Assembly: GCF_016862095.1 (NCBI RefSeq)
Contig: NZ_BOMH01000004.1
Span: forward strand, 62,001-126,000
Direction of reading: 5' to 3'
Source: Actinoplanes cyaneus
GTDB taxonomy: Bacteria; Actinomycetota; Actinomycetes; Mycobacteriales; Micromonosporaceae
DNA length: 64,000 nt
Positions 1-64,000 of the stretch are shown here, in pieces; position 1 is the first letter of the stretch, and every line of letters starts with the position of its first letter. Under the pieces are notes generated by a model that was not told where the DNA came from, ran no database searches, and saw only the letters and a list, made by a program, of their open reading frames with translations. Made by a program: the position numbers and the translations under genes.

Positions 1-487
1 CGCCCGCCCACCACGCGCTGTCCCGGTGCCGCCGCAGCGCGAACAGTCCCGCGACGATCAGGTAGAAGATCATCTCGTAGGTGAGCGTCCAGAACGGACG
101 GACCACGCCGCTGAGCCCGAGCAGGTCCTGCAGCATCGTGACGTGGCCCAGCGCCACCGCGACCGGGTCGCCGTTCTGCCGCCGCTGCCACCCGGCCGTG
201 ATCAGCAGCAGCCCGGCGGCGGTCGCGAGCAGGTATGCCGGGTAGATCCGGAAGATCCGGCCCACCCAGAAGCGGCGCAGCGAACCGTGCCGTTCCAGCG
301 ACATCGGGATGACGTAACCGCTGACCAGGAAGAAGAGCAGGACGCCGTACCGGCCGAAGTCGAAGTGCCGGTAGATCGCCAGGTGCCGCTCCGTGCCGAG
401 CACGGTCGGGCCGAGGTGGAAGAGGGCGACCACCGCGGCGGCGAACCCGCGGAGCGCGTCGAGCCAGGCCAGGCGGGATCGGGTCAC
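1..487 (-). CDS. Acyltransferase 3 family membrane protein (3' end outside window)
   Basis: The visible 162 codons encode the N-terminal part of a multi-spanning acyltransferase of the type that O-acylates cell-surface sugars or lipids. Reading the minus strand from GTG at 487 gives an N-terminal LDALRGFAA motif followed about 15 residues later by a region containing FHLG, then GRYGVLLFFLVSGYV and FWTLTYEMIFYLIVAG. These are hallmarks of the AT3 family: the catalytic His near the first helix and the FFxxSGY motif. The gene lies only 18 nt beyond the hairpin that ends arc and is co-directional with it. No clear Shine-Dalgarno precedes the GTG, so the exact start is uncertain. The substrate cannot be inferred. 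Confidence 0.85.
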   Translation of the reverse strand, partial: MTRSRLAWLDALRGFAAAVVALFHLGPTVLGTERHLAIYRHFDFGRYGVLLFFLVSGYVIPMSLERHGSLRRFWVGRIFRIYPAYLLATAAGLLLITAGWQRRQNGDPVAVALGHVTMLQDLLGLSGVVRPFWTLTYEMIFYLIVAGLFALRRHRDSAWWAG

Positions 488-504
488 ACAGGGCGCAACG
501 AGCG

Positions 505-535
505 CGAGGGCGACGGGGAAACCCCGCCACCCTCG
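505..535 (-). terminator. Probable terminator of arc
   Basis: A 14-bp near-perfect inverted repeat (505-518 with 522-535, loop AAA) lies 14 nt after the arc stop codon on the minus strand. There is no U-tract, as is common for actinobacterial terminators. Confidence 0.55.
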
Positions 536-548
536 CCCCTACATCGCG

Positions 549-2330
549 TTACAGGTACTGACCGGTGTTCGACGCGGTCTCGATGGACCGGCCGGCCTCG
601 GCGCCCTTGCCGCCGGAGACGAGCGTGCGGATGTAGACGATCCGCTCGCCCTTCTTGCCGGAGATGCGGGCCCAGTCGTCCGGGTTGGTGGTGTTCGGGA
701 GGTCCTCGTTCTCCCGGAACTCGTCGACGCAGCTGTCCAGCAGATGCTGGAGTCGCAGGCCCTTGGTCCCGGAGGTGAGGAACTCCTTGATCGCCATCTT
801 CTTGCCGCGGTCGACGATGTTCTGGATCATCGCGCCGGAGTTGAAGTCCTTGAAGTACAGGACCTCCTTGTCACCGTTGGCGTAGGTGACCTCGAGGAAG
901 CGGTTCTCCTCGGACTCCGTGTACATCCGCAGGACGACCGCCTCGATCATCGCGGCGACCGTCGCGTCCCGGTTGCCGCCGTGCTCGCCGAGGTCGTCCT
1001 CGGAGAGCGGCAGGTCGGAAAGGATGTACTTGGCGAAGATGTCCTTCGCCGCCTCGGCGTCCGGACGCTCGATCTTGATCTTCACGTCGAGACGGCCGGG
1101 GCGCAGGATCGCCGGGTCGATCATGTCTTCCCGGTTCGACGCGCCGATGACGATCACGTTCTCCAGGCCCTCGACGCCGTCGATCTCGCTGAGGAGCTGG
1201 GGAACGATCGTGTTCTCCACGTCGGAGGAGACACCCGAGCCACGGGTCCGGAAGATCGAGTCCATCTCGTCGAAGAACACGATCACCGGGGTGCCCTCGC
1301 CGGCCTTCTCCCGAGCCCGCTGGAAGACCAGGCGGATGTGCCGCTCGGTCTCACCCACATACTTGTTCAGCAGCTCCGGGCCCTTGATGTTGAGGAAGTA
1401 GCTGGTGTGCTTCTCCTCACCCCGGCGCTCGGCGATCTTCTTGGCCAGCGAGTTGGCCACCGCCTTGGCGATCAGGGTCTTGCCGCAGCCGGGCGGGCCG
1501 TAGAGCAGGATGCCCTTCGGCGGGCGCAGCTGGTGCTCCCGGAACAGGTCGGCGTGCAGGAACGGCAGCTCCACCGCATCGCGGATCTGCTCGATCTGCG
1601 AGTGCAGGCCGCCGATGTCGGTGTAGTCGACGTCGGGGACCTCCTCGAGGACGAGCTCCTCGACCTCGCTCTTCGGGATCCGCTCATACGCGTACGCAGA
1701 GCGGGGCTCGATCATGAGCGAGTCGCCGGCGCGCAACTTCGTGATCTCCAGCGAGTCGGCGAGGAACACGATGCGCTCCTCGTCGGCGTGGGAGACCACC
1801 AGGGCCCGGTCGCGGGGGCCGCCGGACGGGTTGTCCAGGACCTCCTTGAGCAGGACCACCTCGCCGGTGCGCTCGAACCCGAACGCGTCGACGACGTTGA
1901 GCGCGTCGTTCAGCAGGACCTCCTGGCCCCGCTGGAGCTCGTCCGCCGCGAGCGACGGCGAGACCGCCACCCGCAGCTTGCGGCCACCGGTGAACACGTC
2001 CACCGTGCCGTCCTCGTGGGCTGCCAGGAAAACGCCGTAGCCGCTGGGCGGCTGGGCGAGCCGGTCAATCTCTTCCTTGAGAGTGACGATCTGGGCGCGG
2101 GCTTCCTTCAGGGTCGCCACGAGCCGCTCGTTGTTCTCGGTCACTCGGGAGAGCTGCGCCTGCGTCGCCGCAAGCCGTTCCTCGAGCTGCCGGACGTGTC
2201 GGGGGCTCTCGGTCAACTTCCGCCGAACCAGCGCGAGTTCCTCTTGCAGGAACGCGACCTGGCTGGAGAGATCGTTGGCCTCTTTCTCCCATCGTGCGGC
2301 GCGGGAGTCCGCTTCGTCGCTACGTGCCAC
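549..2330 (-). CDS. arc: Proteasome-associated AAA ATPase (ARC/Mpa)
   Basis: 593-aa hexameric ATPase that unfolds pupylated proteins and feeds them into the 20S proteasome. Domains in order: an N-terminal coiled coil (about residues 8-75, the Pup-binding part), OB folds (about 80-230), and an AAA module with Walker A GPPGCGKT near residue 280 and Walker [11 protein letters not shown] near 350. The protein ends in GQYL, the penultimate-Tyr motif that docks into the proteasome core. I chose GTG at 2330 (VARSDEAD...) because GGGAGG lies just upstream and family members start here; an in-frame ATG at 2447 would add 39 atypical residues. It is divergent from the ferredoxin gene. dop, pup and prcBA are not in the window. 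Confidence 0.97.
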
Positions 2331-2504
2331 GTCCCACCTCCCCGGGGGGCTTGAACGTCCTGGCTCAACATTAGCCGCTGCGGGCCGGATTTCATCCCAT
2401 GCAACACCCTCGTCACCGACTCTTGATCGATTGGTGCGACCGCCCATGAGCCTCTCGGTCAGGGTTCGGGTACCGTCGGCCGCAACCAGTTGTGGGAGGT
2501 AGGG

Positions 2505-2795
2505 GTGTCGTCAGACACTGATGAGCTGCAGGTCTGGATCGATCAGGACTTGTGCACCGGTGACGGACTCTGCGTCCAATACGCGCCGGAGGTCTTCGAG
2601 CTGGACATCGACGGCTTGGCGTATGTCAAGGACAATTCGGGCGAGTTGCTCCAAAATCCGGGCGTACGGACCTACGTACCGAAAAACTTGGTCCTCGAAG
2701 TCATCGATTCGGCCAAGGAGTGTCCCGGCGACTGCATCCACGTCGTCCGCACCCAGGATGACGTGGCAGTGGCCGGCCCGGACGCGCCTGAGTGA
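2505..2795 (+). CDS. Small ferredoxin
   Basis: 96-aa acidic iron-sulfur electron carrier. Cysteines occur as DLCTGDGLC near the N-terminus and KECPGDC near residue 75, a spacing typical of actinobacterial [3Fe-4S]/[4Fe-4S] ferredoxins related to the Fdx/Fas type, in which the second cluster has been lost. The GTG at 2505 follows GGGAGGTAGG with ideal spacing; an upstream in-frame ATG at 2490 would put the ribosome-binding site inside the gene. It is divergent from arc (174 bp shared upstream region), and a ferredoxin beside arc is also common in Streptomyces. The redox partner is unknown, although an F420 enzyme and a monooxygenase lie elsewhere in the window. Confidence 0.92.
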
Positions 2796-2800
2796 CCGTG

Positions 2801-2819
2801 GGGGCCGCGTCCCGGCCCC
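2801..2819. terminator. Bidirectional terminator between ferredoxin and 2836-3426
   Basis: GGGGCCG (2801-2807) pairs perfectly with CGGCCCC (2813-2819) around a 5-nt loop, between two convergent genes. Confidence 0.45.
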
Positions 2820-2835
2820 TCGGTTCCGTCCCGGC

Positions 2836-3426
2836 TCAGAGAGTGGGGCGGCCCACCAGGGACGCGACCACCCGGGAGAATTCCTCCAGCCGGGCGATCT
2901 GCCCCGGCCCGCCGTCGTCGAGCGTCTTGCCGAAGCGCAGCGCGTCGTGGCGCATCGGCGCCCGCCCGTCCTCCTCGGCCAGGCCGGGCGGCGGCACCGC
3001 GTCGTCCACCGAGCTCAGCAGCAGGTAGACGTCGATGCTGTCGACCCGGGCCTGCCCGGTCGAGGTGCGGGTGAGCCGGCGCCGGCAGCCCACCTCGGTG
3101 ATCGTGGAGAGCGGCACCACCCGCAGCGACGAGGTCATCGAGCCGACCGGGCCGTCACCGGGCGCCACGTCCTCGCCGTGCCAGAGCACCAGCCGGCTGC
3201 CGTCGCAGACGACGACCTCCTGCCACACCCCGTTCACCTCGTTGACGAAACGCTCCAGCGTGAAGCAGAGCACCGAGGCGCCGCGCAGCACCCCGAAGAG
3301 CGCCTCCAGGGCCACCTCGGGATCGCGCAGGTAGGCACGGGCCGCGGAGTCCAGATCCGGGTAGGGCGACCAGTCCGGGAACACCGCCGGCATCTCGTTG
3401 CTGCCGCCGAACGGTGGAGAACTCAT
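2836..3426 (-). CDS. Conserved hypothetical protein next to trmI
   Basis: 196-aa soluble protein beginning MSSPPFGGSNEMPAVF, with AGGAG about 9 nt before the ATG. I see no signal peptide, membrane segment or catalytic motif. The central part is predicted alpha/beta (SMTSSLRVVPLSTITEVG; ARVDSIDVYLLLSS), and the C-terminal helix contains RLEEFSRVVASLVG. It is co-directional with trmI, 80 nt downstream of it, and convergent with the ferredoxin gene. Position suggests a link to the arc/trmI neighbourhood, but function is unknown. A longer reading to 3885 runs over trmI and is not credible. Confidence 0.8.
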   Translation of the reverse strand: MSSPPFGGSNEMPAVFPDWSPYPDLDSAARAYLRDPEVALEALFGVLRGASVLCFTLERFVNEVNGVWQEVVVCDGSRLVLWHGEDVAPGDGPVGSMTSSLRVVPLSTITEVGCRRRLTRTSTGQARVDSIDVYLLLSSVDDAVPPPGLAEEDGRAPMRHDALRFGKTLDDGGPGQIARLEEFSRVVASLVGRPTL

Positions 3427-3506
3427 TGCGCCCACTCCTGTCGTCCTCCCCATCGATGCCCCTGCCCGATGCCCCTGCGAAAAACTACCGGACTCGGCGA
3501 GCCCGG

Positions 3507-4541
<1,035 letters not shown>

Positions 4542-5681
4542 TCAGGTCCGCTGCGCCCGCTTCGGCTCCAGGACCGCCGCGACGTCGGCGACCCGCAGGA
4601 CGCCAACGACATCCTCGCCTGCCGTCACCAGGTACTGCGCACCCGGGTGGGCCTGCAGCGCCCGCACCACCTGCTCACCGGTGAGGCTCACCGGCAGGCT
4701 GGTCAGCGCGTCCCGCGAGCGGGAGACGCTCTCCACGCTCACCCAGGGCCGCCGGTCGACCGGCACGCGCTCGGCGGCGACCGGATCGACCAGAGCGGTG
4801 AGGGTACCCCCCGAGTCGGCGACGGCCAGCACCACGTCCGGCCGCGGGTCCTCGGCACGGCGCCGCTGCGCCTCACCCAGCGGCGTGCCCGCCGGCACCT
4901 TCAACAGGGGGCGCGCCATCCGGCCCAGATCGATCAGCGGGAACCGCCCGGTCATCCGGCCCAGCCGGATCGACTGCCCGGCGCCGTGCCACAGCGTCAG
5001 CGTGACGAGGAGCACGAAAACCACCCCGAAAAGAGTGAGCAGCCCGAGTTGGTACGCGCCCAGCACGGCCACCGCCGTGGCGAACGCCAGCACCCGGCCC
5101 GCCCAGCCGGCCACCACCGTCGCCCGGTTGCGGTCCTTCAGCAGCGCCCACATCGCCGCGCGCAGCGCCCGCCCGCCGTCCAGCGGCAGACCCGGCAACA
5201 CGTTGAAGACCGCGACCAGCACGTTGCTGACCGCCAGCTGGAACGCGATCTGCCCGGGCACGGTGTCCTTCGCCAGCACCAGCGCCGCACCCGTCGCCAC
5301 CCCGCCGAGCAGCAGCGACACCAGCGGACCGGCCAGCGAGACGGCCGCGTCCACCCGGGGCGTCGGGGCGTCCTTCTCCATCTCCGTCCAGCCGCTGAGC
5401 AGCTCGAGGGTGATCCGGCGCACGCCGATCCCGTTGCGGCGGGCGACCACCGCGTGCCCCAGCTCGTGCAGCAGCACCGAACCGAGCAGGCACACCACGA
5501 AACCCAGGCCGATGAGGTACGCCCAGGGCTGCCCCAGACCGAGCTCGGCGCTCGCATAGTTGCCGTAGACGACGGTCACCAGCAGCGCGAGCAGCACCAT
5601 CGAGCCGTTGGCGTGCACCGGGATGCCGAGCACATGCCCCACCGGGCGGCCACGGGGCCCGGGCGTCGCGCTGTCCTCCAT
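4542..5681 (-). CDS. M50-family site-2-type membrane metalloprotease with CBS-like tail
   Basis: 379-aa intramembrane zinc protease. HELGH near residue 72 gives two zinc ligands and the catalytic Glu; LPGLPLDGG near 164 supplies the third ligand (Asp) and the characteristic LDG motif. Five to six hydrophobic segments lie before residue 240. The soluble C-terminus (about 245-379) resembles a pair of degenerate CBS domains (QYLVTAGEDVVGVLRVADV), which is the SpoIVFB/Rip3-like architecture. It is likely leaderless: TAGCAT lies 7 nt before the ATG. It is divergent from the RecB-family gene across 134 bp. The substrate is unknown, perhaps an anti-sigma factor or membrane protein. Confidence 0.93.
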   Translation of the reverse strand: MEDSATPGPRGRPVGHVLGIPVHANGSMVLLALLVTVVYGNYASAELGLGQPWAYLIGLGFVVCLLGSVLLHELGHAVVARRNGIGVRRITLELLSGWTEMEKDAPTPRVDAAVSLAGPLVSLLLGGVATGAALVLAKDTVPGQIAFQLAVSNVLVAVFNVLPGLPLDGGRALRAAMWALLKDRNRATVVAGWAGRVLAFATAVAVLGAYQLGLLTLFGVVFVLLVTLTLWHGAGQSIRLGRMTGRFPLIDLGRMARPLLKVPAGTPLGEAQRRRAEDPRPDVVLAVADSGGTLTALVDPVAAERVPVDRRPWVSVESVSRSRDALTSLPVSLTGEQVVRALQAHPGAQYLVTAGEDVVGVLRVADVAAVLEPKRAQRT

Positions 5682-5688
5682 CCGTTCG

Positions 5689-5694
5689 ATGCTA
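5689..5694 (-). promoter_or_regulatory. -10 box TAGCAT of a leaderless M50 gene
   Basis: TAGCAT (minus strand) ends 7 nt before the ATG at 5681, which places the transcription start at or next to the start codon. Confidence 0.5.
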
Positions 5695-5802
5695 CGGACC
5701 TGTCGAGTTCCGCGTGGATCTTGATTTCCCGGGCGAGGCGTCGCGGCGCTCCGGTCGACGGTTCGCGGCGGGTGTCCCGGCGGTTTCGTCGTACCCCTGC
5801 CC

Positions 5803-5808
5803 TAGCCT
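5803..5808 (+). promoter_or_regulatory. -10 box TAGCCT of a leaderless RecB-family gene
   Basis: TAGCCT is followed by 7 nt and then the ATG at 5816, with no Shine-Dalgarno. Confidence 0.5.
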
Positions 5809-5815
5809 GGCTGGC

Positions 5816-7120
5816 ATGACGGCGTTCTCTCCCCCACAGGCCTCGGCCTCCCCCGCCACCTCCGCCGGGCGCCCTGGCCTGGGCGACCGGCCGGCCGGGC
5901 CGTCGCTGTCCCCGTCGCGTGCCGCCGACTTCAAGACCTGCCCCCTGCTGTTCCGCTTCCGCACCATCGACAAGCTGCCCGAGCAGCCCTCCGCCGACCA
6001 GGTGCGGGGCACGCTCGTGCACGCGGTGCTGGAGCGTCTGTTCGACCTGCCCGCCGAGTCCCGCACCCCCGAGGCGGCGGCCGCGCTGGTCATGCCCGAG
6101 TGGGAGCGCCTGGTCGGCAACGAGCCGGAGCTTGCCGCGCTGTTCGCTCCCGGCGCGGCTCCCGCTTCGCCGCCAGCTTCCCACCCCCTTCGGGGTACGG
6201 TGCCGGCCACCGCCCCCGCCGGGCCGGCGCCCGCTGACACCGCCGGGCCGGCGCCCGCTGACACCGCCGGGCCGGCGCCCGGTGAGAGCGCCGGGGTGAG
6301 TCCGGCTGCGAGCGCCGGGGTGGCGCCCGCTGAGAGCGCCGGTGTGGGACACGCCACTGCGCTCGTTCGTGACCCCGCCGCGGTGGCCGCGGAGGCTGAC
6401 GCGGCCGGGCAGCTCGCCCTCGTCGACGCTCCGGCGGGCGCCGAGGAGGCCGCCCGGCTGGCCGCGTTCCTCGGCAGTGCCCGGGAGCTGCTCACCGGTT
6501 ACTTCGCGGTCGAGGACCCGCAGCGGCTGGAGCCCGCCGAGCGCGAGACCCTGGTCTCCACGACGATCGACGAGGAGCTGCTGATCCGCGGCTACATCGA
6601 CCGTCTCGACGTCTCCCCCGCCGGCGACCTGCGCGTCGTCGACTACAAGACCGGTGGCGCGCCCCGCGAGGCGTTCGAGGGCCGGGCGTTGTTCCAGCTC
6701 AAGTTCTACGCCCTCGTCCTGTGGCGCACCCGCGGCGTGGTCCCGCGTGTCCTGCGCCTGCTCTACCTCAAGGATGCCGAGGTCCTCGACTACAGCCCGG
6801 ACGCGGAAGAGCTGGAACGCTTCGAGCGCACCCTGATCGCCCTGTCCAACGCCGTCGAGCGCGCCAAGCGGGACCAGGACTTCCGCCCGAAGCCCAGCCG
6901 TCTCTGCGGCTGGTGCAGCCACCAGGCCTTCTGCCCCGAGTTCGGCGGCACCCCGCCGCCGTTCCCGACCGCCCCGAGCGTCGGCCCTCCCTCCGACGCG
7001 GAGCCGGACCGCCTCTCCACCCCGGACCGCCTCTCCACCCCGGACCGCCTCTCCACCCCGGACCGCCTCTCCACCCCGGTCGAACTCTCCGCTCCGGCCC
7101 GGAACGACGCCGTTGCCTGA
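5816..7120 (+). CDS. RecB-family (PD-(D/E)XK) nuclease with Fe-S cysteines
   Basis: 434-aa nuclease of the Cas4/AddB-C-terminal type, related to Rv2119. Motifs: FKTCPLLFRF near residue 42 (first cluster Cys), GYIDRLD and LRVVDYKTGG near 276 (metal-binding Asp and catalytic Lys), an Asn/Gln-rich LFQLKFYALVLW, and CGWCSHQAFC near 365 (remaining three cluster cysteines). ATG 5816 lacks a ribosome-binding site but has a leaderless -10 box; an upstream ATG at 5714 adds residues overlapping the divergent promoter. Two low-complexity insertions come from DNA tandem repeats: a Pro/Ala linker (about 135-175) and a C-terminal PDRLST repeat. Probably acts in DNA repair; no helicase partner is adjacent. 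Confidence 0.9.
   Translation: MTAFSPPQASASPATSAGRPGLGDRPAGPSLSPSRAADFKTCPLLFRFRTIDKLPEQPSADQVRGTLVHAVLERLFDLPAESRTPEAAAALVMPEWERLVGNEPELAALFAPGAAPASPPASHPLRGTVPATAPAGPAPADTAGPAPADTAGPAPGESAGVSPAASAGVAPAESAGVGHATALVRDPAAVAAEADAAGQLALVDAPAGAEEAARLAAFLGSARELLTGYFAVEDPQRLEPAERETLVSTTIDEELLIRGYIDRLDVSPAGDLRVVDYKTGGAPREAFEGRALFQLKFYALVLWRTRGVVPRVLRLLYLKDAEVLDYSPDAEELERFERTLIALSNAVERAKRDQDFRPKPSRLCGWCSHQAFCPEFGGTPPPFPTAPSVGPPSDAEPDRLSTPDRLSTPDRLSTPDRLSTPVELSAPARNDAVA
6221..6340 (+). repeat. 24-bp in-frame tandem repeat in the nuclease gene
   Basis: Five 24-bp units starting GGGCCGGCGCCCGC; the first two are identical and the later three diverged. They encode degenerate GPAPADTA octapeptides inserted between the N-terminal Cys motif and the nuclease core. 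Confidence 0.85.
7004..7075 (+). repeat. 18-bp in-frame tandem repeat at the nuclease C-terminus
   Basis: Four identical units of CCGGACCGCCTCTCCACC encode PDRLST repeats beyond the Fe-S cysteines. Exact identity suggests recent expansion. Confidence 0.9.
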
Positions 7121-7339
7121 GCACCCGCCGTCTGCGGCCCACGCCCGATCCGGCCCCGCCCGGAACGACACCGGCGGCCGCCCTGCCTCGTCCCGAGCCG
7201 TCCCTTCGCCGCCCTCCCCGCCCCGGGGCACATGGCGAGGTGGTGCGAGGCTGGGCCGGCCGATTCGGCGTGCCGGTTCCCGCTGGCTCTCGGCCGATGC
7301 GAGGCCGGGGCCGGGAACAGTGGGCGGGGGCGGGGCCCG

Positions 7340-8011
7340 GTGAAGCCGATCCGGTTGCTGCTCGCGGACGCCTCGGCGCTGCAACGGGCCGGCCTGCGGG
7401 CGGTCCTGGCCCAGAGCGGCGGCGGCGACCTGGTCATCGCCGGTGAGACCGGTGACGGCGGTGAGGCGGTCGACCTGGCCCGCCGGTTGCTTCCCGACGT
7501 GCTCGTCGCCGACGCGGCCCTGCCCCGGTCGGACGGCGCCGCGGTCGCGCGGGCGGTCACCGCCGCCCGGCTGCCCGTGCGGGTGCTGGTGATGACCGCC
7601 CGGGACAGCGACGACGAGCTGATCGAGATGATCGCCGCGGGCGCCACCGGGTACCTGTGCAAGGACGCCCCGCAGGACGAGCTCGTCACCACGATCCGCA
7701 CCGTCGCGTCCGGCGGCGCGGTGATCACCCCGCGGGTGCTGGCCCGGGTGCTCCCCCGCTTCGTGGCGGCCGCCTCCGCCCCGGACACCGCCGTGACCGT
7801 CGACCTGAGTGCCCTGACCGGCCGCGAACGCGAGGTCCTGATCCACGTCGCCCGCGGCCACACCAACGCTGAGATCGCCGAGGCGTTGCAGGTCAGCGAC
7901 ACCACCGTGAAGACCCACGTCGGTCACATGCTGGGCAAGCTGCGCCTGCGCGACCGTACCCAGGCGGTGGTCCTCGCCTATGAGACAGGCCTGATCAAAC
8001 CGGGCACCTGA
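7340..8011 (+). CDS. Orphan NarL/FixJ-type response regulator
   Basis: 223-aa regulator with receiver (about 1-120) and LuxR helix-turn-helix (about 155-220, LTGREREVLIHVARG...TVKTHVGHMLGKLRL). The phosphoacceptor is the Asp in VLVADAALP near residue 57, and the conserved Lys is in LCKDAP. The acidic pair usually reading DD is here ADA (LLLADAS), so one metal-binding acid is replaced by Ala and phosphorylation may be altered. No kinase is adjacent. GTG at 7340 is preceded by a G-rich stretch, and upstream starts (7232) lie in non-family sequence. The 219 bp between the nuclease gene and this start hold nothing else I recognise. It is followed at 57 nt by an RHH-type gene with its own promoter. 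Confidence 0.88.
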   Translation: MKPIRLLLADASALQRAGLRAVLAQSGGGDLVIAGETGDGGEAVDLARRLLPDVLVADAALPRSDGAAVARAVTAARLPVRVLVMTARDSDDELIEMIAAGATGYLCKDAPQDELVTTIRTVASGGAVITPRVLARVLPRFVAAASAPDTAVTVDLSALTGREREVLIHVARGHTNAEIAEALQVSDTTVKTHVGHMLGKLRLRDRTQAVVLAYETGLIKPGT

Positions 8012-8016
8012 CCCCG

Positions 8017-8062
8017 ATGGCGTCAGATTGCTCTTGCGTGACGTCACCCATGGCGTCATAGT
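8017..8062 (+). promoter_or_regulatory. Promoter with putative operator TGACGTCA
   Basis: TTGCGT (8034-8039) and CATAGT (8057-8062) are separated by 17 bp, and the -10 lies 6 nt before the ATG at 8069. A perfect palindrome TGACGTCA (8039-8046) sits just behind the -35. ATGGCGTCA occurs twice (8017-8025 and 8050-8058), 33 bp or about three helical turns apart. Confidence 0.5.
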
Positions 8063-8068
8063 GAGGTC

Positions 8069-8638
8069 ATGGACCTGACGCCGTACCTGGAAGCGCTGCG
8101 CGCCGACCTCGCCGCCGTGGCCGCTCCCGGCGGCCCGGAGGTCAGCCGCGCCGCGGAGCTGCTGAGCAACTCACTGGAGCCGTCGGCGCGGCTGGCACTG
8201 CTCGAGGCGCTCTCGGACGCTGCCGCGGAGATCACCACCGGGCTGACCGACGCGACCGTCGAGGTGTGCCTGCGTGGCCGCGAAGCGGATCTCGTCGTCA
8301 CGCGGATCCCGGCCCTCGACCCGCCGGCCGCCGTTTCCGTCCCGCCGCCATTGCCATCGTCCCCGTTGCCATGGCCGTCGTCGTCACCGTCGTCGCAGCC
8401 GCCGGCCGATGGTGGCGGTGATCTGGCCCGGCTGACCGTGCGGATGCCGGAATCACTGAAGACGCACGTCGAGCAGACCGCGGCCGCCGAGGGCGTCTCG
8501 GTCAACGCCTGGCTGGTCCGCACGGTCACCGCCGCCGTCACCGGCCGGCCCGCGACACCCCCGCCCCCGCCGCCTCCCGCGCCGCCGGGCGGTGCGGGGT
8601 GGTCCGCCAAGCGGGTCACCGGCTACTTCCAGGCCTGA
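8069..8638 (+). CDS. RHH/HicB-like protein paired with a DUF4097 protein
   Basis: 189-aa protein with an alpha-helical N-terminal half (MDLTPYLEALRADLAAVA...), a Pro/Ser-rich linker (about 90-112), and a C-terminal ribbon-helix-helix segment LTVRMPESLKTHVEQ...GVSVNAWLVRTVTAAV (about 120-155). That segment is the fold of HicB/Arc-type repressors and antitoxins. It ends with a polyproline run and SAKRVTGYFQA. The next gene follows after 20 nt in the same direction, an arrangement found in many actinobacteria. No toxin-like ORF is adjacent, so it is more likely a DNA-binding partner of the DUF4097 gene than a toxin-antitoxin unit. It could autoregulate at the upstream TGACGTCA/ATGGCGTCA elements, which is an inference. 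Confidence 0.8.
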   Translation: MDLTPYLEALRADLAAVAAPGGPEVSRAAELLSNSLEPSARLALLEALSDAAAEITTGLTDATVEVCLRGREADLVVTRIPALDPPAAVSVPPPLPSSPLPWPSSSPSSQPPADGGGDLARLTVRMPESLKTHVEQTAAAEGVSVNAWLVRTVTAAVTGRPATPPPPPPPAPPGGAGWSAKRVTGYFQA

Positions 8639-8658
8639 CCGGAAACGAGGAGCAGTTG

Positions 8659-9555
8659 ATGTACGAGTTCGATCGCACCGAACCGGTCACCCTCGCCCTG
8701 CGCGCCGTGGCGGGCATCGTCGAGATCGACGCCGGCCGTGACGACACCGTCCGGGTCGAGGTCGTGCCGCTCGGCGACAGCCCGGCCGCACGCCAGACCG
8801 CGGAGAGCACCCGGGTCGTCCTGGACGGCGACACCCTGGTCGTGGCCGTGCCGTCGCCGGAGCGCTGGCGTCTGCGGCGCGCCCCGGCGCTGCGGATCAC
8901 CGTCCGGGTCCCGGCGGGCAGCAGCGTGAGCGGCGACAGCTCAGCCGCCGAGGTGCGGGCCACCGGGCTGTTCCGCGACGTGCATCTCAAGCTCGCGTCG
9001 GCCGCCTGCCACCTCGGCGATCTGCTCGGCGACCTGCACCTGAGCTCGGCGAGCGGTGAGCTGTCGGTCGGCCGGGTGGCCGGCTCGGCGTACCTGAAAA
9101 GCGCCTCCGGCACGATCCGCACCGGTGACGTCATGGGTGACGTCACCGCGAAGACGGCGAGCGGTGACATCCGGATCGGGTCGGGTGGCGGCTCGGTGGA
9201 CGCGGGGACGGCCAGCGGCCACGTCACGGTCGGCTCGCTGTGGCGGGGCAGGGCGCGGCTCCGGACCGCGTCGGGCGACATCACCGTCGGCATCGCCCCC
9301 GGCACGGGCGTGTGGCTGGACCTCAGCACCGTCGGCGGGGCCACCGTCACGGACCTGACATCGCACGGCGACAGCGTCCCGGTCACCACCGGCCTGCCGT
9401 CGCACGGGGACAGCGTCCCGGTCACCACCGGCCTGGACGTGAGGGCCCGTTCCGCGAGCGGCAACATCCGCATCCACCGGGCGTCCGCCCCAGGCCCGTA
9501 TGCCGCCGGCACGGCGGCGCCGGCCGCGAACATGACAGCGTCGGACGCCGCCTGA
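8659..9555 (+). CDS. DUF4097 family beta-helix protein
   Basis: 298-aa protein with repeated short strands of the type LKLASAACHLGDL, LHLSSASGELSVG, AYLKSASGTIRTG, VTAKTASGDIRIG and LRTASGDITVG. These are the DUF4097/putative-adhesin right-handed beta-helix rungs. No signal peptide, so probably cytoplasmic despite the adhesin-like name. The ATG follows GAGGAG with good spacing. A 39-bp duplication near the 3' end (9361-9435) adds an extra SHGDSVPVTTGL segment. It forms an operon with the upstream RHH gene and may continue into a 56-aa ORF through a TGATG overlap. Function is unknown. Confidence 0.85.
   Translation: MYEFDRTEPVTLALRAVAGIVEIDAGRDDTVRVEVVPLGDSPAARQTAESTRVVLDGDTLVVAVPSPERWRLRRAPALRITVRVPAGSSVSGDSSAAEVRATGLFRDVHLKLASAACHLGDLLGDLHLSSASGELSVGRVAGSAYLKSASGTIRTGDVMGDVTAKTASGDIRIGSGGGSVDAGTASGHVTVGSLWRGRARLRTASGDITVGIAPGTGVWLDLSTVGGATVTDLTSHGDSVPVTTGLPSHGDSVPVTTGLDVRARSASGNIRIHRASAPGPYAAGTAAPAANMTASDAA
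9361..9435 (+). repeat. 39-bp tandem duplication inside the DUF4097 gene
   Basis: Two copies (9361-9399 and 9400-9435) differ at a single base before the second ends early, and encode SHGDSVPVTTGL twice. Confidence 0.85.
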
Positions 9556-9725
9556 TGCCCGGCCTCACCGTGGCCCGGCACTTCCTGCCGGGCCTGGCCC
9601 GTTCGCTGATCCGGTCCGCGGCCACCGCGATCCCGGCCCGCTGCGAGCGGACCACGAACCAGGAAGACCTCGCCGCGCTAGGAGAACATGGCCGCCAGGA
9701 AGGGCACGTCGACGCCGGCCAGTGA
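9555..9725 (+). CDS. Possible small ORF coupled to the DUF4097 gene
   Basis: 56 codons starting at an ATG that shares its A with the DUF4097 stop (TGATG). The first roughly 40 codons have the GC3 bias of real genes (MPGLTVARHFLPGLARSLIR...), but the last 16 overlap the 3' end of the opposite-strand HAD gene. No domain recognised. It may be a short real gene or the eroded start of a lost one. Confidence 0.3.
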   Translation: MPGLTVARHFLPGLARSLIRSAATAIPARCERTTNQEDLAALGEHGRQEGHVDAGQ

Positions 9726-10313
9726 CTCCCGCAGCAGGATCCCGTCGTGCGAGGGCAACTCGACGTCGGACGGCACCGCCAGCACCCGCGCCCCGGCGGC
9801 GACCGCGCTGGCCACCCCGCTGGGCGAGTCCTCGATCGCCACGCACTCCGCGATCGGCACCCCGAGCAGCCCGGCCGCGGTCAGGTAGGGCTCCGGGTCG
9901 GGTTTCGCCCGCCGCACCTCGTCGCCGCAGACGAGCACGTCGAAGTTCTCCGCGCCCAGCGTCTTCAGCGCCACCTCGGCCAGCCGGCGAGCCGTCGAGG
10001 TGACGAGGGCCGTGGGCAGGCCGGCCTCCCGAACAGCGAGCAGCAGCTCCCGAGCGCCGGGCCGCCAGACGAGCCCCTCGGCGAAGAGCTCGGTGACCCG
10101 GTCGTGAATCCAGTCGACGTCAGGCGCGGAGGGCCGGTCGGGCTGGCCCATGTCGTCCCGGAAGATCGCCATGCTGACCGGCATGCTGGTGCCGACCATG
10201 GCTAGCCGCGCCTCCTCGGAGAGCTTGCCGCCGGCGCGAACCGCGAGCTCCTCCAGCGCGATGCCCCACAACTTCTCGCTGTCCACCAGCGTGCCGTCCA
10301 TGTCGAAGAGCAC
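9678..10313 (-). CDS. HAD-superfamily phosphatase (beta-phosphoglucomutase/PGP-like)
   Basis: 211-aa haloacid-dehalogenase hydrolase that dephosphorylates a small metabolite. Motif I is FDMDGTLVDS, with the nucleophile and acid/base Asp at the N-terminus; motif II is VTSTA near 105, motif III Lys in RRAKPDPEPYL near 140, and motif IV EDSPSG near 160. The helical cap (about 15-80) makes it a C1-cap member. GTG 10313 begins right inside the first strand; a CTG at 10337-10340 preceded by GGGGAG would give a more complete N-terminus (LLSATRPAAVLFDMDG) and is a plausible non-standard start. It is monocistronic and convergent with the DUF4097 operon. Confidence 0.9.
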   Translation of the reverse strand: MLFDMDGTLVDSEKLWGIALEELAVRAGGKLSEEARLAMVGTSMPVSMAIFRDDMGQPDRPSAPDVDWIHDRVTELFAEGLVWRPGARELLLAVREAGLPTALVTSTARRLAEVALKTLGAENFDVLVCGDEVRRAKPDPEPYLTAAGLLGVPIAECVAIEDSPSGVASAVAAGARVLAVPSDVELPSHDGILLRESLAGVDVPFLAAMFS

Positions 10314-10409
10314 CGCGGCCGGTCGTGTCGCGCTCAGCAGAATCTCCCCAGGTCAGTGCGGTAAAGCGCCATTCTCCGCCGACCGCGCCGCCAGAATCGA
10401 ACCTTTGTC

Positions 10410-11102
10410 TCAGAGGTCACAGGCCTTCAGCGAGTCCTGATATCCGTTGGCGAACGCGTTGATCCGCTGCTCGGCGGTGCCGTGCGCGCCCTCCGCGAAC
10501 CACGGCTGGCCGGGATCGTCGCCGACCGATTCCAGCCCGCGGGCCAGCTCGTCGGTGTCCCCCTTGTCGAGCGACAGCTGCCCGATGCGCGCCGAGTCGC
10601 CGATGAACGCGCCGGCCATGCAGTCGGCCTGCAGCTCCTGCTGGATCGTGAACTGCTTCTGGATGCCGAGCCGGGCCTGGATGCCGTGGGCGTATTCGTG
10701 GCCGAGCAGGTAGTAGACGAAGGCGTCACCGATCTGACCGAAGACCCCGAAGGCCCAGTTCACGTCGTACGCGATGAAATCCCCCGCCGAGCAGTAGGCG
10801 GCGTTGTTGCGGGGCAGCGCGTCCCGCCCGCAGTCCACCTCGCCGTCCCGCTCGTACGGGAAGACCTCGCGCACCGGCTGGAACCGCTGGCCCTCCTGAG
10901 CGAAGACACCCTTCCAGTACCGTTCGGCGACGGTCTGCGCGGACTTGATGTCGCGGGCGAACTCCTCGGGAGTGTCGGTGCCGTCGAGCTCGCCGGAGCT
11001 GGTGGTTGCGGGCGCCGGATCAGTGGGCTCGTCCGGGAGCGGCAGCCCACCGCAGCCCACGAGCAGCAGGAGTGCCAGGAGAGCGACGATTCGGGCACGC
11101 AT
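10410..11102 (-). CDS. Secreted neutral zinc metallopeptidase lipoprotein (YpfJ-like)
   Basis: 230-aa lipoprotein: signal MRARIVALLALLLLVGC with lipobox LVGC, a Thr/Pro/Ser linker, then a catalytic domain with HEYAHGIQ near residue 135 (HExxH) and a downstream Glu in QELQADCMAGAF. These features match the putative neutral zinc metallopeptidase family, which also has the conserved WxxxF segment (AERYWKGVFAQEG). ATG 11102 has a strong AGGAGG ribosome-binding site; the reading to 11159 does not. It is divergent from the ABC transporter operon across about 215 bp. Substrate unknown; acts on the outer face of the membrane. Confidence 0.92.
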   Translation of the reverse strand: MRARIVALLALLLLVGCGGLPLPDEPTDPAPATTSSGELDGTDTPEEFARDIKSAQTVAERYWKGVFAQEGQRFQPVREVFPYERDGEVDCGRDALPRNNAAYCSAGDFIAYDVNWAFGVFGQIGDAFVYYLLGHEYAHGIQARLGIQKQFTIQQELQADCMAGAFIGDSARIGQLSLDKGDTDELARGLESVGDDPGQPWFAEGAHGTAEQRINAFANGYQDSLKACDL

Positions 11103-11318
11103 GACGGACCTCCTGAAGGGCCGGGAGTTCCACGGTAGAGCGTCAATGCCCGCTACCACTCAGGGGCAACCCTGACGATGCCTACGTGACGTCCCCCAGT
11201 GATTTCTCAGCGTCGGCCTACGCCGCCGGACGGACGTCACCGGCGGTTTGCGCCGCGACACTGAGCAGGCCTGCCGGAGCACTGTGCCCGGCGGACCATT
11301 TCCTGGGGGAGACGAACG

Positions 11319-12086
11319 GTGACTGCGACGAATGGCGGCGGCCCGGTAGCGGCACGTGCGGACGAGATCTGGAAGGTCTACGGCACCGGCGAGGCCCGGG
11401 TCACCGCGCTGGCCGGGGTGAGCGCCGAGTTCGGGCGCGGCCGGTTCACGGCGATCATGGGCCCTTCCGGCAGCGGCAAGTCGACACTCATGCACTGCCT
11501 GGCCGGCCTGGACACGGTGGACAAGGGCACCGCGCACATCGGCGGCACCGAGATCAGCAAGCTGGGCGACAAGGCGCTGACCCGGCTGCGCCGCGACCGG
11601 ATCGGCTTCATCTTCCAGCAGTTCAACCTGCTGCCGACGCTGAGCGCCGCGGAGAACATCAGGCTGCCGCTGGACATCGCCGGCCGCAAGCCCGATCCGC
11701 AGTGGTGGGACACCGTGATCGACACGGTCGGCCTGCGGGACCGCCTGTCGCATCGGCCGAGCCAGCTCTCCGGCGGCCAGCAGCAGCGGGTCGCCTGCGC
11801 CCGCGCGCTGGTCGGCCGCCCCGACGTGATCTTCGCGGACGAGCCGACCGGCAACCTGGACTCGCGGTCCGGCGCCGAGGTGCTGGGCTTCCTGCGCTCG
11901 TCGGTGCGCGAACACGGCCAGACGATCGTCATGGTCACCCACGACCCGGTCGCCGCGAGCTACGCCGACCGGGTGGTCTTCCTGGCCGACGGCAGCATCG
12001 TCGACGAGCTGGCGAACCCCACCGCGGAGACCGTTCTCGACACCATGAAGCGCCTGGACAAGCACGGCGACCCGGTGATGCTCTGA
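11319..12086 (+). CDS. ABC transporter ATP-binding protein (MacB/LolD type)
   Basis: 255-aa nucleotide-binding subunit. Walker [10 protein letters not shown] near residue 49, Q-loop [10 protein letters not shown] near 100, signature [15 protein letters not shown] near 150, Walker [15 protein letters not shown] near 172, and H-loop VTHD near 207. The sequence type is that of FtsE/LolD/MacB ATPases that drive FtsX-type permeases. GTG is preceded by GGGGGAG. Its stop overlaps the permease start (ATGA), so the two are translationally coupled. The upstream 215 bp contains two GACGTC-containing sequences that might be regulatory. Confidence 0.95.
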
Positions 12087-14620
12087 TGCTGCGCGCCACG
12101 CTGAAGAGCCTGCTCGCCCGCAAGCTGCGCCTGATCCTCTCCGGTCTGGCCGTGGTGCTGGGCGTGATGTTCGTGTCCGGGTCCTTCGTGGTCACCGACA
12201 CGCTCAACCGCACCTTCGACTCGATCTTCGCCGACGCCTTCGGCGCCACCGACGTCTCGGTCAGCGCCAAACCCAAGATCGCGGTCTCCGAGCTGGACGG
12301 TGAGGAGGTCGCCGCGCCACTGCCCGCCTCGGCGGTCGAGAAGATCAAGACGATTGCCGGCGTACGGGCGGCGACCGGTCGCATCGACGTCGACGGCGCT
12401 CGCGTGATCGGCAGCGACGGCAAGGTGCTCACGTCCCAGGGCCCGCCGCGACTGGGCGAGAACTGGACCGGCACCGACAGCCTGATGGAGATGCGCTCCG
12501 GCCGTGGCCCGTCGGCCGCCGGGGAGATCGCCGTCAACGCGAACACCGCCGAGCTGGCCGGCCTCACGATCGGCGACAAGGTGGGTGTGCTGACGCTGGA
12601 ACCGAAGCAGCAGTTCACGCTCGTCGGCATCTGGGGCTACACCGGCGGGCGCGACAGCATCGGCGGCGTGCAGGAGGTCGCGTTCACCACCCCGGTCGCG
12701 CAGAAGCTGATGCTCGGCCAGGCGGACTCGTTCTCCTCGGTGACCGTCGACGCCGCCGACGGCGTGACCCCGGCGCAGCTGCGTGACCGGATCTCCGCCG
12801 CGATGGGCGCGGACTACCAGGTCAAGACCGGCGACCAGCTCGCGAAGGAGAGCGCGGACAGCATTCAGGAGGGACTCGCGTTCTTCAACCAGATCCTGCT
12901 CGGCTTCGCCGGGGTGGCGCTGTTCGTCGGCATCTTCCTGATCCTCAACACGTTCTCGATCATCGTGGCGCAGCGGACCAAGGAGCTGGCGCTGCTGCGG
13001 GCGATGGGCGCGAGCCGCAACCAGGTGATCGGATCGGTCCTGGTCGAGGCCGTGATGATCGGCTTGGTCGCGGCGGTGCTCGGCCTGGCCGCGGGCGTCG
13101 GGGCCGGCGCCGGGCTGGCCGCGCTGTTCGGTAAGTTCGCGGACCTGAAGCTCGCCTCGATCGGCGTGCCGCTCTCCGCGGTGATCAGCGCGTTCGTCGT
13201 CGGCCTGGTGGTGACCGTGGTGGCCGCGGTGCTGCCCGCGCTGCGCGCCTCCCGGATCGCGCCGGTCGCCGCGATGCAGGAGGTCAGCATCCCGGACCGG
13301 CCGCTCACCAAGCTCAGCGTGTTCGGCGGCGTGGTCCTCGCGGCCGGCGCGGCGACGCTCGGCACCGGCCTGTTCGCCGACCTGAGCGGCGACGCGACCC
13401 TGTGGTCGATCCTCGGTGGGGTGCTCGTCTCGTTCATCGGCGTCGCCCTGCTCACGCCGCTGATCAGCAAGCCCGTGATCAGCCTGCTCGGGCGGCTCTT
13501 CTCCTGGTCGCTGCCGGGCCGGCTGGGCCGGCTCAACTCGGGACGCAACCCGCGCCGGACAGCGATCACCGCGGCCGCGCTGATGGTCGGCATCGCGCTG
13601 GTCACCGGCGTCACCGTGGTCATGGACTCGGCCAAGAGCAGCCTCAAGGCGCAGGTGGCGGAGACCGTGAAGGCCCAGATCCTGATCAGCGGGGACCAGA
13701 CCGGGGCGCGGCCGCCGACGTTCGACCCGGCGGTGATCGACAAGACGGCCGCGATGCCGGGCGTGCGGGCCGCGGCCGGGATGTGGAACGACCAGGTCCT
13801 GATCGACGGCAAGTCGCAGTACGTGACCGCGGCCAAGGACCTGAGCGTGCTCGCCGAGGCGTTCGGGACGACCGCGACGCCGCTGACCGGCAACCAGATC
13901 GCGATCGATCAGGCCGAGGCCGACGAGCAGCACTGGCAGGTCGGCCGGACGGTGACGATCCAGGGCGCACGGGGCGAGCCGCACACGTACACCGTCGCCC
14001 AGATCTTCGCGGAGAACGCGCTGCCCGGCAGCGTGATCCTGCCGGACGCGGCGATCAAGGACTTCGGGCTGACCCAGCCGGTCCTCGGGTTCGTCCGGCT
14101 CGACGACGGCGTCGCGGTCTCCACCGTGCTGCCGCAGGTCAAGCAGCTGCTCGCGGACAGTCCCGAGGTGTCGGCGACCGACGCGGCGACCTTCGCGAAC
14201 GATCAGGCCGCGCAGTTCGACCAGGTGATCACGATGATTCAGATCCTGCTCGGCCTGGCGATCCTGATCGCGGTCCTCGGCGTGGTCAACACCCTGGCGC
14301 TGTCCGTCCTGGAACGCACCCGTGAGCTGGGACTGCTCCGCGCGGTCGGCCTCGGTCGGGCGCAGACCATGCGCATGATCACGGTCGAGGCGGTGGTGAT
14401 CTCGGTCTTCGGGGCGCTGCTCGGCGTCGTGGTCGGCGCCGGCATGGGCACGGCCGTGACCCGCGCCCTGGAGAACGACGGCATCACCGAGCTGGTCCTC
14501 CCGTGGGGCCGGATGGGCACATACCTGGCGCTGGCCGCCCTGGTCGGCGTGGTCGCGGCGGTGGTCCCGGCCATCCGGGCAGCCCGCCTCAACGTCCTGG
14601 GCGCCATCGCCCACGACTGA
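12086..14620 (+). CDS. ABC transporter permease with two FtsX domains
   Basis: 844-aa MacB-like permease. An N-terminal membrane segment (LRLILSGLAVVLGVMFVSG) is followed by a periplasmic/extracytoplasmic domain (about 45-255), three helices with the FtsX signature (ILNTFSIIVAQRTKELALLR near 290), two more membrane segments near 420-460, a second N-anchor (TAITAAALMVGIALVTGV near 495), a second extracytoplasmic domain, and a second FtsX triplet (LALSVLERTRELGLLRAVG near 740) to the C-terminus. This duplicated layout is typical of actinobacterial exporters or mechanotransmission complexes acting on lipoproteins, lipids or antimicrobials. No adjacent kinase. Substrate unknown. Confidence 0.95.
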   Translation: MLRATLKSLLARKLRLILSGLAVVLGVMFVSGSFVVTDTLNRTFDSIFADAFGATDVSVSAKPKIAVSELDGEEVAAPLPASAVEKIKTIAGVRAATGRIDVDGARVIGSDGKVLTSQGPPRLGENWTGTDSLMEMRSGRGPSAAGEIAVNANTAELAGLTIGDKVGVLTLEPKQQFTLVGIWGYTGGRDSIGGVQEVAFTTPVAQKLMLGQADSFSSVTVDAADGVTPAQLRDRISAAMGADYQVKTGDQLAKESADSIQEGLAFFNQILLGFAGVALFVGIFLILNTFSIIVAQRTKELALLRAMGASRNQVIGSVLVEAVMIGLVAAVLGLAAGVGAGAGLAALFGKFADLKLASIGVPLSAVISAFVVGLVVTVVAAVLPALRASRIAPVAAMQEVSIPDRPLTKLSVFGGVVLAAGAATLGTGLFADLSGDATLWSILGGVLVSFIGVALLTPLISKPVISLLGRLFSWSLPGRLGRLNSGRNPRRTAITAAALMVGIALVTGVTVVMDSAKSSLKAQVAETVKAQILISGDQTGARPPTFDPAVIDKTAAMPGVRAAAGMWNDQVLIDGKSQYVTAAKDLSVLAEAFGTTATPLTGNQIAIDQAEADEQHWQVGRTVTIQGARGEPHTYTVAQIFAENALPGSVILPDAAIKDFGLTQPVLGFVRLDDGVAVSTVLPQVKQLLADSPEVSATDAATFANDQAAQFDQVITMIQILLGLAILIAVLGVVNTLALSVLERTRELGLLRAVGLGRAQTMRMITVEAVVISVFGALLGVVVGAGMGTAVTRALENDGITELVLPWGRMGTYLALAALVGVVAAVVPAIRAARLNVLGAIAHD

Positions 14621-14627
14621 CCCCGCG

Positions 14628-14644
14628 ACCGTGAGCACCAGCCG
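14628..14644 (+). repeat. Extra arm of palindrome repeat P1
   Basis: ACCGTGAGCACCAGCCG is an additional direct copy of the right arm of the palindrome at 14705-14760, located 8 nt after the permease stop. Confidence 0.75.
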
Positions 14645-14704
14645 CACACCCAGCGCCCCGCGCGAGGCCGAACGAAGCCGAGCATTCGACGCGCGTCACG
14701 GTTC

Positions 14705-14760
14705 CCGGCTGGTGCTCACGGTTGTTATGAGGCACGAATACGACCGTGAGCACCAGCCGG
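14705..14760. repeat. Dispersed palindrome P1 (GGCTGG...CCAGCC family)
   Basis: 18-bp perfect arms (14705-14722 with 14743-14760), with a partly paired interior TGTTAT...AATACG. It is preceded by GCGCGTCACG, which is also found before P3 and, diverged, before P5. It lies between the convergent permease and SRPBCC genes. The rest of 14761-14931 is G-rich non-coding sequence without features. Confidence 0.85.
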
Positions 14761-14931
14761 CGATGCGGGAGCCGCGCGGGGAGGGTGAGTGGCAGCGGGG
14801 CGGCGAGCCCGGGGACGGCACCAACGCCGGATGGTCGCCGGGCGACCCGGTGGCCGGCGGGGGTCGCGAGATCGGACCAGGGGGTGGGCTGTGCTTCCGG
14901 GGGTGGGGCTCGGTCGTACCGTCGAAGGGGT

Positions 14932-15375
14932 TCAGGCTTTGAGGATCTTGTCCAGTTTGGTGAAGCTGGAACCCCAGCCCTCCTTGGCGCCGCCGGCCAT
15001 CGCCTCCGGGAACGGGCTCTGCGTGAGGACCAGGCGGGTGCGGCCGGGCGGCTCGTCGAAGAGCTCGATGCGCATGACCATCTTGTCGGCGCCGAAGTCC
15101 GGGATGTGGCTGACGTTCTCCTCACCGACGAGCAGCTCGTTCTCGATCACCTCGGTGAAGGTGGCGTTGACCGGCGAGGACATCGACGGGTCGTCGTCGT
15201 TGACCATGGTGAAGGCCTGCTTGCCGCCGGGACGCGCGTCGATGTCGATCGAGTCGCGGGGCACCGACCAGCCGATCGGGCCGAACCACGCGGCGATCTG
15301 ATCCGGGTCGGTGAAAGCGCGGTAGACCAGCTCACGGGGCGCGTCGAAAACGCGGGTGATGACGAGGTCGGTCAT
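14932..15375 (-). CDS. SRPBCC (AHSA1-type) protein
   Basis: 147-aa START/Bet v 1-fold protein: MTDLVITRVFDAPRELVYRAFTDPDQIAAWFGP is the diagnostic N-terminus (shown only in part here: FDAPRELVYRAFTDP), and the C-terminal helix reads GWGSSFTKLDKIL. Such proteins bind small hydrophobic ligands. It starts at 15375 with ATGA overlap to the preceding ArsR gene, the classical ArsR-AHSA1 pair, so the regulator probably senses the same stress or ligand. The reading from 15507 is the ArsR shadow. Confidence 0.93.
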   Translation of the reverse strand: MTDLVITRVFDAPRELVYRAFTDPDQIAAWFGPIGWSVPRDSIDIDARPGGKQAFTMVNDDDPSMSSPVNATFTEVIENELLVGEENVSHIPDFGADKMVMRIELFDEPPGRTRLVLTQSPFPEAMAGGAKEGWGSSFTKLDKILKA

Positions 15376-15701
15376 GGTTTCTCCTCCTGCAGGCGCTTGA
15401 GGTGGGCGTCGAGGCGTGCGAAGTTCTCGTCCCAGAACCGGCGGTACCGCTCCATCCACGCGGTGGCCTCGCGCAGCGGCCCGGCCTCGAGACGGCTGGA
15501 GCGCCACTGCGCGGAACGGCTGCGCGAGATGAGACCGGCGTTCTCCAGGACCTTGAGGTGACGAGAGATCGCCGGGAGGCTGATGTCGAACGGCTCGGCG
15601 AGCTCGGTGACGGTCGCCTCCCCCTCGGCGAGCCGGGCCAGGATGGCACGGCGCGTGGGGTCGGCGAGCGCCGCGAAGATCACGCTGAGCCGGTCGGTCA
15701 T
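15372..15701 (-). CDS. ArsR-family repressor (SRPBCC-associated type)
   Basis: 109-aa winged-helix repressor: SVIFAALADPTRRAILARL, then the recognition region ISLPAISRHLKVLENAGLIS, then a C-terminal helix WMERYRRFWDENFARL. There are no Cys/His metal-site residues in the recognition helix, so it is not a metal sensor. GGGAGGG lies before the ATG. The start codon abuts a nested palindrome (15702-15733) that is very likely its own operator. It is co-translated with the SRPBCC gene. Confidence 0.95.
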   Translation of the reverse strand: MTDRLSVIFAALADPTRRAILARLAEGEATVTELAEPFDISLPAISRHLKVLENAGLISRSRSAQWRSSRLEAGPLREATAWMERYRRFWDENFARLDAHLKRLQEEKP

Positions 15702-15733
15702 TTAACCCTCCCGTTAATTAACGGAGCGGTTAA
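15702..15733. promoter_or_regulatory. Putative ArsR operator
   Basis: TTAACC (15702-15707) and GGTTAA (15728-15733) flank the perfect palindrome CCGTTAATTAACGG (15711-15724). It is AT-rich in a GC-rich genome and directly abuts the arsR start codon. Confidence 0.7.
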
Positions 15734-15759
15734 GACCGTAGCCTTCCTCCGGGCGGACG

Positions 15760-16314
15760 TCAAACCTTCGACGGAATCCTGCGGTGAAGCTCAGCCAGGA
15801 GGACCTCGGGACCCGGGGACATCAGACCCACGTCGACGACGTACGACATCTCCTCGCCCCGATGACGCGTCCGCGGCGCGAAGCCCGGGCCGTCGATGAC
15901 CCGCGCGTAGTCGGCACCGATCGGCGTCACCACGAGCTCGGTGAACGGCCCCCACCCGTGCAGGCCCACCGACGCGATCCCCGACCAGGGCAGATGCACG
16001 GCCTTGCGCCCGGTCGCGGCGAAGTCGATGCCGTGCACCGACGTGTGCAGCCAGCCCAGCCGCCGGTACAGCAACAGCAGCGGCACCGCTGCCGCGATCA
16101 CCGGGACGATCATCGCGATCTCGACGTAGACGACGATGTCCGCGGGCTGTGGACGTGCCCCGAAGACGACCGCCATGACCAGGTAGACCGCGAGCATCGC
16201 GACCCACGCGGCAGCGACCACCCAGAGCACGGTGACGTAGAACATCGCGCGCGGCTGGATGAAGGACACCGTGTCGTCGGACGGTCCGAGCACCTGATCC
16301 ACGTGGCTGGTCAC
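15760..16314 (-). CDS. Membrane protein with PH-like C-terminal domain
   Basis: 184-aa protein with two membrane helices (YVTVLWVVAAAWVAMLAVYL and VEIAMIVPVIAAAVPLLLLY) followed by a short beta-rich domain of bacterial PH type: GIDFAATGRKAVHLPW, then SVGLHGWGPFTELVV. GTG 16314 is preceded at 7 nt by CATAAT on the minus strand, indicating leaderless transcription. It is divergent from the PAC2 gene. No function known. Confidence 0.8.
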   Translation of the reverse strand: MTSHVDQVLGPSDDTVSFIQPRAMFYVTVLWVVAAAWVAMLAVYLVMAVVFGARPQPADIVVYVEIAMIVPVIAAAVPLLLLYRRLGWLHTSVHGIDFAATGRKAVHLPWSGIASVGLHGWGPFTELVVTPIGADYARVIDGPGFAPRTRHRGEEMSYVVDVGLMSPGPEVLLAELHRRIPSKV

Positions 16315-16321
16315 CCTGGAG

Positions 16322-16327
16322 ATTATG
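16322..16327 (-). promoter_or_regulatory. -10 box CATAAT, leaderless
   Basis: CATAAT (minus strand, 5 of 6 matches to TATAAT), 7 nt before GTG 16314. Confidence 0.55.
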
Positions 16328-16416
16328 CTGGGTTATGCGGGGTTTCATGACGAAAACCGCTCACGACCCGGGGAGGGCCACGGCGCGGCCACCGGGTGCG
16401 GTTCCGGCCCCGCACG

Positions 16417-16422
16417 TAGGCT
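16417..16422 (+). promoter_or_regulatory. -10 box TAGGCT, leaderless
   Basis: TAGGCT, 7 nt before ATG 16430; no Shine-Dalgarno. Confidence 0.55.
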
Positions 16423-16429
16423 GTCTCCC

Positions 16430-17299
16430 ATGACTGAGTTCGACGGCCTTCCGCTGCTCCGCTCCCCCGTGGCCATCGCCGCCTTCGAGGGCTGGAACGA
16501 CGCTGCGGACGCTTCCACCGCGGCCGTGGAACACCTCGAGCAGGTCTGGGAGGCCCGTGAGGTCACCAGCATCGACCCCGAGGACTTCTACGACTTCCAG
16601 GTGAGCCGGCCCACGATCGCGATGGCCGAAGGGGAGACCCGCAAGATCGAGTGGCCGACCACCCGGTTCATGGTGGCCAGCCCGCCCGGCAGCGACCGGG
16701 ACGTGGTGCTCATCCGGGGGATAGAGCCGAGCATGCGGTGGCGCACGTTCTGCGAGTCGGTGCTCGAGATCTGCCACAGCCTCGAGGTCAACCGGATCGT
16801 GCTGCTCGGGGCGCTGCTGGCGGACGTGCCGTACACGCGGCCGCTGCCGATCAGCGGGAGCGCCTCGGACAGCACCACCGCCGAGAAGTACGGCGTGGTG
16901 CCGACCCGCTACGACGGGCCCACCGGCATCGTCGGGGTGCTGCAGGAAGCGGCCACCCGCGCCGAGCTGGACGCGTTGTCGTTCTGGGTGCACGTGCCGC
17001 ACTACGCGAACAACCCGCCCTGCCCGAAAGCGACGCTGGCCCTGCTCAGCCGGATCGAGGACGTGCTGGACCTGCCCGTTCCGATGGCCGACCTCGCCGA
17101 GCAGGCCGACGAGTGGGAGAAGCGGGTCCGGGTCGCCGCCGAGCAGGACGCCGAGCTCGGGGAGTATGTCCGGGAGCTCGAGGAGCGGGTGGGGGATGCG
17201 GGGATCCAGCCGCTGACCGGCGACGAGATCGCCAGCGAGTTCGAGAAGTACCTGCGGCGGCGGGGTGGATCGGCCGGCCCGACCGCCGGCTCCTGGTGA
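16430..17299 (+). CDS. PAC2-family protein (proteasome assembly chaperone-like)
   Basis: 289-aa actinobacterial PAC2 protein. Typical features: the N-terminal PVAIAAFEGWNDAADASTAA, RPTIAMAEGETRKIEWP, the glycine-rich LGALLADVPYTRPLP, HVPHYANNPPCPKA near 190, and an extended acidic coiled C-terminus (EQDAELGEYVRELEERVGD). In eukaryotes PAC2 proteins assemble 20S proteasomes; in actinobacteria the role is unproven, though the window also contains the proteasome ATPase arc. ATG 16430 is chosen because of the leaderless -10 box and family starts (MTEFDGLPLL). Confidence 0.9.
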   Translation: MTEFDGLPLLRSPVAIAAFEGWNDAADASTAAVEHLEQVWEAREVTSIDPEDFYDFQVSRPTIAMAEGETRKIEWPTTRFMVASPPGSDRDVVLIRGIEPSMRWRTFCESVLEICHSLEVNRIVLLGALLADVPYTRPLPISGSASDSTTAEKYGVVPTRYDGPTGIVGVLQEAATRAELDALSFWVHVPHYANNPPCPKATLALLSRIEDVLDLPVPMADLAEQADEWEKRVRVAAEQDAELGEYVRELEERVGDAGIQPLTGDEIASEFEKYLRRRGGSAGPTAGSW

Positions 17300-17310
17300 A
17301 CGTCGCCTAT

Positions 17311-17339
17311 CGGGGCCACCGGCGATGCCGGCGGCCCCG
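17311..17339. terminator. Bidirectional terminator between PAC2 and DUF397 genes
   Basis: CGGGGCC (17311-17317) pairs with GGCCCCG (17333-17339), with an inner CCGGC/GCCGG stem and GAT loop, between convergent genes. Confidence 0.65.
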
Positions 17340-17345
17340 GTAGCG

Positions 17346-17534
17346 TCAGAAGCATTGACCGGTTGCCACCTGATCGAGGAAATTGTTCCAATCCCCGCGG
17401 GAGAAGCTCAGATGCGGCTGCCCCGGATTCTTGCTGTCCCGTACCAGAACGTCCTCCCCGCACAGGGCGATCTCGACGCAGGCGCTGTTCCCGCAGAAGG
17501 AACTCCTGCTCCACTCACTGCTATGAGTTTCCAT
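17346..17534 (-). CDS. DUF397 protein
   Basis: 62-aa protein with the DUF397 hallmarks: WSRSSFCGNSACVEIAL near the N-terminus, VLVRDSKNP in the middle and FSRGDWNNFLDQV near the C-terminus. It lies 55 nt downstream of the XRE regulator on the same strand. Such pairs are abundant in actinomycetes; by analogy with BldB/WhiJ-type systems the DUF397 protein may bind and modulate its partner regulator. The usual GG-rich strands are present and nothing is truncated. Confidence 0.93.
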   Translation of the reverse strand: METHSSEWSRSSFCGNSACVEIALCGEDVLVRDSKNPGQPHLSFSRGDWNNFLDQVATGQCF

Positions 17535-17589
17535 CAGTGCAAACCTCTCTCATTGGTTCGAACCATGGCGAGACAGCCCTGCGTCCGGG

Positions 17590-18507
17590 TCATCTATGGG
17601 GACCCAGGCCCGTCCGCCACACTTCCTGCGCCGCCTCGGCCGACAATTGCGCGGCACGAGCCCGGATGACGTGAGCCGTCACGCCCTCGTCCATCGCCTC
17701 CGACCAGAACCGGTCGAAGTACCGGAGGAACACGGCCACTTCCGCACCGCCGTCCACGACCTCGTCCTGCAACAACCGCTCCCGGTAGAGAACGGTGTCC
17801 GCCGGATCATCGGGATCGAACTGGATCAGCGTGAAGCCACCCATCGTGCCGGCGAGAGCACCCCGGTCGAACGGGAGGATGCGGACCCGGACGTTGGGCC
17901 GCTCGGCCACCTCGACCAGGTCAAGGAACTGCTCCGCCGTGACCGACCGGTCACCGACCACCCGCCACAGCACCGACTCGTCCAGCATCAGCCGGAAATC
18001 GGGAACGGCCGCGTCACCGGTCACCCTTTCGCGACGCTGCGCACGTGCCCGGCGAATTGCTTGCGCCTGCTCGGCGTCCCGCTCCGGCTGCCAACCCTCG
18101 AGAATGGCCTCGGCGGTGCGCGGCGTCTGCAGACTGCCCGGCAGCACATGGGGCTGGAAGATCGTCATTCTGGTCGCTGCCGTCTCGAACTGAAGAAGGT
18201 GCCGCAAACCGGCCGGGATGAGCTCCCAATTGTGCTCCGCGGACCAGTAACGCTCACGCCGGGCGATCCGAGCGTCCTCGACGAGATCCGCCCACTCCTC
18301 GTCAGGGATCCGATAGTGCTCGAGCATCACTCGCAGGTCGTCCGGCGACACCGTGACCTCGCCCAGCTCGATCCGCTGCAGTTTGGACATCGACCATCCG
18401 AGCGCGCCGGCGACGGCTGCCTGGCTCTGGCCGCTCGCCTCCCGGGCCGCGCGCAGGGCGTTGCGGACCCGGCGCCGGGCCACGGCCGGCAGGCCTTCGG
18501 CGCTCAT
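17590..18507 (-). CDS. XRE-family regulator with DUF5753 domain
   Basis: 305-aa WhiJ-like regulator. The helix-turn-helix (about residues 15-70: REASGQSQAAVAGALGWSMSKLQRIE) is followed by DUF5753 (about 105-290), with the diagnostic YWSAEHNWELIPAGLRHLLQFE region and LPGSLQTPRTAEAIL. The C-terminus contains RILPFDRGALAGTMGGFTLI. ATG 18507 has GAGGTG upstream; the reading to 18696 is non-family sequence. It pairs with the DUF397 gene downstream. Such regulators sense unknown signals linked to development and secondary metabolism. Confidence 0.93.
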   Translation of the reverse strand: MSAEGLPAVARRRVRNALRAAREASGQSQAAVAGALGWSMSKLQRIELGEVTVSPDDLRVMLEHYRIPDEEWADLVEDARIARRERYWSAEHNWELIPAGLRHLLQFETAATRMTIFQPHVLPGSLQTPRTAEAILEGWQPERDAEQAQAIRRARAQRRERVTGDAAVPDFRLMLDESVLWRVVGDRSVTAEQFLDLVEVAERPNVRVRILPFDRGALAGTMGGFTLIQFDPDDPADTVLYRERLLQDEVVDGGAEVAVFLRYFDRFWSEAMDEGVTAHVIRARAAQLSAEAAQEVWRTGLGPHR

Positions 18508-19160
18508 CCGGCCATCACCTCGTTCTGACGCCCGCCGTGCTGGCTGGGGCGCCCGCGATCGAGGCCCGCCCGCGTCACCGGAAACGGTGCTCCACGCCGG
18601 ACTCGCGAGCACGTGAGACGGCCCGGCAGAACGCTGCGAAGACCTGCCTGTCGGACGACGAATACACCCGCACGACCCGGCCCTGATAGCACGCACGAAG
18701 CTGCCACACCTGCCGGGGCCGGGCGCGAAAGCAGGCCACTGCGACGAACACCTCGCCCACCACCACCGATGCCGCCAGCAGTCCCGAGACGTGGCCGATG
18801 ACCGGTATTGTCATCGGAACGGCGACCAGTGAGGACACTCCCAGCAGCCGCACGCCGCCCTCGACGCCGCCACCCGGGACCACGATGTGCAGGCCGGAGA
18901 GATCGTGGTGCGGAAATCTGCGGACCGTGGACACTTTGACGTCGATCGACAGGTGATCGACGACTGCGTCGGATGCGCGATAGTAGACCGGCATGTGCCA
19001 CCTCCACGCTGTACTGCCAGGCCAGTAACGGGATCAGCGTCACACCGGCCACGACGGCCGATCGCGGTCCCGTTGCCACCTGACTATCTAGCAGCCCGAT
19101 CCCGATCACAAGGACGCCGACAGCTATATAGCTGATAGCGCGAAAACGTGACGATCGCAT
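18504..19160 (-). other. Cryptic reading frame with a two-helix membrane-like start
   Basis: From ATG 19160 the first about 58 codons read like a small membrane protein (FRAISYIAVGVLVIGIGLLD, then SAVVAGVTLIPLLAWQYSVE) before running, in another frame, through the whole DUF6232 gene. Codon use in this part is less GC3-biased than in neighbours. It could be an upstream ORF, a frameshifted remnant or chance; the overlapped part is surely not coding. Confidence 0.25.
18575..18994 (-). CDS. DUF6232 family protein
   Basis: 139-aa protein starting MPVYYRASDAVVDHLSIDV, with two hydrophobic segments (LLGVSSLVAVPMTIPVIG; GLLAASVVVGEVFVAVACF) and a C-terminal beta/alpha part (QLRACYQGRVVRVYSSSD...FCRAVSRARE). 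This arrangement is that of DUF6232, frequently encoded beside XRE-DUF397 units. GGAGGTGGCAC precedes the ATG. It is separated from the XRE gene by 67 bp on the same strand. Function unknown. Confidence 0.82.
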   Translation of the reverse strand: MPVYYRASDAVVDHLSIDVKVSTVRRFPHHDLSGLHIVVPGGGVEGGVRLLGVSSLVAVPMTIPVIGHVSGLLAASVVVGEVFVAVACFRARPRQVWQLRACYQGRVVRVYSSSDRQVFAAFCRAVSRARESGVEHRFR

Positions 19161-19261
19161 GGGCCGTCCGATGTTCCGGCGATGGTGACTTATGAGCCAT
19201 AAGTCCCCAGCAACCGCGCCGCATCCTGGTCCTGACATGTTCATACCTGCTATATAGCAGA
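19084..19261. promoter_or_regulatory. Cluster of AT-rich palindromes (CTATATAG sites)
   Basis: CAGCTATATAGCTG (19121-19134) and CTGCTATATAGCAG (19248-19261) are perfect 14-bp palindromes, and CTATCTAGCAG (19084-19094) is a one-mismatch partial copy. They lie in the 404-bp gap between the divergent DUF6232 and GntR genes and are probable operators. Confidence 0.6.
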
Positions 19262-19357
19262 TTAACCACCGCGGCCGCGTGCCGAACTGCAGAGCACCGG
19301 CACCAGAAGGCATCTGTCGGCGCGCCGCACCCCGACCCGTCACCCCAGTTCTGGCAT

Positions 19358-19370
19358 CCTAGGAACCTAG
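19358..19370 (+). promoter_or_regulatory. CCTAG direct repeat before gntR
   Basis: CCTAGGAACCTAG lies about 30 nt before the GntR start, a possible autoregulatory site and/or the -10 region (TAGGAA/TAGCTG). Confidence 0.35.
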
Positions 19371-19398
19371 CTGGAACGACAGCGGCGTGGAGGGTGCT

Positions 19399-20190
19399 GT
19401 GACGATCAATCCCGGAGCTGCCGAGTTTCCGCATCGGCAGATCGCGAACCAGTTGAAGGAACGGGTGCGCCGCCAGGAGTGGCAGCCCGGTGAGCGGCTG
19501 CCCTCGATCCCGGCCATCGCCGAGATGTTCGGGGTGGCGAAGCAGACGGTGCAGCGGGCCGTCGATCAGCTGCGGGTCGAGGGGGTGCTGATCACCAAAC
19601 CCGGCTCCGGTACGTACGTCCGCGGCACCCGCCGCCGGCTGAACCGCCTGTCGCGGGGGCGGTACGGCTCGCACCGCGGTTACCACGCCGACCTCGCCGC
19701 GCGCTATCGCCAGCAGCTCGTCGGGGTGGGGCGTGAGGCCGCGCCGCCCGAGGTGGCCGACGCGTTCGGGGTGCGCGACGGCACCGAGATGCTGGTGCGG
19801 CGGCACATCGTGCGCACCGACGACGCGACAGTGGAGCTGGGCGCGTCCTGGTTCCGGGTGACCGACGCGACCGGGACGAGCCTGGAGCGCGCCGAGTCCT
19901 TCGGGCGCCCGCTCTACCAGGAGGCGGAGGAGGTGCTCGGGCGGCGTTACGCCAGTGCGACCGACACGATCACCGCGCGGCAGCCGAGCCGGGAGGAGGC
20001 GGAGATCCTGCATATCCGCCCGGACACCCCGGTGCTGCACCTGCTGCACGTCGCCTTCGACGAGACGCGCAAGCCGATCGAGGTGGCGCAGGCGACCTGG
20101 CCCGGGCCGATGACGACGCTGACCGAGGAGTACCGCATCCCGGGCCCGTCCCCGGAGCCCGACCCGGACCCGGGGCTGGCCCTCGCCTGA
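19399..20190 (+). CDS. GntR-family regulator, HutC subfamily with UTRA domain
   Basis: 263-aa repressor. The N-terminal winged helix (about 10-75: RQIANQLKERVRRQEWQPGERLPS, VAKQTVQRAVDQLRVEGV) precedes a UTRA ligand domain (about 100-250) with EMLVRRHIVRTDD and LHIRPDTPVLHLLHVAFD; a Pro/Asp tail ends the protein. GTG 19399 has GGAGGG upstream; GTG 19387 would place that site within the gene. It is divergent from DUF6232 and no obvious metabolic target is adjacent; the CTATATAG palindromes in between are candidate binding sites. Confidence 0.92.
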   Translation: MTINPGAAEFPHRQIANQLKERVRRQEWQPGERLPSIPAIAEMFGVAKQTVQRAVDQLRVEGVLITKPGSGTYVRGTRRRLNRLSRGRYGSHRGYHADLAARYRQQLVGVGREAAPPEVADAFGVRDGTEMLVRRHIVRTDDATVELGASWFRVTDATGTSLERAESFGRPLYQEAEEVLGRRYASATDTITARQPSREEAEILHIRPDTPVLHLLHVAFDETRKPIEVAQATWPGPMTTLTEEYRIPGPSPEPDPDPGLALA

Positions 20191-20196
20191 GCCGGG

Positions 20197-20220
20197 GCGG
20201 CCGGGCCCATCGCCGGCCGC
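20197..20220. terminator. Bidirectional terminator
   Basis: GCGGCCGG (20197-20204) pairs with CCGGCCGC (20213-20220), between the convergent GntR and hydrolase genes. Confidence 0.5.
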
Positions 20221-20265
20221 GCTCTCGGTGACCCGGCGCAAGACCGGGACGGGAGGGGCGGGCGG

Positions 20266-21663
20266 TCACGGGCGGGCGGTCGGGCCGAGGAAGGTGGTCA
20301 GAGCGGCGACGAAGCGGTCCGGCTCCTCGAACATCGCGCGGTGACCGGCGCCCGGGATCGTGACCCGTTGCTTGGCCGGCGCGCGCAATCCCGCGTACCA
20401 CTCGTCGAAGAGCACGCTCAGGCCGCGCATCTCGTTGCCGCCCTGGACGAAGTAGACCGGCACCTGCAGCTCCGGCACGTCCCGGCGCAGGTCGATGTCC
20501 TGCTCTCGCGGGTACAACGCGTCCCACGTGTCCATGATCGCGGTGAGCGTGTGCGCCTTCTGGAGCACTGTGTACTCCGGGCCGGCGATCTCCAGCGGGG
20601 CGGCCCGCTGGGCGTAGGCCTGGTTCTCGTACAGCATGAACGTCTCGTACTGCCAGAAGCTCCGGTACGGCGGCCGGCCCTGTCTCTCCAGCTTGCCGGC
20701 CACGTCGGTCTTCCCGTTCGCCCGGGCCCAGGCCAGGATGTCGTCGTAGAAGAGCTGGTCGCTGGCCTCGACGTCGACGGCCTGACCGGTGCCGACATAC
20801 GCCGAGAACTTCTCCGGGTGCTGGTGGGCCGCGAGGGCGCCGAGCAGCGAGCCGCCCGAGTGCGCCAGCAGGACGATCTTGTCGTGCCGGAACCGCGAGC
20901 GCAGGTAGTCGGTGACGGCCAGGATGTCCGCCACGTTCTCCGCGGGGGTCATCGTGGACGTCGGGTCGAGCGCCGCATACGACGCGCCACCGCCCCGGCG
21001 GTCGAGCGTGGCCACGACGAAGTGGGACTCCAGGGCCGCGAGGTGGGCCCGCATCGCGCCGGTCTCCGAGCCGCCGGGTGCGCCAGGGACGAAGAGCAGC
21101 ACCGGCCTGGCCGGATCGCGGCCGCGGATCATCAGGCCGAGGTGGTGACCTCCCACGTCGACGTGGGCCAGCTCGGCGACACCACCGGGGATCGCCTCGG
21201 TCCGGGCGGGGACGGCGACCGCCGCCGTGACCAGGGCGAGCGCCACCGTCCCGACGCCGGCGAGGACGCGACTGCGGCGGCGGCGGCCACACCCGTACGC
21301 CGCGGCGAGCGCCATCGGGAGCACCGACAGCAGGCCGTGCACGCCCCGCCCGGTGACCAGGGCGACAGCGCCGAACAGACTGGGGTGCGGTGGATCGACC
21401 GAGGGACCGGAGACGCTCAGCCGGCAGAGTTCGAGGCTCACGACGTACGCCAAAGGGGTCAGAAGGACAGCCCGGCGTGAGCGCAGCAGGCGCCCGGCGC
21501 CGAAGCCCAGGCCGGCGCTGATCGCGATCGACCAGAGCGCCTCTGCGTTGGTCAGTGGGCCGCGAGGGGTCCAGAAGGCGACGGCGGCGCCCCAGGCCGC
21601 GGCCAGGAGCAGCACGGTCAGGAGGCGTGGCCGGAGGTGGCGGGTGATCGCGGGAATCGGCAT
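20266..21663 (-). CDS. Membrane-anchored alpha/beta hydrolase
   Basis: 465-aa protein: about four N-terminal membrane helices (residues 10-155, e.g. LLTVLLLAAAWGAAVAFW and VLAGVGTVALALVTAAVAV), then an alpha/beta hydrolase domain with oxyanion segment FVPGAPGG, nucleophile elbow AHSGGS near 275, an acid in YFVQGGNEM, and the catalytic His in PGAGHRAMFEEP near 440. It resembles proline iminopeptidase-like hydrolases, with the active site probably outside the cell. ATG 21663 has GGAGGAG upstream. It is divergent (110 bp) from a histidine kinase operon, which may control it. Confidence 0.9.
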   Translation of the reverse strand: MPIPAITRHLRPRLLTVLLLAAAWGAAVAFWTPRGPLTNAEALWSIAISAGLGFGAGRLLRSRRAVLLTPLAYVVSLELCRLSVSGPSVDPPHPSLFGAVALVTGRGVHGLLSVLPMALAAAYGCGRRRRSRVLAGVGTVALALVTAAVAVPARTEAIPGGVAELAHVDVGGHHLGLMIRGRDPARPVLLFVPGAPGGSETGAMRAHLAALESHFVVATLDRRGGGASYAALDPTSTMTPAENVADILAVTDYLRSRFRHDKIVLLAHSGGSLLGALAAHQHPEKFSAYVGTGQAVDVEASDQLFYDDILAWARANGKTDVAGKLERQGRPPYRSFWQYETFMLYENQAYAQRAAPLEIAGPEYTVLQKAHTLTAIMDTWDALYPREQDIDLRRDVPELQVPVYFVQGGNEMRGLSVLFDEWYAGLRAPAKQRVTIPGAGHRAMFEEPDRFVAALTTFLGPTARP

Positions 21664-21760
21664 GCGGCGAGACTCCTCCACGAAGGACGGCCGCCGCACC
21701 GGCCGGAAGAACTGTTTCCGAACCCTACTTTGGAAGGGTGCCGGGCCCTCGGCGGCGACC

Positions 21761-21766
21761 TAGGCT
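21761..21766 (+). promoter_or_regulatory. -10 box TAGGCT, leaderless
   Basis: TAGGCT, 7 nt before the kinase ATG at 21774; no ribosome-binding site. Confidence 0.55.
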
Positions 21767-21773
21767 CGGCGGC

Positions 21774-22931
21774 ATGCTTCTCCTTCTGCTGGTGCCCGAG
21801 CCCGGCAGCCCCCGGGCCGTTCTGCGGGACCGGCTGGCCGACGCCATCGCGATCGTCCTCGCGCTGTTGTACGGGGTGACGATGATGCTGATCGGTGACG
21901 CGACCCGGCCCGGCGCGGCGATCCCGTGGCCGGCCGATCTGGCCCTGGGTGTGGCGGGCGCCGCCGCGCTCCTGGTCCGCCGGCGACATCCGCTGGCCCT
22001 CCTCGTGGCGCTGCTCCCGTTCGGGGCCGTCTCGGTTACCGTGACCGGGCCGATCCTGGTGGCGCTGTTCACCGCCGCGATCCGGCTGCGCTTCCCGCTG
22101 CTGCTCCTGCTCGGCGCGGGCAACGTGGTCACCGGAGGCATCTACTACCTGCTGCAGGACCGGCCGGTCTACGACGTGTGGGTCGACTTCGTGGTCCGTG
22201 GCGTGATCACCACGGCGGCGCTGGGCTGGGGGTCGTTCGTGCGGGCCTACCGGCAGTTGACCACCTCGCTGCGCGAGCACGCCGCGCGCCTGGAGGCCGA
22301 GCAGCACCTGCGGGAGGAGCAGGCGAGACTCGCCGAGCGGGCGCGGATCGCCCGGGAGACGCACGACGTGCTGGCCCATCGGATGTCGCTGATCAGCCTG
22401 CACGCGGGGGCGCTCGAGGTGCGCGGGTCGCTGCCGCCGGAGGAGCTGTCGCTGGCGGCGGGCGCGATCCGCACGAGCGCGCACGAGGCGCTGGAGGAGT
22501 TGCGCTCGGTGCTCGGGGTGCCGCGGGGGCGCCCCGAGCCGCCCCAGCCCGGGCTCGCCGACGTGGGCGACCTGGTGGCGAGCGTGCGGGCGGCCGGGAT
22601 GACGGTCGGGTTCGACAGCGCGGTGCCGGTCGACGGGCCGCCGGTGGTGCTCGGCCGGACGGCCTATCGGATCGTGCAGGAGGGTTTGACGAACGCGCGC
22701 AAGCACGGATCGGACGCGGCGGCGACGGTGTGCCTGCAGGGCGCCGCGGGTCAGGGCCTGCACATCACGATCAGCAATCCCTTTCGCCGTACGGGGGATG
22801 TCGTCCCGTCCGGCAGCGGACGCGGCCTGGTCGGCATCGGCGAGCGGGTGAGCCTGGCCGGTGGGAGTGTCCGCTACGGCCCGGTCGACGGCGTCTTCCG
22901 GTTGGAGGCGGAGCTGCCATGGCCGGCCTGA
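21774..22931 (+). CDS. Sensor histidine kinase, NarL/DesK type
   Basis: 385-aa two-component kinase. Four to five membrane helices (about 25-150) have short loops, so sensing is probably within the membrane. The HisKA_3 segment ERARIARETHDVLAHRMS carries the phosphoacceptor His near residue 196, and the ATPase domain contains N-box RIVQEGLTNARKH, G1-like ITISNPF and G2 SGRGLVGIGER. It overlaps the response regulator start by 13 nt, so the pair is co-translated. Divergent from the membrane hydrolase gene. Signal unknown. Confidence 0.94.
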   Translation: MLLLLLVPEPGSPRAVLRDRLADAIAIVLALLYGVTMMLIGDATRPGAAIPWPADLALGVAGAAALLVRRRHPLALLVALLPFGAVSVTVTGPILVALFTAAIRLRFPLLLLLGAGNVVTGGIYYLLQDRPVYDVWVDFVVRGVITTAALGWGSFVRAYRQLTTSLREHAARLEAEQHLREEQARLAERARIARETHDVLAHRMSLISLHAGALEVRGSLPPEELSLAAGAIRTSAHEALEELRSVLGVPRGRPEPPQPGLADVGDLVASVRAAGMTVGFDSAVPVDGPPVVLGRTAYRIVQEGLTNARKHGSDAAATVCLQGAAGQGLHITISNPFRRTGDVVPSGSGRGLVGIGERVSLAGGSVRYGPVDGVFRLEAELPWPA

Positions 22932-23674
22932 ACGACGCTGATTCCGGCGTGGGGCCGGGCATCGGTCACACCGCCCCGGACAGCGGATCGGATGACAGCG
23001 CCGGCGGCGGGAGTGCGCGGCGCCCCGTCCGGCTGGCGATCGTGGACGATGACGCGCTGGTGCGGGCCGGGCTGCGGATCCTGGTCGGCGGGTCACCGGA
23101 CATCGAGGTGGTGGCCGAGGCCGGGGACGGTGACCAGGCGGTCCGGGTCGCCGCGGCGCACTGGCCGGACGTGATGCTGATGGACGTGCGCATGCCGCGG
23201 GTCGACGGGCTGGTCGCCACCCGGCGCATCCGGGAGCGGGCGGAGGCGCCTCAGATCATCATGCTGACCACGTTCGACGCGGACGACTACGTGCTGGAGG
23301 CGTTGCGCGGCGGGGCCAGCGGTTACCTGCTCAAAGACACGCCACCGCTGGAGATCCTGGCGGCGGTGCGGGCCGTGGCCGCGGGCAGGGCGATCCTCTC
23401 CCCCAGCGCGGTCCGGCGGCTGATCGACCATGTGGCCGATCCGGCAGCGGGCACCCGGCGGGCGCGGGCGCAGACCAGGTTGACCGCGCTCACCGAGCGG
23501 GAGACCCAGGTGGCGGTGCTGGTCGGCCGCGGGTGTTCGAACGCGGAGATCGCCGCGGAACTCGTGATGAGCCTGCCGACGGCGAAGGGACACGTCTCCC
23601 GGCTGCTGACCAAGCTGGACCTGAACAACCGGGTGCAGATCGCCCTGCTGGTCCACGATGCCGAGCTGCTGTGA
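22919..23674 (+). CDS. Response regulator, NarL/FixJ type
   Basis: 251-aa partner of the upstream kinase. A disordered N-terminal extension of about 36 residues (DADSGVGPGIGHTAPD...) precedes the receiver: acidic pair AIVDDDALV, phosphoacceptor in MLMDVRMP near residue 88, Lys in LLKDTP. The LuxR-type helix-turn-helix reads LTALTERETQVAVLVGRGCSN...AKGHVSRLLTKLDL. ATG 22919 lies inside the kinase gene (13-nt overlap). The extension is unusual; GTGs around 23018-23027 could give a shorter form. Confidence 0.93.
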   Translation: MAGLNDADSGVGPGIGHTAPDSGSDDSAGGGSARRPVRLAIVDDDALVRAGLRILVGGSPDIEVVAEAGDGDQAVRVAAAHWPDVMLMDVRMPRVDGLVATRRIRERAEAPQIIMLTTFDADDYVLEALRGGASGYLLKDTPPLEILAAVRAVAAGRAILSPSAVRRLIDHVADPAAGTRRARAQTRLTALTERETQVAVLVGRGCSNAEIAAELVMSLPTAKGHVSRLLTKLDLNNRVQIALLVHDAELL

Positions 23675-23768
23675 GAGTCACGATGCCGAGTCGCTGCGAG
23701 CACGTGCGACCGTGGCGGCGGCCGACCGGCGGCAGGCGGTGAAGCCCGGGTCAGCCGGGAGGCTGGGC

Positions 23769-24341
23769 TCAGCCGTGGAGATGCCGGCGCACCGCGGCGG
23801 TGGTCCGTGCTTCGTCGCCGGTGGCCAGCAGGTCGATCAGCGCCCCTCGGAGGACGGCGAGCAGGGCGGTGCGGCGGGTCAGGCCCTCCGGCGTGTCGCG
23901 CTCGGACTCGGGCTGGGCGGTGGCGAGCACGTCGAGCCAGTCGGTGACCGTGGTGGCGGCGAAGTTCGCCCAGGGCCCGCCGGGGTCGAGCAGCGAACGG
24001 GCGTACGCCTCGAGCCAGAGGATCAACAGCGGACGGTGAGCGGGATCGCTCAGCCAGGTCCAGACGTGCTCGCCTGCGGCCGGCAGGCCGGACGGCGCCG
24101 GCGTCCCCTCGCGCAGTCGGCGGAGCAGGGCGATCTCCTCCTCGCGGGCGCGGGCCAGCAACGCCCGGACCAGTCCGTCCTTGCTGCCGAAGAGGAACAG
24201 CAGCACGCGGGGGCTGGAGCCGATCTCCGCGGCGAGCGGTCGCAGCGACAACTCGGTGAGGCCGTTGCGGCGCACGTAGGCGTAGGCGAGCTCGAGAAGC
24301 TCGGTCCGGCGTGCCGAGGGTGCCGTCGTGGTGTCCGCCAT
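23769..24341 (-). CDS. TetR-family repressor
   Basis: 190-aa regulator. The helix-turn-helix is at about 10-55 (LLELAYAYVRRNGLTELSLRPLAAEIG, then VLLFLFGSKDGL), with an all-helical ligand domain rich in Leu/Trp (EHVWTWLSDPAHRPLLILWLEAY). The operator-like palindrome at 24356-24375 lies between this gene and the divergent acetyltransferase, and a likely -10 GATACT (24348-24353, minus strand) is 6 nt from the ATG. It therefore most likely represses itself and the neighbouring GNAT gene. Confidence 0.92.
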   Translation of the reverse strand: MADTTTAPSARRTELLELAYAYVRRNGLTELSLRPLAAEIGSSPRVLLFLFGSKDGLVRALLARAREEEIALLRRLREGTPAPSGLPAAGEHVWTWLSDPAHRPLLILWLEAYARSLLDPGGPWANFAATTVTDWLDVLATAQPESERDTPEGLTRRTALLAVLRGALIDLLATGDEARTTAAVRRHLHG

Positions 24342-24355
24342 CGGGTTAGTATCCG

Positions 24356-24375
24356 ACTGAAACGAGTGTTTCAGT
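24356..24375. promoter_or_regulatory. Putative TetR operator
   Basis: ACTGAAAC (24356-24363) and GTTTCAGT (24368-24375) are perfect 8-bp arms around GAGT, in the 49-bp gap between the divergent TetR and GNAT genes. Confidence 0.7.
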
Positions 24376-24390
24376 TGCGGAGGCGGTGTG

Positions 24391-24987
24391 ATGGACGTGG
24401 CGATCCGGCAACTCGGGCAGCCCGGCGACGTGGGCTGGGTGGTGCAGGCGCACGGCGAGGTCTACGCCGAGGAGTACGGGTGGGACACCAGCTTCGAAGC
24501 GCTGGTCGCGCGGATCATGGCGGACTACGCCGCGGAGCACGACCCGGCGCGGGAGGCCGGCTGGATCGCGGAGACGGACGGACGGCGGGCCGGGAGCGTG
24601 CTCTGCGTGGCCGGGGACGAGCCGGGCACGGCGGTGCTGCGCGTGCTGCTGGTGCACCCGTCGGCTCGAGGCCTCGGGCTGGGCGGGCGGCTGGTCGACG
24701 AGTGCCTGGCGTTCGCCGCGGGCGCGGGGTACGAGCGGATGCGGTTGTGGACCACCGACCCCCTGACCAGGGCACGGCAGGTGTACCTGCGGCGGGGATT
24801 CGCGCTGATCCGGGAGGAGCCGCAGCGCGCGTTCGGGGCGGATCTGGTGGGGCAGACGTATCTGCGGGAGTTCGCCACCGCCGGTCAGCGGCTCACCCGG
24901 GCCGCGCAAAGCCCCGGGAAAGCCCAGACCCGAGGAGCCTCGCGGCTACCTCGGGTCTGTGATCAGCTACCGCTCAACCCGTCATGA
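24391..24987 (+). CDS. GNAT-family N-acetyltransferase
   Basis: 198-aa acetyltransferase: AGSVLCVAGDEPGTAVLRVLLVHP is strand 3-4 and RGLGLGGRLVDECLAFA is the acetyl-CoA-binding loop and helix; YLRRGFALIREEP is the C-terminal strand region. The N-terminus (AIRQLGQPGDVGWVVQAHGEVYAEEYGW) matches GNAT halves of MarR-GNAT fusions, here without the MarR part. ATG 24391 or GTG 24388 follows GGAGGCGG. After the domain ends (about residue 170) the frame runs on for 28 codons through an 11-bp hairpin, suggesting that the original stop was lost. Confidence 0.9.
   Translation: MDVAIRQLGQPGDVGWVVQAHGEVYAEEYGWDTSFEALVARIMADYAAEHDPAREAGWIAETDGRRAGSVLCVAGDEPGTAVLRVLLVHPSARGLGLGGRLVDECLAFAAGAGYERMRLWTTDPLTRARQVYLRRGFALIREEPQRAFGADLVGQTYLREFATAGQRLTRAAQSPGKAQTRGASRLPRVCDQLPLNPS
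24925..24959 (+). terminator. Hairpin overlapping the 3' end of the GNAT gene
   Basis: CAGACCCGAGG (24925-24935) pairs perfectly with CCTCGGGTCTG (24949-24959). It has terminator form but lies before the stop codon of the GNAT frame. Confidence 0.5.
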
Positions 24988-25016
24988 CCGGTGAGCGATC
25001 ACCACGAAATCGGACT

Positions 25017-25391
25017 TCAGCAGCCGCCGAGGCCGAAGAGGCCGCCGCCGTTGCCGCCGCTCGCGATGCCGTTCAGGTTGATCAGACCGATCTGGGTGTT
25101 GCGCTGGGCGATCGACGTGTTGCAGTCGTTGTCGAAGCCATTGCCGAAGCCGTTGACGCCACCGTAGTAGCCGGCCGGGTAACCGACCGGGACCGGCACC
25201 GGGTACCAGCTGTCGCCGGCGGCCGCGCCACGGTGGCCGTGGCCGGAGGCGTGACCGGTGGAGTGCACGGACGCGGCGCTGCCGTGCTTCTTGCAGTTGG
25301 AGACGGCCGCAGCGGCGGGCCCGGCGGCGAGGGCGAGGCTCGCGCCGGTGGCCAGGAAGAGGCCGGCAGCGTACATAGCCGGACGACGCAT
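25017..25391 (-). CDS. Small secreted protein, three cysteines
   Basis: 124-aa exported protein: signal peptide MRRPAMYAAGLFLATGASLA with AAAA-type cleavage near residue 29, then a His/Ser/Gly-rich segment (STGHASGHGHRG), a Pro/Val/Tyr stretch (YPVPVPVGYPAGYYGG), and an Asn/Gly-rich end with NTSIAQRNTQIGLINLNG. Mature cysteines occur at VSNCKK, DNDCNTS and the very last residue. Size, composition and the Asn-rich hydrophobic tail recall actinomycete cell-surface proteins, but it lacks a chaplin domain. GAAAGGAA precedes the ATG. Function unknown. Confidence 0.75.
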   Translation of the reverse strand: MRRPAMYAAGLFLATGASLALAAGPAAAAVSNCKKHGSAASVHSTGHASGHGHRGAAAGDSWYPVPVPVGYPAGYYGGVNGFGNGFDNDCNTSIAQRNTQIGLINLNGIASGGNGGGLFGLGGC

Positions 25392-25589
25392 GATGGTTCC
25401 TTTCGGACGTTGGTTTGACCTCCGCAAGCATGTCGCGCCCGCGCCCAGAATGCACGGATTTCCACCTAATAACACCGCAAGGCGCAGTATTTGCGCGAAG
25501 TGGCCACACCCGTCCTGACCAGGGACTAAGGTCGAGAGCGGCGAGCTGTGACCCCATTCCACGATCAGATCCTTTCCGGTGTACGACAG

Positions 25590-25617
25590 CAGGGCGGCCC
25601 CGTGCGGGACCGCCCTG
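25590..25617 (-). terminator. Probable mshC terminator
   Basis: CAGGGCGG (25590-25597) pairs with CCGCCCTG (25610-25617), extended by imperfect ACGAC/GTCGT, 55 nt after the mshC stop. The rest of 25392-25672 has no recognised gene. Confidence 0.6.
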
Positions 25618-25672
25618 TCGTCGTGCGCCCTCGGCGCGTGAGATCTCCGGTGACTGCTCCGCGAACCGGACG

Positions 25673-26911
25673 TCAGAGGCGAATACCGAGAAGGGCGTCG
25701 ACCGTGCGAGCCATCAATGCCGGGGCGTCGGCGTCGTCCCCCGCGCCGGAGAGCGTCGCCTCGGCCCACGCGTCCACGACCGCCAGCGCCGCGGGAGCGT
25801 CCAGATCGTTGGTCAAGGCCTCGCGCACGGCATCGAGCAGGCCGGCGCCGGACGGGCCCGACGGAGCGGCCGCCGCCTCGCGCCACCGGGAAAGGCGCTG
25901 CTCACCGGCCTTACGGACGTCGTCCGTCCACTCCCGGTCGGAACGGTACTGCCCGGAGAGCAGGCCGAGACGGACCGCCATCGGGTCCACGCCGTCGGCC
26001 CGCAGGCGGGACACGAAGACCAGGTTGCCCTTGGACTTCGACATCTTCTCGCCCTGGAGCCCGATCATGCCGGCGTGCACATAGTGCCCAGCGAACGGCG
26101 CGGCGCCGGTCAGCACCTCGGCGTGCGCCGCGGAGCACTCGTGGTGCGGGTAGAGCAGGTCACTGCCACCGCCCTGGACGTCGATCGTGTCGCCGAGCAG
26201 GTTGAGCGCGATGGTGGCGCACTCGATGTGCCAGCCCGGGCGGCCGGGGCCCAGGTCGCCACCGTCCCACACCGGCTCGCCCTCCCGCGCGCCGCGCCAC
26301 AGCAGCGGGTCGAGCGGGTCACGCTTGCCGGCGCGGTCCGGGTCACCGCCGCGCTCCGCGGAGAGCTGGATCATCTCCGGGCGGGACAGGTTCGACTCGT
26401 ACCCCCAGCGGGGTGCTTTGGTGATGTCGAAATACACATCCCCGGTGCCGTCGTCGAGCCGGTACGCCGCGCCCCTGGTGACCAGCTCACGCACGTGCGC
26501 CACGATCGACGGGATCGACTCGACCGCGCCCACGTAGTGCGCCGGGGGGATGATCCGCAGCGCCTCCATGTCCTCCCGGAACAGCGCCGTCTCGCGCATC
26601 GCGAGGACCACCCAGTCCTCACCGTCGCGCTCGGCGCGCTCCAGCAGCGGATCGTCGATGTCGGTCACGTTCTGCACATAGGTGACCGTGCGGCCGGCAT
26701 CCCGCCACAGGCGGTTGACCAGGTCGAACGCGATCATCGTGGCGGCGTGGCCGAGATGGGTGGCGTCGTAGGGGGTGATGCCGCAGACATACATCGTCGC
26801 GGTGTCACCCGGGGTGACCGGCTGCACCGACCGGCGCGCCGAGTCGTAGAGCTTCAGCGTGGGGGCGTCCCCCGGCAGGGTCGGCACGTCATGCCCGGTC
26901 CAAGCGTCCAT
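25673..26911 (-). CDS. mshC: Mycothiol ligase MshC
   Basis: 412-aa ATP-dependent ligase joining L-cysteine to GlcN-Ins in mycothiol synthesis, derived from cysteinyl-tRNA synthetase. Zinc ligands are in [14 protein letters not shown] (Cys, about 43), WHIECATI (about 231) and ECSAAHAEV (His, about 256); the HIGH-like motif is HLGHA near 55, and KMSKSKGN is near 292. The anticodon-binding domain of CysS is absent, as expected. TAGGCT lies 6 nt before the ATG, so transcription is probably leaderless. mshC beside DUF3090 and SCO1664-family genes is the order known from other actinobacteria. Confidence 0.97.
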
Positions 26912-26917
26912 GCTCGG

Positions 26918-26923
26918 AGCCTA
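26918..26923 (-). promoter_or_regulatory. -10 box TAGGCT of mshC, leaderless
   Basis: TAGGCT (minus strand) ends 6 nt before the mshC ATG. Confidence 0.55.
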
Positions 26924-27034
26924 TCCAGCACTTGTCACACAGGCTCCGGGGCGTGACCTAAACCTCTGGATCAGCTCGGCGCAACGGTCATCGGGCCGCG
27001 GGCCGGACAAACGGACGAAGCTGGTCGGCACCGC

Positions 27035-27065
27035 TTGACTCTGCCCCTGGGGCAGACCTCAGGCT
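27035..27065 (+). promoter_or_regulatory. MerR-type promoter, no obvious target gene
   Basis: TTGACT (27035-27040), a 19-bp spacer containing the dyad CTGCCCC-T-GGGGCAG, and CAGGCT (27060-27065). The over-long spacer with a central dyad is the signature of MerR-activated promoters. The same geometry recurs at 48947. Downstream (27066-27356) I see only repeats and no convincing gene. Confidence 0.6.
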
Positions 27066-27121
27066 GGTTCCAGCGGCGGGGCAAGGCGGGCCCGGAAGCG
27101 GCGAGGCCGAGGGAAAGCAAG

Positions 27122-27169
27122 GCGGAGGGGGAGGCAGCGCGGAGGGGGAGGCAGCGCGGAGGAGTGAGG
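27122..27169 (+). repeat. 17-bp tandem repeat, GA-rich
   Basis: Units of GCGGAGGGGGAGGCAGC at 27122 and 27139 are identical; a third, diverged unit starts at 27156. Confidence 0.75.
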
Positions 27170-27276
27170 CGGGGCCGGGAGGACAGGCCGGCCGGGAGAA
27201 GACGCGGGCCGGGAAGCAACCGGGCACGAAGCAGCAAACAGGCCCCGGCGGAGTACGCGGGCCGGGCACCACACGG

Positions 27277-27337
27277 GCCGGGAGACAACGTGCGCCGGGA
27301 GACAACGTGCGCCGGGAGACAACGTGCGCCGGGAGAC
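27277..27337 (+). repeat. 17-bp tandem repeat, second type
   Basis: Three identical units of GCCGGGAGACAACGTGC (27277, 27294, 27311) plus a partial fourth, in the intergenic region between mshC and the SCO1664-family gene. Confidence 0.9.
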
Positions 27338-27356
27338 CGGCCAGGAAGGAAGGAGG

Positions 27357-28172
27357 TCAGATGGGCGGCCACGGAATGGCCGGCCAGTCAGTCGGTGGCT
27401 TGGGGAACCGCCCGGCCCGCAACAGCCGCTTCACCCGCAGTCCGACGTGCTGAACCTCGGAGATCGTCAGGTGTTCCCCGAGCGCCTCCCCCAACGCCCC
27501 GCCCAGCCCGGCCCGCACCTCCTCCAGCACGGCGACCGCCTCGTCGGGCAGCGGCCTCCCGGTCCAGCCCCACAGAACCGTGCGCAGCTTGTTCTCCACG
27601 TGGAAGCTGACACCGTGATCGACCCCGTGGATCGAGCCGGTGGCGGGGTAGAGCACGTGGCCGCCCTTGCGGTCGGCGTTGTTGATCACGGCGTCGAAGA
27701 TCGCCAGCCGGGCCAGCCGCGGGTCGTCGGCGTGGGCCAGGGCGAACGCGTCGCCGTCGTCGTCGCGGGCCGCCGCCACCGGGAACCAGCCCTGCGGCAC
27801 GTCGTAGGCCGGGACGAACCCGATCAGCCCCTCGGCCGCCTCCGGCTCGTCGATCCAGAGCTGCAGCGCTCCCGGCCCGAGCGGCCCGTCCCGCAGGATC
27901 GTCGGCGGCACCAGGCCCCACCTGGTCGCGCGCGACACCAGATACGCCGACACCTCCCGGCCGGCAAGCGTCCCGTCCGGGAAGTCCCACAGCGGGCGCT
28001 CGCCGCGCACCGGCTTGTACACACAACGCCGGGTCACCCCGCTCAGGGTGATCTCGGCACGCAGCGTGGTGTTCGAGGCGTCGACCAGGCGACCCTCGAT
28101 CTCGATCTGGCCGCGCCCCAGCAACTCCAGCGCGTCGGCCTCGGCGAGCACCTCGGTCGGCTCGGCTGTCAC
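27357..28172 (-). CDS. SCO1664-family protein (kinase-like fold)
   Basis: 271-aa protein of a conserved actinobacterial family with distant similarity to phosphatidylinositol-kinase/HipA-like folds. Visible motifs: RRCVYKPVRGERPLWDFPDG (the glycine/lysine ATP-site region), LQLWIDEPEAAEG, then AIFDAVINNADRKGGHVL and IHGVDHGVSFH, the HRD/DFG-like catalytic region with NNADRKGGH. GTG 28172 overlaps the stop of the DUF3090 gene (GTGA), so it is coupled; a longer reading to 28241 lies within DUF3090. It is the last gene of the operon starting at 30613. Role uncertain. Confidence 0.93.
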   Translation of the reverse strand: MTAEPTEVLAEADALELLGRGQIEIEGRLVDASNTTLRAEITLSGVTRRCVYKPVRGERPLWDFPDGTLAGREVSAYLVSRATRWGLVPPTILRDGPLGPGALQLWIDEPEAAEGLIGFVPAYDVPQGWFPVAAARDDDGDAFALAHADDPRLARLAIFDAVINNADRKGGHVLYPATGSIHGVDHGVSFHVENKLRTVLWGWTGRPLPDEAVAVLEEVRAGLGGALGEALGEHLTISEVQHVGLRVKRLLRAGRFPKPPTDWPAIPWPPI

Positions 28173-28759
28173 CGGTGGTAGCCGTTGTGCCGGGGGCAGA
28201 GGTGACCGCCCGGGTCGAGCGGCTGACCGCAGAGCGGGCACGGCGGCCGTCCCGCGGCGACCACGCGACGGGCCCGGTCGATGAATGCCCTGGTCGCCTC
28301 GGGGGTCAGCCGGACCCGGAGACGGTCGAGGTCGTCATCCGGCTCCTCGTCGTCGCTCTCGCCCTCGTCGTCGTCCTCGGCGAGCGGGTCACCGGAGATC
28401 TCGACCTCCGCCTCACCGGCCTCGATCGCCTCGATCACGACCGTGGCGGTGTCGACGTCGAAGGCCAGCCCCAGCGTCCCGACCCGGAACTCCTCGTCGA
28501 CCGGCGTGTCCAGCGGCTCGTTGTCGTGCACGGGCAGCAGCGGCACCTCCGGCAGCGTGACACCGAACCGCTTGTTCGCCTCGAGCAGCAACTCCTCGAG
28601 CTTCTCGGCGAGCAGCGACACCTGAACCTTCTCCAGGGCGACGCTGACGACCCGGCCGCCACCGCGTGCCTGGAGGAAGAAAGTCCGGTCCCCGGGCTCG
28701 CCCACCGTCCCGGCGACGAACCGCTCCGGCGGCTCGAAGGCATGCACTTGGTGGGTCAT
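28169..28759 (-). CDS. DUF3090 family protein
   Basis: 196-aa conserved actinobacterial protein: VHAFEPPERFVAGTVGEPGD at the N-terminus, FFLQARGGGRVVSVALEK, a Glu/Asp-rich middle (DEGESDDEEPDDD), and a C-terminal four-Cys zinc knuckle CPLCGQPLDPGGHLC followed by PRHNGY. The zinc ribbon suggests binding to nucleic acid or protein. It sits between the histidine phosphatase gene (109 bp upstream) and the SCO1664-family gene (coupled). ATG 28759 is chosen over 28777 on family similarity. Confidence 0.95.
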   Translation of the reverse strand: MTHQVHAFEPPERFVAGTVGEPGDRTFFLQARGGGRVVSVALEKVQVSLLAEKLEELLLEANKRFGVTLPEVPLLPVHDNEPLDTPVDEEFRVGTLGLAFDVDTATVVIEAIEAGEAEVEISGDPLAEDDDEGESDDEEPDDDLDRLRVRLTPEATRAFIDRARRVVAAGRPPCPLCGQPLDPGGHLCPRHNGYHR

Positions 28760-28868
28760 GGGGCCAACCCTATCCATCCCCGGCCGTCATCGCGCGGCCC
28801 GACGACCCCGGTTCGCCCTGGGCGCAACTGGGTGCACTCATCGCCCATCCGTCGGTCACCCAGGGTCG

Positions 28869-29561
28869 TCAGACGCCGCCTCCGGCACCCCCGCCGACGG
28901 CCGCGTCACTGCTTTCGGCGGGCTTCTCCCCGGCGGACTTCTTCGGTACGAGCGAAGCCAGCTCACCCGTGTCGTTCACGCGCACGAGGAACGGCCGGGT
29001 CGGCGTGTACCGGATCACCGTGATCGATGCTGGATCGGCCACGATCCGCTGGAACTGGTCGAGGTGCAGTCCCATCGCGTCGGCCACGATGGCCTTGATC
29101 ACATCGCCGTGGCTGCACGCCAGCCAGATCGCCTCCGGACCGTGCTCGGCGGTCACCTTCTCGTCCCAGGTACGGATCGTCGCGATCCCGCGCGCCGACA
29201 TCGCCGCCATCGACTCGCCGCCGGGGAACGTGACGGCACTCGGGTGCTGCTGGACGACCGGCCAGAGCGGCTCCTTGGCGAGCTCCTTGAGCGGGCGGCC
29301 CTCCCACTCGCCGTACCCGCACTCGGTCAGCCCCTCGTCGATCACCGGCTCGATCCCGGGCAGCGCCAGCCCGACCGTCTGCCGGCAGCGGATCAGCGGA
29401 CTGGAGACGACCGCGGCCAGCGGGATCCCGGCGAGGCGGCCGGCGACCCCGGCGGCCTGGACGCGCCCGGTGTCGTCGAGCTCGACGGGACGGCGGCCGG
29501 CCAGTTCACCGGTCGCGTTCGCGGTGGTGCGGCCGTGCCGCAGGAGAAGAACGGTCGCCAC
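28869..29561 (-). CDS. Histidine phosphatase family protein (MSMEG_4193-like)
   Basis: 230-aa phosphoglycerate-mutase-fold phosphatase. The catalytic LLLRHGRTTAN motif at residues 5-15 carries the phospho-accepting His; the second His is in LACSHGDVIKA near 150, with Glu in ECGYGEWEGRPL near 85. It ends in a Gly/Ala/Ser tail. GTG 29561 overlaps the stop of the F420 oxidoreductase gene (TAGTG). Family members were annotated as putative phosphomutases; the substrate is unknown. Confidence 0.94.
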   Translation of the reverse strand: MATVLLLRHGRTTANATGELAGRRPVELDDTGRVQAAGVAGRLAGIPLAAVVSSPLIRCRQTVGLALPGIEPVIDEGLTECGYGEWEGRPLKELAKEPLWPVVQQHPSAVTFPGGESMAAMSARGIATIRTWDEKVTAEHGPEAIWLACSHGDVIKAIVADAMGLHLDQFQRIVADPASITVIRYTPTRPFLVRVNDTGELASLVPKKSAGEKPAESSDAAVGGGAGGGV

Positions 29562-30613
29562 TAGCGCGCCACGCCGGACTCGTCGTACGCCTGCGCCACG
29601 ACACGCAGCGTCTCCAGGCCGGACTGCAGGTCGCCGACGTACGGGCTGATCGACAACGTGCCGACGCCCGCCGCGGCGTACTCCTTGATCCGTTTGGTGA
29701 TCCGGGCCTTGTCCCCGATGATCGAGGTGCGCTCGATGAACTCCTGGGGCACCGCCTCGGCGGCCTCGGCGACCTGCTTGTTCAGGTACAGGTCCTGGAC
29801 TTTCTTGGCGGCGTCGGCGTACCCCATCCGTACCGCCAACTGGTTGTAGAAGTTCTGCTCGCGGCTGCCCATGCCGCCGATGTAGAGCGCCGCATACCAC
29901 CGCACGACGTCGGCGCAGGCCGCGACGTCGTCGCCGACCACGACCGGCACGCTCGGGGCGACGTCGAAGCCGGTCAGCCCCTGGCCGTGCTTGGCGCGGC
30001 CGGCCGCGATGTGCCGCAGCTGGTCGTCGGCGGCGTCCGGGGCGAAGAAGATGGCCAGCCAGCCGTCCGCGATCTCGCCGGCGAGCTCCAGGTTCTTCGG
30101 GCCGACCGCGGCCAGGTAGATCGGGATCTCGGTGCGCGGCGGGTGGAAGCCGAGCTTGATCGCCTTGCCTGCGCCGCCGGGCATCGGCAGCTGGTAGTGC
30201 TCGCCGTCGTACTGCACCCGCTCGCGGCGCAGCGCCATCTTGACGATGTCGACATATTCCCTGGTACGAGCGAGCGGCTTGGCGAACTTGACGCCGTGCC
30301 AGCCCTCGGAGACCTGCGGGCCGGAGACGCCGAGCCCGAGCCGGAAGCGGCTGCCGGAGAGCGTGTCCAGCGTCGCCGCGGTCATCGCGGTCATCGCCGG
30401 GGTGCGCGCCGGGATCTGCAGCACCGCGGACCCGACGTCGATCTTCTCCGTCTGGCCGGCGATCCAGGCCAGCATGCTCACCGTGTCCGACCCGTAGGCC
30501 TCGGCGGCCCAGACCACCGAGTATCCGAGCCGGTCGGCCTCCTGGGCCATGGCGAGATGGTCGGCGGGCGTGCTCCACGCCGTTTGATAGCCGAGGCTGA
30601 GTCCGAGCCGCAC
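29561..30613 (-). CDS. LLM-class F420-dependent oxidoreductase
   Basis: 350-aa luciferase-like TIM-barrel flavin/F420 enzyme. LGLSLGYQTAWSTPADHLAMA at the N-terminus, SVVWAAEAYGSDTVS, VLQIPARTPAMTAMTAATLD, FRLGLGVSGPQVSEGWHG and IYLAAVGPKNLELAGEIADG are the conserved barrel strands of the family. GTG 30613 follows a weak AAGGG; the reading from 30685 begins within the probable promoter. It is the first gene of the four-gene operon to 27357, transcribed from a TAGGCT -10 at 30685-30690 with a leader of about 65 nt. Substrate unknown. Confidence 0.94.
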   Translation of the reverse strand: MRLGLSLGYQTAWSTPADHLAMAQEADRLGYSVVWAAEAYGSDTVSMLAWIAGQTEKIDVGSAVLQIPARTPAMTAMTAATLDTLSGSRFRLGLGVSGPQVSEGWHGVKFAKPLARTREYVDIVKMALRRERVQYDGEHYQLPMPGGAGKAIKLGFHPPRTEIPIYLAAVGPKNLELAGEIADGWLAIFFAPDAADDQLRHIAAGRAKHGQGLTGFDVAPSVPVVVGDDVAACADVVRWYAALYIGGMGSREQNFYNQLAVRMGYADAAKKVQDLYLNKQVAEAAEAVPQEFIERTSIIGDKARITKRIKEYAAAGVGTLSISPYVGDLQSGLETLRVVAQAYDESGVAR

Positions 30614-30684
30614 TGCCCTGCCCTTCGCGAGACCGACGTGAACGAGACAAACCTGAAAGACAAGATCTTGGTGGTACGAACGCA

Positions 30685-30690
30685 AGCCTA
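30685..30690 (-). promoter_or_regulatory. -10 box TAGGCT of the F420-phosphatase-DUF3090-SCO1664 operon
   Basis: TAGGCT on the minus strand about 72 nt before the first start codon; unlike most promoters here this one leaves a leader. Confidence 0.4.
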
Positions 30691-30772
30691 CTGATGGGAA
30701 CCCGTCACGTTTCCGTCCGGTAACCGACGCACCCGGTCGAGCCGGAGGATTTCTTTGTCGAGCAGGTCTGAA

Positions 30773-30778
30773 TAAGGT
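30773..30778 (+). promoter_or_regulatory. -10 box TAAGGT, leaderless
   Basis: TAAGGT, 7 nt before the aldo/keto reductase ATG. Confidence 0.5.
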
Positions 30779-30785
30779 TCACTAC

Positions 30786-31781
30786 ATGCACCAGCGACCG
30801 CTCGGCCGAAGCGGGCTAGCGGTCTCGCGGCTCGCGCTCGGCACCATGACCTGGGGACGCGACACCGACCCCGACGACGCGGCCGAGCAGATGAAGCTGT
30901 TCCTCGAGGCGGGCGGCACTCTGATCGACACCGCCGACGTGTACGGCAACGGCGACGCCGAGGCGGTGATCGGTTCCCTTCTCGACCACCTCGTCCCCCG
31001 CGACGAGGTGGTGATCGCCACGAAGGCAGGGCTGACCCCGCACGGCTGGCGGGCCCGCGACGGCTCGCGGGGCAACCTGCTGCGGTCGCTCGACGCGTCG
31101 CTGCGCCGGCTCGGCACCGACTACGTGGATCTGTGGCAGGTGCACGGCTACGACTCCCAGACCCCGTTCGAGGAGACGCTGTCCGCTCTCGATCACGCGG
31201 TGACCAGCGGGAAGGTGCGCTATGTCGGCGTGTCCAACTTCGCGGCGTGGCAGACCGCACGCGCCGCGACCTGGCAGTCGGCGTACCCGAATCGCGCCCC
31301 GATCGTCGCCGCCCAGATGGAGTACTCGCTGCTCGAGCGCGGCATCGAGCGTGAGCTGCTGCCGGCCGCGGCCGCGCTCGGCTTCGGCGTGCTGGCCTGG
31401 TCGCCGCTGGGCCGTGGCGTGCTGACCGGGAAGTACCGCAACGGCCGGCCGCTCGACTCGCGGGCCGCGTCCGAGCACTACGCGCCGTTCGTGCAGACCT
31501 ATCTGGAGCCGCGCAGCTCCAGCATCGTCGAGGCGGTCGTGATCGCGGCCGGCGGCCTCGGCGTGTCACCGCTGGAGGTGGCGCTCGCCTGGGTCCGCGA
31601 CCGTCCCGGCCTGGCCGCGGTGATCCTCGGCGCCCGCACCGCCGGGCAGTTGCAGGGCGCGCTGCGCAGCGAGGATCTGACGTTGCCGGCCGAGATCGCG
31701 TTCGCGTTGGAGGACGTGTCGGCGATCGACGTCGGCTACCCGGAGCGCGAGGGCGCCGGCGACCCCCACGGCATCCTCTGA
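30786..31781 (+). CDS. Aldo/keto reductase
   Basis: 331-aa NADPH-dependent carbonyl reductase of the Tas/YajO/potassium-channel-beta type. N-terminal GRSGLAVSRLALGTMTWG, the catalytic tetrad in DTADVYGNGD (Asp, Tyr), VIATKAG (Lys) and LWQVHGYD (His), the cofactor-binding GVSNFAAWQ, and WSPLGRGVLTGKYR with VILGARTAGQL at the 2'-phosphate site. Divergent from the F420 operon across 172 bp, with its own leaderless promoter. Physiological substrate unknown. Confidence 0.95.
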   Translation: MHQRPLGRSGLAVSRLALGTMTWGRDTDPDDAAEQMKLFLEAGGTLIDTADVYGNGDAEAVIGSLLDHLVPRDEVVIATKAGLTPHGWRARDGSRGNLLRSLDASLRRLGTDYVDLWQVHGYDSQTPFEETLSALDHAVTSGKVRYVGVSNFAAWQTARAATWQSAYPNRAPIVAAQMEYSLLERGIERELLPAAAALGFGVLAWSPLGRGVLTGKYRNGRPLDSRAASEHYAPFVQTYLEPRSSSIVEAVVIAAGGLGVSPLEVALAWVRDRPGLAAVILGARTAGQLQGALRSEDLTLPAEIAFALEDVSAIDVGYPEREGAGDPHGIL

Positions 31782-31885
31782 CCGGACGTCCTCCGCCACC
31801 TCGCGTCCACGTGGCACGTCGCGGCTGAACCTGCCGGGGCCGGCCGGCGTTCATATCGTTGCCTGTCGACGTGAGGAGTTCCGCT

Positions 31886-32044
31886 GTGTCCGTGCCACCC
31901 GCTATCGAGGCGCGACGGCTCGCTCGTGCTGCTGGTCGCCGGCCTCGGAGGCATGCCGGCCAGGGCGGCGACCTGTCCAGTGTTCCGCTCGCGGAGATCA
32001 CGTTCGACGAGCCCGGCACACGTGTGAGCAGTAGGGGCGGATGA
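31886..32044 (+). CDS. Doubtful small ORF in the 31.8-32.2 kb gap
   Basis: 52 codons from GTG 31886, which is preceded by GAGGAG: VSVPPAIEARRLARAAG...LSSVPLAEITFDEPG. The ribosome-binding site is good but codon use is mixed and no family is recognised. It could be a remnant. The rest of 31782-32171 holds nothing I can name. Confidence 0.25.
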   Translation: MSVPPAIEARRLARAAGRRPRRHAGQGGDLSSVPLAEITFDEPGTRVSSRGG

Positions 32045-32171
32045 CCGCCAACCCGGGCATGGCGCGCGCAGTGCTCGACGGACGCTCGAGGACGATCCCC
32101 GGGCCTGAGCCGTCCGGGAATGATCATCAGGAGCCGCTGGTCAACGCTTGTCGAAGGTCCCGGCGGAGAGG

Positions 32172-32177
32172 CATTCT
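32172..32177 (+). promoter_or_regulatory. -10 box CATTCT, leaderless
   Basis: CATTCT, 7 nt before ATG 32185. Confidence 0.45.
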
Positions 32178-32184
32178 GGTCGGC

Positions 32185-32376
32185 ATGGACTACGAATATG
32201 CGCCCCTGCGGTTGCCTTCGAACGTCGATCGCCTGACCGTGGCAGCGCGGCTCGCGATCCAGGCGGAGTTCTCGGGGTGGGAGCTCGCCAGGGTCCAGCT
32301 CTTCGCGGACGGCACCCGCAAGGTGATGCTCCGCCGGCGGATCCAGCCGACCCCCCAGCCCGGCCTCAGTTACTGA
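32185..32376 (+). CDS. DUF5703 family small protein
   Basis: 63-aa protein MDYEYAPLRLPSNVDRLTVA..., with SIQAEFGGWEL-like core (AIQAEFSGWELARVQLF) and GTRKVMLRRR, which is the signature of the small actinobacterial DUF5703 family. A longer reading from 32041 has no ribosome-binding site and no homologous N-terminus. It is followed directly by a strong terminator, so it is a monocistronic unit. No function known; neighbouring M20 peptidase and this gene are also close in other actinobacteria. Confidence 0.88.
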   Translation: MDYEYAPLRLPSNVDRLTVAARLAIQAEFSGWELARVQLFADGTRKVMLRRRIQPTPQPGLSY

Positions 32377-32414
32377 GAAAAGCCCGCCCGGCCTGAGCCG
32401 AGCGGGCTTTTCTC
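32375..32414 (+). terminator. Strong intrinsic terminator
   Basis: GAGAAAAGCCCGC (32375-32387) pairs perfectly with GCGGGCTTTTCTC (32402-32414). The stem ends in A/T tracts so it works in both directions, serving DUF5703 (+) and the 32460-33128 gene (-). Confidence 0.9.
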
Positions 32415-32459
32415 TGTGACCGCGCCCATCACGCATGGCGCCCGGGCGGAGCGAGGCAA

Positions 32460-33128
32460 TCAAGAATGGTTGTGCCCGGCGTGGTCGTCCTCGTCCTCGG
32501 GCAGGAACGGGTGCTCGTCGAGACGTCCGACGAGCTGGTCGCCCTCGGCCGGCGCGAACGGGCCGGAGCCGTCGGCGTCGTCGAACGCCTCGAGGTCCAG
32601 CGGCTCGTCGACCTCGGTCACGGTGAGCAGGCCGTCGAGCGGCTCCAGCTCCGGCACGTCCAGCGACGAGAGCGACCCGTCGCCGGCCTGGAGCAGCTCC
32701 AGCACAGCCTCGCCGACCGATTCGACCGGGCCGACCTCTTCGTCCTCGGGCACGGAGCCGCGCCGGGCGTTCTCCGCGACCTTCAGCAGGGCGGAGACGC
32801 TGGGCACCCGGTAGTCGCGGCGCTGCCGGACCGAGATGACCTGCGGGTACGGGTCACCGGCCCCGGCGTCGCCGGCCTGGTCTGCGAGGAAGCGCTGGTC
32901 CGCCTCGTCCGGGTCGATCGACTCGACGTCCCACGGCGTGACCTCGCCGAAGGCGTCGAGCAGCTTCTCGTCGTACGCGAAGGAGGCGTTGTTGAGATCG
33001 ACGTACGCCTGCCAGACGTCGTCGTCGTCGATGCGCCCCGCGGCAGCCTTCACGGCGGTGAGGTGCGCGCGCGCCGCCTCCACCACCCGCTCGAGGGCGG
33101 CGTCGAGCTCCGCGTTCTGGTCGCTCAT
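32460..33128 (-). CDS. Conserved actinobacterial acidic protein
   Basis: 222-aa very acidic protein (many Asp/Glu; ends DEDDHAGHNHS with a His/Asp tail). A helical N-terminus (ELDAALERVVEAARAHLTAVK) and the conserved WQAYVDLNNASFAYDEKLLDAFGEVTPWDVE segment are recognisable from homologous hypothetical proteins. No membrane segment or catalytic motif. ATG 33128 has AAGGA upstream. It is 22 nt downstream of the M20 peptidase gene on the same strand, hence probably co-transcribed. The His/Asp tail could bind metal, which is an inference. Confidence 0.85.
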   Translation of the reverse strand: MSDQNAELDAALERVVEAARAHLTAVKAAAGRIDDDDVWQAYVDLNNASFAYDEKLLDAFGEVTPWDVESIDPDEADQRFLADQAGDAGAGDPYPQVISVRQRRDYRVPSVSALLKVAENARRGSVPEDEEVGPVESVGEAVLELLQAGDGSLSSLDVPELEPLDGLLTVTEVDEPLDLEAFDDADGSGPFAPAEGDQLVGRLDEHPFLPEDEDDHAGHNHS

Positions 33129-33150
33129 GTTGTTGGGGGTCCTTCCGGAT

Positions 33151-34458
33151 CTAGCTGTTCCGAAGCAGTCGGTCGAGAACACGCACGCCGAACTTTAGAC
33201 CCTCCACGGGCACGCGCTCGTCGATGCCGTGGAACAGGGCGGCGAAGTTCAGGTCGGGCGGAAGTTGCAACGGGGCGAACCCGAAGCATCGGATGCCCAG
33301 GGTGCTGAACGCTTTCGCGTCGGTTCCCCCGGACATCAGGTACGGCACGGTACGCGCACCGGGGTCCTCGGCGCGCAGCGCCGCGCCCATCGCGTCCACC
33401 AGCGGCCCGCCGAACTCGGTCTCCACGGCCGGTTGCCGGTGCACGTGCTCGATCTCCACGTCCGGCCCGATGATCTCACGGAGCTCGGCGAGGAACGATT
33501 CCGCCTGGCCGGGGAGGGTGCGGCAGTCCACGGTGGCGGACGCCTTGCCGGGGATCACGTTGTCCTTGTAGCCGGCTTCGAGACGCGTCGGGTTGGCCGT
33601 GTTGCGGATGGTCGCGCCGATCAGGTTGGCGATCGGGCCGAGCTTGGCGATCGCGATCTCCGGGTCGGCCGGGTCGATGTCGATCCCCAGTGCCTCGCCG
33701 ACCTGTTCGAGGAACGCGCGCACGGTCGGCGTGACGACGACCGGGAACTTGTGCCGGCCGACCGCCGCGACCGCTTCGGCCAGCGCGGTCACCGCGTTGT
33801 CGTCGTGGATGAACGAGCCGTGCCCGGGCCGGCCGTTGGCGTGCAGGCGCAGCCAGTCGAGCCCCTTCTCGGCGGTCTGCACCAGGTACAGCCGGAGGTC
33901 GTCGTTGACGGTGTACGAGTACCCGCCGACCTCGCCGATCGCCTCCGTGCACCCCTCGAACAGGCCGGGGTGGTTCTGCACCAGCCACTGCGAGCCGTAC
34001 TCCATCCCGGCTTCCTCGTCGGCGGTGTACGCCAGCACGATGTCCCGGGGCGGGGTGTATCCGACGCGCTGCCACTCGCGGACGACGGCGAGCACCATCG
34101 CGTCGAAGTCCTTCATGTCGACGGCGCCGCGGCCCCACAGGTACCCGTCCTTGATCTCGCCGGAGAACGGGTCGACGGACCATTCGCGCTTGTCGGCCGG
34201 CACCACGTCGAGGTGGCCGTGGACCAGCAGCGCGCCGCGGGTGCGGTCGGCGCCGGGGATCCGGGCGACCAGGTTGGCGCGCGTGGGGGCCGACTCCAGC
34301 AGGCGGGACTCGATGCCGGCGTCGGCGAGCTTCTCGGCGACGTACTCGGCGGCGACCCGCTCCCCCACGGTGGTCCGCGGGTCTCCGGTGTTGGTGGTGT
34401 CGATGCGCAGCAGGTCCTGGCAGAGGGTGATGACCTCGTCCACGGCGGAGGTGTTCAT
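33151..34458 (-). CDS. M20 family metallopeptidase (ArgE/DapE/CPG2 type)
   Basis: 435-aa di-zinc hydrolase. Ligands: HGHLDVVPA near residue 78 (His, Asp), GRGAVDMKDFDAM near 110 (bridging Asp), and TADEEAGMEYG near 148 (catalytic Glu pair). A dimerisation domain spans about 195-315 (WLRLHANGRPGHGSFIH), and the last His ligand is in AALFHGIDERVP near 412. The family removes N-acyl groups or cleaves dipeptides. It is first in a two-gene unit with the acidic protein and corresponds in type to Rv2141c. Substrate unknown. Confidence 0.95.
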   Translation of the reverse strand: MNTSAVDEVITLCQDLLRIDTTNTGDPRTTVGERVAAEYVAEKLADAGIESRLLESAPTRANLVARIPGADRTRGALLVHGHLDVVPADKREWSVDPFSGEIKDGYLWGRGAVDMKDFDAMVLAVVREWQRVGYTPPRDIVLAYTADEEAGMEYGSQWLVQNHPGLFEGCTEAIGEVGGYSYTVNDDLRLYLVQTAEKGLDWLRLHANGRPGHGSFIHDDNAVTALAEAVAAVGRHKFPVVVTPTVRAFLEQVGEALGIDIDPADPEIAIAKLGPIANLIGATIRNTANPTRLEAGYKDNVIPGKASATVDCRTLPGQAESFLAELREIIGPDVEIEHVHRQPAVETEFGGPLVDAMGAALRAEDPGARTVPYLMSGGTDAKAFSTLGIRCFGFAPLQLPPDLNFAALFHGIDERVPVEGLKFGVRVLDRLLRNS

Positions 34459-34569
34459 CCGCCCTTCTTACCAGCAAAGTGTTGCTGGCCTTCAATTCCG
34501 ATCTTCGGGTGGCGGGCGGGGCGGTCGGACGGGTTTGAGAGGAACGGCATACCGGGTACCGGCGCGGTC

Positions 34570-35127
34570 ATGTCTGACGTGAATCTTCCCCCGCTCCCGC
34601 CGGTCGAGGGCGCCGTGTCCGGGCGCAACGTCGTCGATGTCCTGGACGAGCAGCACCGCGAGATCCTCGGCCTGTTCGCCGGCGAGATGTCCGACAAGGC
34701 GTACGAGGTTCTCGTCGCCACCCTGTCCCGGCACCTCTCCGCCGAGGAGCAGTATCTCTACCCCGCCGTCCGCACCGCCGTCCCGGACGGTGACCGCATC
34801 GCCGACCGGGAGCTGGCCGAGGACCGTGAGCTGCTCACGCTCCTGCGGGACCGGTCGCGCCTGGACGAGCTGGGCGAGGCGGTGCGCCGGCACGTCGACG
34901 CGGATCGCAGCGAGCTGTTCCCGTTGCTGATGCAGATGGTCCCGGCGGACGACATGATCCGGCTGGGCAACCGGGTGGAGACCGCCCAGGAGGCCGCGCC
35001 GACCCGGCCGCACCTGTCGACCCCGGTCACGCCGCCGTGGAACAAGGTCGTCGACCCGCTCGTCGGCATGGTCGACAAGCTGCGCGACGTGGCGACCGGG
35101 CGCACGACGTACACGCACAATCTGTAA
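34570..35127 (+). CDS. Hemerythrin HHE-domain protein
   Basis: 185-aa protein with an N-terminal helical bundle carrying di-iron ligands: LDEQHREILGLF, LSRHLSAEEQYLYPAV and VRRHVDADRSELFPLL (His/Glu pattern of HHE domains). A proline-rich C-terminus (RPHLSTPVTPPWNKVVDPL) follows. Such proteins bind oxygen or NO or sense redox state. ATG 34570 lacks an obvious Shine-Dalgarno. Followed by the LysR gene on the same strand after 128 bp of AT-rich sequence, so it may be part of that regulator's neighbourhood. Confidence 0.92.
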   Translation: MSDVNLPPLPPVEGAVSGRNVVDVLDEQHREILGLFAGEMSDKAYEVLVATLSRHLSAEEQYLYPAVRTAVPDGDRIADRELAEDRELLTLLRDRSRLDELGEAVRRHVDADRSELFPLLMQMVPADDMIRLGNRVETAQEAAPTRPHLSTPVTPPWNKVVDPLVGMVDKLRDVATGRTTYTHNL

Positions 35128-35243
35128 ATGCACGTTGACTTAACTACCGTTTAGTCGGGAACATCCCGCTACTTAACCGGTTTGACACAAAGTACCGATC
35201 TTCGCACACAGTTCAGGGCTAGCCTTCGATACGTTTCTAGTCC

Positions 35244-35249
35244 TAACGT
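35244..35249 (+). promoter_or_regulatory. -10 box TAACGT of the LysR gene, leaderless
   Basis: TAACGT, 6 nt before ATG 35256. The preceding 110 bp are unusually AT-rich and contain TTAACTACCGTTTAGT and TTGACA. Confidence 0.4.
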
Positions 35250-35255
35250 CACGCT

Positions 35256-36230
35256 ATGAACCTGGAGCTGCGGCATCTGAAGGTGGTCTGCGCCATCGCG
35301 GAGACCGGCAGCGTCACCAAGGCCGCGTCACAACTCGGCCTGGCCCAACCAGCGCTCACCGCCCAACTGCAGCGGATCGAGCGCACACTCGGCGGCCCGC
35401 TCTTCGACCGGGACAGGCGCGGCGCCCGGCCCACGGCGCTCGGCGAGCTGGTGCTGTCCCGGGCCCGGGTGCTGCTGCCGGCGATGAAGGGCCTGCAGGA
35501 CGAGGCGCTCCGGCTGGCGGCCGGCGGCACGTCCCGGATGACGCGGTACCGGATGGGCGCGATCGGCGGGCCGGTCTTCGCGCACCTGCTGCACCGGCTC
35601 TCCGCCGCGCAGCCGGAGTCGCAGATCTCGACCTACGCGTCCTACTCCGTCGACGAGCTGGCCACCATGGCGTTCAACGGCAAGCTCGACTTCGCCCAGG
35701 TCGGCGTCTGCGGCGACGCCCTGCCGTCGGCCGAGTTCGGCCTGGTCTGGGACACCATCGCGGTCGACGCGGTCTGCGTCCTGATGCCCGAGGACCACCC
35801 GCAGGCCAAGGGCGCCGAGGTCGACCTGGCCGAGCTCGCCGACGAGCAGTGGTCCGCCGCCCCGGGCGACGGCTGCTTCGAGACCTGCTTCGCCGCCGCC
35901 TGTGCCCGGGCCGGCTTCGCGCCGCGCCGCGTCCTGGAGACCGACGTCCGCGCCTGCATCGACATGGTCGAGCTGGGCGTCGCGATCGGCCTGTGCCAGC
36001 CGACGTTCCGCCCACCCGCCGGCCTGACGACCCGCCCGCTCAAGGGCGCCCCGCTGCGCTGGCGCCTGATCCTCGGCTGGCACCCCGACTCCCCCGCCGC
36101 CCGGTCCGCGCCGAAGGTCCTGGAGCTGGCCCGCGACGCCTACCAGGACGTCATCTCCCGCAACGAGGACTACGTCGCCTGGACCCGCGATCACCCCAAC
36201 CTGGGCGGCACCCACCTCGCCGCCGCCTGA
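35256..36230 (+). CDS. LysR-family transcriptional regulator
   Basis: 324-aa regulator: winged helix at 1-60 (LRHLKVVCAIAETGSVTKAA, LAQPALTAQLQRIERTLG) and a periplasmic-binding-like effector domain (about 90-300). The effector domain has several cysteines (CFETCFAAACARAGF, ACIDMVELGVAIGLC), which is unusual for this family and could indicate redox or metal sensing. The C-terminal helix reads LARDAYQDVISRNEDYVAW. No divergent target gene; the upstream hemerythrin gene, also redox-linked, is co-directional. Confidence 0.92.
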   Translation: MNLELRHLKVVCAIAETGSVTKAASQLGLAQPALTAQLQRIERTLGGPLFDRDRRGARPTALGELVLSRARVLLPAMKGLQDEALRLAAGGTSRMTRYRMGAIGGPVFAHLLHRLSAAQPESQISTYASYSVDELATMAFNGKLDFAQVGVCGDALPSAEFGLVWDTIAVDAVCVLMPEDHPQAKGAEVDLAELADEQWSAAPGDGCFETCFAAACARAGFAPRRVLETDVRACIDMVELGVAIGLCQPTFRPPAGLTTRPLKGAPLRWRLILGWHPDSPAARSAPKVLELARDAYQDVISRNEDYVAWTRDHPNLGGTHLAAA

Positions 36231-36260
36231 GCCCCTCAAGATCAGAATCTTCAGGTCCTA

Positions 36261-36389
36261 CGTCCGCCGTGGTCCCTCTGGGCTGCTCCCGCGGGGACCC
36301 TTCCGGGCTGAGCAGGGCGCTGGCGCGCCCAGAACGCTCAGCCCGCAAGGGCGGCCTCCATGGTGGGGCACGGTCACTGCACAAGACCA
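36261..36389 (+). repeat. Dispersed repeat B, copy 1
   Basis: About 130-bp element beginning CGTCCGCCGTGGTCC and containing GCTCCCGCGGGGACCC, GGGCTGAGCAGGGCGC, CGCCCAGAACGCTCA and GGGCGGCCTCC in that order. The same blocks occur in inverted orientation at 42119-42247. It lies in the 480-bp gap between the convergent LysR and MarR genes. Confidence 0.85.
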
Positions 36390-36475
36390 GTCGACGCCCC
36401 CGACCTCCTCCGCCCACCCCCGTGCCACGCCACCCGCAAGCCCCAGCCCGGTCCCGCCCACGCCGCGCCCTCCCA

Positions 36476-36525
36476 GCTGGTGCTCACGGTCGTTATCGGG
36501 CTGCATAACAACCCTCACCACCAGC
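36476..36525. repeat. Dispersed palindrome P2
   Basis: 21-nt arms (36476-36496 and 36505-36525) with GCTGGTG...CACCAGC ends and GTTAT/ATAAC at the loop; three to four mismatches in the stem. Confidence 0.75.
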
Positions 36526-36576
36526 CGGAAGCCGCCACCGCCCGCGACCCCGGCCCCCAACGCGCGTCACGCCCCC

Positions 36577-36628
36577 GGCTGGCGCTCACGGTTGTTATCG
36601 GGCGCGATAACAACCGTGAGGGCCAGCC
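36577..36628. repeat. Dispersed palindrome P3
   Basis: 24-nt arms (36577-36600 and 36605-36628) with one mismatch, GGCTGG...CCAGCC ends and a 4-nt loop. Preceded by GCGCGTCACG as in P1. Confidence 0.9.
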
Positions 36629-36638
36629 CACGCCCACG

Positions 36639-36690
36639 GGCTGGCTTTCAGGGTTGCTTCCGGCCCCGGAAACAACCCTGAGCGCCAGCC
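36639..36690. repeat. Dispersed palindrome P4
   Basis: 25-nt arms (36639-36663 and 36666-36690), three mismatches, GGCTGG...CCAGCC ends. It starts 10 nt after P3 and ends 21 nt before the MarR stop codon. Confidence 0.85.
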
Positions 36691-36711
36691 GAGCTGCCGC
36701 GAGGCCACGCG

Positions 36712-37200
36712 TCAGGCGGTGTCGCCGCCGCGGAGACGGTCCAGCTCGGCGAGGTACAGCGCCTGCAGGTGATCGAAGTGCCGGACCAGCAGCCGGAGGT
36801 CGTCGACGCTGTAGCCCTCGATCAGCTGCTTCGCCCGCCCGGCGAACCGCTCGTACGGCTGCTCCAGCTCGGCGGCCCGCTCCGCCCGCAGGGTGACGAT
36901 CACCCGGCGCCGGTCCGCCGGGTCCCGTTCGGCGGTGACCCAGCCGGCCTGCTGGAGCCGGCGCAGCATGCTGGTTACCGCCCCGGTGGTGAGGTTGGTC
37001 CGCTCGGCGACCTGTCCCGCGGTGGCGGATCCCACGTCCGCCAGATGGTCCAGGCATTCCAGGTCACTCACGGTCAGGCCGAGCCGGTCCGCGACGGCGT
37101 ACCGGAACACCATGGACAGCCGCGAGTTCTCCCGCCCGGCGCGCATCAGGTCGGCGATCGCGGAGGCCCGGGCCGGCTCGTGGGACATGCGCGCAATCAT
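36712..37200 (-). CDS. MarR-family regulator
   Basis: 162-aa winged-helix regulator: LGLTVSDLECLDHLADVG, TNLTTGAVTSMLRRLQQAGW as recognition helix and RDPADRRRVIVTL as the wing. ATG 37200 overlaps the monooxygenase stop (ATGA); ATG 37188 (MSHEPARA) is an alternative. Co-transcribed with the monooxygenase, it probably represses the operon at the palindrome 38451-38467, with de-repression by the substrate, a common arrangement for detoxification enzymes. Confidence 0.94.
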   Translation of the reverse strand: MIARMSHEPARASAIADLMRAGRENSRLSMVFRYAVADRLGLTVSDLECLDHLADVGSATAGQVAERTNLTTGAVTSMLRRLQQAGWVTAERDPADRRRVIVTLRAERAAELEQPYERFAGRAKQLIEGYSVDDLRLLVRHFDHLQALYLAELDRLRGGDTA

Positions 37201-38444
37201 GCCTCCGGCACGGTGACCCGGTGCAGCCGAGGTAGCACCCTGGTCAGCACCCAGTGCGGTGCGGCCGCGCCCCCGGTGAGGCGGCGCATCAGCCCGGCAG
37301 CGGTGTCGACGGCCCGGAAGGCGTAGGGCACCATCTCGTCCTGGTAAGCGGCGATCGCCTCCTCCACCGGAGTGCCGCTCGCGCGGGCCTCGACGAGCCG
37401 GTGGCCGAGCAGGGCGGCGTCACGCAGCGCGGTGTTGCCGCCGTGCGCGCCGAACGGCGGCATGACGTGGACGGCGTCGCCCATCATCGTGGCCCGGGGC
37501 ACCGCCCACTGCCGCGGGCGCCGGCCGGTGGCGAAGAGGTTGAGCACCGTGGCGTCCAGCTCGGCCGTGTCGACCAGCCGCCGGACGACCGGGTGGAAGT
37601 CGGCGCTCATCCGGGCGGCCAGGTCCCGCATCGCCAGCAGGTTCCCGCGGACGCTGACCGGCACCTCCTCCTGCCGGAGCAGCAGTCCCCACATGACGTA
37701 GTCGTCGCCGGTGGGCGCGTAACTGCCCGGGGCCAGGCGTGCGAACGCCTCCCGCGGGCGCTCGCCGAACCACATGGAGGTGAAGAAGAAGGCGCGGCCC
37801 ACCTCGTCGGCGATGGCCAGGACCCCGCTGGTGCGCAGCGCCTCCGGGATGACACTCCGGCCGTCACGCCGCAGGGGCGACCGGCCGTAGACGCCCGCCA
37901 TCGGGGTGTTCTCCGGTTCCGCGTCCGGGGTGAGCTGCGCGCGCAGTGCCGAGCCGACCCCGTCGGCGCCCACCACCACGCTCGCCGTGACGGCCCCGCC
38001 GTCGGCGAACCGCAGCCGCAGCCCGGCCGGGCCGCCGTGGTCCACCCCGACGGCGGCCTTGCCGTAGTGGATGCGCCCGTGCAGCCCGGACATCAGGATC
38101 GATCGCAGGGTGAGCCGGTCGACCTGGCGGGTCGCGTGCGGTTCGTCCTTGAAGGTGATCGTGAAGGCGTCGCGCAGCCGGCTGTCGGTGAAGCGCAGGT
38201 GCCCGCCGGGCTCGTCGCCGGTGGCCAGCGCCAGGCGGTACAGCGGGCGGGGCAGGCTCTCGCGCAGCGCCTCCAGCCCGTACCGGTCGAGGATGATCCG
38301 GTAGCCCTGCTGCCTGATGAAGGGGCCGGGGTCCCGCTCGTAGACATGCACGTCGATGCCGGCGCGCATCAGGTACTGGGCGAGGCAGAGGCCGGAGAGT
38401 CCGGCCCCGGCGATTGCCACCGAGAAGTCCGTCGATATGGCCAT
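37197..38444 (-). CDS. FAD-dependent monooxygenase
   Basis: 415-aa group A flavoprotein hydroxylase. The Rossmann motif VAIAGAGLSGLCLAQYLMRAG is at the N-terminus, followed by the HVYERDPG acidic residue binding ribose, RQVDRLTLRSIL (the conserved Arg), VVVGADGVGSALR near 165 (DG motif) and GDAVHVMPPFGAHGGNTALRD near 325 (GD motif). Related enzymes hydroxylate aromatic compounds or inactivate tetracycline/rifampicin-type drugs. The leaderless TAAGAT -10 overlaps the probable MarR operator. First gene of the operon with MarR. Confidence 0.95.
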   Translation of the reverse strand: MAISTDFSVAIAGAGLSGLCLAQYLMRAGIDVHVYERDPGPFIRQQGYRIILDRYGLEALRESLPRPLYRLALATGDEPGGHLRFTDSRLRDAFTITFKDEPHATRQVDRLTLRSILMSGLHGRIHYGKAAVGVDHGGPAGLRLRFADGGAVTASVVVGADGVGSALRAQLTPDAEPENTPMAGVYGRSPLRRDGRSVIPEALRTSGVLAIADEVGRAFFFTSMWFGERPREAFARLAPGSYAPTGDDYVMWGLLLRQEEVPVSVRGNLLAMRDLAARMSADFHPVVRRLVDTAELDATVLNLFATGRRPRQWAVPRATMMGDAVHVMPPFGAHGGNTALRDAALLGHRLVEARASGTPVEEAIAAYQDEMVPYAFRAVDTAAGLMRRLTGGAAAPHWVLTRVLPRLHRVTVPEA

Positions 38445-38450
38445 GCGGTT

Positions 38451-38467
38451 ATCTTAATGACTAAGAT
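38451..38467. promoter_or_regulatory. Putative MarR operator overlapping the -10 box
   Basis: ATCTTA (38451-38456) and TAAGAT (38462-38467) form a palindrome. On the minus strand the TAAGAT at 38451-38456 lies 6 nt before the monooxygenase ATG and serves as its -10, so repressor binding would block transcription. Confidence 0.65.
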
Positions 38468-38530
38468 GATTTCGACAAGGCCGCCCGCAAGGTCATCGGC
38501 AAGGTCGCCGACGGGCACGGCGACGACGAC

Positions 38531-38562
38531 AACGGCGCCGGACCCGAAGGCCCGGCGCCGTT
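38531..38562 (-). terminator. Terminator of the ClpC-type gene
   Basis: AACGGCGCCGG (38531-38541) pairs perfectly with CCGGCGCCGTT (38552-38562), 13 nt after the stop codon. Confidence 0.7.
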
Positions 38563-38575
38563 CCCGGTGATTACC

Positions 38576-41176
<2,601 letters not shown>

Positions 41177-41286
41177 CAGTCCCTCTTCCCCTGGTACTCC
41201 ACCGGCGGCTCAATACCCGCCACCGACTGTTAGAAGCGCATGAGACGGGACGCTGATTCCCGTTCCTCGCAAAAAGTTGACAGGGG

Positions 41287-41292
41287 TACGCT
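41287..41292 (+). promoter_or_regulatory. -10 box TACGCT, leaderless
   Basis: TACGCT, 7 nt before ATG 41300. Confidence 0.5.
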
Positions 41293-41299
41293 CAACTTC

Positions 41300-41794
41300 A
41301 TGTCCGACCCCCTGACGCCCGCCTTCCGGGAACCCGCCTTCCCCGAAGCCGTGCCCACGTCACCGGAGTCCCCGTTTCAGGTAGCCACATCACAGGCGGC
41401 CGTGTCCGGTGAACCGGAGTCTCCGCCGCTGATCGTCGTGGACGGGGCGAACGTGGTCGGCTCGGTCCCGGACGGCTGGTGGCGCGATCGGGCCGGTGCC
41501 GCGGTCCGGCTGCGGGACCGTCTGGCGGCGCTGCCGGCCACCGGGCTGGGCGGCATCCCGGCGCCGGTCGAGGTGATCCTGGTGGTCGAGGGCAAGGCCC
41601 GGGACATCCCGCAGGGCCCGCCCGGCGTGCGCATCGAGCGCGCTTCCGGCTCCGGCGACGACAAGATCATCGAGTTGGTACGGGGTGAGCCCCGCCCCCG
41701 CCGCATCGTCGTCGTCACCGCCGACCGCGGCCTTCGTGACCGTGCCGTGGCCCTCGGCGCCGAGATCCTCGGGCCGTCCGCGGTGCCCCGCTGA
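41300..41794 (+). CDS. NYN/PIN-like ribonuclease-domain protein
   Basis: 164-aa protein. A disordered N-terminal 45 residues precede the NYN core: LIVVDGANVVGS (first catalytic Asp), VILVVEGKA, then SGDDKIIELV (second acidic pair) and IVVVTADRGLRDRAV (third). This is the metal-dependent ribonuclease fold of PIN/NYN proteins. Asp in each motif is intact. The leaderless ATG is chosen because the reading from 41240 crosses the -10 box. Divergent from the ClpC-type gene across 123 bp. RNA target unknown. Confidence 0.88.
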   Translation: MSDPLTPAFREPAFPEAVPTSPESPFQVATSQAAVSGEPESPPLIVVDGANVVGSVPDGWWRDRAGAAVRLRDRLAALPATGLGGIPAPVEVILVVEGKARDIPQGPPGVRIERASGSGDDKIIELVRGEPRPRRIVVVTADRGLRDRAVALGAEILGPSAVPR

Positions 41795-41980
41795 CCCGTC
41801 ACCCCGGCCGCCGAGCCCAGGCCGGCCGAGGTCCCGACGCCGGTCACCCACCGAGCCCGAGCCGCCCGCCCGGCGCCGGTCACCCACCCCGCGTGAGCGG
41901 CCCGCCCGACGGGAGCCGCCAGCGGGCACGGGCCGCCCGGTCAGCGCTGCGTCACGGTTTCTGGCGCGGGTCACGGTTCG

Positions 41981-42033
41981 GGCTGGTTCTCATGGGCGTT
42001 ATTCGTGCCTCATAACGCCCATGAGAACCAGCC
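41981..42033. repeat. Dispersed palindrome P5 (perfect 22-bp arms)
   Basis: 41981-42002 and 42012-42033 are perfectly complementary; ends are GGCTGG and CCAGCC, and GTTAT/ATAAC closes the loop. The preceding GCGGGTCACGGTT resembles the sequence before P1 and P3. Confidence 0.95.
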
Positions 42034-42118
42034 GGGAGCGCGGGCGCGCTGCTGGCGTGACCACGGCGGACGTCGCGGACCTCGACGGGCGGGGCTTCTC
42101 GGGAAGGGGTAGGGGTGG

Positions 42119-42247
42119 GTGGATCTGTTGCTCTGACCGTGAGCCGCGGCGGAGGCCGCCCCGGAGGGGTGAGCGTTCTGGGCGCCCCGCGCCCTGCTCA
42201 GCCCGCAGGGGTCCCCGCGGGAGCGACGATCCGGACCACGGCGGACG
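42119..42247 (-). repeat. Dispersed repeat B, copy 2 (inverted)
   Basis: Reverse complement of the element at 36261-36389 (CGTCCGCCGTGGTCC at the 42247 end). A second copy of the terminal block, CCACGGCGGACG, lies at 42061-42072, so the unit is flanked by direct repeats about 170 bp apart. The remaining 41795-41980 has no gene I recognise. Confidence 0.85.
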
Positions 42248-42320
42248 TGGGAAATGATGATTGTGATCTTGAATGGGGGTAAGAGTATGGGTGGGGGTCG
42301 GCTGCCGGGCCAAAGGTGGC

Positions 42321-42485
42321 ATGATCCACAATGGACGTCGCCGGAAATCGTGTCCCACCTGCGCGATCACCCCTGTCGATCGTCGGACTGCTGGTGCGTC
42401 TTTTTGCTCCGTAAGGTGCGAAAAGGCGCGGCCGAGGGGAACACGGACCGGGCTGGGCGTTACGCTGGAGTCGCAAGTGGGTTGA
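42321..42485 (+). CDS. Possible zinc-ribbon microprotein
   Basis: 54 codons from ATG 42321 encode a C-x2-C...C-x3-C pattern: SCPTCAITPVDRRTAGASFC then SVRCEKARPRG. The pattern closely resembles the small zinc ribbons of the CPxC...YCSxRCRxRA type. No Shine-Dalgarno and weak codon bias, so it may be a decayed or foreign gene. It ends 20 nt before the FtsK-like operon starts. Confidence 0.4.
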   Translation: MIHNGRRRKSCPTCAITPVDRRTAGASFCSVRCEKARPRGTRTGLGVTLESQVG

Positions 42486-42504
42486 GTTACAGGAGGCCGA
42501 ACGG

Positions 42505-42765
42505 GTGGCCAGTGTCGCCGAGCTCAGAGCGGCCGTGGATGCCGCTGTCCAGCAGGTGAACGAGGGGCAGGCGGCGATACAGGCGGCTCGGGAGAAGCTC
42601 GGCGAGGCTCAGCAGAGCCTGGCCGCCGCGCTGGAGGGTGGCGCGCACGAGGCCGTCGGCACCGCTCAGGCCTCGCTCTCCCAGGCCGACCAGCAGCTCG
42701 AGGAGTGCTTCAGCGCGACCCAGGTCGCGATCGAGGCCGCCCAGAACTACACGGCGATGCTCTGA
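42505..42765 (+). CDS. Small all-helical protein, first gene of the FtsK-like operon
   Basis: 86-aa protein predicted as two long helices (residues 3-45 and 50-82, e.g. LRAAVDAAVQQVNEGQAAIQ) broken by a Gly-containing turn (LEGGAHEAVG). Size and hairpin shape resemble WXG100/ESAT-6-like proteins, but the WxG motif is absent. One Cys (EECFS). GTG 42505 follows AGGAGG with 8-nt spacing. The next gene begins 4 nt after its stop. Next to an FtsK/EccC-like ATPase it could be a secreted or scaffold partner; this is an inference from context only. Confidence 0.88.
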   Translation: MASVAELRAAVDAAVQQVNEGQAAIQAAREKLGEAQQSLAAALEGGAHEAVGTAQASLSQADQQLEECFSATQVAIEAAQNYTAML

Positions 42766-42769
42766 CGCG

Positions 42770-43696
42770 ATGTCAGTCCTGGAAGATCTCGGCGCCCAGC
42801 TCCGGGCCGCCTCGGGCGAGTTGCCCGACGGGCTGGTCGTCAAGGCCATGGAGAAACTGCGCGCCGCCACCGAGCTGCTGAACTGGGTGCGTGAGGCGTC
42901 CGAGCAGAAGATCGGCGTGCCCGAGCTGGGTAACGCGACCGAGCACGCCGAGCGGGCGGCCGCCGCGCTGCGCCTCGCCGAGGACGCGATCGAGGCCTAT
43001 CTTGCCGTGCTCGGTCTCGGCGGGGTTCCCGGCGCGCCACGTGGCCAGGAGTGGCGCGAGTCGGTGCGGCCCGACGAGCCGCGCGAGCCCGCGGAGTCCG
43101 GGCCGCGGCCGGAGACGCCGGAGCGTCTGGGTCCCTGGTGGCAGGCGCGCGTCGCCGAGCTCACCGGCGAGCCGGCCCCGGAGCGGAGCGGCGACCAGCC
43201 GAGCGGGGATCAACAGGGCGGGGATCAGCGGGCCGGGACCACCGGCACCGCAGATCTGCTGCGCCGGGTGGCGGCCGGGGTCCGCGCCGGCGACCGGGCC
43301 CGCCTCGGCCGTGAGCTGCACGGCGTGAACGCCGCGACCGGCCTCGGGCTGTCCGCGATGACTCCGCCGGTCCTGCACCGGCTCGCCGGCGACCTGCTCG
43401 GGCACGAGCCGCGCCCGGAGGACGTGCCCCGGCTGCGCAGCGCCGCCGAGGGCCGGGTCCGGTCGCTGCTGCCGGGCACCTCGCCGGCCGTGCTGGAGAC
43501 GCTGATCGACCGGATCTGCCGGGTGCCGGCGACCGAGCGAGGCGACCGGCCGGCCCCGCACCCGGCGGACAGCGCGGTGACCGCGAGCGTGCTGACCGGG
43601 GTGCTGCTGGCCCGGCTCGGCCGGGACGCGGACGCGCTGGACCCGAGCGCACCGGAACCCGTGCGTCCTCGGGAAGAGGCCGGTGAGCAGGCTTGA
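42770..43696 (+). CDS. Uncharacterised 308-aa protein of the FtsK-like operon
   Basis: Hydrophilic protein without membrane segments: a helical N-terminal 90 residues (LEDLGAQLRAASGELPDGL; AERAAAALRLAEDAIEAYLAVLG), a charged Gln/Gly/Asp linker with short repeats (SGDQPSGDQQGGDQRAG near 145), and an Ala/Arg/Leu-rich helical C-terminal half (LLRRVAAGVRAGDRARLGRELHG; VLHRLAGDLLG). The start is 4 nt after the previous stop. No known domain. It likely forms a complex with the neighbouring gene products. Confidence 0.88.
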   Translation: MSVLEDLGAQLRAASGELPDGLVVKAMEKLRAATELLNWVREASEQKIGVPELGNATEHAERAAAALRLAEDAIEAYLAVLGLGGVPGAPRGQEWRESVRPDEPREPAESGPRPETPERLGPWWQARVAELTGEPAPERSGDQPSGDQQGGDQRAGTTGTADLLRRVAAGVRAGDRARLGRELHGVNAATGLGLSAMTPPVLHRLAGDLLGHEPRPEDVPRLRSAAEGRVRSLLPGTSPAVLETLIDRICRVPATERGDRPAPHPADSAVTASVLTGVLLARLGRDADALDPSAPEPVRPREEAGEQA

Positions 43697-43738
43697 TGAT
43701 CTCACGGGGCAGGGTAACGACGACGATTCCGGCGGGCC

Positions 43739-46453
43739 ATGACTGAGTCCACGAAACAGCAGGTCGTGGAGATCCGGACCGGGCTGTCCCACGCCCTCGG
43801 CGCCGCGGGGCACGCTCTCGCCGACGCCGAGCACGAGGCGGGCGAAGCGACCACGCGCTGGGAGCGGATCCGCGCCGCGGCACAGAGCCGGGAACGCAAA
43901 CTGGCCGCCGCGCGCGACGAGCGGCTGCGCTCGATCGACGAGTGGCACGACACCGAGCTCGGCGCGCTGGCCGGGGCGGCAGCCGGCGCGGCTGACCGGG
44001 CGGCGCCCGGCGCGGCCGGCGAGCCGTGGCATTCGTGGGAGCCGACCCCGCTGGCGAAGCCGGCCGAGCTGCGGATCGGGCGGTTGCTGCTGCCGGCCGC
44101 CCCCGCGCCGGCGGCCCCGGCCGAGCCGGGCCGCCCCTGGCCGTGGGACGAGGACGCGACGGTGTCCCCGCCGCCGGAGTCCCCCGAGGTGCCGGCATTG
44201 GTGCAGCTGCTCGACCACGGGCACGTCGTCGTGCAGGGCGACCGGAAACTCGGCGACGACGTGGTGGCCGGTCTGCTGCTGCGTGCGCTCGGGACGAGTG
44301 TGCCGGGCACGGTGCAGGTGATCGGGTACGACCCGGAGCACCTCGGCGGCGGGCTGGCCGGGTTCGCCGCGCTCGCCCCGCCGCGGGTGCTCACGTTCGT
44401 CGCGCCGAACGCGTTGTCCCAGCTGCTCGACGACCTGGTCGGGCACGTACGGCGGATCAACGAGACGGTGCTGGCCGGGGAGTACTCCTCGCTGCGCGAG
44501 CTGCACGCGGCCACCAAGCGCCGGCCGGAGCCGTGGCGGGTCGCGGTGCTGCTCGGCGCCGGCGAGCTGAACCGGCACGAGCGTACCCAGCTGGAACGCC
44601 TGCTGCGGACGGGTGCGGCCTGCGGAGTGCACCTGATCGTCCACGGGCTGCGGGTCGACCCCGGGCCGGGGATCGAGTGCGTCACCGCCGCCCCCGGCAA
44701 CGACGCGCGGATGAGCAGCGGCGGTGACCTGCTGATCCGTCTCGACCCCGGCCCGCCGCCGGCCGTGCTCACCGCCACGTGCCGGCAGATCGCCGAGGCC
44801 GTCGCGGCCGGTCCCGCCCCGGTCGCGCTGGACAGCCTGCTGCCCGACGAGAGCGAGGAATGGCGGGAGAGCTCGGCGAACGGGCTGACCGCGCCACTGG
44901 GCGACAGTCCGCAGGGCACCCGGGTGCAGGTCACGCTCAGCGACTACCCGCCGCACGCGCTGATCGCCGGGCCGTCCGGCACCGGCAAGACGAACCTGAT
45001 CTACGCGTGGATGGGCGCGCTGGCGGCCCGCTACTCCCCCGCCGAGCTGGCCTTCTACCTGCTCGATTTCAAGGAGGGCGTGTCGTTCGCCCGCTTCGCG
45101 CCCGGCCGCCGGGACCAGAGCTGGCTGCCGCACGTCCGGCTGGTCGGGGTGAACGTCAACACCGACCGTGAGTTCGGCCTGGCGCTGCTGCGCTTCCTCG
45201 GCGCGGAGCTGCGACGGCGGGCCGACGCGGCGAAACAGCACGAGGTCACGAACCTGGCCGAGCTGCGCGCGGAGAACCCGGAAGGCGTCTGGCCACGGAT
45301 CGTCGCCGTCGTCGACGAGTTCCAGGTGCTGCTCTCCGGGCGGGACGCGGTCACCACCGAGGCCGTCGACCTGCTGGAGGACCTGGCCCGCCGCGGCCGC
45401 TCGCAGGGCATCCACCTGATCCTGGCCAGCCAGGACATCTCCGGCATCGAGGCGCTGTGGGGCCGCCCGGCGCTGGTAGCCCAGTTCACGCTGCGGATCG
45501 CTCTGCCCCGGGCCCGCCGGGTGCTCGCCGAGCAGAACACCGCCGCCGAGTCGCTGCCCCGCTACCACGCCGTGGTCAACTCCGACTCCGGGGCGACCGA
45601 CGCGAACCAGATCGTGCGGGTGCCGGCCGCCGGGGACCGCGAGCAGTGGAGCGCGCTGCAGCACCGGCTGTGGCGCCGGCTGCCCCCGGGCGAGCTGCCG
45701 CCCCGCCTCTTCGACGGCGACGTGCAGCCCAAGCTCGACAGCAGCCCCGACTTCCGGGCGCTGGTCGCCGAGGACTCCCCCGCCCCGGTGGCGCTGCTCG
45801 GCGAAACGATCGACGTGATGTCCCGCTCCGGGCGGACCGTGCTGCGCCGCGCGCCCGGCCGCAACCTGGCCGTGCTCGGCACCCGCGTCGAGGAGGCCTG
45901 CGCGGTGCTGGCGACCGCCGGGCGCTCGCTCGCCGCCCAGTTCAGCCGGGACGGGGCACGCTTCTCGATCGCCTGCTTCGACCCGGACGCGCGGCCCGCC
46001 GCCGAGGCGCTGCACGCCCGGATCCCGGACTGTGGATGGTACGACGCGTCGAACGTCGACTGGCTCCTGGAGGACGCGGCCGCCGAGTCCACCGCGGCGT
46101 GGCCCGCCGACCGGCCGCACTTCATCCTGCTGTACGCCGCGGACGCGCTCCCCGGTGGCAAGGCGACCCTCGACCACCTGCGGACCGTGCTGCGACAGGG
46201 CCCGGAACGCCGGCTGCACGTGCTCGGCTGGTGGCGCGGCGCCGGGCTGCTGCGCGACACGCTCGGCGGGCCGGGCTCGCGCACCGACCCGATCGGCGCG
46301 TGGGTGGCGCTGGACGTGCACGGCAGCGAGCTCGCGCCGTTCTACCCGGGGACCGGGGCGCCGAACTGGTACCCGCGGCCCTGGCGGGCGCTCCACTTCG
46401 ACCGCTCGGTGCACCGCGGCGCCGAAGTGATCATTCCGTACGGTGCCTCATGA
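43739..46453 (+). CDS. FtsK/SpoIIIE-EccC-like ATPase
   Basis: 904-aa cytoplasmic ATPase. An N-terminal coiled coil (about 1-75) and Pro/Ala linker lead to an N-terminal Rossmann-like region, then the FtsK domain with Walker A AGPSGTGKTNL near 410, Walker B RIVAVVDEFQVLL near 520 and sensor-like LILASQD near 560. The C-terminal third (about 690-900) looks like a second, degenerate ATPase repeat in which the P-loop position reads LGTRVEEA. No N-terminal membrane helices, unlike chromosomal FtsK; tandem active/degenerate domains resemble EccC of type VII secretion. The stop overlaps the next start (ATGA). The Shine-Dalgarno is weak. Confidence 0.9.
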   Translation: MTESTKQQVVEIRTGLSHALGAAGHALADAEHEAGEATTRWERIRAAAQSRERKLAAARDERLRSIDEWHDTELGALAGAAAGAADRAAPGAAGEPWHSWEPTPLAKPAELRIGRLLLPAAPAPAAPAEPGRPWPWDEDATVSPPPESPEVPALVQLLDHGHVVVQGDRKLGDDVVAGLLLRALGTSVPGTVQVIGYDPEHLGGGLAGFAALAPPRVLTFVAPNALSQLLDDLVGHVRRINETVLAGEYSSLRELHAATKRRPEPWRVAVLLGAGELNRHERTQLERLLRTGAACGVHLIVHGLRVDPGPGIECVTAAPGNDARMSSGGDLLIRLDPGPPPAVLTATCRQIAEAVAAGPAPVALDSLLPDESEEWRESSANGLTAPLGDSPQGTRVQVTLSDYPPHALIAGPSGTGKTNLIYAWMGALAARYSPAELAFYLLDFKEGVSFARFAPGRRDQSWLPHVRLVGVNVNTDREFGLALLRFLGAELRRRADAAKQHEVTNLAELRAENPEGVWPRIVAVVDEFQVLLSGRDAVTTEAVDLLEDLARRGRSQGIHLILASQDISGIEALWGRPALVAQFTLRIALPRARRVLAEQNTAAESLPRYHAVVNSDSGATDANQIVRVPAAGDREQWSALQHRLWRRLPPGELPPRLFDGDVQPKLDSSPDFRALVAEDSPAPVALLGETIDVMSRSGRTVLRRAPGRNLAVLGTRVEEACAVLATAGRSLAAQFSRDGARFSIACFDPDARPAAEALHARIPDCGWYDASNVDWLLEDAAAESTAAWPADRPHFILLYAADALPGGKATLDHLRTVLRQGPERRLHVLGWWRGAGLLRDTLGGPGSRTDPIGAWVALDVHGSELAPFYPGTGAPNWYPRPWRALHFDRSVHRGAEVIIPYGAS

Positions 46454-46569
46454 GCGAATCCTCGGGCTCGGTCCTGAACTCCTGGCGGCGTGATCGAGCT
46501 GCGAGTGAGTCATCAGGCTCGGTATTGGCCTCATGGCAACGCCGGAGAGCAGCGGAGGTGGCGGCATGA
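46450..46569 (+). CDS. 39-aa tandem-duplicated micropeptide in the FtsK-like operon
   Basis: The whole peptide is two 17-residue units, SESSGSVLNSWRRDRAA and SESSGSVLASWQRRRAA, plus EVAA. ATGA overlap with the ATPase stop and ATGA overlap with the next start make it fully coupled. Fourteen of 17 positions are identical between units, yet 10 of those 14 use different synonymous codons, so the peptide sequence appears to be selected rather than a recent DNA duplication. Its codons (GAA, TCA, GTA, TTG, AGA) are unlike those of its neighbours. Possibly a cargo, docking peptide or regulator of the ATPase; unknown. Confidence 0.7.
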   Translation: MSESSGSVLNSWRRDRAASESSGSVLASWQRRRAAEVAA

Positions 46570-47267
46570 GCGATCTGCAACCGGCCGACTTCGACCGGGC
46601 CGACTACCGGACCGTGCTGCGCCGGCTGACCACGCTGGACCAGCGGGCCGCCCGGCTGCGCGCCGAGGCCGAACAGTGGCACACCGACCAGCGCGCGACC
46701 GCCGCCGAGGCCGTGCGGGACGCCGAGACTCAGGTGCGGGCCGCCCGGCAGGCGGTCAAGAAGGCGCGGCGCGACCTCGAGGAGGTCGACGCGCGGGCGG
46801 CCGGGCTCTGGGCCGAGTACGTGCACCGGGTCGGGGCGGTCGCCGAACGCTTCGGGAAACTGCCGCCGGCCGGCATCCCCCGGCAGCGCGCCGACGAGCG
46901 GCCACCCGGCGAATACCTGGCCGAGGTCGAGAAACGGATCAAGTGGACGCCGCCGGCGCGGCCGATCACGTTCGGCGTCAAGGTGCTCTTCGTGATCTTC
47001 GGGCTGGTGGGCGGGATCCTCGGGGCGATCGGCAACCAGGTGCTGCGTGAGACCGGAGCGGCGGCCATCGGGGACTGGCACCAGGCCGCCCCGGTCGTCG
47101 CGCTGCTGGTGCTGCTCGCCTGCCCGGTCCTCGCGGTGGTCGCGGCGAAACTCGTCGCGGACCGGCGGAAGACCGGGCTCGACACGGCTGCGGTCGTGAC
47201 CGTGCTCGGCACGGGGCTGGTGACCGCGATGCTGCTGTTCACGGCGGTGCAATACGCCGGCTCCTGA
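46566..47267 (+). CDS. Coiled-coil membrane protein, last gene of the FtsK-like operon
   Basis: 233-aa protein: N-terminal coiled coil (about 10-95, RRLTTLDQRAARLRAEAEQW...VRAARQAVKKARRDLEEV), a conserved-looking linker with Pro/Arg, then three membrane helices near 138-160, 170-192 and 205-230 (VKVLFVIFGLVGGILGAIG; VVALLVLLACPVLAVVAAKL; AVVTVLGTGLVTAMLLFTAV). It could be the membrane anchor or pore component for the soluble FtsK-like ATPase. Start overlaps the micropeptide stop (ATGA). No family recognised. Confidence 0.9.
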   Translation: MSDLQPADFDRADYRTVLRRLTTLDQRAARLRAEAEQWHTDQRATAAEAVRDAETQVRAARQAVKKARRDLEEVDARAAGLWAEYVHRVGAVAERFGKLPPAGIPRQRADERPPGEYLAEVEKRIKWTPPARPITFGVKVLFVIFGLVGGILGAIGNQVLRETGAAAIGDWHQAAPVVALLVLLACPVLAVVAAKLVADRRKTGLDTAAVVTVLGTGLVTAMLLFTAVQYAGS

Positions 47268-47292
47268 CGGCGTACGCACACCTGGGTTGATC

Positions 47293-47463
47293 TCAATCGG
47301 GCGGGCCGACAGGGCTGCCCTGAGCGGCGGGGCTGTCCACGGCGGCCCCGGGGATGCCACGCCGGCTCTCGTCGTGATCGGGGTTCTCGTCCTGGTACTC
47401 GTCGTCCTGCTCCGGGACTCCGGAATCGGCGATGCTGTCGAGGTCGTCATTCGGGTCGGTCAT
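47293..47463 (-). CDS. Small acidic protein
   Basis: 56-aa protein MTDPNDDLDSIADSGVPEQD... rich in Asp/Glu in its first half, ending in a Pro/Gly tail (GSPVGPPD). The frame keeps the codon bias of the genome; the opposite-strand hydrophobic reading at 47287-47514 is its shadow. TACGCA lies 7 nt before the ATG, which may make it leaderless. It is convergent with the FtsK-like operon, ending 26 nt from it. It resembles the other MTD-starting small protein at 47772-47960. Probably intrinsically disordered; function unknown. Confidence 0.6.
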   Translation of the reverse strand: MTDPNDDLDSIADSGVPEQDDEYQDENPDHDESRRGIPGAAVDSPAAQGSPVGPPD

Positions 47464-47771
47464 GAGTGGGTGCGTACCCCATCAGACGCCGTGAATGCAC
47501 AGCCGGAGTCGTGACACGACGCACCCGCCTGTCGTGAGACGGATGGCGGTGGGCTCCCGGGGCGACGACATCCCGATCCGCTGTCAGCGGCGGTCCGTCG
47601 TCACACGGCCAATCCGCCCGTCATCACAGGACCCACCCTCCCAAGGGGGAGCCCCCGCTGACCAGTATCGTCCCGACGCCCAAGATCATGCCGGCCGCCT
47701 GTGGACAACGCGCCGGTGTGGAAAACTCCCGCCGGCCCGCATCCCGGAGTCCGGCCGGCCGCGAACCGAGC

Positions 47772-47960
47772 TCAGGAGCGTGGCCGGGCCGCGGCTCGCC
47801 GGCGCTCGGCCTCCTCGACCAGCGCCTCCGGAACATCCAGGTGCTGGCCGGCCCCATGGGCCTCGTCATACTCCAGGTCACCGGCGGTGTCGAACTCGGG
47901 ACCGGTCGTGTCGCCCGGCTGCGGCGGGCGGGCGTCCAGCTCGTCGTGCGCATCGGTCAT
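47772..47960 (-). CDS. Small acidic protein, second copy type
   Basis: 62-aa protein MTDAHDELDARPPQPGDTTG... with an acidic N-terminal part and a basic C-terminal helix (PEALVEEAERRRAAARPRS). The conserved-looking EFDTAGDLEYDEAHGAGQHLD centre (shown in part as DLEYDEAHGAGQ) suggests a real actinobacterial small protein. No Shine-Dalgarno; ATG 47960. The 308 bp between this gene and the one ending its 5' side at 47463 hold nothing recognised. Function unknown. Confidence 0.6.
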   Translation of the reverse strand: MTDAHDELDARPPQPGDTTGPEFDTAGDLEYDEAHGAGQHLDVPEALVEEAERRRAAARPRS

Positions 47961-48080
47961 GTTCTCGTTCTACCCTCCGGCGGGCCCCGGAACCAGCGTT
48001 ACCGCGCATTCGTCCCGGGCCCGCGGACTCAGCGGAACGGGGTGGGCGGGGCCGCTCCCCGTGCGGCGGCCCCGCCCCGG

Positions 48081-48674
48081 TCACGGCTGAGGATCCTCCC
48101 GCAACTCCACGTGGCGGACCCGGAAGTCACCGCGTGTGACCGGGCCGAACGGGGCCGGTGCCAGGCAGGTGCCGACCCGGGCCTGCACCCAGGTGCCGTC
48201 CTCCTCCTGGTCGGCGCTCATCGACCAGCTGTACCCGGCCCGGTCGCCGTGACCGCCACGGCCGCCGTCCTGGACACTGAAACCGACCCGCTTGCCGACC
48301 CAGTCCGCGACCGGGGTGTCGGCTCGCGTGACGACGGCGGTCATCGCGGCGTACCCGGGACTGGTGATCAGGCAGTCGACGGCGGCCTCGAACGTCACGG
48401 TGACGTTCGACGTGGCGACGTGGTGCGAGACCCGGACGGTGCCGGTCGCGTCCATCGGCAGACCCTGCGGGCGACCCGGCAGCGGACGGGTGAAGGGGTC
48501 GGCTTTCACATCAAAGCTGAATTGGCGTACGTCGTTGTCGGGCGCGAAAGGCAACCGGAACTCGGCGGTGCCGGTGACCCGGGAGACCGGGTCGTTCGCG
48601 GAGGCCGGGACGGCCCCGCCGGCGATCGTGATCGTGGCCGCCGCTGCGGCGACCCATCGAACCGTGTTTCTCAT
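48081..48674 (-). CDS. Secreted beta-rich protein
   Basis: 197-aa exported protein: signal peptide MRNTVRWVAAAAATITIAGG with cleavage after ASA (near residue 28), then a mature part of alternating strands (FRLPFAPDNDVRQFSFDVKA; GTVRVSHHVATSNVTVTFEA) and two Cys (VDCLITS, VGTCLAP) that could form a disulfide. No enzyme motif. ATG 48674 has GGAGGG upstream; the reading to 48701 lacks a signal. Similar proteins occur widely in actinomycetes as hypothetical secreted proteins. Monocistronic. Confidence 0.8.
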   Translation of the reverse strand: MRNTVRWVAAAAATITIAGGAVPASANDPVSRVTGTAEFRLPFAPDNDVRQFSFDVKADPFTRPLPGRPQGLPMDATGTVRVSHHVATSNVTVTFEAAVDCLITSPGYAAMTAVVTRADTPVADWVGKRVGFSVQDGGRGGHGDRAGYSWSMSADQEEDGTWVQARVGTCLAPAPFGPVTRGDFRVRHVELREDPQP

Positions 48675-48846
48675 CGTCGTCCCTCCGGTGGGCGCCGCCA
48701 CGGTGGTGGCGCCTTCGCGGTCCAGACTCGTCGGAGTTCGACGACGATTGATCCCCGTGGCGAGGGGTTCGCCTCCCCCGCTGGAGGGAGGTCACCGTTG
48801 GCCGGAGGCGGCACCGGCGCGGGTCACGGGCCGCTCTTCGTGCCGG

Positions 48847-48886
48847 CCCTGCACCGCGGCCAGCCCTGCACCGCGGCCAGCCCTTA
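48847..48886 (+). repeat. Short tandem repeat upstream of the DUF72 gene
   Basis: CTGCACCGCGGCCAGCC occurs twice in tandem. The remainder of 48675-48946 is non-coding and GC-rich without a recognised feature. Confidence 0.7.
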
Positions 48887-48946
48887 CGCCGTCGGCGGCA
48901 CCGGCCTACGCCGGCTCGGGCTCGGTGTGACCCGGATGACGAGGGG

Positions 48947-48977
48947 TTGACTCTGCCCCTGGGGCAAAGCCCAGCCT
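48947..48977 (+). promoter_or_regulatory. MerR-type promoter of a DUF72 gene
   Basis: TTGACT (48947-48952), a 19-bp spacer containing the dyad TGCCCC-T-GGGGCA, then CAGCCT (48972-48977), 17 nt before ATG 48995. The geometry is identical to the site at 27035. Confidence 0.65.
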
Positions 48978-48994
48978 GGGTTGCAGCGGCGCAG

Positions 48995-49834
48995 ATGCCG
49001 CGGATGGAACCGGAAGGGGATGGGTATGCGAGCGATGTGTTGTGGATCGGCACGTCCGGCTGGCAGTACAAGGACTGGCGCCCGCCCAAGGGCGCCGGCG
49101 ACACGGGGTTCCTCTATCCGGCGTCGCTGCCGCAGCGGCTCTGGCTGGAGCATTACGCGGAGCGGTTCGCCACCGTCGAGGTGAACAACGCGTTCTACCG
49201 GCTGCCCGAGCGGGAGACGTTCGCCGCGTGGCGCGAGCGGACGCCCGAGGGGTTCGTCGTCGCGGTCAAGATGAGCCGCTACCTGACGCACATCAAGCGG
49301 CTGCGGGAGCCGGCCGAGCCGGTGGCCCGGTTCATGGGCCGGACCGAGGGGCTCGGCGACAAGCTCGGCCCGGTGCTGCTGCAGCTGCCACCGAACCTGC
49401 GGGCGGATCTCGGCGCGCTGGACGAGACGCTGTCCCTCTTCCCGGCCGGGGTGCGGGTCGCCGTCGAGCCGCGGCACGAGAGCTGGTTCACCACCGATTG
49501 CGAGAAACTGCTCCGGGGGTACGGGGCGGCGCTGTGCTGGGCGGATCGCAAGGGCCGGCCGGTGACACCGCTGTGGCGCACCGCGGACTTCGGCTATCTG
49601 CGCTTCCACGAGGGGGCGGCGCGGCCGTGGCCCCGCTACGGGCGGTCGGCGCTGGGGACGTGGCTGGATCGGATGGAGGCCGATGGCGTACGGGAATGGT
49701 TCGTCTTCTTCAACAATGACCCCGGTGGCGCCGCCGTGATCGACGCCGGTGTCCTGGCCCGGATGGCGGCGCGACGCGGGCTGGAGGTCAGCCGCGTGCC
49801 GGACGTCCACGCCCGCCCGGCCGCCACAGGCTGA
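48995..49834 (+). CDS. DUF72 family protein, first copy
   Basis: 279-aa TIM-barrel-like DUF72 (YecE) protein: VLWIGTSGWQYKDWRPP, then FATVEVNNAFYRLPERETFAAW, VAVKMSRYLTHIKRL, LLQLPPNLRAD, VAVEPRHESWF, YLRFHEG and WFVFFNNDPGGAAV. These are the conserved strand ends of the family. Start alternatives are ATG 48995, ATG 49004 and GTG 49037. Transcription from the MerR-type promoter would begin about 11 nt before 48995. Convergent with a second DUF72 gene. Biochemical role unknown; the promoter type suggests induction by metal, redox or drug stress. Confidence 0.9.
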   Translation: MPRMEPEGDGYASDVLWIGTSGWQYKDWRPPKGAGDTGFLYPASLPQRLWLEHYAERFATVEVNNAFYRLPERETFAAWRERTPEGFVVAVKMSRYLTHIKRLREPAEPVARFMGRTEGLGDKLGPVLLQLPPNLRADLGALDETLSLFPAGVRVAVEPRHESWFTTDCEKLLRGYGAALCWADRKGRPVTPLWRTADFGYLRFHEGAARPWPRYGRSALGTWLDRMEADGVREWFVFFNNDPGGAAVIDAGVLARMAARRGLEVSRVPDVHARPAATG

Positions 49835-49863
49835 GCGGGGCGCGCTTCTTCGTCGAGCACCGA

Positions 49864-50757
49864 TCAGGAACCGGGCGCGGATTCGGCGGTCTCGCCCAGC
49901 AGATCGATCAGGGTCGTCGCGTTCCGCTGCGCATAATCGCCGAGGCAATTGTTCATCAGCACATGTGTGCTATTCGCCTGAGCGGCGAGGGATCGCAGTT
50001 TCGGCGCCCACTCGGCAAGTTCCTCGTCGGAATAGCGATACCCGAACTTCTCCTGAATGTCCTTGCTCGTCCACTTGTCGCTGTGCCCGTGAAATCGCAC
50101 GACCGCCAGATCGGCCGTCGCCTCCAGCACCGGCGGCACCGACGACTTGTGTCCCTGCGGCATGTCCACGGCGACGTACGGAAGGCGGTGCGCCCGGAGA
50201 AAATCCAGCGTCTCGCCCTGATTCCCGCCCTCGAACCAGCTCGCGTTGCGGAACTCGAACACCGGCCGGAACGGCTTGCACCGGGCCGTAACCTCCAGGA
50301 GGTATTCCTTGTTGGACCTACTGATGCCGAACCACGGCGGGAACTGGAACAGCAGCGCCCCGAGCTTGTCGACCGAGGCCAGCGGGTCGAGCGCGGTCAG
50401 GAAGCGGCTCCAGACCTCCTCGTACGTCTGCGGTGGCAGATCGTGGGGGTAGACGTTCTTCTTGGCCGTCTCCGGCCGCAGGTCCTTGTAGAGCGCGGAA
50501 ACCCTGGTCGGATGCCCGGTCAGCAGACTGAACGCCTTGATGTTGAAGATGAAGCCGTCCGGCGTGCGGTCGGCCCACAGTCGCGTGGTCCGCTCGTTCG
50601 GCGGCCCGTAGTACGTCGAGTCGACCTCGACGACCGGGAACTGCCGCGCGTAGTAGGCCAGACGCTTCTCCGGGTTGTCGGCCGCCGCCGGGTACCACCC
50701 CGACTCGATCAGCGTCTTGTCGGTCCAGCCACAGGTCCCGATCCTGATCCGTCCCAT
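49864..50757 (-). CDS. DUF72 family protein, second copy
   Basis: 297-aa DUF72/YecE protein of a distinct subgroup: IRIGTCGWTDKTLIESGWYP, VVEVDSTYYGPPNERT, IFNIKAFSLLTGHPT, LLFQFPPWFG, FEFRNASWF, VVRFHGHSD and HVLMNNCLGDYAQRNA. It differs from the neighbouring copy by an insert (LYKDLRPETAKKNVYPHDLP) and is only distantly similar, so the pair is not a recent duplication. ATG 50757 lacks a strong ribosome-binding site; a longer reading is not family-like. 30 bp separate the 3' ends of the two convergent genes. Confidence 0.9.
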   Translation of the reverse strand: MGRIRIGTCGWTDKTLIESGWYPAAADNPEKRLAYYARQFPVVEVDSTYYGPPNERTTRLWADRTPDGFIFNIKAFSLLTGHPTRVSALYKDLRPETAKKNVYPHDLPPQTYEEVWSRFLTALDPLASVDKLGALLFQFPPWFGISRSNKEYLLEVTARCKPFRPVFEFRNASWFEGGNQGETLDFLRAHRLPYVAVDMPQGHKSSVPPVLEATADLAVVRFHGHSDKWTSKDIQEKFGYRYSDEELAEWAPKLRSLAAQANSTHVLMNNCLGDYAQRNATTLIDLLGETAESAPGS

Positions 50758-50852
50758 GTCTGCCTGGTGCCCGCTCCCGCCCCCACGGAAACGGGCACCC
50801 ACCGGCGCCCGGAACAGGCACCTGCCGGCGCCGCGAACGACGCCGAAACGCC

Positions 50853-51275
50853 TCAGCTGGCCCGGCGCTCCCGGACCTGCTTGCAGTTCACGCACGTGGT
50901 CGCCGACGGGAACACCTCGAGCCGCTCCACCGGAATCGGGTTGGAGCACCCCTCACAGTTCCCGTACGTCCCGTCCTCGAGCCGCTGCATCGCATACTCC
51001 GCCTGGGTCCGGCGGTCGAGCAGCGTCCGCAGCAGCGACCCGGCAGCGTCCCGCTCGGCCGTCTTGGACCCGCTGTCGGCCTGGTCGTCCCCGGCCGAGT
51101 CGCCGATCTCGACCAGCCGCAGCCGATGGCTCTGCGCGACAGCCTCCTCGTACTCCGCGTCGAGCTCCTCGAACCTGGCCCGCAGGAGCACCCGGATCTG
51201 GTCGACCTCCTCGGACGAACGTCGATTCACCGCGCTACCGCCCTTACCGGCCACAACCGCTCCGTTGACGAGCAT
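50853..51275 (-). CDS. TraR/DksA-family zinc-finger protein
   Basis: 140-aa protein with an N-terminal coiled-coil hairpin (EEVDQIRVLLRARFEELDAEYEEAV...TLLDRRTQAEYAMQRLE) and a C-terminal C4 zinc finger CEGCSNPIPVERLEVFPSATTC followed by VNCKQ (CxxC pairs). The coiled coil fits DksA-like factors that enter the RNA-polymerase secondary channel, and its acidic tip DSAGDDQADS could interact with the active site. GGGGGA precedes ATG 51275. Actinobacteria often use RbpA/CarD instead, so its role is uncertain. Confidence 0.93.
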   Translation of the reverse strand: MLVNGAVVAGKGGSAVNRRSSEEVDQIRVLLRARFEELDAEYEEAVAQSHRLRLVEIGDSAGDDQADSGSKTAERDAAGSLLRTLLDRRTQAEYAMQRLEDGTYGNCEGCSNPIPVERLEVFPSATTCVNCKQVRERRAS

Positions 51276-51462
51276 GCAGTCCCCCTGCCCTTCCCTCAGC
51301 CCAGCCGGTGGGTCCCCGGACCGGCTTGTGGAGCCGCCTGATACCCACCGCCGGAGGTCCCAAACGAGACCCCCGCAAAAAAGTAACCGGAGCATAACTG
51401 TCAGTGGTGGGTTCCGCCACGGACTCGGCATACGGGTCTTGTGCCGACCATCACCCTGCGGG

Positions 51463-52104
51463 TCACTCCACCGCTGTGACCAGGGCCGGACGCTGCGGAT
51501 CGTCCAGCCGGACGACCACGTCGGCGAACGTCGCGGGGGCGACCTCGTCCACATATCGGGCGAAGGCCGGCAACGTCCACCGAGTCTCGCCGGGTGTCCG
51601 CCGTTCCAGCGCGGCGGCCGACATCTCAAGGTGGACGGTGAGGTCGAAGGGCAGCCCGGAGCCGAGCAGCAACGGCCCGCTGACCAGCACGATCGCGTTC
51701 TCCGGGAGGTCGCGGTAGGGCTCGCGGGCAGCCCGGTCGGTGTCCGGGTTCCACAGACGCGTGACGATGCGCCCGGAGCCGCCGGGCCTGGCCGGGTCGA
51801 GCACTTCGCGGATCAGGCCCGCCTCGTCGAACCAGCCGGTGTAGAAAGAGTCCGGATTCTCCCGCCCGAACTCCAGCCGGACGGACGCCGGCCGCAGGAA
51901 ATCCCTGGTGTCGACGCGCACGGCCGGTCGCCCGAGGACCCGAAGCGGGTCGACCAGGGCGTCGGCGAGCCGGCCCGGGTCGGCCGCGTCCGCGCCGTCC
52001 ACGGCCACCCGGACCCTACTGTCGGATTCCCGACCGGCCAGCCGTTGCGTCAGATCATGGACGAGGACGGCGAACGAGACGGGACGCACACGCATGTGCT
52101 CCAT
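51463..52104 (-). CDS. Uridine-kinase-like protein with degenerate P-loop
   Basis: 213-aa protein of the P-loop uridine kinase fold. The strand-loop VRVAVDGADAADPGRLADAL replaces the usual GxxGAGKS/T (no Lys/Ser), so ATP binding in the normal way is doubtful; a later acidic segment VRVDTRDFLRP matches the DxxDFYxP region, and the C-terminus (VHLEMSAAALERR) matches the lid region with its Arg pair. ATG 52104 or 52095. It sits 1 nt after a 53-bp tandem repeat that begins in the 3' end of the upstream regulator gene. May be a pseudo-enzyme. Confidence 0.75.
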   Translation of the reverse strand: MEHMRVRPVSFAVLVHDLTQRLAGRESDSRVRVAVDGADAADPGRLADALVDPLRVLGRPAVRVDTRDFLRPASVRLEFGRENPDSFYTGWFDEAGLIREVLDPARPGGSGRIVTRLWNPDTDRAAREPYRDLPENAIVLVSGPLLLGSGLPFDLTVHLEMSAAALERRTPGETRWTLPAFARYVDEVAPATFADVVVRLDDPQRPALVTAVE

Positions 52105-52105
52105 C

Positions 52106-52298
52106 GTGCGGCATGATCGTCACCCGGACGCCATCGGCCCGCGCGCAGGCGCCCAGATGTGCGGCAGGATCGTGACCCGCGCACCATCGGCCCGCGCACA
52201 GGCGCCCAGATGTGCGGCATGGTCGTCACCCGGGCGCCGTCGGCCCGCGCACAGACGCTCAATCGTGCGGCATGATCGTGACCCGGGCGTCGTCGGCC
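52106..52298. repeat. 53-bp tandem repeat from regulator 3' end to next start codon
   Basis: Units start at 52106, 52159, 52212 and 52265 (last partial), each beginning GTGCGGCA and containing CGGCCCGCGC; copies differ at several positions. The unit at 52265 is the 3' end of the wHTH gene, the apparent source. Confidence 0.9.
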
Positions 52299-52813
52299 AG
52301 CCGGTAGCCCACGCCGTAGACGGTGGTGACGGCGGGCACGCTCGCGCCCAGCTTGAGCCGCAGCCGCCGGACGTGCACGTCGACGGTGCGCTCCCCGGCC
52401 CGTTCGTAACCCCACACGCCGGCGAGCAGCTGGGCCCGGCTGAACACCCGGCGCGGCCGCTCGGCGAGGTAGAGCAGGAGGTCGAACTCCAGACGGGTCA
52501 GCGGGACCGCCTCACCCTCCAGCAGCACCTGGCGGGAGCCGGTCAGCAGCCGCACCTCGGGGCCACTGGGAGCGGGCTCGGGCTCCGGCTCGGCCGGCAG
52601 CGAAGCCGACTCCACGGTGACCGTCCCGCGGCTGAGCTCGACGAGCTCACGGACTGCGGCGAGCAGGCGGTGCGCCTGCGGGGAGACCGCGTCGCCGGTG
52701 AGTGGAATGGCGAGCGTCACGGTCAGCGCCGGTTCGGAGCGCCGGTTGCCTGGGCCGCGGCCCGGTCCGGCAGAACGTCGATCGGCTCGCGGCGACAATG
52801 CGCTGACCGGCAT
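52259..52813 (-). CDS. OmpR/PhoB-type winged-helix protein lacking a receiver domain
   Basis: 184-aa protein: a Pro/Arg-rich N-terminus, a helical middle ([32 protein letters not shown]), a Glu/Pro linker, then the DNA-binding domain (about 90-175) with [34 protein letters not shown] and [14 protein letters not shown] plus the wing VYGVGYRL. No phosphoacceptor Asp, so not a classical two-component regulator. GGGGGATC before ATG 52813. Its 3' end is the source of the 53-bp tandem repeat. AT-rich upstream sequence (52814-53038) likely carries its promoter and holds no convincing gene. Confidence 0.92.
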
Positions 52814-53038
52814 TGATTGATCCCCCAGGAAATTTGTTGCGGCAAACGAATATGAGTGATCACTGTGCGTTAATGCGCGCCTGATATTTCCGGTCGGCCG
52901 CTTTGCGGGTCAAGTCGCCATCCACAGTGTGAGAAAGACGTTCCACATTGTTCCCGGTAACACGAATGCATTCGGTAACGCTTTCTGTCAGCTGCATTAA
53001 GCATTGCCGAACCCCATGCGTCTGACCTGGGCCGGAAC

Positions 53039-53082
53039 AGCATGTAGGGGGCGTCACGCTCGAGCGACGCCCCCTACATGCT
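53039..53082. terminator. 17-bp perfect hairpin downstream of secA2
   Basis: 53039-53055 and 53066-53082 are perfectly complementary with a 10-nt loop; an A7 run follows on the plus strand (T7 precedes the stem on the minus strand). It lies 14 nt after the secA2 stop; the T-tract is on the unexpected side for secA2 termination. Confidence 0.65.
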
Positions 53083-53096
53083 AAAAAAACGTGAAA

Positions 53097-55388
53097 TCAG
53101 CCACCCGACGTGAGACGGCGGCCGACAGCCGCGATCAACCGGTCCAGCTCGGAGCCGAACGGGTTGTCGTGCACCAGGTAGGTCCACGTCGCGCTCGGCC
53201 GGACGATCTCGGCCCGGTCCGGCTCCCAGCCGTCGGTGAGATCGACCTCCTCGAACGTCTCGATGGTCCGCTCCTCGACCTTCGTGAGCAGATCCTGGAA
53301 CGCCGGAACCGCGGAGCGGTGGAATTCGTCGAGCGGGTCGAGCTTGCCCAGGGCCCGCAGGTGCACGCCCTCACGGACCTCCGACAGGTACGCCAGGTGG
53401 TCCGCCCAGAGCCGGTCGAGGTGGAAGAGCGCGATTGCCCGGGCCGCGTCGGAGAGCACGTCCTCGTCGGTCTCCTTCGCCTTCTCCGGCGACTTCTCCA
53501 GCAGCATGATCGCGGCCACCTCGGAGGTGAGCAGCCGCTCCCGGCGCTCGGCCAGCAGCAGGCGCTGCTGCTCGATCACCACGCTGTAGCGCCAGGTGTT
53601 GCGGTGGATCTCGTGGTTGACGCCCTCGGCGACCCGCTGCGCGTGCTCGACCGCGTAGTCCACCTGCGGGTCGTGCACGACGCCGTCCATGTCCATCCGC
53701 GGCGACGCCGGCAGGATGTCGCCCGCGTGCCGGGAGACCAGCTCGTCCTCGAGGCTGACGAAGAAGACCGAGGCGCCCGGGTCGCCCTGGCGGCCGGCCC
53801 GGCCACGCAGCTGGTCGTCGACGCGGCGGCTGTCGTGGCGGCCGGCGCCGATCACGTACAGCCCGCCGAGCTCGACGACCTTGTCGCGGTCCTTCTCGTC
53901 GCTGCCACCGAGGCGGATGTCGACACCACGGCCGGCCATCTGGGTGGAGACGGTGACCGCACCGACCGCACCGGCCTCGGCGATGATCGACGCCTCCTCG
54001 GCATCGTTCTTGGCGTTCAGCACGTGGCACGGCACGCCGGCCTCGGCGAGCTGCTCGGCCAGCCGCTCGGACGCCTTCACGTCGAGGGTGCCGATCAGGA
54101 CCGGGCGGCCCTTGTCGTGCGCGATCTTGATCTCCTCGACCAGCGCCTCGTCGCGGGTGTCGTGCGCCGAGTAGATCCGGTCCGGGTCGTCCTCACGGAT
54201 GTTGGGTGTGTTCGACGGGACGACCGCCACCTCGAGCTTGAAGTACTCCCGGAGCTGCTCGCCGACGTGCACCGCGGTCGCCGTCATGCCACAGACCGTC
54301 TTGTAGAGCGCGATGTACGCCTGCACCGTGACGGTGTTCAGCACCTCGCCCTCGGCGGTGGCGGACAGCCCTTCCTTGGCCTCGACGGCCGCCTGCAGCC
54401 CGTCCGGCCAGCGGCGGCGCTGGGCGACCCGGCCGCGCATCTCGTCGATCAGCTCGACCCCGCCGTTACGGACGATGTAGTCCACGTCGCGGCGCAGCAG
54501 GGCGTGCGCGTGCAGGGCGACGTTCACCGCGGACAGGTGCTCGACCTGGTCGTCGGCGTACAGGTCGATGCCGCCGAGCTTCTCCTCGACGTTCTTCAGG
54601 CCGGCCTCGGTGAAGGCGACGCTGCGCCCGTCCTCGGCGACCTCGTAGTCCTTGCCGTTGCGCAGGGTCTTGACCAGCTCGGCGGCCTCGTGGACCGGGT
54701 CGCTCTCGGTGTTCGTCGAGCCGGCCAGCACCATCGGCACGCGCGCCTCGTCGATCAGGATCGAGTCGGCCTCGTCGACGATCGCGGTCGCCAGGTCGCG
54801 CTGCACCCGGTCGGCCACGTCGGTGACCAGCTGGTCGCGCAGGTAGTCGAAGCCGGCCTCGGAGACGGACACGTAGGTGACGTCCGCCGCGTACGCCTCC
54901 CGGCGCTCCTCCGGGGTCATCGCCTCGGTCACCGAGCCGACGGTCAGGCCGAGCAGCGTGTAGATCGGCTCCATCCACTCGGCGTCGCGCTTGGCCAGGT
55001 AGTCGTTGACGGTCAGCACGTGCACCGGGCCGTTGCCCAGGCGGGTGTGCCCGTACGCGGCGATCGTGGCGGTGAGCGTCTTGCCCTCACCGGTGGCCAT
55101 CTCGGCGACCCGCCCGGAGAGCAGGGCCATCGCGCCGAGCAGCTGAACGTCGTACGGCCGCTGACTGATCGCCCGGCGGGCGGCCTCCCGGCCCACCGCG
55201 CAGATCTCCGTGAAGTCGGACGCCTCCCGCGCGGCGTCGGTCAGCGCCGCGTCGTCCAACTCCTTCAGAGCCTCTTCGCGGGCCTCGATCGCGTCCAGGC
55301 GCTTCGACAGCGGGCCGAGGTCCACAGTCGTGCCGGGACGCTGCAAAAACTTGCGGAATCGGTTCTTCAAACGCTGCGACACACCCAT
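53097..55388 (-). CDS. secA2: Accessory Sec translocase SecA2
   Basis: 763-aa preprotein translocase ATPase. Walker A MATGEGKTL near residue 98 (GEGKT), Walker B-like IVDEADSILIDEARVPMVLAG near 205, the DEAD-type motor 2 with GRGVDIRLGG near 470 and LRGRAGRQGDPG near 525, and a helical scaffold to the C-terminus; the C-terminal zinc-binding domain of SecA1 is absent. Length matches SecA2 of mycobacteria/Micromonosporaceae rather than housekeeping SecA (about 900+). ATG 55388 is chosen because the 944-aa reading is antisense to the STAS-kinase gene. Usual SecA2 neighbours are not recognisable here. Confidence 0.95.
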   Translation of the reverse strand: MGVSQRLKNRFRKFLQRPGTTVDLGPLSKRLDAIEAREEALKELDDAALTDAAREASDFTEICAVGREAARRAISQRPYDVQLLGAMALLSGRVAEMATGEGKTLTATIAAYGHTRLGNGPVHVLTVNDYLAKRDAEWMEPIYTLLGLTVGSVTEAMTPEERREAYAADVTYVSVSEAGFDYLRDQLVTDVADRVQRDLATAIVDEADSILIDEARVPMVLAGSTNTESDPVHEAAELVKTLRNGKDYEVAEDGRSVAFTEAGLKNVEEKLGGIDLYADDQVEHLSAVNVALHAHALLRRDVDYIVRNGGVELIDEMRGRVAQRRRWPDGLQAAVEAKEGLSATAEGEVLNTVTVQAYIALYKTVCGMTATAVHVGEQLREYFKLEVAVVPSNTPNIREDDPDRIYSAHDTRDEALVEEIKIAHDKGRPVLIGTLDVKASERLAEQLAEAGVPCHVLNAKNDAEEASIIAEAGAVGAVTVSTQMAGRGVDIRLGGSDEKDRDKVVELGGLYVIGAGRHDSRRVDDQLRGRAGRQGDPGASVFFVSLEDELVSRHAGDILPASPRMDMDGVVHDPQVDYAVEHAQRVAEGVNHEIHRNTWRYSVVIEQQRLLLAERRERLLTSEVAAIMLLEKSPEKAKETDEDVLSDAARAIALFHLDRLWADHLAYLSEVREGVHLRALGKLDPLDEFHRSAVPAFQDLLTKVEERTIETFEEVDLTDGWEPDRAEIVRPSATWTYLVHDNPFGSELDRLIAAVGRRLTSGG

Positions 55389-55560
55389 GGCGCGCAACGG
55401 TACTTTATTTCGCTGTTGACCATCCGCCGGACTCCCGCGCGCCGCCCGGACGAGATTCGCCCACCAGCGGTGGTTTGCCCTGCCACGACGCCGGGCATCG
55501 CTGTCGGGACCCGACTCCGCCGGAACCATCGGGATCCGCCCTCGCCGGAAGGAGGCCTCG

Positions 55561-56298
55561 ATGCCCAGCCAGCTCGTCTGCCGGCCCGAGCGGGACCTCC
55601 CCGTGGCCGTCCTGAACGTCAGCGGCACCCTGGACAGCCTCACCGGCGACGCGCTCGGCGTCGCGGTCCGCCGCAGCCTCGCCGTGCAACCGGTGAAACT
55701 GCTGCTCGACGTGAGCCGATTAAGGGTCGCCGACCCGTTCGCCTTCGGCACGTTCGGCTCGGTGGTCTGCCAGACCGCGGAGTTCCCGAACGTGCCGATC
55801 GTCGTCTGCGGGGCCGACCCGGGCACCTCCGCCGCGCTGGCCGCGATCCCGGACTGCGCCACCGTCGAGACCGCCGACGACTGCGCCGCCGCGCTCGCCG
55901 AGGCCGGCCGGGTGCCGCGTCCCGACCGCATCCGGGTCCGGCTGCGCCCCGTCCCGGAGGCCTGCCGCCAGGTCCGCCACCTGGTCGATCAGGCGTGCGC
56001 CGGCTGGCACCGCTCCGAGTTCACCGCGACCGCCGCCCTGATCGCCACCGAGCTCGTCGCCAACGTCGTCCGCCACGCGCACACGACCATGGAGTTCACC
56101 CTCGGCCACCGCGACGGCCGGATCACGATGGCGGTCCGCGACGGCAGCCGCCACCTGCCGAAAGCCCTCCAGCCGGGCCTCACCGACGCCGGCGGGCGCG
56201 GCCTGCGACTGGTTCGCGAGCTCTCGGAGAACTGGGGCGTCCTCCCGGTCAGCGACGGCAAAGTCGTCTGGACCCACCTGATCCCCGGCCTGACCTGA
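55561..56298 (+). CDS. STAS + anti-sigma kinase-like HATPase fusion
   Basis: 245-aa protein with an N-terminal STAS-type domain (about 8-110; AVLNVSGTLDSLTGDALGVAV, KLLLDVSRLRVADPFAFG) and a C-terminal HATPase_c domain (about 120-245) with N-box IATELVANVVRHA, G1 MAVRDGSRHLP and G2 GGRGLRLVRELSENWG. In partner-switching systems these domains occur on separate proteins (antagonist and RsbW-type kinase); the fusion suggests self-contained regulation. The Ser normally phosphorylated on STAS appears replaced (RLRVADPFA). GGAGG before ATG 55561. Divergent from secA2. Confidence 0.9.
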   Translation: MPSQLVCRPERDLPVAVLNVSGTLDSLTGDALGVAVRRSLAVQPVKLLLDVSRLRVADPFAFGTFGSVVCQTAEFPNVPIVVCGADPGTSAALAAIPDCATVETADDCAAALAEAGRVPRPDRIRVRLRPVPEACRQVRHLVDQACAGWHRSEFTATAALIATELVANVVRHAHTTMEFTLGHRDGRITMAVRDGSRHLPKALQPGLTDAGGRGLRLVRELSENWGVLPVSDGKVVWTHLIPGLT

Positions 56299-56504
56299 CC
56301 ACGCCCCGGCGTGCACTTCCCGATCAAAATCACTTTCCGGTACGAACGTGAAACGCCCCTGCGCGGGCACGGGACCGACGCCCCTGCGAATCAGCCGCCC
56401 ACACCCGGCCGCCCAGCTGCAAACTCTCCCCGCCGGCCCGCCAACCGGCTCCACCGCGCAGGAGGGCCCGTCCACCGGCTCCACCGCGCGGCAGGGCACC
56501 TTGC

Positions 56505-59267
56505 CTATCGCCGCGGCAGACCGCTGGGCGCGGCCGTCGGGTCGTCCGGAGCGGCGTCATCGTCCGGAAGGTTGGCCGGCCGGGCAGCGGACGGCGCACC
56601 GCGCCCCAGAAGTCCGGAGGGCGCGCTCGCCTCGTCGACCGGCGCACCGGAAGTTCCCGCCTGAGCCACGCCGGGGTTCGGGCCGGCGGACGGCGGATTG
56701 TGCTGCCCCATGTCCGGCGGCCGCAGCCCGGGACGCCCCGTCCCCGCCGGGTTCTGCTGCCCCATGTCCGGCGGTTGAAGCCCCGGCCGCGCACCCGCCG
56801 CCGGCGGATTGTGCTGGCCCATGTCCGGCGGCTGCAGCCCCGATCGCGCGGCCACCGCCGGTGGATTGTGCTGACCCATGTCCGGCGGCTGCAGCCCCGG
56901 CCGGTTCTGCCCCATCCCAGGAGCCTGCCCAGCCTGCGGCTGCCCAGCCGGCGGAGCCTGACCAGCCAGCGGAGCCTGACCCGCTAGCGGAGCCTGACCC
57001 GTCGGAATCTGACCGGCCGGAGCCTGCTGCGCCTCGCCGGTCATCACCGCCGCTGACGGCAGGTAGTCGCCACCGGCCGGGTGCGGCACCGCCTCCGGAC
57101 CTCCCGGCAGCGCCCCTGGCTGCATCCCGGGCTGCCCTGCGGACGGCACCATTCCCGGCACCGGAGGCTGCCCGATCCCGGGAGCATCGGCCTGCCCCAT
57201 CCCAGGACCACCCGGCATCCCAGGCTGGACCGTCCCAGGACCGTAAGCCTGATTCGCCACTGGGAAACCGGGCTGAACCATCCCACCGGCCGGCCGTGCG
57301 GATCGGGTGAACCGCGGTGCGTCCAGAGGACTGTTCTGCTGGCTGTAGGCTGCCGGCATCGGCCCCGCGGCGCCGTCACCGGCCCCCGGCAGTACGCCAC
57401 CCTGCGGCACAGCAGCGGCAAACGCCTCACCCACCGCCGGCGCCGCGGTCCAGGGCGGAGTGCTTGCTCCACCGGGTTCCGCCGGAGCGGCGACCTGCCC
57501 CGCACTCGCGGCGGTCATCGGTTCGGGCTGCGGCGCCGGCCAGGACTGATCGGCCTGCGTCTCGGCAGGCGCGGAGGCAGCCCAGGGCGGACTGCCCGGC
57601 ACCGCTCCGACCTGCTGTGCCGCTCCCACTGCCTCGGCAGCAACCCACGGCTGTGTGCCCGGCACGCCCCCGGCCGGCTGCGCATTCCCCGCGGTTCCGG
57701 CCGCGGCCCGAGGTCCGACGCCCTGAGCTACCCCCGGCTGCTCGACCGGACCGGCACCGGGCTGTTTCCCGAGCCCGCTCAACCCTGCGCCCGGAAGCCC
57801 GGAACCGCCCTCCAGTCCGGCCATCCCGACGGCCTCGGCGTGGCCGGTAGCCGCTCCCACGGCACCGCCCGGCCCACCGGACACCCCCGCCTGCCCCTCC
57901 CCCGAGGAGTCATCCGCCGGAGGCCAGGGCTTCAGGCCGCTACCCGCACCCGCCGCATCACCGGCCGGCTCCGCCGCCGGCCACGCCTTCGGACCGCTCT
58001 CCCCGGCGCCACCAGCAGGCTCGGCGGCAGGCCACGGCTTCAGGCCGCTCTCCCCCGCGCCACCAGCAGGCTCCGCGGCAGGCCATGCCTTCAAGCCACT
58101 CCCCGCAGCCTCACCACCAGCCGGCTCCGCCGCGGGCCACGCCTTCAAGCCACCGACCGCCGTCTCGCCGCCCGGCTCCGCCGAAAGCCCGGAGCCCGGC
58201 ACACCTCCGGCCGGCTCTGAAGCGGGCCAGGGCTTCAAGCCGCTGTTCACCGGCGCTTCACCACCCGCCGGCTCCGACGCGGGCCAGGGCTTCAGACCGC
58301 TGCTCACCGGCGCTGCACCGGCCGCCGGCTCCGACGCGGACCACGACTTCAGTTCACCGGCCGGCGGCGGCTCGGTGACCTGCCATGCTTTCTGGCCGGT
58401 CTCCTGCTCATCGGAAGGCCAGTCCCGGCCTCCACCGCCGGATCGGCCTTCGGACGGCAGCCAGGAGCTCAACCCGCTTCCCCCCGCGGAATCGCTCCCG
58501 TCGGACCGGTCCGACGCCCCGGACCAGGACAGCTGCCCACCGCCGGCCAGCGACCAGGACCGCCGGCCGCCACCCGCATCAGGCTCGCTCCCCGCCGAAG
58601 GCCACGATCCTGCGGGGTCCCCGGCGGCCCAGGGCGCGGGCGACGACGGCGCAGCATGGGCCCCACGACTCGGGCCGGTGCTCTCCGGCTGCCCGCTCCA
58701 CGCCGGTTCGCCGTCGACCTCCGGACCGGCGTGCCGTCCGCCCGCCCGGAGGGACTCCCCCTGCTTCCGGGGCGACTCCCCCGATTGCCCGAGCGACTCC
58801 CCCAGCTGCGCGAGCGACTCCCCCAGCGGCCCGGGCGGCGTCAGACCACTCGCGGCCGGTGCCCCGTTCGTACCGTTGCCCGGTGTTTGCGAAACAAAGC
58901 CGGCGCCGGCGTTGCCACCCGGTCCCCCGCCGCCCGCAAGGCCCCTGGCGGCGGGCCCGGCGTTGCGCACCAGGCCGCTGAGCCGCGATTCGGTCCACGA
59001 CGGCGCGCTCGAGGGCGGATCCGGCAGGAAGGCCGGTGTCCCCGGCTGCGGCGCGAACGCCACCCGGGTCGCCGCGATCAGCCCGGAGGCCTCCATCAGC
59101 CCGGCGGCCGCGAGGACTTCCGCCGCGGCCTGCCCCGATCGGCACGGTGGTTCCTCGCCGCAGGCCGGGCAGCGGGTGAGCCCCTCGTCGACGGTGTGCG
59201 CCCGGACCATCTCGCGCGCGGTGCGCGCCAGAACGCTGTCCGGATTGACGTAGTTCGTCGGTGCCAC
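56505..59267 (-). CDS. 920-aa Pro/Gly/Ala-rich repeat protein with N-terminal zinc knuckle
   Basis: Starts VAPTNYVNPDSVLARTAREM, with a small N-terminal domain carrying CPACGEEPPC near residue 33, then 850 residues of low complexity. Visible repeat types: GLKPWPAAEPAGGAGES (about 17 aa, eight or more copies near 310-470), PPDMGQHNPP with GLQ/GLR (about 15 aa, four to five copies near 830-900), GQAPLA hexapeptides, and GESLGQSGES. It is presumably disordered; no signal peptide or membrane helix. GTG 59267 is uncertain, as reading can extend to 59405. Divergent from the 59506 membrane protein. The repeats probably vary between strains. Confidence 0.7.
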   Translation of the reverse strand: MAPTNYVNPDSVLARTAREMVRAHTVDEGLTRCPACGEEPPCRSGQAAAEVLAAAGLMEASGLIAATRVAFAPQPGTPAFLPDPPSSAPSWTESRLSGLVRNAGPAARGLAGGGGPGGNAGAGFVSQTPGNGTNGAPAASGLTPPGPLGESLAQLGESLGQSGESPRKQGESLRAGGRHAGPEVDGEPAWSGQPESTGPSRGAHAAPSSPAPWAAGDPAGSWPSAGSEPDAGGGRRSWSLAGGGQLSWSGASDRSDGSDSAGGSGLSSWLPSEGRSGGGGRDWPSDEQETGQKAWQVTEPPPAGELKSWSASEPAAGAAPVSSGLKPWPASEPAGGEAPVNSGLKPWPASEPAGGVPGSGLSAEPGGETAVGGLKAWPAAEPAGGEAAGSGLKAWPAAEPAGGAGESGLKPWPAAEPAGGAGESGPKAWPAAEPAGDAAGAGSGLKPWPPADDSSGEGQAGVSGGPGGAVGAATGHAEAVGMAGLEGGSGLPGAGLSGLGKQPGAGPVEQPGVAQGVGPRAAAGTAGNAQPAGGVPGTQPWVAAEAVGAAQQVGAVPGSPPWAASAPAETQADQSWPAPQPEPMTAASAGQVAAPAEPGGASTPPWTAAPAVGEAFAAAVPQGGVLPGAGDGAAGPMPAAYSQQNSPLDAPRFTRSARPAGGMVQPGFPVANQAYGPGTVQPGMPGGPGMGQADAPGIGQPPVPGMVPSAGQPGMQPGALPGGPEAVPHPAGGDYLPSAAVMTGEAQQAPAGQIPTGQAPLAGQAPLAGQAPPAGQPQAGQAPGMGQNRPGLQPPDMGQHNPPAVAARSGLQPPDMGQHNPPAAGARPGLQPPDMGQQNPAGTGRPGLRPPDMGQHNPPSAGPNPGVAQAGTSGAPVDEASAPSGLLGRGAPSAARPANLPDDDAAPDDPTAAPSGLPRR

Positions 59268-59505
59268 TGGTCCCCGCCCCCTGCCCGCACTTTTCGCGAG
59301 ACTCGCCGTCCAGTTCACCCCGACGGGTACTCCGGCAGGGCGAGTTTCCGCAGATCGGTGGGTTGTCGGCGGGAATTGCCCGGTATCCGGCGCGGACCGG
59401 GTCACCGGTTGGTAAGGAGAAGACGATCAGGATTTCACGATTCACTCACGGTGCGCAGCCGAGTCCACTCCGTAACATTGAAGAACATCCAGGAGGTGAC
59501 CCCCC

Positions 59506-60027
59506 ATGGACGACACCGAGCTGCAGCGCGAGCGGATCCTCCGGCACGTCAGCCCGATCATCACTGGCCGGTTCATCGGCTTCCAGGCCTCCTACACGCG
59601 TGAGGTGCGGGTCGGGCGGCCCCTGGCGATCGCGGTGTTCATCACCGCGGGGATCGCCCAGCTACTGGCCTCGCTGCTGCGGATGAAACCGGCCCGGCGC
59701 AGCCTGAGGGACCTGCGCAAAGGGCCGGAGTTCCTGGTCACGCCGGTCCGGCTGCGCGACGACCTGGGCCAGACCTACGAGGTGGAGATGCACGGCCAAC
59801 TGCCCCAGTCGGCCCTGCACCGCGGGGACCTCGTGCAGGTGCGCACGGAACCGCAGAGTGATCGCACCCTGCCGGTGAAGTTGATGCAGGTGGTGAACCT
59901 GACCACGATGCAACCGCTCACCCCGCGCATCCCGACCCGCTGGTCACATCTGGGCCCCGCGATGCTGCTGCAGGCCACCGCGGGTCTCGTCGTGGTCGCC
60001 GCGCTCGTGTTCGTCATCCTCCGCTGA
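59506..60027 (+). CDS. Small membrane protein with beta-domain
   Basis: 173-aa protein: a membrane helix near 42-60 (AIAVFITAGIAQLLASLL), a basic segment (RMKPARRSLRDLRKGP), a predicted beta-rich domain (RLRDDLGQTYEVEMHGQLPQ; HRGDLVQVRTEPQ), and a C-terminal helix (LLQATAGLVVVAALVFVIL). A strong AGGAGGTGA Shine-Dalgarno precedes the ATG. A TAACAT at about 59472 could be the -10. Divergent from the repeat-protein gene and co-directional with the GCS2 gene 187 bp downstream. No family recognised. Confidence 0.85.
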   Translation: MDDTELQRERILRHVSPIITGRFIGFQASYTREVRVGRPLAIAVFITAGIAQLLASLLRMKPARRSLRDLRKGPEFLVTPVRLRDDLGQTYEVEMHGQLPQSALHRGDLVQVRTEPQSDRTLPVKLMQVVNLTTMQPLTPRIPTRWSHLGPAMLLQATAGLVVVAALVFVILR

Positions 60028-60213
60028 ACGCGTAGGAACCGAGAGGATCGGGTACCGGGGCGTCCATGTTCGACGCACGGTTAACCACCACCCGTAAATG
60101 CCGCTCTCCGAGGATGAGAGAACGCATCGACAGCGGTAATCATGGTTCCGGGGGGACCGCCGCGACGACGCCCGTTCTCCCTCACCGCTGACGGCTGAAG
60201 AAGGTGGTGCCCG

Positions 60214-61692
60214 GTGGGCGAAAAAGTCGAGAAGACGGAATTCTCCCGGGAGGACCGGACCCGGTACCGGCAGAAGGTCCGCCGCAGTCTGGACGTGTTC
60301 GCGACGATGCTGCGCGAGTCACGTTTCGACTTCGAGCGGCCGATGACCGGCATGGAGATCGAGCTGAACCTGATCGACGGCAACGCCGACCCAGCGTTCC
60401 GGAACTCCGAGGCGCTCGGCGCGATCGCCGACCCGGACTTCCAGACCGAGCTGGGCCAGTTCAACATCGAGATCAACCTGCCACCCCGGCGGCTCGGTGG
60501 TGACGACATCGCCGACCTGGAGAAGAGCCTGCGGGCCAGCCTCAACCACGCCGAGGGCAAGGCCCGGACGGTCGGCGTGCACATGGTGACGATCGGGATC
60601 CTGCCGACGCTGCGCCGGGAGCACCTGACCAGCGACGCGCTCTCCGAGAACCCGAGGTATTCGCTGCTCAACGAGCAGATCTTCGCGGCCCGGGGCGAGG
60701 ACCTGGACATCCGGATCGACGGGGTGGACCGGCTCGCGGTCACCACCGACACGATCGCGCCCGAGGCGGCGTGCACCAGCACCCAGTTCCATCTGCAGGT
60801 CAGCCCGGCGCAGTTCGCGGCGTACTGGAACGCCTCGCAGGTGATCTCCGGGATCCAGGTGGCGCTGGGCGCGAACTCGCCGCTGCTGTTCGGGCGTGAG
60901 CTGTGGCGCGAGACCCGGATCCCACTGTTCGAACAGGCCACCGACACGCGGTCGGAGGAGATCAGGGCTCAGGGCGTACGCCCGCGGGTGTGGTTCGGGG
61001 AACGCTGGATCACCAGCGTCTTCGACCTGTTCGAGGAGAACGTCCGCTACTTCCCGGCGCTGCTGCCGATCTGCGACGAGGACGACCCCGCCGACCTCCT
61101 GGAACGCGGCGAGATCCCGGCGCTGAGCGAGCTGCGGCTGCACAACGGGACGGTCTACCGCTGGAACCGGCCGATCTACGACGTGGTCAACGGGCGGCCG
61201 CATCTGCGCGTGGAGAACCGCGTCCTCCCGGCCGGGCCGACGGTCGCCGACACCATCGCGAACGCAGCGTTCTACTACGGGCTGGTGCGCAGCCTGGCCG
61301 AGGCCGATCGGCCCGTCTGGACGCAGCTGAGCTTCCGCGCGGCCGAGGAGAACTTCCACGCCTGCGCCCGGCACGGCATCGACGCCAGCGTGTTCTGGCC
61401 CGGCGTCGGCACGGTGCCGGTGACCGAGCTGGTGCTGCGCCGCCTGCTCCCGCAAGCCGCGGACGGGCTCGACCGCTGGGGCGTCTCGCCGGCCCAGCGC
61501 GACCGGCTGCTCGGCATCGTCGAGCAGCGCTGCCTGCGCCAGCAGAACGGCGCGTCGTGGCAGGTCGACACGCTGCACGAGCTGGAGAAGCAGGGCGCCG
61601 ACCGGCAGCGGGCGCTGCACGAGATGCTGCGGCGCTACCTCCCGCTGATGCACGAGAACATCCCGGTCCACGAGTGGCCGATCTCCGCCTGA
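60214..61692 (+). CDS. GCS2-family carboxylate-amine ligase (glutamate-cysteine ligase-like)
   Basis: 492-aa ATP-grasp-like ligase of the GCS2/YbdK family that forms an amide between a carboxylate (often glutamate) and an amine. Conserved: MTGMEIELNLID (metal-binding Glu residues), QFNIEINLPPR, CTSTQFHLQVSPAQFAAYWNA, and FGRELWRETRIPLFEQ, FGERWITSVFDLFEENVRYF and NGTVYRWNRPIYDV. Product unknown: mycothiol, not glutathione, is the expected thiol here, so it is not necessarily a glutathione enzyme. GTG 60214 with GAAGAAGG upstream. Confidence 0.93.
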   Translation: MGEKVEKTEFSREDRTRYRQKVRRSLDVFATMLRESRFDFERPMTGMEIELNLIDGNADPAFRNSEALGAIADPDFQTELGQFNIEINLPPRRLGGDDIADLEKSLRASLNHAEGKARTVGVHMVTIGILPTLRREHLTSDALSENPRYSLLNEQIFAARGEDLDIRIDGVDRLAVTTDTIAPEAACTSTQFHLQVSPAQFAAYWNASQVISGIQVALGANSPLLFGRELWRETRIPLFEQATDTRSEEIRAQGVRPRVWFGERWITSVFDLFEENVRYFPALLPICDEDDPADLLERGEIPALSELRLHNGTVYRWNRPIYDVVNGRPHLRVENRVLPAGPTVADTIANAAFYYGLVRSLAEADRPVWTQLSFRAAEENFHACARHGIDASVFWPGVGTVPVTELVLRRLLPQAADGLDRWGVSPAQRDRLLGIVEQRCLRQQNGASWQVDTLHELEKQGADRQRALHEMLRRYLPLMHENIPVHEWPISA

Positions 61693-61789
61693 CCCGCACG
61701 GCCGCCCCTGGCTGAGCTCACCACGATTTCCCGGTACGGCGTGAAAGCCCGCGCGCCGTGCCGGCAGGTCGTCACTCCACGCCGCCGTG

Positions 61790-61989
61790 TCCCGCGCCGC
61801 CGCACGCCGCCATCCCCCGCCGCCGCACGCCGCCATCCCGCGCCGCCGCCTCACGTCGTCGCCCTGCGTCGCCGTCCCGGGTCGTCGCACGTCGCCGTCC
61901 CGCGCCGCCGCGTCACGTCGTCGCCCTGCGTCGCCGTCCCGGGTCGTCGCCCCACGTGGTCGCCCCACGCCGTCACCCCGCACCGTCGC
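61790..61989. repeat. GC-rich tandem repeats between convergent genes
   Basis: Two about 24-bp units (CGCCGCCGCACGCCGCCATC type) are followed by two about 60-bp units sharing TCACGTCGTCGCCCTGCGTC and GCCGTCCCGGGTCGTCGC. The region lies between the GCS2 and cobalamin genes, with no coding potential in either strand that fits codon bias. Confidence 0.75.
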
Positions 61990-62379
61990 TCAGCTCCCCG
62001 CCGGGCCCGCGATCGCCACCGTCACCCCGTCGACGATCCGCTTGGGCAGCAGCAGCGACGCCTGCGCCCCCGCCGCGAGCAGCGCCGCGGCCTCGGCAAC
62101 GCTCGGGGTGCCGACCGCCGCGGCCACTCGCCCGCTCACCGCCGCCAGGTCATGCCCCGCTGCGGCCCCGGCCAGCTCGGTGGCGCTGAACGCGGCCAAG
62201 CGCCACCCGAAGCTCCCGGCGAGCACCCGCATGCCGGGCTCGGCGGCCCGCCGGTCCAGAGTCGCCACGACGCTCACCCGCGACCGCTCCACCCCGGCCG
62301 CGACCAGCGCCGCTTCCACCGCACCGGCCAGCAACGCCGGGCCGGTGCCCGGGCGAGCCCCCACGCCGACGGCGATCAC
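61990..62379 (-). CDS. Cobalamin biosynthesis protein, CbiG C-terminal domain (CobE-like)
   Basis: 129-aa protein corresponding to the CbiG_C/CobE domain, which in CbiG helps open the delta-lactone ring of cobalt-precorrin-5A and as CobE is essential in the aerobic pathway. Motifs: IAVGVGARPGTGPALLAGAV at the N-terminus, VSVVATLDRRAAEPGMRVLA and VAEAAALLAAGAQASLLLPK. GTG 62379 overlaps the cobB stop (GTGA). Third gene of the cobO-cobB operon in this window. Confidence 0.9.
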   Translation of the reverse strand: MIAVGVGARPGTGPALLAGAVEAALVAAGVERSRVSVVATLDRRAAEPGMRVLAGSFGWRLAAFSATELAGAAAGHDLAAVSGRVAAAVGTPSVAEAAALLAAGAQASLLLPKRIVDGVTVAIAGPAGS

Positions 62380-63731
62380 CCCGCGGCCGTGCGCACCAGC
62401 CGCGACGCGAACCCACGCTGCCCCGCCCAGTGCAGATGCAGGTAGGAGGCGTGCACCCCGGCCGACGCGAACCCTTCCGGATCCGCCCCGCGCCACGCCC
62501 ATGCCGCCCCGGAAGCCGGCGACAGCAGCACCCCCGACCGCGGATGCACCGTCGTCCGGTGGAACTCGTGCCCGGTCACCCGGGTCCCGGCCGGCGCGAG
62601 CGGACTGTCCGACAGCGCCACCGCGTCCCGGTAGCCCAGGGTCAGCGTCGGGGTCATCGCCGCCTCCGCGTCGAGCACCCCGCACATCGGCGCGCCGTCC
62701 AGCGTCCGGCACAACCACAGGAGCCCGGCGCACTCGGCGGCGATCGGGTGCCCGGCCGCCGCCAGCTCCCGCACCGAGGTGCGCAGCGGCTCGTTCGCCG
62801 ACAGCTCCGCCGCGAACACCTCCGGGAACCCGCCGCCGACGACCAGCGCCCGGGCCCCGTCGGGCAGGGACTCGTCGCGCAGCGGGTCCACGATGACCAC
62901 CTCGGCGCCGGCGCCGGCGAGGAGCTCGGCGGTCTCCGCATAGGCGAAGGAGAAGGCGGGCCCGCCCGCGAGCGCGACGACCGGACGACCCGCCACCGGT
63001 TCGGCCTCCTGCGGCGTCCACGGCTCCGCGGCGAGCGGCGGCGCCGACCGGGCGACCGCGGCCACCGCGTCCAGGTCGACCGAGGCGGCGACCAGCGTGG
63101 CCAGCGCGTCGACCGAGGCCAGGGCTTCCGCGCGGCGCTCGGCGGCCGGCACCAGCCCGAGGTGCCGGCTGGGCGCGGCGACCGCGTCGGCCCGGCGCAG
63201 CGCCCCCAGCACCGGCGTGCCGACCTCTTCGCAGGCGTCGCGCAGGATCTGCTCGTGCCGGTCGGAGCCGACCCGGTTGAGGATCACCCCGGCCAGCCGG
63301 ACCGTCCCGAAACTGCGGAACCCGTGCACCACCGCGGCGATCGACCGCCCCTGCGCGGCGGCGTCGACCACCAGGATCACCGGCGCCTGCAGCAGCGCGG
63401 CGACCTGGGCGGTGGACCCGGTCTCGCCGGCACCGGTGCGCCCGTCGTAGAGCCCCATCACGCCCTCGACGATCGCCAGCTCGGCGCCCTGCGCGCCGTG
63501 CGCGAAGAGCGGGCCGATCAGGTGCTCGCCGACCATCACCGGGTCCAGGTTGCGCCCCGGACGGCCCGCGGCCAGCGCGTGGTAGCCGGGATCGATGTAG
63601 TCCGGCCCGACCTTGAACGGCGCCACCGGCACCCCGCGCCGGGCGAACGCCGCGAGCAGCCCGGTGGCCACCGTCGTCTTGCCGTGCCCGGAGGCCGGCG
63701 CGGCGATCACCACCCGTGGAGTCGTCACCAT
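62376..63731 (-). CDS. cobB: Cobyrinate a,c-diamide synthase
   Basis: 451-aa glutamine-dependent amidase that converts cobyrinate (or hydrogenobyrinate) to its a,c-diamide. N-terminal dethiobiotin-synthetase-like ATPase domain: VIAAPASGHGKTTVATGL (P-loop), FKVGPDYIDPGYH, AIVEGVMGLYDG; C-terminal class I glutaminase with the nucleophile Cys in AAECAGLLWLCRTL near 331 and His in TGHEFHRTTV near 388. ATG 63731 (or GTG 63728) overlaps the cobO stop. Coupled to cobO and the CbiG-domain gene. Confidence 0.96.
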   Translation of the reverse strand: MVTTPRVVIAAPASGHGKTTVATGLLAAFARRGVPVAPFKVGPDYIDPGYHALAAGRPGRNLDPVMVGEHLIGPLFAHGAQGAELAIVEGVMGLYDGRTGAGETGSTAQVAALLQAPVILVVDAAAQGRSIAAVVHGFRSFGTVRLAGVILNRVGSDRHEQILRDACEEVGTPVLGALRRADAVAAPSRHLGLVPAAERRAEALASVDALATLVAASVDLDAVAAVARSAPPLAAEPWTPQEAEPVAGRPVVALAGGPAFSFAYAETAELLAGAGAEVVIVDPLRDESLPDGARALVVGGGFPEVFAAELSANEPLRTSVRELAAAGHPIAAECAGLLWLCRTLDGAPMCGVLDAEAAMTPTLTLGYRDAVALSDSPLAPAGTRVTGHEFHRTTVHPRSGVLLSPASGAAWAWRGADPEGFASAGVHASYLHLHWAGQRGFASRLVRTAAG

Positions 63732-64000
63732 TCGATGCCCTGCTGTCCCTTGCGACCGGCGTCCATCGGATGCTTGACCTTGGTCATCTCGGTGACCAGG
63801 TCGGCCGCCGCGATCAGGTCGGGGTGCGCGTCCCGCCCGGTGATCACGACGTGCTGCGTCCCCGGCCGGTCGTTCAGCGTCGCGATCACGTCGGCGACGT
63901 CCACCCAGCCCCACTTCATCGGATAGGTGAACTCGTCCAGCACATAGAACTTGTGCGTCTCCGCCGCCAGGTCACGCTTGATCTGCGCCCAGCCCTCGGC
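63725..64000 (-). CDS. cobO: Cob(I)yrinic acid a,c-diamide adenosyltransferase (5' end outside window)
   Basis: The last 91 codons of CobO/BtuR: YVLDEFTYPMKWGWVDVADV (the catalytic loop region), VVITGRDAHPDLIAAADLVTEM and the terminal MDAGRKGQQGIEW, characteristic of the family that adenosylates the corrin cobalt. Upstream sequence is beyond the window, as is any cobalamin riboswitch. It shares the operon with cobB and the CbiG-domain gene. Confidence 0.95.
   Translation of the reverse strand, partial: AEGWAQIKRDLAAETHKFYVLDEFTYPMKWGWVDVADVIATLNDRPGTQHVVITGRDAHPDLIAAADLVTEMTKVKHPMDAGRKGQQGIEW

Follow-up and report, generated by a model that had tools for sequence, protein, structure and literature searches.

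What is the short open reading frame (ORF) wedged between two overlapping genes of Actinoplanes cyaneus? The window, a 64,000-nt stretch of contig NZ_BOMH01000004.1, carries a 39-codon frame between an FtsK/SpoIIIE-type ATPase gene and a gene for a coiled-coil/membrane protein. From its two similar 17-codon units, the original prediction took it for a micropeptide of the operon whose amino acid pattern is selected. Our analysis points to two decayed tandem copies of a mobile, MIRU-like leader element for translational coupling, a reading to which we give a probability of roughly 0.78. The features at the locus are as follows.

43739..46453, + strand: upstream gene, FtsK/SpoIIIE-type ATPase, 904 aa, stop TGA within the ATGA at 46450-46453
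46450..46569, + strand: putative inserted element array, a single fused 39-aa leader ORF from ATGA to ATGA
46450..46490, + strand: remnant of copy 1, from a by-eye alignment to complete copies
46453..46503, + strand: unit 1, 17 codons
46490..46569, + strand: copy 2, 80 nt (profile match L001, locus position converted by hand to window coordinates)
46504..46554, + strand: unit 2, 17 codons
46531..46543, + strand: hairpin 5' arm, TCATGGCAACGCC
46554..46559, + strand: GGAGGT, Shine-Dalgarno-like, 6 nt before the downstream ATG
46557..46569, + strand: hairpin 3' arm, GGTGGCGGCATGA, which contains the downstream start codon
46566..47267, + strand: downstream gene, coiled-coil/membrane protein, 233 aa from the ATG at 46566

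The locus and its relatives

Positions 46450-46569 translate as MSESSGSVLNSWRRDRAASESSGSVLASWQRRRAAEVAA followed by a stop. As the ATPase ORF ends at 46453, its stop codon TGA shares bases with the ATG at 46450. At the other end, the ATGA at 46566-46569 opens the membrane-protein frame, whose orthologues begin at the position equivalent to 46566. Translation and coordinates confirm the 39-codon ORF, its two-unit structure, and the ATGA coupling on both sides. Its foreign codon use, also pointed out originally, is evident from a GC3 of 0.625 versus 0.949 in the ATPase and 0.936 in the membrane protein. The ORF list also offers an alternative, longer membrane-protein start at 46533. The ATPase matches Pfam FtsK_SpoIIIE (E = 5.5e-23), and its C-terminal part has matches in 67/67 genomes of the genus; the membrane protein hit no curated Pfam family above the cut-off, and the 39-aa peptide had no Pfam match. 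No tRNA or tmRNA was found within the window, and Rfam at the gathering score gave 0 matches for the whole window and 14 copy-holding loci.

We inspected 30 orthologous junctions from the 67 genomes with an ATPase match. At 24 of the 30, the two genes overlap directly at ATGA or GTGA with nothing between them. One of these belongs to G032, the closest of the other 29, with 96.6% identity in the ATPase over 557 residues and 86.8% in the membrane protein over 220 residues. A 652-codon ATPase comparison of G000 with G032 (113 non-synonymous codons) was set aside, as it conflicts with the separate identity figure. The original prediction would have the frame present at this locus in close relatives; run as a check, the comparison found it missing there, and the claim of a conserved micropeptide of the operon fails. 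The arrangement is that of a precise insertion into NTGA whose site is empty in relatives, as comparison showed at this one locus. The 30 loci contained no orthologous copy of the window insertion, and G080 carries a different one.

Dispersed copies at gene junctions

Comparison across genomes showed that the element is widely dispersed. All dispersal counts are lower bounds, as part of the candidates were scored: at least 13 matches in the same genome, matches in at least 35 of 67 genomes of the genus with up to at least 23 per genome (both E ≤ 1e-5), and matches in at least 153 of 300 genomes of the bacterial family. Among the matches listed in a scan with the 5' anchor, relatives of the element occur across Actinomycetota. 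An 84-nt consensus query gave no match in the plasmid collection (E ≤ 1e-3) or the phage collection (E ≤ 1e-2).

We then considered 148 distinct sites, which are not independent events because copies share descent. By a GC3-and-stop heuristic, a coding-like downstream frame begins at the element's terminal start codon at 144 of them, and a coding-like upstream frame stops at its first TGA at 127. Both sides are in phase, between co-directional genes, at 123/148. The element lacks an upstream frame ending at it at 21/148 sites, some with a decayed copy upstream and some with no gene in phase. The ends run from ATGA to ATGA at 135 sites. Unlike end quads occur at 12 (8 GTGA/ATGA, 3 ATGA/GTGA, and 1 ATGA/TTGA), and these were examined with respect to target-site duplication versus self-carried ends. 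Because the copies analysed were taken from the top-scoring rows, they under-represent heavily decayed ones. Repeated contexts were removed, as were 23 of 213 copies that lacked a full-length match and sites with a partial first or last member. A chance micro-ORF in GC-rich DNA has some appeal, as long spurious frames are common within the window, but a many-copy family at gene boundaries, with constraint on both ORF and hairpin, leaves it with a negligible likelihood.

The unit length is 77 nt, and tandem copies occur at 30/148 sites. By anchor, 13 tandem steps measure 77 nt and the rest 74, 80, and 116 nt plus single odd values; match positions add steps of 65, 89, and 95 nt. Of 28 steps, 24 equal 2 mod 3. 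The two units in the window are real, but they appear to derive from tandem copies of the mobile element, as at these other sites. Compared with complete copies, copy 1 lacks 12 nt near the 5' end, an in-frame loss, as well as ~25 nt at its 3' end, among them the hairpin and Shine-Dalgarno; copy 2 lacks 1 nt on its 5' side and keeps the 3' module. Such deletions would have brought the step between copies from 77 nt down to 51 nt, equal to 17 codons, so that two leaders were joined in frame and a single 3' module remained.

Leader frame, peptide, and 3' hairpin

In 181/190 full-length copies, an ORF runs from the element start to the terminal stop; the exact ORF is lost in the other 9/190. Leaving out a compensated-frameshift subfamily (9 of 152 81-nt copies) from the codon and stop analyses, 0/134 unique 81-nt copies have a stop in the leader frame versus 36.4 ± 4.8 expected, and stops occur in the other two frames in 78/134 and 45/134. 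Among the matches listed, copies selected by the 5' anchor alone have an ORF of <60 aa in 109/129, all 109 ending in [AGT]TGA, and no short ORF in 20/129. The DNA core GAATCA, in 284 copies, is read in frame 0 in 118 and in frame 1 in 101, with 65 not located. The comparison thus shows both constraint on the ORF and frame switching: lineages differ in the frame in which they read the same DNA cores, and therefore it is the ORF, not the peptide, that is kept. The synonymous fraction across the family is 0.318 versus 0.269 expected, which suggests that the peptide is close to neutral in the element family as a whole.

Within the window, the two 17-codon units have 4 identical, 10 synonymous, and 3 non-synonymous codons, and 17/51 nt differ. 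They share 14/17 residues, 10 of these 14 with different codons. Over the equivalent 17-codon stretch, 0/8911 pairs of dispersed copies reach 10 synonymous codons, although this comparison is post hoc because the locus was picked for its synonymous pattern. The excess of synonymous differences is real and an outlier within the element family. A functional micropeptide conserved in the ATPase/membrane-protein operon, whose units amino acid selection keeps alike, would account for this outlier and for the synonymous fraction of codons 2-8 across the family (0.550 versus 0.273 expected). However, it is at odds with the empty orthologous junctions, with identical cores read in other frames in other lineages, and with tandem neighbours at other sites, where 32 pairs show 13 synonymous versus 27 non-synonymous codon differences. 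We consider it very improbable.

The proposal that the amino acid pattern is selected does not carry over to the family, where the peptide appears near neutral. The 10:3 split does point to local amino acid selection on the window peptide, which is possible. The mobile leader could have been domesticated, gaining a peptide-level role at this locus alone after copy fusion. The synonymous to non-synonymous ratios against near family copies cut both ways: 5:0 for unit 1 versus L042 and 5:3 for unit 2 versus L032 fit domestication, but against other copies just as close, unit 1 gives 3:2 and unit 2 gives 4:4 or 3:5. Furthermore, there are just 13 differing codons, in a post hoc pick, and an orthologous copy of the insertion is missing from the inspected loci. 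Domestication is therefore unlikely in our estimation.

At the 3' end, 10/13 positions of the window hairpin pair. The leader overlaps the downstream start and contains an internal Shine-Dalgarno, as in a bicistronic leader; a loose Shine-Dalgarno-like match is found in 59/69 anchor copies, a count made without a control. Comparison of copies showed covariation in the stem. By APC mutual information, pairs 51-73, 47-77, and 48-76 rank 4, 14, and 66 of 3003, and stem pairs make up 2 of the top 30 at an effective number of sequences of 11.7; 51-73 is a purine-purine switch and a non-standard pair, and 48-76 is G.G in 33/128. In 4 lineage classes, the stem pairs more often than in any of 300 partner shuffles; as the classes were selected for a 5' arm with TC or TCAT, outer pairs are built in and the inner pairs alone are informative. 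These counts cover 81-nt copies with TC at 43-44 and 84-nt copies with TCAT-like arms. The folding energies are unremarkable, with z scores of -0.82 for the window, -0.01 for the 81-nt consensus, and -1.60 for the 84-nt consensus. A 5' hairpin between the first ATGA and a TCAT near position 22, proposed by eye, was dropped as the fourth TCAT base varies.

A covarying hairpin adjoining a fixed-tetranucleotide insertion site would also be expected if hairpin and ATGA ends served transposition, through single-strand hairpins and a Y1/RAYT-type enzyme, and not translation. However, a stop-free ORF frame is left unexplained by this, and Y1_Tnp occurs in 11/35 element-bearing genomes of the genus versus 9/32 without an element match (hand tally), which is no association. 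We rejected a Y1/RAYT transposase as the mobiliser and hold the transposition reading to be rather doubtful.

Coupling model and known systems

We therefore return to the translational-coupling leader, whose working we infer from sequence. The element would enter NTGA start codons, mostly at stop/start overlaps, as suggested by many filled sites and one empty-site comparison; here, it would have entered the ATGA where the FtsK-like ATPase gene overlaps the membrane-protein gene. A ribosome finishing the upstream gene at TGA would restart on the overlapping ATG, read a leader of ~26 codons, and open the 3' hairpin, which masks the start codon that follows and some of GGAGGT. It would then stop at the terminal TGA and restart on the downstream gene. 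Such hand-over through the leader would keep the operon translatable after insertion, and the insertion would therefore be tolerated. Selection would maintain the end-to-end open leader and the hairpin, leaving the peptide mostly free to change.

If this model is true, many actinobacterial operons hold an inserted element of variable copy number, which may set the co-translation strength of two proteins. Lineages with differing frames on the same DNA would be a natural experiment on selection for translation versus selection for peptide. Short ORFs of this type can also pass for conserved micropeptides in small-ORF surveys, as at the window locus. More tentatively, and at slightly less than even odds, there may be a superfamily of mobile translation-coupling cassettes across Actinomycetota, with mycobacterial MIRUs perhaps as one branch. 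Its members would have a ribosome-gated start: an ATGA-to-ATGA leader with a free peptide, a frame switched more than once, and a hairpin that locks the next start unless the leader is translated.

MIRUs are the mycobacterial interspersed repetitive units reportedly described by Supply et al. in 1997, and REP elements and REPINs are linked to RAYT. A literature search of open-licence papers found no description of the present family outside mycobacteria. In published descriptions, MIRUs are short interspersed elements at start codons whose internal ORF couples at -4 nt to the gene that follows (PMC12548453), occur as tandem 77-bp copies (PMC4213456), and have units of 77 and 53 bp, both 2 mod 3 (PMC12548453, PMC4213456, PMC4128351). 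Set against these descriptions, the present element is alike as a short unit at many loci per genome, with an internal ORF overlapping its neighbours' stop and start, tandem 77-nt units, and mostly 2 mod 3 steps. However, PMC4213456 places MIRUs in M. leprae and the M. tuberculosis complex only, whereas the present element spans many actinobacterial genera. It also differs in peptide frames that vary by lineage and in a covariation-supported hairpin covering the start codon.

Like REP elements and REPINs (PMC3116915), the element is short and dispersed, has a hairpin, and carries no transposase itself. Unlike them, it sits on start codons with an ORF, which its stop-free frame sets apart from extragenic DNA free of coding constraint, and it does not co-occur with Y1 (TnpA_REP) transposase genes in the genus. 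Finally, it resembles the bicistronic-design leaders of synthetic biology, where a short first cistron precedes the expressed gene (PMC5995908), but it is natural and dispersed, and its hairpin would gate the second start.

The leader frame and its junction in relatives

46450-46569: window frame of 120 bases (39 codons) comprising two 17-residue units
42767-47267: surrounding region, with a 309-aa frame lacking a Pfam match, then an FtsK-like ATPase gene, then a coiled-coil membrane-protein gene

The window frame shares an ATGA with the ATPase stop at one end and with the membrane-protein start at the other, which confirms the coupling on both sides in the original prediction. Between the two units, 13 of 17 codons (17 of 51 nt) are different, and 10 of these 13 differences are synonymous, so the predicted synonymous divergence is also present. 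Codon use was likewise claimed to be unlike that of the neighbors, and GC3 is indeed far lower in the frame (0.625) than in the ATPase (0.949) and membrane protein (0.936).

The C-terminal part of the ATPase has matches in 67/67 genus genomes, and we inspected the junction at 30 loci. The ATPase stop directly overlaps the membrane-protein start in 24 of them (22 ATGA, 2 GTGA), so the reading frame, expected at the same locus in close relatives, is missing there. This includes G032, the nearest of the 29 other genomes (96.6% identity over 557 residues for the ATPase; 86.8% over 220 residues for the membrane protein), which has an empty junction. G034 has a TGATG overlap with nothing between the genes. 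The window's own genome (G000) carries the element pair, G080 carries a different element copy plus extra sequence, and G089 has a short spacer. Short insertions are kept in G019 and G021, and that of G019 ends in GCGGAGGTGGCGGCATGA, resembling the element tail. Because the genes overlap with nothing between them at most inspected loci, sequence comparison indicates that the ancestral junction was most likely empty. The G080 copy (L129) is an independent insertion beside an unrelated spacer. The ATPase also has paralogues, with at least two matches to its C-terminal part in each of the 67 genomes.

A dispersed repeat with an open frame

Searching 60 relatives with the peptide (E<=1) returned 11 matches in the window's own genome, counting the one in the window, and 42 in G021, a member of the same genus. 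Weak rows of this search are noise; the better matches mostly hit unit 2, some as tandem copies with a step of 77 nt. The retrieved copies are one element, ATGAGCGAGCTTGCGAGCGAATCATC...GAGCGAAGCGGAGGTGACGACATGA, spanning 81 nt from ATG to TGA, and the step is 77 because neighboring copies have 4 nt in common. By 5' anchor, tandem steps are 2 mod 3 in 24/28 cases.

We assembled 120 regions from 35 genomes, plus earlier loci, into 213 unique copies. The 190 full-length copies measure 81 nt (152), 84 nt (27), 80 nt (6), 82 nt (2), and 76, 78 and 87 nt (1 each), and the frame from the first ATG/GTG to the terminal stop is intact in 181. Collapsing gave 148 sites, of which 118 hold one copy, 26 two, 2 three and 2 four. 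At 144 of these sites a coding-like downstream frame begins with the terminal start codon, at 127 the upstream frame stops at the first TGA, and at 123 both sides fit. Stops in the leader frame occur in 0/134 unique 81-nt copies, against 78 and 45 copies for the remaining two frames; column-matched random substitution gave an expected count of 36.4 (sd 4.8; lowest of 300 runs, 22).

Across the element family, the peptide sequence itself does not seem to be conserved. The synonymous fraction is 0.318 across the family (expectation 0.269). The excess is strongest in codons 2–8 (0.550, expectation 0.273) and absent from codons 17–26 (0.276 versus 0.300 expected), and several codons within 9–16 are hypervariable. 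In one subfamily (9 copies), a frameshift is compensated without changing the 81-nt length. The 84-nt lineage uses a different frame for the shared core, with leader-frame stops in 0/23 copies (5 and 10 in the other frames). Of 284 unique copies with an intact ORF, 118 have the core GAATCA in frame 0 and 101 in frame 1, and in 65 it was not located; the TCAT arm is in frames 0/1/2 in 113/15/45 copies and was not located in 111.

Inspection by eye shows a 12-nt in-frame deletion in window copy 1, which has also lost ~25 nt from the 3' end; copy 2 is short by 1 nt. The copy-to-copy distance is 77 - 26 = 51 nt, or 17 codons. The deletions thus left an in-frame fusion of two worn copies, hence the two 17-residue units. 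The window copy is absent from blastn matches to the consensus, even at E<=10 (40 of 47 candidates scored). In its 3' end, GGAGGT lies 6 nt ahead of the start codon, and 10/13 stem pairs remain.

The 10:3 split in the window is an outlier. Tandem neighbors elsewhere show 13 synonymous versus 27 non-synonymous codons (32 pairs), and 0/8911 pairs of dispersed copies reach 10 synonymous codons. The split is either a chance extreme, singled out after the fact, or a sign of local selection on the fused peptide. At fourfold sites, the units differ at 6/9, a small number, versus 36/140 for the membrane protein between G000 and G032. Therefore, the copies were perhaps already unlike on arrival, or an older insertion has since been lost from G032.

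A predicted 3' hairpin over the next start codon

In the predicted fold of the consensus 3' half, the terminal ATGA pairs with the internal TCAT, and part of GGAGGT is also paired. The folding energy by itself is nothing unusual. Covariation among 134 81-nt copies (effective number of sequences 11.7) supports the predicted hairpin, with column pairs 51-73 (A.G with G.A), 47-77 (G-C with C-G) and 48-76 ranking 4, 14 and 66 of 3003; 28 of the top 30 pairs fall outside the stem. Positions 51/73 flip between A.G (61/134) and G.A (48/134), a purine-purine mismatch, and not into a standard pair.

In four classes, stem pairing is above the highest value from 300 partner shuffles: 0.949 versus 0.920 (128 copies), 0.909 versus 0.862 (41), 0.892 versus 0.862 (13) and 0.984 versus 0.937 (18). 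The first three classes were chosen by the 5' arm, so only their inner pairs are informative. Across 105 diverse copies, mean pairing probability of the terminal ATGA is 0.53 versus 0.31 with the interior shuffled, and 53/105 contain an exact complement of at least 5 terminal bases (versus 0.198). Some of these complements, mainly in Pseudonocardia, are the 5' core TCATC and not the 3' arm. Two GTG-start copies (locus L359 and one from genus g8) have a matching change in the other arm, and four others have G.T pairing only. Kinship of copies inflates all hairpin counts.

Distribution and likeness to MIRUs

At E<=1e-5, the element matches at least 35/67 genus genomes and at least 153/300 family genomes (18/44 genera). 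At E<=1e-4, it matches at least 58/298 order genomes, 20 of them outside the family, where many matches cover the first 25–30 nt only. At the same threshold, the 84-nt form occurs in at least 26/394 class genomes, own genome included, and a 69-nt form in at least 74/297 genomes of g8, probably Mycobacterium.

Scanning named genomes for the exact 5' anchor found at least 119 stretches, distributed over Actinoplanes, Micromonospora, Phytohabitans, Pseudonocardia, Amycolatopsis, Saccharothrix, Nocardia, Nocardioides, Kribbella, Streptomyces, Kitasatospora, Nonomuraea, Nakamurella, Mycolicibacterium septicum, Acidimicrobiia MAGs and others. Among the stretches listed, 109/129 copies have an ORF below 60 aa, and in 109/109 its stop overlaps a start codon (97 ATGA, 11 GTGA, 1 TTGA). 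When one alternative frame is read instead, a stop within 60 codons occurs in 36 of the first 85 copies, and 20 of these 36 stops are [AGT]TGA. Of the first 69 copies with a short ORF, 63 are followed by a coding-like frame; the upstream frame ends at the TGA in 50/64, and a loose Shine-Dalgarno match, a figure without a control, occurs in 59/69.

MIRUs are described as repeats, apparently mobile, that integrate at start codons and carry an internal ORF coupled at -4 nt (PMC12548453), as 77-bp and 53-bp units in the senX3-regX3 gap (PMC4213456), and in 5' UTRs of M. bovis (PMC4128351). Judged by these descriptions, the two families appear alike in architecture. Among genus genomes, Y1 transposases showed no association with element presence.

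In the remaining 20/129 anchor copies, the ORF is longer or the contig ends first, and many of these copies are, by eye, fused in frame to the next gene. Element decay may therefore yield new N-termini and start-site misannotation. At L344, L348, L356, L366, L376, L403, L411 and L437, an in-frame fusion, identified by eye, joins the element's 5' part to the downstream gene and gives the proteins an MSELASESS-like N-terminal extension. At L355 and L369 (Actinophytocola, Pseudonocardia), a short core is repeated head-to-tail in one ORF (SERASESSTQG, RELASESSAQ).
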